Virus record (IMG/VR): IMGVR_UViG_3300042560_001387
Coordinates: 1-31,508 of that record
From: a virus
Strand: one strand, 5' to 3'
DNA: 31,508 nt
Both the position numbers and the translations under genes were made by a program. The first letter of the stretch is position 1, and each line of letters begins with the position of its first letter. Below, piece after piece: positions 1 to 31,508 of the stretch. The notes beneath the pieces are model-generated. The model made no database searches and was not told the DNA's origin. It saw only the letters and a program-made list of their open reading frames with translations.

Positions 1-1276
1 GGTGCTTGGCGACGATCATCTCGGCATCTTGGTTGTCCGTGGAGTCGGCTCCACTGCCGGCCTCGTAGTAGCCCTCGCGGTGAAGGAGGACGATAATGTC
101 GGCGTCCTGCTCCAAAGATCCCGAGTCTTTCAAGTCGCTCATCTTGGGGCGGGTGTCCGTGCGCTCATCGGCCTTGCGACCAACTTGGGCGGCGGCAATG
201 ACCGGAACACCCAACTCCAGCGCCATCGCCTTGAGGCCACGGCTGACGGCGCTGACCCGCTCGTAGCTGGTGTTGTAGCCCTTGGCCTCCAGTAGCTGCG
301 CGTAGTCCACGAAGATAGCCTTGATGCCATGACGGCGGATGTCCCGGCGCGCACGGCCACGGATGTCCATGATGCTGGCGCCCCGCGCTTCGTCGATGTA
401 GAGGGGCTGATCCCCGAGCTTAAAGAAGTGGTTGCCGAGGCTCTTGGCTTCGACTTGGCTGATGGCGCCAAGACGCACGCGGGCGCTGTTGGCCCTCGCT
501 CTGGCCATGACGATGCGGTTGGCGATGCTTTTCTTGGGCATCTCTAGGGAGAACAGCAGCACAGGGGTTCCGGCCGCCGCCATGCGGTCGCACATATTGA
601 TGAGCAGCGCACTCTTGCCCATGCCGGGGCGACCGCCGACCACCACCAACTGGCCCTCACGCAAGCCGCCCGTCAGCACGTCGAGGTCGCGGAAGCCCGT
701 GGCCAACCCGCGCGGCTTGCCTTTGTTGGCAATCGCCGCCTCGATCTCCGCTGCGGCCTCGTCCACGACGGTGCCGACATGCACACTGCCCTGACTCGGC
801 CCGTCCAAGCTGATCGACAAAATTCTTTCGCCGGCTTCGGCCACCACTTCGCTGACGTTCTGCGCAATGTCGCGGCCCGCAGCGGCCATACGCACACCGG
901 CCTCAACCATGCGGCGGCGGGCGACATGCTCGCGCAATATATTGACGTAGTAGGACAGGTCGCGTGGACCGGCCATGGAATAGATTTCGGCCAAGGCTCC
1001 GGCGCCTCCGACGTTTTCCAATTTCTCCTGCGAGGAAAGATGCTGCGTGACCGAGATAAGGTCAGGCTGTCCGCCGTCTGCGCGGATGGCTTTGATCGCG
1101 GCAAGGATCGTGGCGTTGGCCGGGGTGAAGAAATGCTCGGCCGTCAATTCGTTCCACTCGTCGATCAACTCGCCGTAGCACATGAGTCCACCAAGGACGC
1201 ACTGCTCGGCAGCCGTATCGTGGGGCATGGCTTGTTGCTTTTTCATGCGCTTAGACGTGGGGCCATTGGTCGTCAT
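1..1276 (-). CDS. dnaB: Replicative DNA helicase, DnaB family (3' end cut by window edge)
   Basis: Unwinds DNA at the replication fork as a hexamer. The visible 425 residues begin with a DnaB N-terminal domain (PHDTAAEQCVLGGLM around residues 18-32), then a linker and a RecA-like ATPase domain. Walker A is GRPGMGKSALL with the lysine near residue 221. Walker B is IFVDYAQLL near residue 320, and a DnaB-typical EMIVAKH sequence runs off the window. About 30-50 C-terminal residues are probably missing. I chose the ATG at 1274-1276; an alternative in-frame ATG is at 1244-1246. Neither has a clear Shine-Dalgarno, so translation is probably coupled to the tiny overlapping gene upstream. It is the last visible gene of the leftward early operon, downstream of the initiator. 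Confidence 0.95.
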   Translation of the reverse strand, partial: MTTNGPTSKRMKKQQAMPHDTAAEQCVLGGLMCYGELIDEWNELTAEHFFTPANATILAAIKAIRADGGQPDLISVTQHLSSQEKLENVGGAGALAEIYSMAGPRDLSYYVNILREHVARRRMVEAGVRMAAAGRDIAQNVSEVVAEAGERILSISLDGPSQGSVHVGTVVDEAAAEIEAAIANKGKPRGLATGFRDLDVLTGGLREGQLVVVGGRPGMGKSALLINMCDRMAAAGTPVLLFSLEMPKKSIANRIVMARARANSARVRLGAISQVEAKSLGNHFFKLGDQPLYIDEARGASIMDIRGRARRDIRRHGIKAIFVDYAQLLEAKGYNTSYERVSAVSRGLKAMALELGVPVIAAAQVGRKADERTDTRPKMSDLKDSGSLEQDADIIVLLHREGYYEAGSGADSTDNQDAEMIVAKH

Positions 1277-1349
1277 TGCACGCGACAACGGCGACAGTCG
1301 CCAGCAGCGCGAGGAGAATAACGAACACGGTAAACTCGGTGGGATTCAT
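1251..1349 (-). CDS. Tiny membrane or lipoprotein-like peptide upstream of dnaB
   Basis: A 32-residue ORF starting MNPTEFTVFVILLALLATV. It is almost wholly one hydrophobic helix (residues 6-23) followed by a short polar tail. The end of the helix reads VVAC, which fits a lipobox, so it could be a lipid-anchored mini-peptide; a simple membrane peptide is equally possible. It overlaps the dnaB start by 26 bases. The nearest promoter-like sequence lies just upstream, with its -10 about 11 bases before this ATG, so this would be the first start codon on that transcript. An upstream ATG at 1359-1361 sits inside the -10 and is unlikely to be used. It could also be a leader peptide rather than a functional protein. 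Confidence 0.4.
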   Translation of the reverse strand: MNPTEFTVFVILLALLATVAVVACNDDQWPHV

Positions 1350-1360
1350 AACTGTGGGCA

Positions 1361-1389
1361 TTTGTAGATGAATGTGTGCGGAGTGTCAA
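1361..1389 (-). promoter_or_regulatory. Predicted early promoter P1 (sigma70-like)
   Basis: On the minus strand: TTGACA (1389-1384), a 17-base spacer containing GCACACATTC, then TACAAA (1366-1361; 4 of 6 matches to TATAAT). The 25 bases GACTGTTGACA-N4-GCACACATTC also occur at the promoter near 5350. The -10 lies about 11 bases before the ATG of the tiny ORF that precedes dnaB, so the transcript would be leaderless or nearly so. It would give dnaB a promoter of its own inside the early operon. Confidence 0.6.
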
Positions 1390-1619
1390 CAGTCTTTTTT
1401 CGGGGAATTTTTGGGGAACAAGAAGTCGTGGTTTTTCCACGCGCCGCGCAGGAGCTTGCGCTGCGCCAGCCAGCGGTCACACGCTTCGCCCACGGCTTTC
1501 AAGTCGGCGTCCGAGGGCCAGTGCGGTTCGGCCGCTTCGATGCGGTAGTGCAAGACCTCGCGGTTCATGCGCTTGGCGCCCTTGTCGAAGAACTCGCTGA
1601 ATTGTTGGGGCGAGATCAT
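1386..1619 (-). CDS. Hypothetical early protein, 77 aa
   Basis: I do not recognise this protein. It begins MISPQQFSEFFDKGAKRMNR, is mixed-charge and probably helical, and has a basic C-terminus (PKNSPKKDC). I chose the ATG at 1617-1619 because it overlaps the stop of the upstream zinc-finger gene in an ATGA junction. An in-frame ATG four codons further upstream is possible. Its 3' end overlaps the -35 region of promoter P1. Small and solubly predicted, it sits between a Zn-finger gene and the helicase in the replication operon. Confidence 0.7.
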   Translation of the reverse strand: MISPQQFSEFFDKGAKRMNREVLHYRIEAAEPHWPSDADLKAVGEACDRWLAQRKLLRGAWKNHDFLFPKNSPKKDC

Positions 1620-1870
1620 ACGATGGGCCACTCGCGCAGGTAGCCGAAGTCCCGAGGTTCAGTCACTTCGGTCACTTCGCCGCAGATGCCGCAGGTGCCC
1701 TCATGCCAGCAACTCACGCGGTCCTGCTTGGGGAAGCGGCCATAGGCCCAGCCACAGGGGCGGCAAATCCAGTCGGGGTAGGGGGGCGCCTTGCGGAAGA
1801 TCGCGTCGTAGTTGGCGCGGTAGGTCTCGCCGGCCACCGGACGCGGGGTGTCTCCCTTGCCGGCGCTCAT
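1616..1870 (-). CDS. Small zinc-finger-like phage protein, 84 aa
   Basis: Begins MSAGKGDTPRPVAGETYRAN, a start I associate with small phage early proteins (impression, not a search). It carries five cysteines: C36-x2-C39, C54, C60-x2-C63. Two CxxC pairs could bind one Zn ion, suggesting nucleic-acid or protein binding. No enzymatic motif is visible. It overlaps the gene on each side by 4 bases in ATGA junctions, so it is translated as part of the early operon. Function is unknown. Confidence 0.75.
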   Translation of the reverse strand: MSAGKGDTPRPVAGETYRANYDAIFRKAPPYPDWICRPCGWAYGRFPKQDRVSCWHEGTCGICGEVTEVTEPRDFGYLREWPIV

Positions 1871-2076
1871 CGCATGGCCATCGCTTCCTCGACGGCATCA
1901 TGCGCCTCGGATGCGATCTCGTTGTTCGGCTTCACGCAGCGCCCAAGGACGCGGATGAGCCGATTGTTGCTACGGATCAGCTCACGGACACGGTCTTCCA
2001 GCGCAATCTCGTTGTAGGCGCCGAAGTTCGTTCCGAAGCCGACGTGGCCTACGGTGTGGGTGGGTTCTGTTTTCAT
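1867..2076 (-). CDS. Hypothetical early protein, 69 aa
   Basis: Short, charged and predicted soluble. The middle segment (EIALEDRVRELIRSNNRLIR) looks like an amphipathic helix that could mediate oligomerisation. There is no recognisable domain. It overlaps its neighbours by 4 bases at both ends, which supports it as a real gene. Function is unknown. Confidence 0.65.
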   Translation of the reverse strand: MKTEPTHTVGHVGFGTNFGAYNEIALEDRVRELIRSNNRLIRVLGRCVKPNNEIASEAHDAVEEAMAMR

Positions 2077-2570
2077 AGGGTGATTTGTTCCTCCAAGAGC
2101 TGCCAGTTGTTCATTTCTGGCTTTGAACTAGGGCGCCAGTTGATCGTGGATTTGCCGCAGATGTCGTTCAGCGCCCAAAGAACGAAGGCGTCATGCTCCA
2201 GCACATACATGGCCAAGATGTCGAAATCCCCCTTGCCGTAGCGGGTGTAGCGCTTGCCGTAGTCTTTGGGGTTGGCGGCACACGACGGCTTCCCCGAGCC
2301 AATCATTATCTTCCAACACTGGTTGTCTCGCTGCCAAACGCCCTTCTTGATCTGGATAGTCAGCGGCGAGGCCGGCGGCTTCCAGATGCACAGGTCGGCC
2401 CGAGAGGCGTGCCCCCATGGGGCAAACGCTTTCCAGCCCCTTTTAACCACCTCTTTGAGAAAGGCGCTTTCCGCGATGTCGCCGGAATGATTGTTTTGCG
2501 AAAGGACTTCGGGGCGATCCGGCAGGATCGTCACGGCCTCCACGTCAAATAGCTCGACGCCGAAACTCAT
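2073..2570 (-). CDS. Putative PD-(D/E)XK-fold nuclease, 165 aa
   Basis: The arrangement resembles small PD-(D/E)XK nucleases. E34 lies in an N-terminal helix (GDIAESAFLKEVVKRGW). D59 follows in HASRADLCIWK, and then the QxK signature TIQIKKG (Q73, K75) in place of the classic ExK. A QxK variant is known in group I intron-type and some resolvase or repair members of this fold. In a phage replication operon, a recombination, resolution or host-DNA-cleaving role would fit; substrate is unknown. The ATG overlaps the stop of the initiator gene (ATGA). Assignment rests on motif pattern only. Confidence 0.6.
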   Translation of the reverse strand: MSFGVELFDVEAVTILPDRPEVLSQNNHSGDIAESAFLKEVVKRGWKAFAPWGHASRADLCIWKPPASPLTIQIKKGVWQRDNQCWKIMIGSGKPSCAANPKDYGKRYTRYGKGDFDILAMYVLEHDAFVLWALNDICGKSTINWRPSSKPEMNNWQLLEEQITL

Positions 2571-3325
2571 GCCGTGGCCAGCTCCTGCATGAGTTCCGAG
2601 AAGTCATCCCGCACGATCTTCACAATCTTCGGGGCAGGGGGCGCCATGCGCTGCTGCTTCGCGTCCTTGTCCAGCCAGACCTTCAAGCGCTGGCGGGTGG
2701 CCGTCTCGCCCTTGTTCGAACACCACGCCAGCAAATGTTCGAACTTCGCGCGGACGTTCACCCCACGGTATTGGGGGAGGGTGGCAAGGTGATCCAACCA
2801 GTCATCGTCAGACATGCCCTTTCCGAGAACGCTTTCTCGCGGCGCGGCACTTTTGGTTTGCCCATTGGAAGAAGAAGGTGGGTTAAGGGATTGGTTTGAG
2901 AATGGTATTGCGTTTGTCTTTTTTGCCTTGGCTTCAGAAGGAGAAGGAAAAGAATAGTTCTTTTCTGTTGGGGTGTCATCCTGACACCACCCCGGTGTCA
3001 TCGTGACACCACCCCCCGGTATCATTCTGACACCACCCCCCTGCTCGTCAGCGGCCTGAACAGGCAGTTGCCAAACACTGGCGAAGTTGCGCCCGTTCAC
3101 AATCCGCGAAGCTTCCATCAACTTTAGCTCGCCGGATTCTTCAAGCCGCTTGAGGCTTCGGGCAATCGTGCTCTTGGAGAGACGGGTCTTGCGCTGCATG
3201 GTTCCCCAGCTCCCAAAGCAGCGCCCGCTCTCGTCGGCAAAGTCGGCCAAAGCCAGAAGCACCAAGCGGTCAGCGCCCTCGGACTTACTACTGTTCCAGA
3301 CCCATGTGGTGGCGGCAACGCTCAT
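2567..3325 (-). CDS. Replication initiator-like protein with winged-helix N-terminus
   Basis: A 252-residue protein with an N-terminal helix-turn-helix domain (residues 20-72), typical of phage replication proteins that work with a DnaB helicase. The segment SKSTIARSLKRLEESGELKL is the recognition-helix region. Residues 96-119 are a low-complexity Gly/Thr/Pro linker because the DNA there is three iterons rather than protein-selected sequence. The C-terminal part (about 170-225) resembles a DnaD- or DnaC-like helicase-contact region by position only. Organisation matches lambda O: iterons inside the initiator gene and the helicase downstream. It overlaps the HNH gene upstream and the nuclease gene downstream by 4 bases each. 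Confidence 0.75.
   Translation of the reverse strand: MSVAATTWVWNSSKSEGADRLVLLALADFADESGRCFGSWGTMQRKTRLSKSTIARSLKRLEESGELKLMEASRIVNGRNFASVWQLPVQAADEQGGGVRMIPGGGVTMTPGWCQDDTPTEKNYSFPSPSEAKAKKTNAIPFSNQSLNPPSSSNGQTKSAAPRESVLGKGMSDDDWLDHLATLPQYRGVNVRAKFEHLLAWCSNKGETATRQRLKVWLDKDAKQQRMAPPAPKIVKIVRDDFSELMQELATA
2972..3034. repeat. Three palindromic iterons: probable replication origin
   Basis: Three 17-bp units start at 2972, 2994 and 3018 (22 and 24 bases apart). Each reads GGTGTCATCNTGACACC or a close variant: the arms GGTGTCA and TGACACC flank a 3-base centre, and each is followed by ACCCC. The third copy has GGTATCATT in its left half. A purine-rich and T-rich, less GC-rich stretch lies at about 2880-2970 beside them and could be the unwinding element. 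The repeats lie inside the initiator gene, and the 22-base spacing breaks the codon frame, so they are DNA-level sites rather than protein repeats. Confidence 0.75.
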
Positions 3326-3894
3326 ACCGTCTCCTCCTTGGCTTCAAGGACAGCCCTTCTAATGCCGCTGATGTAGCGGCCCATATTCACATCTAGCGCC
3401 GGACCAGCAGCAGTCGCCGCGCATGTCTGGTAAGCTGATTCGATCCAAGGATATACGACGCTTTCGCCGTGATCCTGAACATATCGAAACACAATCATCC
3501 CGGTTCTGCGATGCAAGTCATTGCACCCAGTCAGTCCGCACCAGAATTGCACCATGCTGCTTAACCTACGCTGACGAGCCTCGTTGGTTCTTGCGGCAAA
3601 CTCTGCGGCCATCTCTTGCTCCCGCATTTCCTGCTCCATGCGGAGGCGGTCTGTCTCTGTCGGGGCAGCGTGCTCAATTAAAATGTCGGCCTTGCCTTGG
3701 TTGCACTCAACGCAACAGGTGACAAGGTTGCTCTCGTCGCTGGTTCCGCCCTTGGAAACAGGGATGACGTGATCGAGAACAAGCGCGATTTCGTCAGACT
3801 GCCGTCCGCAATAACGGCAGGTGAACTTGTCTCTGGCAAAGATGGAGAAGCGCAGCCTCTTGCCCGTGCTCTTTCTTTTAGCTTTGGCGCTCAT
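3322..3894 (-). CDS. HNH endonuclease, 190 aa
   Basis: Contains a full HNH nuclease core: FSIFARDKFTCRYCG with C26-x2-C29, LDHVIPVSKGG with D41-H42, N56 in SNLVTC, and a second zinc pair C61-x2-C64. This ββα-metal fold cuts DNA. In phages it can be a packaging partner, a homing enzyme or a host-DNA nuclease. Here it is in the early replication operon, not beside a terminase. The start at 3892-3894 is preceded by GAGGAGGAG. A longer reading with 18 more residues overlaps the upstream gene and is less likely. The C-terminal 110 residues have no domain I recognise. Confidence 0.88.
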   Translation of the reverse strand: MSAKAKRKSTGKRLRFSIFARDKFTCRYCGRQSDEIALVLDHVIPVSKGGTSDESNLVTCCVECNQGKADILIEHAAPTETDRLRMEQEMREQEMAAEFAARTNEARQRRLSSMVQFWCGLTGCNDLHRRTGMIVFRYVQDHGESVVYPWIESAYQTCAATAAGPALDVNMGRYISGIRRAVLEAKEETV

Positions 3895-3896
3895 GG

Positions 3897-4337
3897 TTAG
3901 CTCCTCCTCGCATCCCTCGGCCCAAACTTGTGGGCGAACACCGGCCACGGGCCAACCATCGTCCCACTGAAAATCACCGTAAGCCGCTCATGCGGACGCC
4001 ACTTATGCCGATTGCGCACTTCACAGAGGCAGTCGCCAGCGTAGTCCTCCACCTTGATCCACATGCGGTTGGCGTTCTCGTTCTTGCCGCGCCCCGCCTC
4101 CTTCACCGCCACTGATGCCGAATACTCCTCAAACTTCTTAAAGCCAGCCACCGTATCGAACTTGCTCACTTCCGGTGCGGTCGTGTGCTCAGTCAATACA
4201 TCCGATGCCTCAGAGGGGCCTTCTGGCGCAATTGCGGGGGCTTCTGGGGGCTGTTCGTTAGTAGATTCTGATACAGTCTTGGCAGGTTCTAGCTTTCGGC
4301 CGATGCGGCGCAGCTTGGCTAATAGGTCTTGGCTCAT
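3897..4337 (-). CDS. Hypothetical early protein, 146 aa
   Basis: The N-terminal half is a Pro/Glu/Ser/Thr-rich, probably disordered region (residues 20-65). The C-terminal half looks folded (RMWIKVEDYAGDCLCEVRN, then RLTVIFSGTMVGPWPVFAHK). I do not recognise the family. Its stop is followed closely by the HNH gene, and its last codons contain the GGAGG that serves that gene. A 39-base gap separates it from the upstream HTH gene, with no clear Shine-Dalgarno but a CCCGAAT direct repeat. Confidence 0.65.
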   Translation of the reverse strand: MSQDLLAKLRRIGRKLEPAKTVSESTNEQPPEAPAIAPEGPSEASDVLTEHTTAPEVSKFDTVAGFKKFEEYSASVAVKEAGRGKNENANRMWIKVEDYAGDCLCEVRNRHKWRPHERLTVIFSGTMVGPWPVFAHKFGPRDARRS

Positions 4338-4376
4338 GGATTCGGGTCTATTCGGGTGGGTTTATGGGTGTGGGGG

Positions 4377-5138
4377 TTAGCTTTTAGTGAAAAATTTTTC
4401 GTCGTCGGTTGAATCTGGGTATGATGATCTAGAAGAAGGACGAACCCCCGCCCCCCCTCCATCAGTGGGGGGAGGGGGCGGTAGAAAACGGGCATCCTCT
4501 GGCTCAAAAACTGGCACACCATCCTCGCCAACAGTGACGGAACAGTCAGAAGCAGGCGGTTGTTCACCGCTTGCACCCTCTAGGGTGGGCGATTGTGTGC
4601 GATTGTGTTCTTTTGTGGCGCGCGTCTGGCCGGTGATACCCATTGCCGGGACAGTCTCCACAATCACAGCGTCCACCATATCAGACCATTCGTCCGCCGA
4701 TGGGGCCTGCACATGCTCGATGCGTTGGGTCGCCTGACCCGAGGCCAACAAACCCTTTTCCATGGCAATCGACGCGGCAACCGTCTTCTCATGCGGCTTC
4801 ATATGCTGCATGTCATCGAGCAGTTGGGCGGACAGCAGAGCGGAAAGGGTGGCGAAGTTCTTCCCGGCAATGTCTAGCGCGCGGGAAAGCAACTCGGGCC
4901 GGTTGCGGATGATCGCGGCAACGGTGTGGTGGCTTGTGTTATAGATCCGGCAAATTTCCGTGATCGGCATTCCGGCCGCGTGCGCTTGGCAAATCTTCTC
5001 TGCTTTCTCCTCGGGAACATGCAGTCCGGTGACATTCTGGATACGCACGGCGGGAACCTCTGCCGGTGCGATTGGCGCGCCAGCGGGGAAGCTGGTCTTG
5101 GCGTGCTTTCGCGGCTTGCCGGTGATGGTCTTAGGCAT
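4377..5138 (-). CDS. HTH-domain phage protein with proline-rich tail, 253 aa
   Basis: Residues about 40-85 form a resolvase/transposase-like helix-turn-helix (ICQAHAAGMPITEICRIYNT). A helical segment follows, ending in GLLASGQATQRIEHV, a signature I associate with small-terminase-like or regulatory HTH proteins of phages. The tail from about residue 165 is low complexity and includes a run of prolines (FLPPPPPTDGG). Likely a DNA-binding protein; regulator or small-terminase-like roles are both possible, and no large terminase is adjacent. The start overlaps the stop of the excisionase-like gene in a TAATG junction. Confidence 0.65.
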   Translation of the reverse strand: MPKTITGKPRKHAKTSFPAGAPIAPAEVPAVRIQNVTGLHVPEEKAEKICQAHAAGMPITEICRIYNTSHHTVAAIIRNRPELLSRALDIAGKNFATLSALLSAQLLDDMQHMKPHEKTVAASIAMEKGLLASGQATQRIEHVQAPSADEWSDMVDAVIVETVPAMGITGQTRATKEHNRTQSPTLEGASGEQPPASDCSVTVGEDGVPVFEPEDARFLPPPPPTDGGGAGVRPSSRSSYPDSTDDEKFFTKS

Positions 5139-5338
5139 TAGGCGGCCGCGCGATTGTTCGCACCGGGGATCGGTTGAAGGTTTGCGTTATGGAATCGCGC
5201 AATCTCTGCGGACGAAATGAGGGTGCAGCGTAGCGTTGGACGCGAGACGCGGATCAGACCTTTGCGAACGTAGCGGTTCAACGTGTTTCGATGAATGCCT
5301 AGGCGTTTGCATGCCTCGGAAGGTCTGAACAGTTCCAT
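5138..5338 (-). CDS. Excisionase/MerR-type HTH DNA-binding protein, 66 aa
   Basis: A single winged HTH of the excisionase type: ELFRPSEACKRLGIHRNTL, then a YVRKGLIR turn, and a predicted β-wing. Such proteins act as Xis or Cro-like regulators. It is the first gene of the leftward early operon and diverges from the RHH gene at 5461. I chose the ATG at 5336-5338 because the -10 of promoter P2 ends only 9 bases upstream; longer readings would start upstream of the predicted transcript start. It would be translated from a leaderless or nearly leaderless mRNA. Confidence 0.75.
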   Translation of the reverse strand: MELFRPSEACKRLGIHRNTLNRYVRKGLIRVSRPTLRCTLISSAEIARFHNANLQPIPGANNRAAA

Positions 5339-5347
5339 ATTGCTGCG

Positions 5348-5376
5348 ATCTTGTGCGAATGTGTGCAACATGTCAA
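5348..5376 (-). promoter_or_regulatory. Predicted early promoter P2 with operator-like repeat
   Basis: Minus strand: TTGACA (5376-5371), a 17-base spacer TGTTGCACACATTCGCA, then CAAGAT (5353-5348). In the plus direction the spacer shows TGTGC direct repeats 10 bases apart (5352 and 5362), one helical turn. It shares 21 of 25 bases with promoter P1 and 21 of 26 with a copy at 5852-5877. The ATG of the HTH gene lies 9 bases after the -10. A natural binding site for one of the two switch proteins. Confidence 0.65.
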
Positions 5377-5422
5377 CAGTCAATCTCAGGGAATGTGGGG
5401 CGATCACCCCATGTGATTTCCT

Positions 5423-5451
5423 TTGCCCTGTGCGTTGGTGTGTGGTCTTGT
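5423..5451 (+). promoter_or_regulatory. Possible promoter for the RHH gene
   Basis: TTGCCC (5423-5428), 17 bases, TCTTGT (5446-5451): weak matches (4/6 and 3/6). The spacing is ideal, and the -10 ends 9 bases before the ATG at 5461, the same geometry as the other predicted promoters here. TTGTGCTTGTGT overlaps it and recurs at 5843. No Shine-Dalgarno precedes the ATG. Confidence 0.35.
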
Positions 5452-5460
5452 GCTTGTGTT

Positions 5461-5772
5461 ATGAAAAAGCAGACAAAACAGGCGAATGATATTGCCATCA
5501 ACACAAGGGTCTCGGAGGACATCCGGGCCGCCGTCGATCGGCTTTGCCGGTCTGAGGGGGTAGGGATGTCCGAGGCGGTGCGGGAAGCGGTTTCCGTATA
5601 TCTCGCCCTTTACACGGCAGCGGGAAATCGGTTACTGAGTAGCCTAGAGCGGGACGCGATTCTTGCCCAAGTGCAAGCCATGTCCGGCCGCGTCCGCGAG
5701 GCAGTAGAGCAACCGGATTCCCGCCATTTACCGATGCAGCGGCGGGCGGCAGTGTATCAGAAAAAGGCTTAA
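5461..5772 (+). CDS. Ribbon-helix-helix (Arc/CopG-type) protein, probable repressor
   Basis: A 103-residue protein. Residues 9-50 fit the RHH fold: β-strand DIAINTRVS, helix A (EDIRAAVDRLCRSEGV) and helix B (SEAVREAVSVYLALYT) with the conserved turn between them. RHH proteins bind DNA as dimers and often recognise tandem direct repeats, which matches the TGTGC repeats in the adjacent intergenic region. It is transcribed away from the excisionase-like gene, so I infer the lysogeny repressor or another switch component. The ATG at 5461 has no upstream Shine-Dalgarno. The C-terminal 45 residues are helical with no known domain. Confidence 0.75.
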   Translation: MKKQTKQANDIAINTRVSEDIRAAVDRLCRSEGVGMSEAVREAVSVYLALYTAAGNRLLSSLERDAILAQVQAMSGRVREAVEQPDSRHLPMQRRAAVYQKKA

Positions 5773-5794
5773 ACGACCGTTTGATCTTCGCCAA

Positions 5795-5807
5795 ATTTAC
5801 AGAGTAA
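5795..5807. repeat. 13-bp direct repeat (partner at 9115-9127)
   Basis: ATTTACAGAGTAA occurs here, between the RHH gene and the accessory array, and again at 9115-9127 just before the attP-like region. The two copies bracket the small-gene array. The 9115 copy is part of a perfect inverted repeat; this one is not. Confidence 0.5.
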
Positions 5808-5851
5808 AACGAAAAAAGATGACTCACGACGAACTTTTTTCCTTGTGCTTG

Positions 5852-5877
5852 TGTGCGAACGAGTGCAAGCTGTCCAC
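5852..5877 (-). promoter_or_regulatory. Third copy of the operator/promoter sequence
   Basis: Matches 21 of 26 positions of 5352-5377, in the same orientation. Read on the minus strand it has TGGACA, a 17-base spacer with TTGCACTCGTTCGCA, and a poor -10. It could be a leftward promoter antisense to the RHH gene, or only an operator for the plus-strand gene at 5881, whose ATG follows 3 bases later. It holds the same TGTGC/AGTGC repeats 10 bases apart. Confidence 0.45.
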
Positions 5878-5880
5878 GTT

Positions 5881-6093
5881 ATGAATCACACACCACAAGA
5901 CGGGCGCGGGGATTCCGCCGCGCGCATGCAGCAACTAGAGCAATTTTGCACCGGGGCAAGCGGGCTTCGTGTTCACGCTCTCCCATTCTTCGGGACAACG
6001 CTTGAGCGCGAATCTGCAAGCGGTCCCGAGTTTATCAAGGTCACATCCGAAGAAGCGGCGGAACTTTCCGCGCGTCATGGATTCACCATCTAA
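5881..6093 (+). CDS. Hypothetical protein, 70 aa
   Basis: Begins MNHTPQDGRGDSAARMQQLE. The C-terminal part (EFIKVTSEEAAELSARHGF) looks like a strand followed by a helix. I do not recognise it. The ATG at 5881 directly follows the third operator copy and lacks a Shine-Dalgarno, consistent with a start near the mRNA 5' end. A reading from a TTG at 5845 would run through the operator and is less likely. First gene of the accessory array. Confidence 0.55.
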   Translation: MNHTPQDGRGDSAARMQQLEQFCTGASGLRVHALPFFGTTLERESASGPEFIKVTSEEAAELSARHGFTI

Positions 6094-6097
6094 CACC

Positions 6098-6178
6098 ATG
6101 AACCACCTCGAAACCCTCGGCGAAATCCTCGCCATCCTTCTCATTCTCGCTATGGGCGCATTGCTCTTGGCACTGTAA
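6098..6178 (+). CDS. Tiny single-helix membrane peptide, 26 aa
   Basis: Reads MNHLETLGEILAILLILAMG and ends ALLLAL, so nearly all of it is one hydrophobic helix. A start seven codons upstream (6077) overlaps the previous gene and is also possible. Such peptides in phages can be holin-like, toxic or modulators of membrane proteins; nothing here decides between these. It follows the previous stop by a few bases and precedes a long CA-rich leader. Confidence 0.4.
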   Translation: MNHLETLGEILAILLILAMGALLLAL

Positions 6179-6218
6179 GCACACAAACACAAACAAACAC
6201 ACACAAGGAGACACACAA

Positions 6219-6617
6219 ATGAACAAGAAAATCTACAAGTTCAAGACGCCGCGATTCACTGTTGAGGTCCGCGCGTTTGAGGACAACGACATTGATATGT
6301 CGTTTGACGAGGACGGACGCATAGCGCGCGATCTTGAATCCGGCGAACTGGTTGCGTTTCAAGTTGAGGCGCGCGTCCTGTTCACTGGCGGATTCGGTTC
6401 CGACATTGAGTTGGGCGCAGATTACTTGGGCGGGTGCATATACGAATCGACAAGGGCATTCCGCGACAATGTCGGCTTGCGCAATTACGAGCGCAAGCTG
6501 TCGTCCGAATTGGGCAAACCCGCACACGTTGGAAGCTATTTCTCCGACATGGTGAGGGAGGCAATACGGCAGGCCCGCGAAAACATGGGACGCATCAGAG
6601 AATCTGCCAACAACTGA
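6219..6617 (+). CDS. Conserved-looking hypothetical protein, 132 aa
   Basis: Begins MNKKIYKFKTPRFTVEVRAF. An alternating strand pattern in the first 70 residues suggests a β-rich fold, followed by a helical end (SYFSDMVREAIRQARENMGR). I do not recognise the family. The start is well set by AAGGAGA within a CA-rich leader (ACAAGGAGACACACAAATG). That leader is shared with the genes at 6709, 7172 and 8024, pointing to common translational control or duplication of the leader. Confidence 0.75.
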   Translation: MNKKIYKFKTPRFTVEVRAFEDNDIDMSFDEDGRIARDLESGELVAFQVEARVLFTGGFGSDIELGADYLGGCIYESTRAFRDNVGLRNYERKLSSELGKPAHVGSYFSDMVREAIRQARENMGRIRESANN

Positions 6618-6627
6618 CCCACCGACA

Positions 6628-6651
6628 CCGCTTTCGCCCCGGCGAAGGCGG
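6628..6651 (+). other. Intergenic GC-rich hairpin
   Basis: CCGCTTTCGCC pairs with GGCGAAGGCGG over 11 positions (one G-U) with a 2-base nominal loop. No T-run follows, so it is not a classical terminator. It may protect or process the mRNA between the 6219 and 6709 genes, or act as an attenuator. Confidence 0.5.
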
Positions 6652-6708
6652 CACGGTGTGCCAACCGGCCACCAATCAACAACAACAAAACCAAAGGAGA
6701 CACACACA

Positions 6709-7158
6709 ATGACAACGACAACAGACACCACAGAAGCAAAACAGAAAGCGCTTGCGGCCGCTTTGGAATGCGAGCCGGAAGAGCTAACACTTGCACGGTT
6801 TGACCATTACGGGCTGACCGTCTTCGAACTAGGCAACCAAGAATACGCCATAGGCACAGACGAAGAGGCAGACGAAGCGGTTGACGAAAACATCCGGCAA
6901 AGCGTCTGGGCCTTCAATCCCTCGTTTATTCTCGGAGAGTGCGGGCTTCCGTTTGAGTTGGAAGACGCATTTCGTGCCTATCAAGAAAAGGAGTGCGAGG
7001 GCGCAAATGATGCGCTTCTGGCCTTGGTCGAAAAGTGCGCGGGCTTTGACAAGTTCGCGCTTCACGCTGTGCAAGCAGACGGGCGCGGGCATTTCCTTTC
7101 GTCTTATGACGGACAGGAACGCGAAGCGGGAGAGATGTTCTGGTATCGCATCAACTAA
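6709..7158 (+). CDS. Acidic hypothetical phage protein, 149 aa
   Basis: Begins MTTTTDTTEAKQ. It has a very acidic centre (IGTDEEADEAVDENIRQSVW) that resembles a conserved segment I have seen in small accessory proteins of phages and genomic islands; I cannot name the family. The C-terminus ends with GEMFWYRIN. The start is fixed by AAAGGAGACACACACAATG. The acidic character would suit a DNA-mimic or protein-binding role, but that is a guess. Confidence 0.75.
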   Translation: MTTTTDTTEAKQKALAAALECEPEELTLARFDHYGLTVFELGNQEYAIGTDEEADEAVDENIRQSVWAFNPSFILGECGLPFELEDAFRAYQEKECEGANDALLALVEKCAGFDKFALHAVQADGRGHFLSSYDGQEREAGEMFWYRIN

Positions 7159-7171
7159 GGAGGCACACACA

Positions 7172-7573
7172 ATGAAAATCAAAGTTCCAAAGGATTATCC
7201 GGTCAGACCATTAAAGCGCAACCAACCGGCAGAGGACCGCGCAACGTGCGGGACCTGTGGCCTGTCTTGGGATGATGCAATCATAACATCAATGACGCCA
7301 GCACCGGCCGCGCGTTGTCCGTTTGAGGAGTTCCACAATTACGCACCGCCAAAGCTGACCGCAAAACAGAAACGCGAAAACGCAGAGCGCGCCGGTCATG
7401 CTCGCCAAACCCTAGAAGCATACGCCGAGATTACCGACATGGGCGAAGACGACGAAACCATGCTCTGCGACATGCTCGCGGACATGATGCACCTTCTCGG
7501 GCGCGGAGCCGTAGAGGGGCGCATGTTCATGGCTGCCGAGCATTACGAAGCGGAAAGGAGGGGCGAAGAATGA
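7172..7573 (+). CDS. Zn-ribbon-like hypothetical protein, 133 aa
   Basis: Carries TCGTCGLSWDD (C26-x2-C29) and, 20 residues on, ARCPFEEFH (C49 and H54), which together could bind one Zn ion. The rest is helical and charged (KLTAKQKRENAERAGHARQT; later MLCDMLADMMHLL). Small phage proteins with this CGTCG...RCPFE pattern are familiar to me but of unknown function. The start is preceded by TAAGGAGGCACACACAATG, the shared leader. Its stop overlaps the next gene (ATGA). Confidence 0.75.
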   Translation: MKIKVPKDYPVRPLKRNQPAEDRATCGTCGLSWDDAIITSMTPAPAARCPFEEFHNYAPPKLTAKQKRENAERAGHARQTLEAYAEITDMGEDDETMLCDMLADMMHLLGRGAVEGRMFMAAEHYEAERRGEE

Positions 7574-7764
7574 GCATCCACAAAACCCACCTAATCCGCC
7601 AGACGGCCGCAGACTTCAACGCGGCGCACGACTATGATCTAGCGGCAGCCTTGGAGCTATCCGCCGCAGTCATCCGGCACGCGCACCTTGTCCAAGTGGC
7701 GAGGACGGAAGCCAAGGACCCGCAAATGATGCTCCCGATAGGCGGGGAGGCGTTTTTGCCATGA
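7570..7764 (+). CDS. Hypothetical protein, 64 aa
   Basis: Begins MSIHKTHLIRQTAADFNAAH. It is Ala-rich and predicted α-helical, with no recognisable domain. It starts in an ATGA overlap with the Zn-ribbon gene, and its stop overlaps the next ATG the same way, so it is probably translated by coupling. Confidence 0.6.
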   Translation: MSIHKTHLIRQTAADFNAAHDYDLAAALELSAAVIRHAHLVQVARTEAKDPQMMLPIGGEAFLP

Positions 7765-7922
7765 ACACCGGCGACCACACACACGACCGGCCCATGGTCA
7801 ACTGGTGCGCCTTCTGGCAGGTGGTGGCCGCCAAACGCACCGAACCCGGCCCGCCATGGTGGGCAGTGATGGCCGCGAGGATCAGGCAAATGATGACACA
7901 CAAGAATCGCAACGCCGCTTGA
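7761..7922 (+). CDS. Small hypothetical protein with two VMAA-type elements, 53 aa
   Basis: Starts by ATGA overlap (ATG at 7761). It contains two copies of the recurring element: QVVAAKRTE (DNA at 7821) and AVMAARIRQ (DNA at 7866). Trp-rich centre (VNWCAFWQ, PPWWAV) and a basic C-terminus. I do not recognise it. It may be a degenerate or newly formed ORF built around the repeated element rather than an old protein family. Confidence 0.45.
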   Translation: MNTGDHTHDRPMVNWCAFWQVVAAKRTEPGPPWWAVMAARIRQMMTHKNRNAA

Positions 7923-8023
7923 CGCCCGACACCGGCCTTTGTCCAATGGGGGCAGAGGCCGGAACGGACGGCAAACATGCTGACCCGGTGATGGCCGCAC
8001 CATCGAAACAAAGGAGACACACA

Positions 8024-8233
8024 ATGAAAAACGATACACCGCACACGCTGGATCATTTCAGCGCGCGCATGCGCTTCCCCGGTGGGCGCGTAACAAAATC
8101 ATTCGGCGCATGGCTTGAGGAGTGCGAACGGCACGACTCTTGGCATGAGCTGCCCGAGGAACAACGCAAACCAACCTTGGCTAACGTGGCCGCGTTTCTT
8201 GATGACTACGCGGACTTTGAGCCGGTCCAGTGA
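8024..8233 (+). CDS. Hypothetical protein, 69 aa
   Basis: Begins MKNDTPHTLDHFSARMRFPG. It is acidic towards the C-terminus and has no recognised domain. The start is chosen for AAAGGAGACACACAATG, the shared leader. The reading frame stays open upstream, so starts at 7991 (MAAPSKQRR, inside a GTGATGGCCGC copy) or 7946 are possible. Its TGA overlaps the ATG of the next gene in GTGATGGCCGC. Confidence 0.65.
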   Translation: MKNDTPHTLDHFSARMRFPGGRVTKSFGAWLEECERHDSWHELPEEQRKPTLANVAAFLDDYADFEPVQ

Positions 8234-8634
8234 TGGCCGCCAATCCCATGAAACCCAAAGTCACCGAACTGCCCATCTTGGCAGCCGTTAAAAACAACTC
8301 GCTGGATTTCATGCGAGAACACTGTGACCCGCTGCTGATGTCGGCATACATGACCCTGCTGCCATTTACTGATGTGCTAACCAGCACCTCGGCAGGTCCG
8401 CAAAAAGACCAGAACGAGGAAAGCTATATCATCACAAGCTGCGATCTGTCTGCCGGCCACGGCGAGATCATCTTCAAGATATACGCTGACCGAGTGACCA
8501 TGTGCATCATCTACCAAGCCAAGGACGGCGATCCGTTCTCGGATGGCGACGAGGAGATTACGCTGGAAGACCTGTGGGAAATCCTGCGCAACTGCCCGCG
8601 CCCGCCTCATTCGTTTGTCAGGAGGGCACAGTGA
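8233..8634 (+). CDS. Hypothetical protein, 133 aa
   Basis: Begins MAANPMKPKVTELPILAAVK and ends HSFVRRAQ. It looks like a mixed α/β soluble protein with an acidic stretch (DGDPFSDGDEEITLEDLWEI). I do not recognise it. It starts at a GTGATGGCCGC element, where ATG overlaps the previous stop (TGATG); the GTG just before it is an alternative start. Its last bases hold AGGAGGG, the ribosome-binding site for the following gene. Confidence 0.6.
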   Translation: MAANPMKPKVTELPILAAVKNNSLDFMREHCDPLLMSAYMTLLPFTDVLTSTSAGPQKDQNEESYIITSCDLSAGHGEIIFKIYADRVTMCIIYQAKDGDPFSDGDEEITLEDLWEILRNCPRPPHSFVRRAQ

Positions 8635-8837
8635 TGGCCGCTACAACTAGGCAATACGTTAAGATCAGAGACCAAGGCAAGGGGGCCGTGTATCGCTACC
8701 TCGTCGAACTACTGTCTCCCGATGGTCCGAAGTGGATGATTGCATCCCAAGGCAGCCTGCACGGCAGCAAGGCCAAGGCGAAAGCCGAGGCCAAGCGCCT
8801 TGCTGGTATCTACCGCTGCGACATTGTGGAGGACTAA
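8634..8837 (+). CDS. Small basic hypothetical protein, 67 aa
   Basis: Begins MAATTRQYVKIRDQGKGAVY. A β-rich start is followed by a basic helix (GSKAKAKAEAKRLAGIYR), compatible with RNA or DNA binding. It begins in a TGATG junction within a GTGATGGCCGC copy and is preceded by AGGAGGGCACAG. No family recognised. Confidence 0.6.
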   Translation: MAATTRQYVKIRDQGKGAVYRYLVELLSPDGPKWMIASQGSLHGSKAKAKAEAKRLAGIYRCDIVED

Positions 8838-8852
8838 GAACACGCCGCTCAC

Positions 8853-8881
8853 AAGGGAGGGGGCAAATCGTCCCCTCCCTT
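8853..8881 (+). terminator. Hairpin, possible attenuator or weak terminator
   Basis: AAGGGAGGGG and CCCCTCCCTT pair perfectly over 10 bp around a 9-base loop. Only TT follows, so termination would be incomplete. It lies 14 bases after the stop of the 67-aa gene and just before the start of the 50-aa gene. It could equally bury the GGGAGGGG purine tract and modulate translation. Confidence 0.5.
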
Positions 8882-8894
8882 CAGCCGGCAAGTG

Positions 8895-9047
8895 ATGGCC
8901 GCCGAGACCATGGAAACCAAGCAAGACCTAGTGCGACTGATGGAAGGGGCGATAGCCAAAGCCAAGCAGCGCAAGCAACGCCGGCCGATCTCGCACCCCA
9001 CGACCAAGATGCGCATGAAGTGCCGCAACGCCCAAGGCGTCCGGTGA
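8895..9047 (+). CDS. Very basic small protein, 50 aa
   Basis: Starts MAAETMETKQDLVRLMEGAI and continues with Lys/Arg-rich sequence (AKAKQRKQRRP, then KMRMKCRN). Likely nucleic-acid binding by charge alone. It begins at the ATG of a GTGATGGCCGC copy, and its TGA overlaps the next copy. No Shine-Dalgarno stands out apart from the distant hairpin GGGAGG. Confidence 0.5.
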   Translation: MAAETMETKQDLVRLMEGAIAKAKQRKQRRPISHPTTKMRMKCRNAQGVR

Positions 9048-9127
9048 TGGCCGCCCGATCCACCGAAAGCACACACCTTGACACCATCCGTGTGACAACA
9101 GCACACAAGTGCATATTTACAGAGTAA
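9047..9127 (+). CDS. Possible 26-aa peptide at the end of the array
   Basis: Reads MAARSTESTHLDTIRVTTAH and ends with a stop inside the 13-bp repeat. It starts at a GTGATGGCCGC copy in a TGATG junction, like its neighbours. It may be only the residue of the repeated element and not a functional gene. Confidence 0.25.
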   Translation: MAARSTESTHLDTIRVTTAHKCIFTE

Positions 9128-9135
9128 TTCTGTAA
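9117..9135. repeat. Perfect inverted repeat next to attP region
   Basis: TTACAGAGTAATTCTGTAA: 7-bp arms TTACAGA and TCTGTAA around GTAAT. Its left part is the second copy of the 13-bp direct repeat seen at 5795. It lies 23 bases from the tRNA fragment, so it could be a recombinase or excisionase binding site, or an AT-rich stem-loop. Confidence 0.55.
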
Positions 9136-9157
9136 GCCGCACAAAATGCACGGCCCT

Positions 9158-9195
9158 TTAGAAATCCGCTGCTCTATCCCCTGAGCTACGGGAGC
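9158..9195 (-). pseudogene. 5' half of tRNA-Arg(UCU): probable attachment-site core
   Basis: On the minus strand this matches tRNA positions 1-38: acceptor strand GCTCCCG, T8-A9, D-stem GCTC/GAGC with loop AGGGGATA, anticodon 5' strand GCGGA and loop TTTCTAA with anticodon TCT. From position 39 the expected TCCGC is replaced by unrelated sequence, and no T-arm follows. A tRNA piece beside an integrase gene is the usual sign of attP. Here the identity ends at the anticodon loop and covers the 5' half, which is less common than the 3' half. Confidence 0.75.
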
Positions 9196-9218
9196 AAGTT
9201 AATGATTACTCTATAATC

Positions 9219-9292
9219 TGACCCAGAATAATCCAGTTTGACCCACCTCGACCTGCACCCGAATGACACCCGACATGCACACTATTGACACC
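9219..9292 (+). repeat. Candidate integrase arm-type sites
   Basis: TGACCCA at 9219 and 9239 (20 bases apart) and TGACACC at 9264 and 9286 (22 bases apart) are similar direct repeats spaced about two helical turns. They lie between the tRNA fragment and the integrase start. TGACACC is also the half-site of the iterons, and another copy is at 9079. The surrounding 9196-9240 is AT-richer than its neighbours. Confidence 0.5.
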
Positions 9293-9313
9293 AAGGGGCA
9301 GACGGTTTAGCAA
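9285..9313 (+). promoter_or_regulatory. Predicted integrase promoter
   Basis: TTGACA (9285-9290), 17 bases, TAGCAA (9308-9313). The -35 overlaps one TGACACC repeat, so recombinase or a regulator could occlude it. The -10 ends 10 bases before the integrase ATG, again implying a very short leader. Confidence 0.5.
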
Positions 9314-9323
9314 TGGATTCGTT

Positions 9324-10499
9324 ATGAATATTAAAAGTTTCCGCATAGAAGTCCCGAAGTATGGGCTAAGAGGCACAGTCTTTCAACGCCGGGGATACCT
9401 CTGGCTGCGTTACACGCATGAGAAGAAGATGCGGCGGGTCTCCCTCAAGACCAATGATCCCAAGTTCGCCAAGGCCAAGGGGCTGTCTTACCTCACTATC
9501 CTTGGGCAGCAGGGCGGGGCGCGACTTACCGAGCTGACCCACGGCCGCGACGAATCCCCGAACATCGGCAGCGTTGTCGAGCATTACCGGCTACGGAGCG
9601 ACTGCCCGAGCAAAGAGGAAAACATTCGCTGCCTTCTGCGAGTCATCGCCCGAGCCAAGGGCATCGCCCCCTTCCGAGAGCACCCCATGATTAAGGGGCG
9701 GGCCATCGCCATGACGGATGCCGAAGTCGCCAAAGTGATGGCCGTTCGCTCCACCGAACTGAACGACAAACTGGTGCGCGAATACCTTACCAACTGCGGA
9801 ACCAGCGCCTACACGGCCGGCAGCACCCTCGCCAGTGCCAAGAGCGTCTTCGCCGACAGCAACGACTGGATCGACTTCAAACTACCCGACATCACCTCCT
9901 TCCGCGCGGCCAGCAAGCAGGCCAAGCAGAAATACAACCCGACCAGCTTCCAACACATCCCCAAGGACAAGCTGGCCGACATGGAGCGCGACAGCCGGGG
10001 CATGGCAGAGGTCCGCCGTGCCTTTATCTGCTGTCGCTACATGGGCATGACGCCCAAGGAAGTCAGCTATGCCCGCAAGTCGTGGATCGAGGACCGCCCC
10101 GAAGGCAAGACCATGTGCATCCGCGAGCGCCCCGATGAGGAGTTCACCCTAAAGACGGGGGGATGCCGCGAGCGCGACATTACCTTGGCGCCATGGATGG
10201 CCGACTATCTGCTGGCTGCCGAAGACTACATGATCCCGCTCGGCACAGAGTTCCTTCGCTACAACTTCATGCTTCGCAACTTCAACACATGGCTGCGGCA
10301 ATACATCCCGAACCGCAAGGGAGCGGCCTACGAGCTACGCAAGCAAGCCGGCAGCGACTGGCTGGAGGCGACGGGGTCACTCGTCCAAGTGCAATATCTT
10401 TTGGGGCACTCGTCCTATGTAACAACGCAACGCTGGTATGCCACATGGCAACGTGCCGTAGTCGTGCCAGAAAAATTCCAACAAGAACCAACAATATGA
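9324..10499 (+). CDS. int: Tyrosine recombinase (phage integrase) with altered box I/II residues
   Basis: A 391-residue site-specific recombinase that would insert and excise the phage at the tRNA-Arg site. The C-terminal catalytic domain is recognisable by the β-hairpin FTLKTGGCRERDITL, YELRKQAGSDW with R339, LLGHSS with H362, and the nucleophile Y372 in QRWYAT. Two usual residues differ: the box I arginine is a threonine (GMTPKEV, T243), and the His of HxxR is Y336. The N-terminal part (1-60) looks like an arm-binding domain, and a core-binding helical domain follows (about 95-200). I chose the ATG at 9324 because the promoter ends just upstream. It overlaps the lipoprotein gene by ATGA. 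Confidence 0.85.
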   Translation: MNIKSFRIEVPKYGLRGTVFQRRGYLWLRYTHEKKMRRVSLKTNDPKFAKAKGLSYLTILGQQGGARLTELTHGRDESPNIGSVVEHYRLRSDCPSKEENIRCLLRVIARAKGIAPFREHPMIKGRAIAMTDAEVAKVMAVRSTELNDKLVREYLTNCGTSAYTAGSTLASAKSVFADSNDWIDFKLPDITSFRAASKQAKQKYNPTSFQHIPKDKLADMERDSRGMAEVRRAFICCRYMGMTPKEVSYARKSWIEDRPEGKTMCIRERPDEEFTLKTGGCRERDITLAPWMADYLLAAEDYMIPLGTEFLRYNFMLRNFNTWLRQYIPNRKGAAYELRKQAGSDWLEATGSLVQVQYLLGHSSYVTTQRWYATWQRAVVVPEKFQQEPTI

Positions 10500-10909
10500 A
10501 ACTGCTAACCATAACACTCGCAGCCGCCATGGTGATGGCCGCCACGGGCTGCGAAACGAAACAGGCAAAGGCCGCAAGGATGGACGCCCAAGGAATGGTT
10601 CGCACACAAGACGGCAAGTGGGTCCCGAAAGGCACGCGCTTCTTCGGGTCCGGTCATCCTTGGGTTATGGAGAACGGCAGTCCCGCGCCGGCAGTGTTTG
10701 ACCCGACCGTCTTTAATCAAGCCATGGCTCAGAACATGGGCGGCGGGGCCGCAGCACCGGCGCCGATCATCGTGACGGGACCGGGATCACCACCGATCAC
10801 CACGGCAAGCCAAGTTGGCGGCACAACGGTTATCTCCACCATCGGCAGCCGCGCACCGATTGGCGCACCTGTTTACAGTCCGCCGGCATACGGCTATTAT
10901 GGCTACTGA
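10496..10909 (+). CDS. Small secreted lipoprotein coupled to integrase, 137 aa
   Basis: A clear signal peptide MKLLTITLAAAMVMAATGC puts the lipidated cysteine at residue 19 (lipobox AATGC, with a Thr where Ala or Ser is common). The mature part has a basic start (ETKQAKAARMDAQG), then a Gly/Pro/Ala-rich chain with a C-terminal Tyr-rich end (PPAYGYYGY). It starts by ATGA overlap with integrase, so it is expected to be expressed from the lysogen. A surface lipoprotein in this position suggests a lysogenic-conversion or superinfection-exclusion gene; that is inference. Part of its signal sequence is encoded by a GTGATGGCCGC copy. Confidence 0.75.
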   Translation: MKLLTITLAAAMVMAATGCETKQAKAARMDAQGMVRTQDGKWVPKGTRFFGSGHPWVMENGSPAPAVFDPTVFNQAMAQNMGGGAAAPAPIIVTGPGSPPITTASQVGGTTVISTIGSRAPIGAPVYSPPAYGYYGY

Positions 10910-10946
10910 CTTTGTCCAAGTGTGTCTCCTAACCACTAGGACGAGT

Positions 10947-10960
10947 CCCGCGAGTGCGGG
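10947..10960 (+). other. Short GC hairpin before the terminator
   Basis: CCCGC-GAGT-GCGGG, a 5-bp stem. It lies 4 bases before the main terminator hairpin and may reinforce it in either direction at this convergent gene end. Confidence 0.4.
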
Positions 10961-10963
10961 GCT

Positions 10964-10998
10964 GGGCCGTCTCGGGAAACCGGGGCGGCCCTAATTTT
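10964..10998 (+). terminator. Rho-independent terminator after int-lipoprotein
   Basis: GGGCCGTCTCGG and CCGGGGCGGCCC form a 12-bp stem (two G-U pairs) with a GAAA tetraloop, followed by TAATTTT. It ends the plus-strand integrase unit. Its right arm overlaps the stop codon of the 1378-residue minus-strand gene, so the two convergent operons meet here. Confidence 0.8.
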
Positions 10999-13900
10999 GT
11001 GGCACTGCGTAGCTTTGGAACGGCATCCCGGTCGGCGGGGTGCGGCCAAGCTCGCTGCGCTGGAGAAGGCGGCGAAGGGAAAGCTGTTGACGGGTTAGAC
11101 GCTCCGCGCTTCCGCCCAAGACCAATGACTTGGTGGCGGCATGCACATCGGTCAATTCCTTGGCCAGTAACTCAACCTTCGTGGCGTCCGGTAGGCGCGC
11201 GAACCGAGGGCTGGCCATGTATCGGGAGTAGCGGGCCATCGTATAGTTGCCGACATAGAACTGGTATGCGCTGATCTGCTCGTTGGTTAGCTCGTAGCGC
11301 TTGCCATTGAGATCCACTGTTCTTTCCGTGCTGCGCGGAGCAATGCTCTCTGCCCCGGTCGCGTCGATCAGTCGCTGCGCTTCCGACAGGACGGGGTCTT
11401 TCTTTACCCGCGTCACCATGGCCGGGTTGAGGAGGATGTTCATTAGCGAGTTGCCGCCATACTGATACCTTTCCTGCGCTTGCCCCATGATGTCGAAGCG
11501 CGGGGGGAATGACTCGCTCAAGAACGGGATCTGCGTGGCGATCTGCGCAAAGGCCCGCTGCGTGTTGTCGCCCGCCCTTGTTTCTCGCATGGTGTTGTCG
11601 CGCCATTGGGCGCCTTGACGCACAAGCTGCGGAACAAACATAGACGGGACGCCTAGCACGGTGTCGTAAAGCGCCTCGACGTAGTTGTTCTTGCTGTAAT
11701 TGTAAGACTTCATAAACGAGCCAAGACCGCCCAACAGCGGTTGCTCGCTCAGGGTTTTGGTTCCCGCCATGATTGCGTTGAGAGTCTTTGAGGCGTCCTT
11801 GGTCATGCCGCCTTCCCTCGCAGCCTTGCGCCCCGCCGCCTTCTCCCCATAGAAAACGTCAGCTCCAGCGGCGAGGGTGATTGCGGTGGGTTGCACCCAG
11901 TCGTAAGAAACAATGGTGTCGCCCTCTTGCGGCTCCTGCCGGTTGCGCCAATCGCCCGTAAGCAGCGCCCTCTTGAGCGCCGTCACGTTCATGCGGTATG
12001 AGCCAAGCCCCGATGCCCGCCGCATTGCCTCTAGGTCTTTGTCATCCTCTTGCAGACTGGTGATGATGCCGAGGTCGGCCAGCCAATACCCCAAGGCGTA
12101 AAAACCAGCGGACCCGATGGCCGCTTGCGTGAAGTCCTTGTTGAACTTGGCTTGATTAAACTCGGCGCCGAAAAGCCCAGCTCGTCCGGCTTCCGCCATG
12201 GCCTTGATGAAGCCAACCGGAGACCAATCAACGACACCCTTTTTCAGAATGGAACCGGGAACTTGGGTAAAAGGAAGCATAGCTGTCCCGACGCCGAACT
12301 CCTTGTGCAAGTTCAGCTCGCGGCGAATGCCCCCCAACAGCTTGCTCACACGGTTGGGGTCTTGGTAGATGGCATACATCGCGTCGGCCACGGCAGCCTC
12401 ATACATGTCGGGGGTGATCTGTCCGCCCCACTCGCCGTTCTGTTTGGCTGCCGCCTCTTGCTGTGCCAGCGAAGCCTTGAACTGCGACATGTAGAACGCA
12501 CGGTCGGGAGCGCCCAGAGCCACGGAAAGCGTGGACTCAAACATCTGCATGAATTTGCTGGAAAACATGCGCCGTCCGACATCCTTCACATCAACAAGTT
12601 CCCACTTGTTCTGCGTGGTGAGCTTGGACAACACGCGGAGGTGGCTCAATGCCGCCCGCGAGTTTTGTAGCACATTGGCCTGCGGGTTCTGCTTCTTGTT
12701 CCAGTCATAACCTTTTTTGAGGTCAGAGACGGGCGCCGACAGCCCCTTCAAGCGTGAAAGGGCGCCCAGCCCAGAGGATGTGCTCTTGTTGTCGCCGCGA
12801 ACAATGCTCGTCAGCGGGTCCACCACATAGCCAATGGCCGCGTCCCGCCCCGCGTTGGCGATCCATTGCACCGTGTTGCCGCCGATGTTCCGAATCCAAG
12901 TCTTTGGGGCGAATAGCATGGTAAGATAGCTGGTCGCGCGCATCTTTCCAAAAACGTCATTGGGAACGAGGCTGGCAATTTCCTCATACATTTTGGCGCC
13001 GATCACCATTTGGATGTCGGGGTCCGTGGCCTTCTGGTATTGCGCGGCGTAATCCTTTAGCTTCGCCGCAACCTCTGGCGTTAGCGTCGGGATGCTCTTG
13101 GACTGCGAGACGCGAGAGACAAACTCAGAGTCCGTCATGTCGCCGGCTTTAAGCCTGTCTTGCAACATGCTGATAGCCTTCTTGTTGCTGGCTTGAGGCG
13201 CCAGCGTGGCCGCCAATTCGCGCCGCCCCGCAGCCATCGAGGAATAAAAGCCGTCCGTAAGATTCTTAGCCAGCGACTGTGACTCGCTTTTGGAGATGCC
13301 AGCACCCACAAACATTTCCAAGACGGAAGCCTTGGCCATGTCGCGGTTGTCGGCCTTGAGCAACACGTCGCGCGCCCCAACAAGCAGGGCCTCCGCTGCC
13401 GTCTTGTCGCCAATGCGGCGACCCACGCGGGCCTTGATTGTCTCGCCGCCATAGGGAGTCTCGCCAATGGCCTTGTTGGCAAAGTCTGTCCGCATGTTGC
13501 CAAGCTGCCCGCGCACCCCTTGCACTGCCTGTTGGTCGGCGAGGATTTGCTTCTGCCTGTCTTCGGGCAATGATCCGATATACTTGCCGATCTGCTTTTG
13601 CGCAAAGACGGTGATGCCTTCCGGCGTCATACGCGGAAGCAACTGGTAAATGCTGATGGCTTGACCGGCAGACGTTCCGATCTCGCTCAAATCCATGACA
13701 AGCGCTGCCTGCTTGTCGTGTTCGCCGAGCGCGCCCAGTTTGCCGGCCGCCTCCATGCCTATGGCAATGTCCACGGGCGAGGGGAGAACTTTCGTCTGCA
13801 CGAACTCACGGATGCGCGTCTGTGCGGCGTCAATCCCGTTAGTGTTCACCCAATCCTTGGCCGCCTGAACTGCCTGCGGGAAAGTGTAAGAGCCATAGAA

Positions 13901-15127
13901 GCTGCCAAGCTGTTCCTTGGCTGCCGGCGTAATGGCGTCTGACTCCATGGCCTTCTGTTCAAAGGTGCGCGGCTTGGCTTCGCCGCCTTCTGGCAGGGGC
14001 GACGGCTCGGGAATGTTGCCGCTGCGGTCTAGTGGGGTTGAGGTTGGGGCGGGAGATTCTGCGGCTGGCTGCTCCACAGGCGCCCCCGTTGCCGGAATGT
14101 TTATGCCGGGTTGCGTCAACTCCACGTCCACGGGGGCGGCCGGTTGCGGCATTCCGCGACTCTCTGCTTGCTGCAACCTTGTGCCGATAGCGACCTCTGC
14201 CATGCCGGGAGCAATCTCTCCGACGCCTTCGGCAATGATGGCTCGGCCGCTGGTGATCTGGCCCTCTTGGTTAAGCTGTCCAGTGGCCTCGCCACCCATG
14301 CCAAGCAGCGACTGGAACGCTGTCTCGATGGCGCCACGGCCGATCTTTTTCATAACGCTAACCGGCTTTTGCCCAAGCAAGCGACCGCCGAGCAACATGC
14401 TTCCGGCATCAAAAAGGGCAACGGGAATAGCCTTCTTGTCGGCGAACTCCCGTGCCACTTGCATCCTTTCGGGATCTTGCAGGGCGGCAGACAGTGCTTG
14501 CGGATCGTTCATGGGAACGCCCGCTTCCTCCAGCGAGCGAAGGATGCCATCACTGGCCTCCAATGCGCGGCTGGCCGAGAATGCGGCTTGGGTCAATCCT
14601 GCCCGTGCCCCGACTGCTGCGCCGGGGATCGCGCCGATGCCAGCAACGGGGGCGCCCGCTGCCGTTCCGGCCGCCGTGCCAACGATGAGGCTGGCCGGTC
14701 CCTTGTCGATCATCTGCTCGCCAAAAGAAACGAGCGATTCCGTGAGCAATTCGCCCATCACCGAGACGGGATTGCTGACAAACGCATTCCAGCTTTCGGC
14801 CGGGGTCAGTTCGTCATTCATCGCCGCCATATATTCGGGCGATGGCAGGACTTCCCGCATGGCAGACTGGAGTTCTATGACCCGGTTTGCATCGGGTTGC
14901 TCCTGCGAAAGCTCCGTGGCAAGACGGCTTTGGAGATAGCCGCGCCTTCCCGCGTTGGAGATATTGCCCAGCGTGCTAATGACTACATTGTCACGTTCAA
15001 CATCGGGCGCATCCGCGACAAACCCCACACCGAAGTCGTCGTCTGGAACGAAATCAATCGGGGCCGCGTCCAATGGATCGGGAGATCCGGTGGCTGCGGT
15101 GTCGTCTGGGATGAAATCGACAACCAT
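10991..15127 (-). CDS. Giant internal virion-type protein, 1378 aa
   Basis: By size and position (late operon, after the tail genes) it resembles the large ejected internal proteins of podoviruses (T7 gp16 type), which form a channel across the envelope. The start is acidic with a repeated IDFVPDD/VDFIPDD motif. Residues 143-180 are a Gly/Ala-rich hydrophobic stretch (SLIVGTAAGTAAGAPVAGIG) that could insert in membrane. A Pro-rich linker follows near 330-380, and long helical regions fill the rest. No lysozyme or protease motif is evident to me. The start follows the previous stop by one base (TAA-C-ATG). Confidence 0.75.
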   Translation of the reverse strand: MVVDFIPDDTAATGSPDPLDAAPIDFVPDDDFGVGFVADAPDVERDNVVISTLGNISNAGRRGYLQSRLATELSQEQPDANRVIELQSAMREVLPSPEYMAAMNDELTPAESWNAFVSNPVSVMGELLTESLVSFGEQMIDKGPASLIVGTAAGTAAGAPVAGIGAIPGAAVGARAGLTQAAFSASRALEASDGILRSLEEAGVPMNDPQALSAALQDPERMQVAREFADKKAIPVALFDAGSMLLGGRLLGQKPVSVMKKIGRGAIETAFQSLLGMGGEATGQLNQEGQITSGRAIIAEGVGEIAPGMAEVAIGTRLQQAESRGMPQPAAPVDVELTQPGINIPATGAPVEQPAAESPAPTSTPLDRSGNIPEPSPLPEGGEAKPRTFEQKAMESDAITPAAKEQLGSFYGSYTFPQAVQAAKDWVNTNGIDAAQTRIREFVQTKVLPSPVDIAIGMEAAGKLGALGEHDKQAALVMDLSEIGTSAGQAISIYQLLPRMTPEGITVFAQKQIGKYIGSLPEDRQKQILADQQAVQGVRGQLGNMRTDFANKAIGETPYGGETIKARVGRRIGDKTAAEALLVGARDVLLKADNRDMAKASVLEMFVGAGISKSESQSLAKNLTDGFYSSMAAGRRELAATLAPQASNKKAISMLQDRLKAGDMTDSEFVSRVSQSKSIPTLTPEVAAKLKDYAAQYQKATDPDIQMVIGAKMYEEIASLVPNDVFGKMRATSYLTMLFAPKTWIRNIGGNTVQWIANAGRDAAIGYVVDPLTSIVRGDNKSTSSGLGALSRLKGLSAPVSDLKKGYDWNKKQNPQANVLQNSRAALSHLRVLSKLTTQNKWELVDVKDVGRRMFSSKFMQMFESTLSVALGAPDRAFYMSQFKASLAQQEAAAKQNGEWGGQITPDMYEAAVADAMYAIYQDPNRVSKLLGGIRRELNLHKEFGVGTAMLPFTQVPGSILKKGVVDWSPVGFIKAMAEAGRAGLFGAEFNQAKFNKDFTQAAIGSAGFYALGYWLADLGIITSLQEDDKDLEAMRRASGLGSYRMNVTALKRALLTGDWRNRQEPQEGDTIVSYDWVQPTAITLAAGADVFYGEKAAGRKAAREGGMTKDASKTLNAIMAGTKTLSEQPLLGGLGSFMKSYNYSKNNYVEALYDTVLGVPSMFVPQLVRQGAQWRDNTMRETRAGDNTQRAFAQIATQIPFLSESFPPRFDIMGQAQERYQYGGNSLMNILLNPAMVTRVKKDPVLSEAQRLIDATGAESIAPRSTERTVDLNGKRYELTNEQISAYQFYVGNYTMARYSRYMASPRFARLPDATKVELLAKELTDVHAATKSLVLGGSAERLTRQQLSLRRLLQRSELGRTPPTGMPFQSYAVPQN

Positions 15128-15128
15128 G

Positions 15129-15740
15129 TTAAGGCGCCAACTGGAATCCTTGTTTTACTGCTTGGTCAACTTGGTTGGACGGAATGATGCCCGTCTTGCC
15201 GTCTGGTGACACAACGCGAACAAACCGAGCCTGCTGCGGGGCTTGCGGTGACGGTGCTGGAGCAGCAGATGGCGCGGGGGATGGCGCGGGCGTTTGCTGC
15301 GGAGTCGCCTGTCCCGGCGTGTAGGTGCCAAGCGGTGCGGCGTCTTCGCCGAGGTCAATTCCTGCGGCATATCCTTTCACTTGCTGCCCGGTGCGCGGAT
15401 CAATGATGGGCGCGGCGTTTGTCGCGTTTGCCATCGTGAACATTCCCTGCTGAGTGTTCAGCGTCTTCGGCTCAACAACCATCGGCTCACCGTTAGGCTT
15501 GATAAGCACGTCGATCACGCGCCCCTCGGGATTGGTGATGGACATGAACTTAGGCTCGGATTGCGGACTAGCAGACAAAGCCTGCATCCGCATGTCGTTA
15601 AACTTCTTGGCTTGGTCGGCAATGAACTTGAACTCAGGCGAGTCGGTGCGCATCCGCACGCCGCGCACTCCCATGACTTCGTTGGCGAACCGCCGAAGAT
15701 CATACATCATCGGCGCGTTTGTGTTGGTTAGTGCGTCCAT
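15129..15740 (-). CDS. Late-operon hypothetical with Pro/Ala-rich linker, 203 aa
   Basis: The N-terminal 110 residues look like a folded α/β region. A Pro/Ala/Gln-rich linker spans about 140-170. A compact C-terminal segment (FVRVVSPDGKTGIIPSNQVD) resembles a short module seen at the ends of many phage structural proteins; I cannot name it. It sits between two virion-type genes and probably has a virion or assembly role. Confidence 0.65.
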   Translation of the reverse strand: MDALTNTNAPMMYDLRRFANEVMGVRGVRMRTDSPEFKFIADQAKKFNDMRMQALSASPQSEPKFMSITNPEGRVIDVLIKPNGEPMVVEPKTLNTQQGMFTMANATNAAPIIDPRTGQQVKGYAAGIDLGEDAAPLGTYTPGQATPQQTPAPSPAPSAAPAPSPQAPQQARFVRVVSPDGKTGIIPSNQVDQAVKQGFQLAP

Positions 15741-15742
15741 GT

Positions 15743-16165
15743 TTAGAAATCAAAGATGTCGGACTCTGCGCCCGGTGCCCCGCCGCCACGGCTCGCGTAA
15801 AGCCCGCTCATGGCTTCGGCATAATCCTTGTAGCCCTGTTTCTTTTGCAGCGCTTGGAACATCGGCGAGGCAATCGCTTGGAAGATGAACGGGCGCACGT
15901 TTTCATCGAGTTGGTTGTAGTTGTTGAGAAATCCTTTGGGCAAAGCGCCAGCATCGGCCATCACACCAACCGCAGAGTCCATACCCTTGAGCATGTCCTT
16001 CTTGTCTTTGTATTTGCCGTAGATCCCGCCGATGGCGGAAAGCGCCCCGCCAATATCTTGGCCAAGCTGGTTATACATATTGGCCTGCGTGTTGGCTGAT
16101 GCGATCTGGCCGGCGGCGGTGATCTCTCCGCTGCGGTCAGCGACTTGCGGTGAATAGCTAAACAT
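15743..16165 (-). CDS. Late-operon hypothetical, 140 aa
   Basis: Helical throughout, with a Gly-rich middle (GQDIGGALSAIGGIYGKYKD) and a Gly-rich C-terminus. The start is well supported by AGAAGGAGAACAACACC upstream. Small helical virion proteins are common next to internal virion proteins, and I infer such a role. Confidence 0.65.
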   Translation of the reverse strand: MFSYSPQVADRSGEITAAGQIASANTQANMYNQLGQDIGGALSAIGGIYGKYKDKKDMLKGMDSAVGVMADAGALPKGFLNNYNQLDENVRPFIFQAIASPMFQALQKKQGYKDYAEAMSGLYASRGGGAPGAESDIFDF

Positions 16166-16192
16166 GGTGTTGTTCTCCTTCTCTTTTGGTGG

Positions 16193-17071
16193 TTAAGCCG
16201 CTACGCGGCCGTCGATGATTCGTGTTATTGGCCGGCCGGACACGTTCTGCGAACGATGCTCAAAGCCCTGCGCTGAGTTGGCGTGATCCTCGTAAGGAAG
16301 ATGCGCCGAGATGTTGTTGACTTGCGCGTTCAGCTTGGGGCACCAGACCGTGTCGGTCTCGGCACGACTGATGCAGCGGGTGCAGACATGCGGGTAGTCG
16401 GCGTTGCGCGACTTGTCGGCGAGGTGACTCCAAGATCCGGTGTCGTCCCGGCTGTAGCGTGTCTCATCATTCGGGATGCCCTCTGCCTCTAGGTATCGCC
16501 AGACATCCTCATCGCTCCAGTCCCGCATGAGGTAGAGCTGCGTTGGTGCGTCAGCGATGCGTTGAGCGTCAACAGACAAGGGGAGCACCCCTTTGATTGG
16601 GTCAACATCGGCCGACTTCTGGCCATGAAAGCAGGCGTCCCAAGGCCAAGCAAAGGCGCCCAGAGGACGTTGCAAGGCGTCCAGACCGCAGCGCCATGGC
16701 TTGCCATCAACCGGGGGCTGCGAGCCTATCGAGATGATGAGCGCCGTCTGCTGCCCCCATTGCTGATACTTTAAGAAGTCGATCTGATGCTTGCCGTCCG
16801 GCGATGTCCCGTCAGTCAGGGCGACCCGGCTGGGCGGGTAATCATGCACATCGAGATCCCATGCGCGGGTCAGTGCGTCCGCCAATTCATAGCGGTCACG
16901 GAACCAAGGGTCGCGGTATTGCACGCATGGCAACTTCACGCCGACCTTGTGCAGCAGAATATGCAGCATGGCGTTGCTGTCCTTGCCGCCGCTCCATAGC
17001 ACGCACGGGGCGCTGAACTCATTGAGCCAGCGTTCCGCCTTGCGGCAAGTGTCTGCGACAAGTTTGTCCAT
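16193..17071 (-). CDS. PP-loop ATPase of the PAPS-reductase family
   Basis: 292 residues. PP-loop LWSGGKDSNAM (residues 25-35) binds ATP. The segment YLMRDWSDEDVWRYLEAEGI (179-198) and three cysteines (C229-x2-C232 and C243) match phosphoadenosine-phosphosulfate reductase and related sulfurtransferase-like proteins. Members act in sulfate reduction, tRNA thiolation or DNA phosphorothioation (DndC-like). Which reaction applies here cannot be told, and no dnd partners are visible. The start is the ATG one base after the preceding stop (TAA-C-ATG). It stands alone among virion genes, so it may be an expression-piggybacked accessory gene. Confidence 0.85.
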   Translation of the reverse strand: MDKLVADTCRKAERWLNEFSAPCVLWSGGKDSNAMLHILLHKVGVKLPCVQYRDPWFRDRYELADALTRAWDLDVHDYPPSRVALTDGTSPDGKHQIDFLKYQQWGQQTALIISIGSQPPVDGKPWRCGLDALQRPLGAFAWPWDACFHGQKSADVDPIKGVLPLSVDAQRIADAPTQLYLMRDWSDEDVWRYLEAEGIPNDETRYSRDDTGSWSHLADKSRNADYPHVCTRCISRAETDTVWCPKLNAQVNNISAHLPYEDHANSAQGFEHRSQNVSGRPITRIIDGRVAA

Positions 17072-17072
17072 G

Positions 17073-18131
17073 TTAGAGTGCCAACCCGACTCCGGTGAGG
17101 GCACCGCCGCCGATCCCGCCAAACATCCCCATCATGCCCGCATTCTGCGAGGCACCGGCCTGCATCCCGGCAGCCTGCAAGGCGGCGTTATTGTTAAGCA
17201 CCGAGTTGTATCGGGAAGCTGCCATGTTGGTATTGAAGCTGGCCACGTTGCCCGCCTGTTGCAGCGAGCCGCCGAAGATGCTGTTCACCTGTCCGGTCGT
17301 GGTTGAAAGCGTGCTCTGCCCCAGTCCAAACGCTGGCCCAATAGCCTGCCGGAACGGATCAAGGTCGCCATAAGCCCCAGCCAATCCAACCCGCCGCTGT
17401 CTGCGCGCAAGGTCCATCTGATTGACGCCAGCAGCAAATCCACGGCGGGCATCTTCGGTCCCAAGGAAATACTGCTCGGCATCTTGAGCTGCGCCCCTGC
17501 GCGCCATCGTGCCTTGGCGAGCATACTGCTCCGCGCCAACGGCGAACTGGCGGCGCTCCGCTTCGCGTTGGCGGCCGAAGGAGTCACGATTGAGGATTTC
17601 GGCGGCGGTGCTGCCAAGGCCGGTTGCCAACCCTCTCGCAGCAAATGCGCCGCGAGCCGACTGCGTAGCGTCTCGCATCTCTTCGGCCGACAGCGAGCGT
17701 CCGAGTGCCAACTCGCGTTCCGCGTCCGTCAGGAGCTTCGACTCAATGGCAGTCGCGCCAGCGGCCAAGTCTCTTTGGGCGTCATCGCGCAGTTGCCGCT
17801 GGATGGCCGTCGGACCGGCCCGCAGATCGCCAAGTCCGCGTTTTTGCAGCTCGGCCTCGATGGCATTGGGCGCGGACGCCGCTTGCAGCTCCTCGCCGAT
17901 GACTCCGCGTGTGCGCTTCAGGTATTCGTTGTCTAGCTTTCCAGCAAGTTGATCGGCGGTAGCGAATTGCAGCTTGGTGTATTCGGGATACAACCGCTTA
18001 ATCATCGCCTCCTGCTCGGCGCTCTGTGCCTTGGCCACGCGAATGCTCGCCTCAGCCATTTTGTCGTAATCAATTGGTGCTGGCGCCGCTGGCAACGGTT
18101 GCGGCGCTGGCATGCTTGGTGATCCTCCCAT
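17073..18131 (-). CDS. Internal virion-type protein, 352 aa
   Basis: Pro/Ala-rich start (MPAPQPLPAAPAPIDYDKMA), then about 230 residues of charged helix with repeated ARxGA and QREAERR-type segments. It ends Gly/Ala-rich and hydrophobic (MMGMFGGIGGGALTGVGLAL). This shape resembles podovirus gp14-type or pilot proteins ejected with DNA. The start has AGGAGGATAATTAT in front. Located between the tailspike cluster and the giant protein. Confidence 0.65.
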   Translation of the reverse strand: MGGSPSMPAPQPLPAAPAPIDYDKMAEASIRVAKAQSAEQEAMIKRLYPEYTKLQFATADQLAGKLDNEYLKRTRGVIGEELQAASAPNAIEAELQKRGLGDLRAGPTAIQRQLRDDAQRDLAAGATAIESKLLTDAERELALGRSLSAEEMRDATQSARGAFAARGLATGLGSTAAEILNRDSFGRQREAERRQFAVGAEQYARQGTMARRGAAQDAEQYFLGTEDARRGFAAGVNQMDLARRQRRVGLAGAYGDLDPFRQAIGPAFGLGQSTLSTTTGQVNSIFGGSLQQAGNVASFNTNMAASRYNSVLNNNAALQAAGMQAGASQNAGMMGMFGGIGGGALTGVGLAL

Positions 18132-18135
18132 ATAA

Positions 18136-18480
18136 TTATCCTCCTGTTTTGTTAATTAGTTTGTCGTAATAGTATACTCGCGGCTCAAGGCTCCCTCTGC
18201 GGCACCAAGCCACAAAGGTCTGCGGATGCGGCGCCACGCGCATGCACTCCCGCACAGGGTTTGTGCCAGCAGCGCCAGCAGCCAGAGTGACGAACCAGCA
18301 GTTAGGCTCGCCGCTTTCAAATTGTTGCTCCTCCGCATTCCACCGGCACGCTTTGGCCAGCATAAAGCAGGATGGAGAGTTCCACACATAGCCCGCCGAC
18401 AGATGCTCGCCGACCGCTTCCCAGAAGTCTTGTGTCGAGTGCTCGTCCCACCAGTGTTTTGCGCGTTGCCATGGCGTCAT
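18136..18480 (-). CDS. Hypothetical protein, 114 aa
   Basis: Trp- and Cys-rich (HWWDEHSTQDFWEAVGEH; CWFVTLAAGAAGTNP; WCRRGSLEPRVYYYDK). Looks like a compact soluble protein, unlike its structural neighbours; no family recognised. It begins in a TAATG junction with the upstream 61-aa gene. Confidence 0.6.
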   Translation of the reverse strand: MTPWQRAKHWWDEHSTQDFWEAVGEHLSAGYVWNSPSCFMLAKACRWNAEEQQFESGEPNCWFVTLAAGAAGTNPVRECMRVAPHPQTFVAWCRRGSLEPRVYYYDKLINKTGG

Positions 18481-18665
18481 TAAAGTGCCGCAACCATTCT
18501 TCCTCCGTCTGCATCCATAACAATATCCCTTTCTTCTTCGTAGCTGCCTTCTGGTAATGGGTTTTTTGCCACAATAGCGCCATCGTTGCTAGGCTCGTAA
18601 CAATAGTCCCAAGGTCCAATGTTAATGAGGGTTCCGTCTTTATCGAATATGCATGTTGTTTTCAT
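18480..18665 (-). CDS. Small tail-region protein, 61 aa
   Basis: Begins MKTTCIFDKDGTLINIGPWD, followed by NPLPEGSYEEERDIV and a DGG turn. Short proteins with this INIGPWDY...NPLPEG layout appear to me to be associated with tail-fibre regions, perhaps chaperones or fibre-tip modules. It directly follows the tailspike gene. Confidence 0.6.
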   Translation of the reverse strand: MKTTCIFDKDGTLINIGPWDYCYEPSNDGAIVAKNPLPEGSYEEERDIVMDADGGRMVAAL

Positions 18666-18668
18666 AAT

Positions 18669-20870
18669 CTATTTTGCAGTCCATCCAGTGTTACCGCTGC
18701 CGCTTGTTTTTACATACATGGTGGTTGATGCTCCTCCGCTCCTGTTGAGATAAATACTTCCAATGACGGCAGACACGTTTCCCTCTGGAGAACCCGTTCC
18801 AGACGTGAAACGAAGCAACGGGCCTGTTGAGCCGTTCGTTCTCAGCTCTCCGTCACCTGTTGAAACGTGCGCTGGCGTTGTGCTCGAACCTCCGTTGACA
18901 TCAAGAAGTGCAAGGCGCGTGCCGTTAGACCTTGCCCATACCCTGAAAGCGGAATACTCGGAGTCGTTGGTGCCATTGAGCCAGCGCGACTCAATCTCCG
19001 CAGCCACACGCTCTTCCTTCGTGGTTGTCCATCCTTGGAACATCAGGCTTCCGAGTGTGGCCGCGCCATCTTGAGCATAGTCTCGGTTGTAATCTGTCCG
19101 GCTTCGCTGAAGCACAATGCCAGCAGGGGTTGTCGATTCTTGGCCTGAGATTGGCGTGCTATTTGTAAACACGCTCCAGTTCCTGTTTTTTGTTCCGCCT
19201 TTGGCGTCCGCGTCAGTAAGCAATAGCGTTCTGTTTGGGTCATCGACCGGAACAAAGGAAGTGCCCCACGACTTCTGCCCTTGGTCAAAACTGTTGCCGG
19301 TCACAGTGTTGGCGTTGGCTTCGGTCGCAAGGTTCTTAATCCCAATGCCGCCATGATTGAATATGTTGCCAGTAATGATGCAACCTTGGCTGGTTGCACC
19401 AAGAATCACGCCGCACGACGCATCGTCGAGCGACCGGAACGCCCCCGTTTGTTTGAATTGATTGGCCGCAACCGTGACGTTTGAAGCGAAATCAAGAAAT
19501 ATCCCAGCGGCCAGCGCCACTGTTCTTTGCGATGTGACAACCTTTATGTTGTCGGTGCCAAGAGCAGGGGCAGAGACAAATGTTATTGTCACTGTGTTTG
19601 CCGTGCTGTTTTGTGAGACGGTGTAGTGTGTTGTCTCTGTCTGCAAAACATCGCCAACGTAAACGTGAATGGTTTTTACGGGTGGATTGTAATTGGCAAC
19701 AAAAGCAGTTTGAGATCCATTTCCGCTAAACAGAGTGACATTCTCCGAAGCAGGATAAATGTAGCTGCCAGTAAGGATTGCCTCTTGAGCATAGCTGACG
19801 CGAATGCCGTAGTTGTTTGCGTTGATGTGGTTGTTTAAGCAGTGAAACCCGACTTCATAAAGGCCGGGTCCGGTATTGTAATTCGGGGCGTTTCTGTGGT
19901 CTTGCCACACGCCGGTAAACGGCCCGACAACCCAACAGCGCGTGACTAGCCCTCCCTCAAACTGCCTGCCTGACGTGACTGTTGTGTTCGCATGAATGCC
20001 GACATCATACCCTCCTCCAACGAAAACGTGGTCGGCGCGATACTCGTAGCAATCGGTGAACTTGAGTCCCGAGTAATTGTTGGATGTCGGTTCGTCAGGG
20101 CGACGGCATGTTGTGATATAGCAGTTCTGAATAACCGGCCGCCGCACAAACTGGAAAACTATACCGTTCAGCCAATTCCCAGTTAAAAACTGCTGCGCTG
20201 AATTTATGGCGTCGCCGCCAATAACCACGTTCTCAACAAATGCGCTGTAGCCGGGTTTGCTTCCCCATCCGCTTGAACCCGGCGTTTGAGAAGAGCGAAT
20301 AAGCAGCGCAGTTCCGTTATTTGTGGCATAGTCCTTGTTGATGCTGCTGGTAATGCGCAGGTCGCGCACCGACATGATCTCTTGGTTGGCGTTGCCAACA
20401 ATCTCCAGAACGCCAACAGTATTGTTTGGCGCGCACAGGAGCTGCGTCTCAACCTGTCCAGACCCTTGAATGGTGATTCCATTTTCATAATTGGCATTCG
20501 GAATGTTTGCGGTGATTCGGGTGCCAATCAGAAATCTCCCCGGCGGGAAGAACACAGTTTGGGCTGAATGGGGCTTTGCCAATGCCGCATTGACTGCCGC
20601 TTGAATCGCCGCGGAATCGTCAGTTGTTCCGTTTCCTGTTGCTCCGAAGTCTTTGACATTGACAACGTCTCCGAATCGCTCGGCCAAAGAGCGGGCAGCG
20701 CTGCCTCCTGTAGCAGTGATGCTACCAATCTTGGCCTGAGTCACCGCGCCGTCCGCAAGGTCAGCGGCTTGAATGTTGGTGATAGTCGATGAGTTGACCA
20801 TCTGATTGAGCTTTGCCGGTGTGACGATTTCACCAGATGTCCATGAGTATCCTGTTGTTGCTGTTGCCAT
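18669..20870 (-). CDS. Tailspike with pectate-lyase-like β-helix, 733 aa
   Basis: N-terminus (1-65; TPAKLNQMVNSS, ADLADGAVTQAKIGS) looks like a virion-binding segment. Residues about 68-370 are a right-handed β-helix of the pectate-lyase-3/tailspike type (VVNVKDFGATGNGTTDDSAA, VFFPPGRFLIG). A module typical of T7-like fibres interrupts it at 378-448 (GNGSQTAFVANYNPPVKTIH, then FVSAPALGTDNIKV). The helix resumes, and a C-terminal domain follows (about 560-733). It likely recognises and perhaps degrades host surface polysaccharide. Confidence 0.85.
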   Translation of the reverse strand: MATATTGYSWTSGEIVTPAKLNQMVNSSTITNIQAADLADGAVTQAKIGSITATGGSAARSLAERFGDVVNVKDFGATGNGTTDDSAAIQAAVNAALAKPHSAQTVFFPPGRFLIGTRITANIPNANYENGITIQGSGQVETQLLCAPNNTVGVLEIVGNANQEIMSVRDLRITSSINKDYATNNGTALLIRSSQTPGSSGWGSKPGYSAFVENVVIGGDAINSAQQFLTGNWLNGIVFQFVRRPVIQNCYITTCRRPDEPTSNNYSGLKFTDCYEYRADHVFVGGGYDVGIHANTTVTSGRQFEGGLVTRCWVVGPFTGVWQDHRNAPNYNTGPGLYEVGFHCLNNHINANNYGIRVSYAQEAILTGSYIYPASENVTLFSGNGSQTAFVANYNPPVKTIHVYVGDVLQTETTHYTVSQNSTANTVTITFVSAPALGTDNIKVVTSQRTVALAAGIFLDFASNVTVAANQFKQTGAFRSLDDASCGVILGATSQGCIITGNIFNHGGIGIKNLATEANANTVTGNSFDQGQKSWGTSFVPVDDPNRTLLLTDADAKGGTKNRNWSVFTNSTPISGQESTTPAGIVLQRSRTDYNRDYAQDGAATLGSLMFQGWTTTKEERVAAEIESRWLNGTNDSEYSAFRVWARSNGTRLALLDVNGGSSTTPAHVSTGDGELRTNGSTGPLLRFTSGTGSPEGNVSAVIGSIYLNRSGGASTTMYVKTSGSGNTGWTAK

Positions 20871-20872
20871 AA

Positions 20873-22900
20873 TTAAGCTGCGTGTCTGGTCTCAGTGTTG
20901 GGCAGGCCAGAGGCGGTGCCCTCAACGGAGACGTTGCGGATTTCTGGCCGGTTGGCCGTGGTTTCAAATTCCAGCTCGACGTAATGCGCCTTGCTGCGAA
21001 TTGGGTTCTTTAAGGTGTAGTCTTCGGCAAGGCCGGAGGTGTTGGTCTGGCCGGGCACCAAGGTTGTCAGCGTGTCGGGGTTGACCGTGGCAGCGCGGAC
21101 GGTGACGGATGCTTGGTTCGGCAGATAAACGTCGGCTAGTGATCGCAGGAAACGCTTGTTGTGCATGTTGCCAAAGCCGTAACGGCGCGTGCGGATGCGC
21201 CCCGGCACCGGCTCAATCACATTGGCCGCTTCGTCGGGCATCTGGTCGCCTTCTTCCAACTCGTCGAGCATCATCAGCTTGCCAGCACGATTGCTGACAA
21301 AGACGCGGCGCTCACCACCGGCGTCTGCCACGGTAAAGTTTTCAACGCCAAAGCCCATCAAGTCTTTGCTTTCCCACTGCTCGTTGAGCTGACTGTAGAC
21401 AAACATGGTGTTGACACCCGAGTCTCCGCGCAGCGGGACGGCAATGTAGTAGCGATTGTTGTGGTAAAGACCGACCGACTTGTAGGCCAGCGTGGCATTG
21501 ATGCGGTCAAAGTCGTCGCTGATCGAATCGCTGAGAGGTTTGGTGTCGCCGCGCAGTTTGAGGTCGAGCTTGGCGTCGAGGCGGTGAACGCCGGAGTCGG
21601 AAAGGAAATACACAAAGTTGCCAGCCGTCTGGATCGTTCGACGCGCCGAGCAGCCGATCTCGTCGGTCAGCATGGTGAGCTTGCTGACTGGTGTGTCGAT
21701 GGAGAAGTCGCCGCCGTCCGTGCTGGCAAACTGGTTGACCTCGGCAAGCCAGATCGACTTGCGGCAAAACACCAAGAACGTGCCATCCACCCAAGGATGC
21801 ACGGCGATAACGCGGTCGCTGCCGCCCACGCCGATGCGGAATGATTGCCAGTAGGGGTCAAAAGTGTCGGGATCTAGGATGTCGGAAAGCATCAAGTTCT
21901 GCCGACCATCCGGCACGATGAGGCGGTTGTTGATGTAGTGCGCCCATGGTGCCGAGCGCATGCGCCGGTAGGTAATGCCAACATCAGGGATGCCCGCCGT
22001 GGTGCGGACGAATCCGGTGGCGGGATCGCCGCTCCAGTAAATAGGGGGCTTCACACGGCGGACGCGAATGCCCGCCACATTGCATCCGGTATCGACCACC
22101 CCGCTCGGAACCGTAATGGTGAAGGAGTCCGTGGATGCAGTGACAACATCGTATTCGTGGCCGTTGAACGCCTCTTTTGCCGCCCCTTCGATGCGGACGC
22201 GCATGCCAGCGGTGTATCCATGGCCGGTGACATTCACGGTCGCCGTGGTCGCGCTCACCGTAATTCCCGAGGCATTGGTATACTGCGTTTCCCATCCCGG
22301 TAGCGTGGTGTCCGCCTCTCGCAGCAAATACATCCGGTCGAACGCCTGCACCATTTCGACGTTGTCGGTGTCCTCGATGATCTCATCGGGGCTTGTCGGA
22401 TAGCTCAAGACCGTTGGCAATGTGCTGACGATGATTGTCTCGTTGTCGTTAGTGACCAAATCATTCTCAGCAATGTTGTTGCCGTCCTCGTCCACGCCGA
22501 CAATGCCGCGAGACCAAGCGGCCGAGCTGAAGATGCGGTCATCGCTCAAATACGTCCACGCCTTGTCGCCTCCAGCCAAGACGATGACCTCCATGCTATT
22601 GGTGTCGTCGGGCGACCGCATGACGGCACTTGTGAAGACGCCGCCACTATACGACGAGCGGACAATCGGGGCGTCGGGCGATGGACTAAGAACGAACGGC
22701 ACGGTCAGCGGCACCTGCCCCGCATTGATCTCGTCGGCCATGCGCTTGGCTCCCTTTCGCGTCACGGCCACGCCTCGGTCGAGGCGCATATTCTCGCTCA
22801 CTTGCAAAATGCCAGCGGGCAGCGTCACGGGATTCAACCGGCTGGCGTAGCCGATGAATCCTGCGTCGCCGTCGCGGACAGTCTGTGAGTCGAGGGCCAT
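20873..22900 (-). CDS. Tail tubular protein B-like (gp12-type), 675 aa
   Basis: Length and layout fit podoviral nozzle proteins: the start is MALDSQTVRDGDAGFIGYAS, followed by NMRLDRGVAVTRKGAKR, and several β-propeller-like segments follow (IYWSGDP, HPWVDGTFLVFCRKSIWLAE). Residues 212-268 look like an Ig- or FCCH-type insertion (TVNVTGHGYTAGMRVRIEG). It likely forms the distal tube or nozzle of the short tail. The start is a canonical ATG, and the gene ends two bases before the tailspike start. Confidence 0.75.
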   Translation of the reverse strand: MALDSQTVRDGDAGFIGYASRLNPVTLPAGILQVSENMRLDRGVAVTRKGAKRMADEINAGQVPLTVPFVLSPSPDAPIVRSSYSGGVFTSAVMRSPDDTNSMEVIVLAGGDKAWTYLSDDRIFSSAAWSRGIVGVDEDGNNIAENDLVTNDNETIIVSTLPTVLSYPTSPDEIIEDTDNVEMVQAFDRMYLLREADTTLPGWETQYTNASGITVSATTATVNVTGHGYTAGMRVRIEGAAKEAFNGHEYDVVTASTDSFTITVPSGVVDTGCNVAGIRVRRVKPPIYWSGDPATGFVRTTAGIPDVGITYRRMRSAPWAHYINNRLIVPDGRQNLMLSDILDPDTFDPYWQSFRIGVGGSDRVIAVHPWVDGTFLVFCRKSIWLAEVNQFASTDGGDFSIDTPVSKLTMLTDEIGCSARRTIQTAGNFVYFLSDSGVHRLDAKLDLKLRGDTKPLSDSISDDFDRINATLAYKSVGLYHNNRYYIAVPLRGDSGVNTMFVYSQLNEQWESKDLMGFGVENFTVADAGGERRVFVSNRAGKLMMLDELEEGDQMPDEAANVIEPVPGRIRTRRYGFGNMHNKRFLRSLADVYLPNQASVTVRAATVNPDTLTTLVPGQTNTSGLAEDYTLKNPIRSKAHYVELEFETTANRPEIRNVSVEGTASGLPNTETRHAA

Positions 22901-22903
22901 GCG

Positions 22904-23977
22904 TTAAGAGCTAGTGACAGCCTCCCACGCGGAGCCGTTGTAGAAATTGAGCTTGTTGGTTGTCGTGTTGTAGACCATGAGACCGGCCGGTGGTGTGGAT
23001 ATGGCGTCTCGCTGGGCGCCCGTCATGCGCGGCGGGAGGAATCCCTTGGTCGTGCTGGACACGTCGAGCAGCGCGGCTGCATTGGCCGTGGTTCCAATAC
23101 CGACATTGCCTGCACTGTCGATGCGCATGCGTTCGGTGGTTGCATTGGCTCCGTCAGCGGTGGTTGCCAGCAGAATTGCTCCCGGCATGTCGTCCACACC
23201 GGGCGTTCCGTCTGCCACAAAATTGATCGCGGCCGCTGCCACAAATTTTACACCATCGGAGCCAGATGCGCGGATTGACCCGAGGTTGTCTGACGGGCCG
23301 ACGATTGTGTGGGTTCCTATCGTGTTTGTTTTGCTCCGAGCGAACTCCAACATCGGGCGCCGTGTTCCGGTTGAAGAGAAAAATGCAAATGCAGTTAGGC
23401 CGCTGCTTGCTGTGTCCGATCCAACGCATTGAAAGGTTGGCGTGCCTTGGCTTGTGTCGATGATTGCCGTGTGACCTCGCACCACCGATCCTCCAGCATT
23501 TACCACAAATGGCGTTGCGTCTGGGTTTGTTGAGTCTTCAATGACAAGCGCATTCGCAGTGCCCGTCTGAGTTACGCGGAGAGCGGCGTTCGTATTGTCG
23601 GTTCCGCTAATCACGCTGCCTGCTCCGGCCGCAATAGGGCCGCACGTCAGGGCGCCTGCCGATAGATTCAACGGCGTGTCGCCTGCGCCGGAGGCAATAA
23701 GACCGACCTCCTGCAAGCTGTCGAGCAAATCGGCGGTGACGGCCGGTTGATCGACCGGCGTTGCGTTCCAGAATCCAAGGAGCTGGTTGGCGTTGGTCCC
23801 AATCTTGGTGCCGTTTGAGGAATCCAGCGGATTGTTTTTCTGTGCGCGTATACAGTCACCTTTAAGGTTTCCGGCCGTGATTTTCTTGGTCACGCCCGCG
23901 TCAGAAATAAGCAAAGTGTCTGCCGAGTCATCCGGCGTGGCGGCGAGGGCGGTGAGTTGGTCGATTGTTTTGGCCAT
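22904..23977 (-). CDS. Tail fibre protein, 357 aa
   Basis: N-terminus MAKTIDQLTALAATPDDSAD is a typical fibre start. The middle is β-rich with Thr/Asn-rich repeats. The C-terminus NVGIGTTANAAALLDVSSTT, then KGFLPPRMTGAQRDAI and the end KLNFYNGSAWEAV, is very common on phage fibres and structural proteins. It probably makes the host-contact fibre beside the tailspike. It starts one base after the endolysin stop (TAA-C-ATG). Confidence 0.8.
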   Translation of the reverse strand: MAKTIDQLTALAATPDDSADTLLISDAGVTKKITAGNLKGDCIRAQKNNPLDSSNGTKIGTNANQLLGFWNATPVDQPAVTADLLDSLQEVGLIASGAGDTPLNLSAGALTCGPIAAGAGSVISGTDNTNAALRVTQTGTANALVIEDSTNPDATPFVVNAGGSVVRGHTAIIDTSQGTPTFQCVGSDTASSGLTAFAFFSSTGTRRPMLEFARSKTNTIGTHTIVGPSDNLGSIRASGSDGVKFVAAAAINFVADGTPGVDDMPGAILLATTADGANATTERMRIDSAGNVGIGTTANAAALLDVSSTTKGFLPPRMTGAQRDAISTPPAGLMVYNTTTNKLNFYNGSAWEAVTSS

Positions 23978-23978
23978 G

Positions 23979-24542
23979 TTAAATGATGTCTTTTCTTGGG
24001 TGTGTTAAAACGTAGCTGACGGTTTTGGCGTTGTTTCTTTTCATCTCTGATTCAACAAGGGAGATGAAGGCTGGCCACTGGGAGGGCGGCAGGGTCTGGC
24101 ATCCTTCGCTGTTGGTGCGGTTGATTCCGCCGCGATGGATATTGATGCCGAAGAAGCCGGTCTCTTCCTTGCCGCCGTCGCGTTGGACGGTGACCGCATC
24201 GCCCTGCACCAGAGCTTTGTAAGGGTTGCCGCTCCGAGTGCCGTGCTTGCCCAGTCGGTAGCGGTAGACTCCTGACTTGAGGGATGCGTAGCCTTTGCCG
24301 ACCTTGGGATTCTTTCCCCTGCGGGCCGGATCGACGTTGGCGTTGAAGGCGGCGTGGACATTGGGCGAAACAAGGATGATGGCGTCGTCGTAGATGCCTC
24401 GGTCGTTCTTGCCAGTCGCGCCCATTGAGTCGCGGTAGTAGCCACGAATGCCGACCAAGCACACCGGATCGCTGACGTTGGCAGCGCGGAGCTGCTTCAG
24501 CGTCTCGTCGCGCTTTTGTTGTGGTCGGCTCTTGGGGATCAC
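23979..24542 (-). CDS. L,D-transpeptidase-like cell-wall enzyme, probable endolysin
   Basis: 187 residues. The catalytic-looking motif is INIHRGGINRTNSEGCQTLP: H136, S145 and C148, spaced as in YkuD-type L,D-transpeptidases (H...S-x-G-C). Residues 85-135 are the β-rich lead-in (GVYRYRLGKHGTRSG). YkuD-fold proteins either cross-link or, in phage variants, cut peptidoglycan. The neighbouring membrane genes and lipoprotein make a lysis function likely. It starts with GTG, overlapping the previous stop (GTGA). Confidence 0.75.
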   Translation of the reverse strand: MIPKSRPQQKRDETLKQLRAANVSDPVCLVGIRGYYRDSMGATGKNDRGIYDDAIILVSPNVHAAFNANVDPARRGKNPKVGKGYASLKSGVYRYRLGKHGTRSGNPYKALVQGDAVTVQRDGGKEETGFFGINIHRGGINRTNSEGCQTLPPSQWPAFISLVESEMKRNNAKTVSYVLTHPRKDII

Positions 24543-24694
24543 TTGGTTGGCTCTTTGACAGTTTTAGGGTCGAACGTGACGGTGGCCTGCTGCTTCAAGA
24601 AGTCATAGCCGACCGTTACGCACCCACCCGCAAGAGCAGCCCAGCTCACGGCGAGGATCACAACTGCAACTAGCTTTGTGACGCGGGCGCTCAT
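24539..24694 (-). CDS. Small lipoprotein or membrane protein, possibly outer spanin-like, 51 aa
   Basis: Begins MSARVTKLVAVVILAVSWAA, a basic n-region plus a hydrophobic core. It then reads LAGGC, a lipobox-like site, and continues to a 27-residue polar tail rich in Thr/Lys/Pro. I chose the ATG at 24692-24694; an upstream in-frame ATG overlaps the previous gene. A lipid-anchored peptide beside an endolysin is the layout of o-spanins. Confidence 0.55.
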   Translation of the reverse strand: MSARVTKLVAVVILAVSWAALAGGCVTVGYDFLKQQATVTFDPKTVKEPTK

Positions 24695-24698
24695 GGAG

Positions 24699-24872
24699 TC
24701 AGAGGCGGGCGTTGTTGTCTTTGGCAACGATCAAGCCCCAACCGGCGAGCAGGCTCGCGGCGATGAGGCCGAGGTCGGGGATGCTGCCGTTGGCGAGGAA
24801 CTCGCGGCCAGCGGTGCTAAGACTTGCGATGATTGTGAGCACTCCGAGGAGTGAGGTTTTCCAGTTTCTCAT
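24699..24872 (-). CDS. Small membrane protein, holin candidate, 57 aa
   Basis: Begins MRNWKTSLLGVLTIIASLST and contains two hydrophobic segments (about 7-20 and 31-50: IPDLGLIAASLLAGWGLIVA). The charged ends (RNWK; KDNNARL) and short length fit class II holins. It overlaps the upstream 71-aa gene by ATGA and ends a few bases before the lipoprotein gene. Confidence 0.65.
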   Translation of the reverse strand: MRNWKTSLLGVLTIIASLSTAGREFLANGSIPDLGLIAASLLAGWGLIVAKDNNARL

Positions 24873-25084
24873 TTCTTTAGTTCTTTCTGTTTCTTTCTGA
24901 TGTCGTGAAGGACGCTGATGAGCGTGGCCAGTCCGACCAAAATTCCTATAATTAGTCCGCCTATACGGAGGGTTGCTTCCAAGTGTGGCAACATGCTGAA
25001 CACTGAGGAGCCGATGGACGTGGCCGTGCCGATGACGCCTTTTTCCGTCGTGCTGAAGTTATGATGAAAATACGACAGGCTCAT
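24869..25084 (-). CDS. Small one-helix membrane protein, lysis cassette, 71 aa
   Basis: Starts MSLSYFHHNFSTTEKGVIGT with one strong transmembrane helix (about 44-63: RIGGLIIGILVGLATLISVL) and a basic Lys-rich tail (RKKQKELKK). It could be a holin, antiholin or i-spanin-like protein. I prefer the ATG at 25082-25084 with AGGAG 7 bases ahead; a GTG start 5 codons upstream is possible. Confidence 0.6.
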   Translation of the reverse strand: MSLSYFHHNFSTTEKGVIGTATSIGSSVFSMLPHLEATLRIGGLIIGILVGLATLISVLHDIRKKQKELKK

Positions 25085-25098
25085 CGTCCGGCTCCTCA

Positions 25099-25353
25099 CT
25101 ATTTGCGGTAAGCGATCACCGTGCCGCTGTGCAGCTTGATGGCACTGAAGAAGCCGTCGAGGGTCGTGCCCGCCTTGATGAGCGCGGCGCTGGCCTCGGT
25201 GGCGTTCGCGGCGCCGGTCAGGTTGCCGGTCAGCGTGTGGAACTTGGTGTCGGTCATCACGTCGATGGAAACGATGTCAGCGGTGACGGTGTTGGTGTCG
25301 CCGATGAATTGGCTGCCGGACGTGCGGTTGGTGATGCGGGTATTCGGGTGCAT
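25099..25353 (-). CDS. Small virion-type protein, 84 aa (MHPN start)
   Basis: Begins MHPNTRITNRTSGSQFIGDT. It is Thr/Ala-rich and β-prone and unrecognised. It shares its first residues and pattern (MHPN, then N.xG) with the 72-aa gene at 27801, so the two may be diverged duplicates or share a targeting tag. It lies just after the tail-tube A-like gene. Confidence 0.65.
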   Translation of the reverse strand: MHPNTRITNRTSGSQFIGDTNTVTADIVSIDVMTDTKFHTLTGNLTGAANATEASAALIKAGTTLDGFFSAIKLHSGTVIAYRK

Positions 25354-25356
25354 AAT

Positions 25357-25974
25357 TTAGTATTGGTTGACGCGAGCCGTCCACATGGAGGGTTGGCCCT
25401 GTTGGAAATAATACTTGTCGCGCTGGCTGATCAGCTCGGACTCGGCGAGCTGTTCCATGGCGAGTGCCTTGTCGAGCTGGCCGTCTTCGGTTTGCAGATC
25501 GGAGGTGAGCAGGTAGCCGACTGCTTTTGCGATGACAGCGGGCACTGTCGCGGAGAGGTTGCTTGCTGAGTATTCGGTCGGGCGGATGCGGTAGTTGACC
25601 CAGACGCTAGTTGGCAGGTCGGTGTCTTCGGGGAAGCGAATGGCATCTCCGAGGAGCGTATAGCCAATGGCGCGGGGCGCGGCGTGGGTTGCAGGGTTGT
25701 CTCTTAGGACGCCAAAGACCTCGCCCATGGCGGTCTGGCCGCTCTGCTCGTAGTCGATGTAATAGCCGTTCGTGGCATCGCCCTGCACGGTGCGGCTTTC
25801 GACGCGCATAAGCTCCGGCCAGTCGGCCCACTCCCAGCAGTCGGCGATGCGTTCGTTGGCGGCGGCGGTCATCATGGTTCTTGCGCCGGATGGGATGGCG
25901 TCGATGGTGCTGGCGTCGTTGCCGACACGTTGCCATGCGCGGAGGAGGATGGATTGTAAGGTGACGGTGCGCAT
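25357..25974 (-). CDS. Tail tubular protein A-like / head-tail adaptor, 205 aa
   Basis: Helical N-terminus (QSILLRAWQRVGNDAST, then AANERIADCWEWADWPELM) and a C-terminal helical pair (AVGYLLTSDLQTEDGQLD, EQLAESELISQRDKYY). This layout is typical of podoviral gp11-type adaptor proteins that join portal and nozzle. Neighbours (portal upstream, gp12-like downstream) agree. It overlaps the upstream gene by TAATG. Confidence 0.75.
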   Translation of the reverse strand: MRTVTLQSILLRAWQRVGNDASTIDAIPSGARTMMTAAANERIADCWEWADWPELMRVESRTVQGDATNGYYIDYEQSGQTAMGEVFGVLRDNPATHAAPRAIGYTLLGDAIRFPEDTDLPTSVWVNYRIRPTEYSASNLSATVPAVIAKAVGYLLTSDLQTEDGQLDKALAMEQLAESELISQRDKYYFQQGQPSMWTARVNQY

Positions 25975-26411
25975 TAGCTGTTGAGTGCGTTCATGGCCGA
26001 CTGCACGGCGGCTTCAAAGGTGACGCTGGGATTCGGCCAGTCGTTGCGCGGCGCCGGATTGGCGGCGAACATGGCGAGGATCTGCTGCAAGTAGGCTTCG
26101 ACGGTGTCCAGCTCGGCGCAGGTCTTTCCGGCGGCGGTGAGGGACTGGCGCAGATACAAAAGTGTGGGCTGGCGTTCGCCGCCGAGGCCGACGGATTTGA
26201 GGTGTTCTTCGGCGTTCACACTCAGCGGCGGCGTGGGAATGAGCGTGCGGCTGGCGGCGTCCCAGATGAGGGTGCCGTTTTGCAGTCCTTCGCCTTGCTC
26301 GTCGGTGAGCGGGAGCGCGGTGATGCCTTCCGGTAGCGGATCGGCGATGACCGTGCCGATGCTGACGCTTTGGCCTGTCGTGGTGTTATAGAGGAGGTGC
26401 CAGTTTTGCAT
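25974..26411 (-). CDS. Hypothetical tail-associated protein, 145 aa
   Basis: Begins MQNWHLLYNTTTGQSVSIGT, with a β-rich first half (ADPLPEGITALPLTDEQGEG) and a helical C-terminal half. It resembles phage fibre-assembly or tail-accessory proteins in layout only. It sits between the β-rich 276-aa protein and the adaptor. Confidence 0.6.
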   Translation of the reverse strand: MQNWHLLYNTTTGQSVSIGTVIADPLPEGITALPLTDEQGEGLQNGTLIWDAASRTLIPTPPLSVNAEEHLKSVGLGGERQPTLLYLRQSLTAAGKTCAELDTVEAYLQQILAMFAANPAPRNDWPNPSVTFEAAVQSAMNALNS

Positions 26412-26414
26412 GAC

Positions 26415-27245
26415 TTAGGGGATGCCGATGAGGGTGAAGCCGTAGCGACCGGGATTGGTTGAAATGTTATGCTTTACGGCGAGCCGAGAACCGCTGGGGA
26501 TGCGTCGGCCAAATAGACCAAAGTTGATACCCGCCGTGGTGACTTGTTCAGTATTTACAAAACTGTTGTAGGTGCTGCCGAATGAGACTTCGCTGCCCGA
26601 TGCCCCAACTCCGACTTCCATAACGGTATTGGCAATCGTGGCTATGTCCGCGTCGTGCATAGACGGGACGAGCACGACAGCGCGGTAGGCTTGCGATGTA
26701 GAAGCAGTGGCTTCAACCCAAGTTCCGCTGGCTCCCGAAAAGCTGATGCCCTTGCTGTTGGCTGTGTCTGCTCCGATAACATCAACGGTTGTCGGTGACG
26801 TTGCGTAATCCCCACCGTCCAGAAAAATGGGCACCAGCGCGGCAGTCTTGCCGCCCGTGACTACGGATTGAATGCGTGCCGACACGCGAGTTCCGCTGGC
26901 AATTTTGACTGGCAGCGGGATAACAATAGAAAAAGAGGCCCCACCAACGGCGATATTGGAAGCAATGGCGGTTTCCGACCCCGAAGCACCAGTGGCAATA
27001 TCCAACAAAGTTGCCGTGTTGGTTGCACTGGTGTTGACGGAATTGACGCTGAGATAAATGAGCGACACGTTGGCGCTGGTTGATGCGATAAGTTGCGACC
27101 ACGAACCCTTGGTGTGGGCGCTTGTGTTTGCCGTAACCGTGATTGATCCCGGGCGATCGACGACTTTAGTGGCAAACAATTCGAGCCACTCCAAGTTCCG
27201 CCATAATTGAGTGCTGCCGAGATAACCTTTTTGTAACAGCGCCAT
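26415..27245 (-). CDS. Structural protein with two internal repeats, 276 aa
   Basis: β-rich, Ser/Thr/Ala-rich. Two similar halves are visible. LLDIATGASGSETAIASNIA leads to KIASGTRVSARIQS in the first. MEVGVGASGSEVSFGSTYN leads to RIPSGSRLAVKHNIS in the second. This looks like a duplicated β-sandwich of about 110 residues, as in fibre or decoration proteins. Starts MALLQKGYLGSTQLWR. Confidence 0.7.
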   Translation of the reverse strand: MALLQKGYLGSTQLWRNLEWLELFATKVVDRPGSITVTANTSAHTKGSWSQLIASTSANVSLIYLSVNSVNTSATNTATLLDIATGASGSETAIASNIAVGGASFSIVIPLPVKIASGTRVSARIQSVVTGGKTAALVPIFLDGGDYATSPTTVDVIGADTANSKGISFSGASGTWVEATASTSQAYRAVVLVPSMHDADIATIANTVMEVGVGASGSEVSFGSTYNSFVNTEQVTTAGINFGLFGRRIPSGSRLAVKHNISTNPGRYGFTLIGIP

Positions 27246-27248
27246 AGG

Positions 27249-27779
27249 TCAGGGATCGGTGATGAGATACAAGGTGGCCGCGTCGGGACTTCCGATGGCG
27301 TTGTATTCGGCTTGGGTGAGGCTCACTATGTTGTTGACCACGTCGCTGCCGCTGCCGGCGGAGGTGTCGCTGACGACGTTGGTTCCGGAGCGGTCGGCTA
27401 TGGTCAGCGTGCGGGTGGTGCCGGTGGTGATGCCGGAGAGTTGGAACTTTAGATTCTTGGTGGCGTCTCCGTCGTCGTAGATAAGGAACGAGCTGTCGCT
27501 CATCACGTCGAAGAAGGACGTGTCGGTGAGCTGGTAGTCGTTGTCGCGGGAGGAGCCGACGGTGGCTTTACGCACATACACGCCGGCTTGTTTGTAGGAG
27601 CTGAAGGGCCACGTTCCGGAATTCGACCGGACGAGCCAGCGGCTATCCAATGCAGCCGATCCGTCGAGCGGAAGGTCGGCATAGGTTGCCACTTCGCCTG
27701 CGAAGAACGCAGAGCCGCCGCCGCCTCCAGACCCCTTGAGGTCGAAGTTTCCAGTGAACGGATTGAAGGCGAAGCCCAT
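27249..27779 (-). CDS. Fibre-associated structural protein, 176 aa
   Basis: N-terminus MGFAFNPFTGNFDLKGSGGG has a Gly-rich linker typical of collar or fibre-attachment tags. Then come β-rich segments (VATYADLPLDGSAALDSRWL, SGTWPFSSYKQAGVYVRKA). It ends SLTQAEYNAIGSPDAATLYL-ITDP, a common phage fibre ending. I infer a tail fibre or adhesin part. Confidence 0.7.
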   Translation of the reverse strand: MGFAFNPFTGNFDLKGSGGGGGSAFFAGEVATYADLPLDGSAALDSRWLVRSNSGTWPFSSYKQAGVYVRKATVGSSRDNDYQLTDTSFFDVMSDSSFLIYDDGDATKNLKFQLSGITTGTTRTLTIADRSGTNVVSDTSAGSGSDVVNNIVSLTQAEYNAIGSPDAATLYLITDP

Positions 27780-27800
27780 TACAAATTAGAAATTGGAGAT

Positions 27801-28019
27801 TTAAGAGCGGGTGACGGTGGCGAGGTCCGCGTCGTTGGTGGTCGGCGGGTTTGTCGTGTAGGAGAAGGTCAGCGTGGCGACTGTTTGGCCGGTGCTGCCG
27901 CCTTCCTTGTAGGTGACGGTCTGGATGTTGTTCGTGCTGCCGTAGTAGCTGATTGAGAGATAGTCGTGCTGCGGGATGTTTAATCCGGCCACGTTGCGGA
28001 CGTTAATGTTCGGGTGCAT
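27801..28019 (-). CDS. Small virion-type protein, 72 aa (MHPN start)
   Basis: Begins MHPNINVRNVAGLNIPQHDY, β-prone with Thr/Asn-rich stretches. It follows the portal gene by four bases. It shares its first residues with the 84-aa gene at 25099. Function unknown; probably structural by context. Confidence 0.6.
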   Translation of the reverse strand: MHPNINVRNVAGLNIPQHDYLSISYYGSTNNIQTVTYKEGGSTGQTVATLTFSYTTNPPTTNDADLATVTRS

Positions 28020-28023
28020 ACGG

Positions 28024-30132
28024 TTAGGCGGCGGGTTGGGCGGTCATGCCGAGTTGCTGGTCTTGCGCCATCTTTTGCAGCGCGGGCTGGGCGCCGGTGC
28101 GGCCGATTACGGCGTTTTGTTGCTGTTGGAGCTGGAACTGGAAGGCTTGTGCGCGGGCGTCGATCATGCTGCGGAAGATTTCGTCGGACTGATACCGCTG
28201 CTGGACGGCGGGGTTGGACTGGATGATTTGCTGCAAGGTTTGCAGTCTTACCTGCGCGTTTTGGCCGCCCTCCTTGAGCGGGGGTTCGGTGCCTGCGGCG
28301 ATTTTTGCGAAGGCGGTTTGTTCGTCTTCTTGCTCTGCGGCGGTGGCGGCGCCGATGTCTTGCACCAAGAGGCCGGCGAGATTCGGGTCAACGGCTTGGA
28401 ACATGTATTTGACCAAGCCGGCACGGTCGATGACTCCAAAGCTGTCGAGCGGGACGAGCACTTTGGCCAAGTAGTCGAGCTTTGCGCCCAACGCTTCGTT
28501 GTCGAGGAGGCGCGCGTCAAACTCAGCGGTAATGTCGAAGCGGCCCCGGATGTCTTGGGGCGATGCGTTGAATGCCAACTGGGCATTGCCGGTGATGCGC
28601 GCGACCTCCTCGGGAGTCATATACTGTTGCGCCAGCGCCATGGTCTGCGCGATGCAGAGCTTCATGTCGATCAGCCAAGAGTCGATTAGCTCCTGCGTGT
28701 GGAGCATGTAGCGCTGCTGCGGGACGGCATCGCTGATGCGGCCAAAGTAATTGTCCACGTCCGCACGGGTGGCGGCTTCCACTTCGATGCTGCCCATGTC
28801 GGGGCGAGGGGGATTCATCCACTCGATCTCGCCGGGGCGCCTCTCGGGGATCTGCATGCCGGGGCCGAGGACGAGATCAAATTTGCCTCGGTTGGCCGGC
28901 ACCTTGACGGGCGGAAGGATGCTGATGCTGGCCCTGTCGGAGCGGAAGTCGCGCTGGATCTTGATTTCCTCCTGCGCAGTCTGCACCAACTCGGGGATGC
29001 CACGGCTCTCTAGCAGAGGACGGGTGGCGCGCTCGCGGGGGAGTTCGATGAAAGGATATTGGCCGTGCGCGTAGGGCAGCAGCTCATGCACGGCGACTTT
29101 GTCGGTGACATGGTAGCTAACCACGGAGCGGGTGACGCGGATGGCGTTGGTCTTGGGATCGTTCTCCTTGCGGTAGACATGCCAGATTTCGCACATGTCG
29201 CGGAGCTGTTCGTAGAGGAACTGATCGGTGCGGTGGATGTTGAGCGAGATGCGTTTGAGCTGGCCCTTGTGCTGCGAGGCGGCTTCGATCCATTCCTCGT
29301 CCCAGCCCTCGACTGCGCCGCGCTCGCGCAACTCCACTTCTGTGAGCAATTCTCTGCGGGCAACGAACGCGGCGCGCTGAAGGCTGAAGGTCTGAATGGG
29401 GAAGATGACATCCTCCCATGCTTCAAGCGCGGTCCACACCGGCTTGCTCTCAAAGACATAAGGCTCCTCCCACTGGACAAGGCCCTTGTCGCGGAACTCG
29501 CGGACCTTGGACACCTTGCCCAACTCAGGGATGATCTGCCCCAAGAGTTCGGCGGCGGTCTCCTCTTGCAGCGGGTCCATGACCACTTCCAGAAGGGCGG
29601 CGAGGTTGGGGTCTTGGCTCTGCTCCAACATCATTTGCGCGTCTTCGATGCTGAAAGACTTGATCTCGGTGCGGGTGTTCTGCACCCAGTCCACGGCCAT
29701 AACCGCCAGCCCGTAGGTCTCGCGGAACTGGGCGGCGAGTTTCACTTCGCGGCGAAGATCGTCCAGACAGTGCTGGAACATGAGCCATTTCATCACGGCT
29801 TCGGCGGCGGCTCGCTTGTCCGCATCCATGGACTCCACCGGCTGGACTTGCACGCGCGACTTGAAGAAGGCGTTGCAAAGGAGAGCCGTGTTGTCCGAAA
29901 TGATATTGTCGGCCAAACGCACCCTTACGTCCGATGCTCCGCTCCACGGCCACGGCTGCTTGCCTTGGGCGCCGGACCATTTGCGGCCGTCCTCGCTTTG
30001 CCCCGGCCAGATACAGAATCGCGTATTCCAGTTGCGCAGTTTGCGCTGAACATATTGGCTGCCATCGGCGTCCGCTTGGTCGATCTCATAGAGCATCGCC
30101 GTGATGTCCTCTGGCTTGGGTGCTTTAATCAT
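28024..30132 (-). CDS. Portal protein, podovirus type, 702 aa
   Basis: Fits a podoviral portal in length and features: an N-terminal wing with helical stretches, AVDWVQNTRTEIKSF, the DMCEIWHVYRKEND segment, and a long C-terminal barrel region rich in Gln (FQFQLQQQQNAVIG). Forms the dodecameric DNA gate in the capsid vertex. The ATG overlaps the previous stop by 4 bases (ATGA). Portal after capsid in transcription order differs from T7. Confidence 0.85.
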   Translation of the reverse strand: MIKAPKPEDITAMLYEIDQADADGSQYVQRKLRNWNTRFCIWPGQSEDGRKWSGAQGKQPWPWSGASDVRVRLADNIISDNTALLCNAFFKSRVQVQPVESMDADKRAAAEAVMKWLMFQHCLDDLRREVKLAAQFRETYGLAVMAVDWVQNTRTEIKSFSIEDAQMMLEQSQDPNLAALLEVVMDPLQEETAAELLGQIIPELGKVSKVREFRDKGLVQWEEPYVFESKPVWTALEAWEDVIFPIQTFSLQRAAFVARRELLTEVELRERGAVEGWDEEWIEAASQHKGQLKRISLNIHRTDQFLYEQLRDMCEIWHVYRKENDPKTNAIRVTRSVVSYHVTDKVAVHELLPYAHGQYPFIELPRERATRPLLESRGIPELVQTAQEEIKIQRDFRSDRASISILPPVKVPANRGKFDLVLGPGMQIPERRPGEIEWMNPPRPDMGSIEVEAATRADVDNYFGRISDAVPQQRYMLHTQELIDSWLIDMKLCIAQTMALAQQYMTPEEVARITGNAQLAFNASPQDIRGRFDITAEFDARLLDNEALGAKLDYLAKVLVPLDSFGVIDRAGLVKYMFQAVDPNLAGLLVQDIGAATAAEQEDEQTAFAKIAAGTEPPLKEGGQNAQVRLQTLQQIIQSNPAVQQRYQSDEIFRSMIDARAQAFQFQLQQQQNAVIGRTGAQPALQKMAQDQQLGMTAQPAA

Positions 30133-30551
30133 TTCTTGGACAACTTTGCGTTGAGTCGCTGCATAACGGACTGCGCGGCCACGCGCTGTTCTTCGGTAAC
30201 GTCTCCCGCTGATGAGTCATTGGTGAGGATTCGGGCAACGAGCGTTTGACGAAGCGCAGGCTCGTTGGTGCCGTATGGACCGCCTTGAAATTCTTTCATT
30301 TGCTTCGGCGTGACCTTGAATTGCGGGTCGATCTGGCTTTCCCGCATGAACAGGCGGATGGCTTCGTTTTTGGCGACTGCAAGTTGCTGCTCATATTTCA
30401 GACCGCTGTAGGGGTTGAGGACGATGCGCCCGTCTTCAGCGGCCATGCCGGTTGTGTTTGGGTTGAGCAGAAAGAAAGCGTCCTCGCTTTGGTATGGCTG
30501 TCGGACGGCGTAACCGAAAACCGACTGCGGGATGGCTTGCTGCTGCGGCAT
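30129..30551 (-). CDS. Hypothetical virion or assembly protein, 140 aa
   Basis: Begins MPQQQAIPQSVFGYAVRQPY. Helical and Gln/Lys-rich in its second half (SVMQRLNAKLSKK at the end). I chose the ATG at 30549-30551, just after the previous stop; a longer reading extends over the upstream gene and is unlikely. It could be a scaffold or small structural protein. Confidence 0.65.
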   Translation of the reverse strand: MPQQQAIPQSVFGYAVRQPYQSEDAFFLLNPNTTGMAAEDGRIVLNPYSGLKYEQQLAVAKNEAIRLFMRESQIDPQFKVTPKQMKEFQGGPYGTNEPALRQTLVARILTNDSSAGDVTEEQRVAAQSVMQRLNAKLSKK

Positions 30552-30556
30552 GTCAT

Positions 30557-30889
30557 TTAGATGAGGACAGTGGTTTTGCGGGGGGTATAAGGCACAACAG
30601 TCTCGGGGTTCTTTTTCTTGAACCAGTCGCGGAAGGCTTTGTCCTTCCAGCATCCCGGCTCCGCTGCTTCCCAAGACCAATAAGCGTCAGCGTCTATGCT
30701 CATGTCCTTCTGGCCGATGCCCTCGATGGCGCATTGCTCTATGCGCGCACTGGCTTCGGCGATCTGGCGTTGGCGAGTGGCGGCGAGAACAGCATCGGCG
30801 TTCCAGCCGGCAATCAGCTCTTGCTTGACTGCGTCGGCCATCTCATCCCCGAGATCGAGGACAAGTTCTGACCATAGATTGTCTGACAT
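30557..30889 (-). CDS. Hypothetical virion-region protein, 110 aa
   Basis: Helical first half (SELVLDLGDEMADAVKQEL, ARIEQCAIEGIGQKDM) and a Trp-rich second half (AYWSWEAAEPGCWKDKAFRD). No family recognised. A 7-bp hairpin precedes it, so its level relative to the capsid may be reduced. Confidence 0.6.
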   Translation of the reverse strand: MSDNLWSELVLDLGDEMADAVKQELIAGWNADAVLAATRQRQIAEASARIEQCAIEGIGQKDMSIDADAYWSWEAAEPGCWKDKAFRDWFKKKNPETVVPYTPRKTTVLI

Positions 30890-30900
30890 CCTAACTGCTA

Positions 30901-30920
30901 CGGCCCCATTGCTGGGGCCG
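30901..30920 (-). other. Intergenic GC-rich hairpin in the late operon
   Basis: CGGCCCC and GGGGCCG pair over 7 bp around a 6-base loop. It lies between the putative decoration gene and the 110-aa gene. No U-run follows. It could act as a partial terminator that keeps capsid transcripts above portal transcripts. Confidence 0.5.
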
Positions 30921-30936
30921 CAGTGTGTTAAGACGC

Positions 30937-31398
30937 TTAGAGCGCGTTCACGTCAACGATCTCAAGGAAGACCTCAAGTTCGCCGGTGTTGTGATCGGCC
31001 AAGCTGTCGCCCGAAGTGCAAGCGAAGGCCGCTTGGACATACTTGGGCGAGGCCACCGTGCCTTCCAAGAAGGCGTGGGGCGTGGTGGACGGGTTGACCT
31101 TGTAGAACACTTCGGTGCCGCTCGGGTTCAGCTCTTGCGAGGTGATGAACGCGTTCGGGTCAGCCGTGGTGTCGTTGTGACCAATCTCCACCGTGGTGGT
31201 GATAGTCGCGGCGTCCGAGCTGTCGAACACGCTGACGAGGCGGGTGGCGGCGGATTTGACGGCCGTGCCAGCAACCACAGGGATGAGGTTGATGGTCTGA
31301 GCGTCATCGGTGTCGGTCAGGTCGTTGTGGTCGAGGATGACCTTGTGGGTGTAGCCGAAGGCGGCTTTGGTTTCTGCGGGCAGTTCGTAGACTTTCAT
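30937..31398 (-). CDS. Putative capsid decoration / head-fibre protein, 153 aa
   Basis: β-rich, acidic, Thr/Ala-rich (MKVYELPAETKAAFGYTHKV, KSAATRLVSVFDSSDAATIT). It directly follows the capsid-like gene, the usual place for a head-fibre or decoration protein. No diagnostic motif is seen, so identity is by position and composition. Confidence 0.6.
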   Translation of the reverse strand: MKVYELPAETKAAFGYTHKVILDHNDLTDTDDAQTINLIPVVAGTAVKSAATRLVSVFDSSDAATITTTVEIGHNDTTADPNAFITSQELNPSGTEVFYKVNPSTTPHAFLEGTVASPKYVQAAFACTSGDSLADHNTGELEVFLEIVDVNAL

Positions 31399-31430
31399 AG
31401 TTTTCGATTATTCCTTAGTTAAGGTTGCTA

Positions 31431-31508
31431 CTAGGAAGTCGCGGCGAACTCGCCGAGGCCCTTCGGGTTCCAGCACACCAACGCGGCAATCGCATCAACG
31501 AGGCCACG
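31431..31508 (-). CDS. C-terminus of a probable major capsid protein (5' part off window)
   Basis: Only the last 25 codons are in view (RGLVDAIAALVCWNPKGLGE, ending FAATS and TAG). The position before a decoration-like protein and a portal suggests a capsid protein. The sequence is too short to confirm the family. Confidence 0.4.
   Translation of the reverse strand, partial: RGLVDAIAALVCWNPKGLGEFAATS

Follow-up and report, generated by a model that had tools for sequence, protein, structure and literature searches.

A short asymmetric repeat on the plus strand of this temperate phage is probably, judging from its copies and from those of related viruses, a joint shared by the gene cassettes of an array throughout a phage family, where cassettes recombine, and it is probably bound by a protein or an RNA as well. 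In the window (the whole stretch of 31,508 nt that was analysed), seven exact copies of GTGATGGCCGC were found at 7866, 7988, 8230, 8631, 8892, 9044, and 10532, i.e., within 2.7 kb, together with two one-mismatch copies on the same strand at 7821 and 9735, whereby the nine-copy repeat of the sequence-only reading was borne out with its positions. A search of the whole window on both strands gave no further exact copy. The number of copies expected on the plus strand of the window was 0.03–0.09 under Markov models of order 2–4, and the commonest 11-mer of whatever sequence reached 2–5 copies in simulated windows; chance or composition as the source of the repeat was rejected on these counts. 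The loose 28-bp consensus proposed earlier turned out to be sharper than claimed, as 9/9 copies match the asymmetric bipartite form RTGATGGCCGC-N6-CA-N3-AA (i.e., GTGATGGCCGC-N6-CA-N3-AA) with fixed spacing in every context, and the similarity of the flanks continues past the 11-mer in this second block.

Sites were scored with a leave-one-genome-out matrix, in which the nine copies of the window reached 25–36 bits (the highest-scoring site being the copy at 9044 with 36.2 bits) vs. 13.7 bits for the top non-element site in the window; in G041, no site outside the array reached 13 bits. Across the three phages scanned whole (window, G037, and G041), strong sites were limited to the array, the integrase, and the lipoprotein gene, and a genome-wide host-type recombination signal was rejected on this basis. 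The matrix scan of the window placed no copy in the divergent control region (~5400–5850) or at the other gene starts of the phage (RHH-like and HTH-like proteins are encoded at 5138–5772), and no Rfam match to the element as an RNA family was obtained. The upstream flank showed weak enrichment for a small GTGA-centred hairpin (stem of at least 4 bp in 87% of 45 flanks vs. 63% of the background).

The element was present in 18 related IMG/VR contigs, the fuller of which carry 6–10 exact copies, always in one strand orientation and in a 2–5 kb array of small genes adjoining attP and the integrase; apart from one, the relatives are metagenome contigs. A member of the family is carried as a prophage by the isolate of IMG 2737471655. 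Copies were absent from distant relatives and from relatives of the same GC content, and the extended bipartite form was not found in any IMG/VR virus outside the element-bearing family, so that neither the density in genomes of like composition nor the wider virus collection speaks against an element of this family. The phage had no nucleotide match in INPHARED; among known phages, one distant portal relative and no match to the integrase were found.

All features of the array lie on the plus strand unless stated otherwise. Copy 1 (7821..7847, GTGGTGGCCGC, mostly GTGATGGCCGC in relatives) and copy 2 (7866..7892, 45 bp further on, with flanks recombined between relatives) are inside a small ORF at 7761–7922. 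The junction that precedes copy 3 (7988..8014) is non-coding and holds a hairpin at 7932..7962, the stem sequence of which is replaced in relatives via compensatory changes, with 6 pairs altered on both sides. Copy 3 is in the leader of a cassette gene at 8024..8233 (69 aa, MKNDTPHT..), where it is followed by AAACAAAGGAGACACACA-ATG; the same gene is found in G001, G014, and G038 with differing right-hand neighbours. Copy 4 (8230..8256) forms the TGATG overlap between the stop of this gene and the start of the next at 8233..8634 (133 aa, MAANPMKPK..), and copy 5 (8631..8657) likewise forms a TGATG overlap and the start of the gene at 8634..8837 (67 aa, MAATTRQYV..). After a second non-coding junction with a hairpin of 12-bp stem (8853..8881, z −5.6), copy 6 (8892..8918) provides the start of the cassette gene at 8895..9047 (50 aa, MAAETMETKQD..), and copy 7 (9044..9070) marks the array end directly before attP, the core of which (9158..9195, minus strand) is part of tRNA-Arg(TCT). 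Copy 8 (9735..9761, GTGATGGCCGT) is inside the tyrosine integrase (9324..10499, start inferred; phrog_1, 3e-11), and copy 9 (10532..10558) is located at the lipobox (MAATGC) of a putative lipoprotein gene (10496..10909). Among 28 representative cassette proteins searched for function, a single one had a Pfam match, which was weak, and a PHROG, of unknown function, was likewise hit once.

Cassette order differs among relatives by reshuffling between elements, and a single left cassette can have as many as 11 different right neighbours. Altogether, the flanks fell into 55 classes on the left and 68 on the right, which made 92 joins, and four pairs of left classes showed all four combinations. 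Where two sequences resemble each other on just one side of the element, identity begins at the core (rising from 0.55 to 0.97 within 3 nt), and in other one-sided pairs it spans the core and the leader and is down to background by about +36. The cleanest case is G008 vs. G009, a natural near-identical pair (99.9% identity across flanks of 6.5 kb and 4.9 kb) that differs by one clean swap of 874 bp for 236 bp, i.e., two cassettes for one; the left border is exactly the 11-mer, and the right border is the block equivalent to the 8853..8881 hairpin, outside the 11-mer and ~80 nt before the next element. In the chimeric lipoprotein genes of relatives, the breakpoint is exactly at the 11-mer of copy 9, inside the gene. 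In a cruder HSP test, starts clustered less sharply than ends, and since the elements sit at gene ends, selection that keeps genes whole should by itself produce some clustering of breakpoints. On the level of sequence, these comparisons establish that the element is conserved, keeps a single orientation, is confined to the array, and has breakpoints at its core, including those in the lipoprotein gene. The earlier suggestion of an amplified or mobile sequence holds in so far as the element is tied to moving cassettes; the element is a fixed joint and not itself mobile.

The copy in the integrase behaves differently, as it is invariant in the 17 integrases of element-bearing phages and recombination was seen at it in 0/120 discordant pairs; swapping alone therefore fails to explain this copy. 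Synonymous sites informative in the element (+2, +8, +17, +23) agree in 17/17 sequences vs. variable sites at +11 and +14 (base rates of invariance 16/100 and 10/47), an argument that is post hoc (about 1e-3), and element-less relatives have KPLSVISP at this position. The fixed synonymous sites indicate that selection acts on nucleotides. This favours one of the previous proposals, a site that may be bound by a protein and is coding only by coincidence.

We favour a model in which the 24–26-nt asymmetric bipartite element would be a shared joint of two types: in one, TGATG, the stop of the left gene overlaps the start of the right gene, and in the other, the element leads into a common Shine-Dalgarno leader, AAAGGAGACACAC-ATG. 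A crossover inside the joint would swap whole small genes with expression unharmed, because the joint is identical whatever genes flank it. Crossovers would be made at short identity by homologous or annealing recombination, probably assisted by phage functions, and relatives do encode an exonuclease family member, an SSB-like protein, and a resolvase-like protein; no annealing recombinase was identified. A second role at the nucleotide level, namely protein or RNA binding in the operon, may preserve the element where it is not swapped, as in the integrase. A stronger version, in which the 24-bp bipartite sequence is a dedicated exchange site, recognised by a protein of the phage that promotes crossovers there, is rather unlikely; if true, a temperate phage family would possess an integron-like system of its own with which small accessory genes are exchanged.

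The TGATG stop/start junctions seen earlier at 8230, 8631, and 9044 are real, and the claim that copies always read V-M-A-A holds for the four contexts inside coding sequence, of which two are in the small ORF and one each in the integrase and the lipoprotein gene. It does not extend to the upstream genes, which end on the TGA of the element in frame +1 or as VMAA-stop, to the leader copies, which have a separate Shine-Dalgarno and a start codon 34–54 nt downstream in all three frames, or to the 9044 copy, which starts no plausible gene and is followed by a 26-aa frame (MAAKPTE-stop in relatives). Translational restart does not explain the element in general, because internal, pre-attP, and leader copies need no restart, and not every copy is an in-frame start for a downstream gene; stop/start coupling is part of the role of some copies. 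That the element is solely a strong start context favoured by the host (stop/start restart, MAA N-terminus) and reused by many genes is very improbable: many copies do supply a start codon or a TGATG junction, but the second block CA-N3-AA is outside any start signal, and the other gene starts of the phage do without copies.

A purely regulatory site, comparable to stoperators or start-associated sequences, at which a phage or host protein binds transcript or DNA and breakpoints are found only since recombinants survive at gene starts, is possible but doubtful. The single orientation along one transcription unit, the fixed bipartite spacing whatever the reading frame, the synonymous-site constraint, and the copies within integrase and lipoprotein coding sequence are all in its favour, but the lipoprotein breakpoints fall on the element where there is no gene boundary, and copies are confined to the array and lacking from the control region, whereas sites of L5-type repressors are also at promoters (PMC9283540). 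Site-specific recombination of integron type, in which a recombinase, be it the integrase of the phage or an enzyme of the host, recognises the element, cuts at a fixed base, and moves cassettes, seems unlikely. It would account for unrelated cassettes joined exactly and repeatedly at one short site, for an array adjoining attP and a tyrosine integrase, and for the hairpins that lie between CCGCTCAC and GTGATGG at some junctions and are variable. However, attP consists of a tRNA-Arg segment with flanking TTGACACC-like repeats dissimilar to the element, and the cleanest swap has one border off the element. Integron gene cassettes likewise form an exchangeable array of small genes with a common site, attC, and a tyrosine integrase alongside, attC being an imperfect inverted repeat or hairpin with GTTRRRY at every cassette. 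Here, neither GTTRRRY nor attI was seen, the core of the element is GTGATGG, overlap junctions are hairpin-free, there is no attC consensus, cassettes point in one direction, and a separate attP, in a tRNA, serves the integrase.

The preferred reading, a joint for cassette exchange, resembles several known phage systems in its working, and the element belongs to none of them. The start-associated sequences (SAS/ESAS) of cluster K mycobacteriophages are short asymmetric repeats in 11–19 copies, absent from unrelated phages, with SAS (GGGATAGGAGCCC, 13 bp) containing AGGAG 3–8 bp upstream of the start (PMC3203893). Shared features are one orientation, location at gene starts of varied gene families in the non-structural part, an upstream stop that is sometimes included, and hairpins or inverted repeats with a subset. 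In contrast to SAS, the element has the start ATG and no Shine-Dalgarno in its core, differs in sequence and spacing, also lies inside coding genes, and has gene-exchange breakpoints shown at the repeat. Promoter early stem loops (PeSLs) of T4-type lytic myoviruses combine a promoter with a terminator stem-loop (Arbiol 2010, Comeau 2014, via PMC4503421). They are similar as repeated composite junction motifs shuffling adjacent small genes, as happens here, with stem-loops at some junctions, and different in that the element has no apparent promoter character, is without a stem-loop at most junctions, is coding in four contexts, and belongs to a temperate phage with the array adjoining attP; an early promoter consensus plus stem-loop terminator was not recognisable at the shuffled junctions. 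Boundary (linker) sequences were proposed for lambdoid phages and are not findable at most mosaic boundaries (PMC3029335). As in that proposal, a short common sequence at module borders would be a focus of homologous exchange, and identity breakpoints do fall at such a sequence here, more weakly in the HSP test; theirs are junction-specific, whereas one sequence serves all array junctions here, even intragenic ones. In L5 and other cluster A mycobacteriophages, stoperators are genome-wide sites recognised by a two-domain monomer (PMC9283540), which would suit a bipartite site, and they too are short, asymmetric, and numerous, follow the direction of transcription, and lie in short gaps between genes; the copies here are in one array instead of being spread over genome and promoters, and a repressor was not identified. 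This distance from SAS, PeSL, and stoperators makes the element a useful comparison. The origin of phage mosaicism is an old question, set between short common boundary sequences and illegitimate recombination followed by selection, and with one sequence shared by almost every boundary in an array of small genes, the family makes gene exchange testable by offering a defined sequence to mutate, besides the G008/G009 pair.

In the prophage G005, the tRNA-Arg gene is complete beside the same integrase, and ~3.5 kb of host flank contain genes for a transporter and for an exchanger of the Kef type. This prophage is seemingly without the array, probably because its contig ends before it, as the integrated state would put the array at the opposite prophage end.

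The 11-mer GTGATGGCCGC was found as seven exact copies, all on the plus strand within 7866-10542 of the window, a viral contig from IMG/VR, and as two one-mismatch copies (7821 and 9735), in agreement with the sequence-only reading; its expected number on this strand was 0.03-0.09 depending on the background model, and the commonest 11-mer of simulated windows occurred 2-5 times. For alignment, copies were grouped by where they lie (leader, gene start, small ORF, integrase or lipoprotein), and the first base of the element was counted as 0. The suspected similarity beyond the 11-mer was borne out: in addition to the core common to all copies, CA at +17/+18 and AA at +22/+23 were kept at a fixed distance, each A of this second block carrying about 1.9 bits. 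Using a matrix trained leaving out the genome being scanned, copies in the arrays (small cassette genes joined by elements) scored 25-38 bits and were set apart from almost everything else, with one degenerate array copy at 18 bits and sites outside arrays at 14 bits or less.

The 702-aa portal-like protein of the window had 227 relatives in IMG/VR and a single, distant one in INPHARED. Pattern searches and region extraction recovered the element in 18 relatives; the repetition held there too, with 6-10 exact copies in the fuller contigs, always on the integrase strand. The element was absent from G017 and G027, two relatives of 37-39 kb and 59-61% GC, and two extended forms scanned across IMG/VR matched only the window's phage family and close kin. 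The nearest known kinds were SAS, boundary sequences, PeSLs, and stoperators, each of which shared some defining features with the element but differed in at least one, and the element is therefore treated as a further variety within this loose grouping, not as belonging to any one of them.

Arrays were cut at the elements and the resulting pieces were clustered. The frame was constant (two-copy small ORF, hairpin block, then attP/integrase/lipoprotein) and the middle variable, with cassettes recurring in differing orders and beside different neighbours. When the flanks of 142 copies were compared, likeness was confined to the left side in 91 pairs and to the right side in 26; in right-only pairs identity was about 0.55 before the core and rose to 0.97 at its first base, and in left-only pairs it held across core and leader, reaching background by about +36. 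One left flank class met 11 right classes, and all four combinations were present for four pairs of left classes. The contigs G008 and G009, from two metagenomes, were 99.9% identical over the 6.5 kb to the left and the 4.9 kb to the right of a block comprising two cassettes (874 bp) in G008 versus one other (236 bp) in G009, bordered on the left by exactly the 11-mer, to the base, and on the right by a hairpin block about 80 nt upstream of the next element. The window's lipoprotein gene matched that of G014 to the very end of the 11-mer, beyond which the two were unrelated; it was unrelated to that of G038 before the 11-mer and matched after it; G038 and G006 matched before it.

Judged by these alignments, the pattern of joins is that of recombination at a shared joint. 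Assembly artefacts were considered as an alternative source of the joins. Assembly words are usually longer than the core, identical joins occurred in contigs of different metagenomes (e.g., cassette classes I-L in the window and G038, and H-M in G008 and G014), and the window's lipoprotein is matched by that of the isolate prophage G005 (IMG 2737471655). Recombination at the joint might proceed by a homologous or annealing route or by a dedicated enzyme. Relatives with more complete contigs encoded an exonuclease (phrog_298, E 2e-26), and inspection of their proteins suggested an SSB-like one with DIPF at its end and a resolvase-like one. In other temperate phages, phage enzymes are known to carry out relaxed recombination (PMC3945230).

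Hairpins were observed at non-coding array junctions (window 7932-7962 and 8853-8881), where between relatives the stem sequence was replaced and the flanks were constant, with compensatory changes in six pairs; the second of these hairpin kinds was bordered by CCGCTCAC and the element. A shared leader, AAAGGAGACACAC, preceded start codons in the window (7165-7178 and 8017-8030; ACACACAATGAAAA occurs twice there) and in many relatives, forming part of the exchangeable junction and also preceding a gene upstream of the array.

The earlier proposal that every copy lies in the V-M-A-A frame applied to the four internal contexts (V-M-A-A or V-M-A-V) and failed at junctions and leaders. At junctions, the upstream gene ended on the core TGA in frame +1 or read VMAA-stop, and after leader copies the next start fell between +34 and +54, in all three frames; no convincing gene begins at the copy before attP. 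Among cassette proteins akin to the small-protein type 'AAPDLL..AIAKAT', which is common in phages, a terminal -VMAA is frequent (G001, G006, G008, G009, G035, G037, G039), since the last codons of their reading frame are supplied by the element.

Within the integrase, GTG ATG GCC GT was unchanged in 17 sequences (60-99% identity), which showed no variation at fourfold sites +2, +8, and +17 nor at twofold site +23, and were variable at +11 and +14. This pattern indicates selection at the nucleotide level. Across the gene, invariance was seen in 16 of 100 columns at fourfold sites and in 10 of 47 at twofold sites, so that the post hoc probability of this synonymous-site coincidence was about 1e-3; the element was one of only two fully invariant 11-nt windows among 1148. 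Integrases of element-less relatives (~40% identity) carried KPLSVISP at its place. Discordant pairs inside the integrase were absent at element and control positions, save near the 3' end beside the lipoprotein. Since the integrase copy is conserved with no exchange seen there, it points to a second role, e.g., binding by a protein or RNA. In the lipoprotein, a one-codon indel after VMAA shifts the protein, yet AA at +22/+23 was retained, as GAA in one type and CAA in the other.

The attP, a tRNA-Arg(TCT) segment, lies at window 9158-9195. In G005, the tRNA-Arg(TCT) (3529-3604 of sequence L085) adjoins an integrase of 99% identity, host genes follow farther out, and G005 is an integrated prophage. 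TTGACACC-like repeats flank attP in the window (9070-9300), at ~9077 and ~9285 and, as TTTGACCCACC, at ~9238; they look like integrase arm sites. A phosphoadenosine-phosphosulfate-reductase-like gene (phrog_424, E 1e-8) was located among the virion genes on the minus strand (window 16193-17122) and was present in G037, too.
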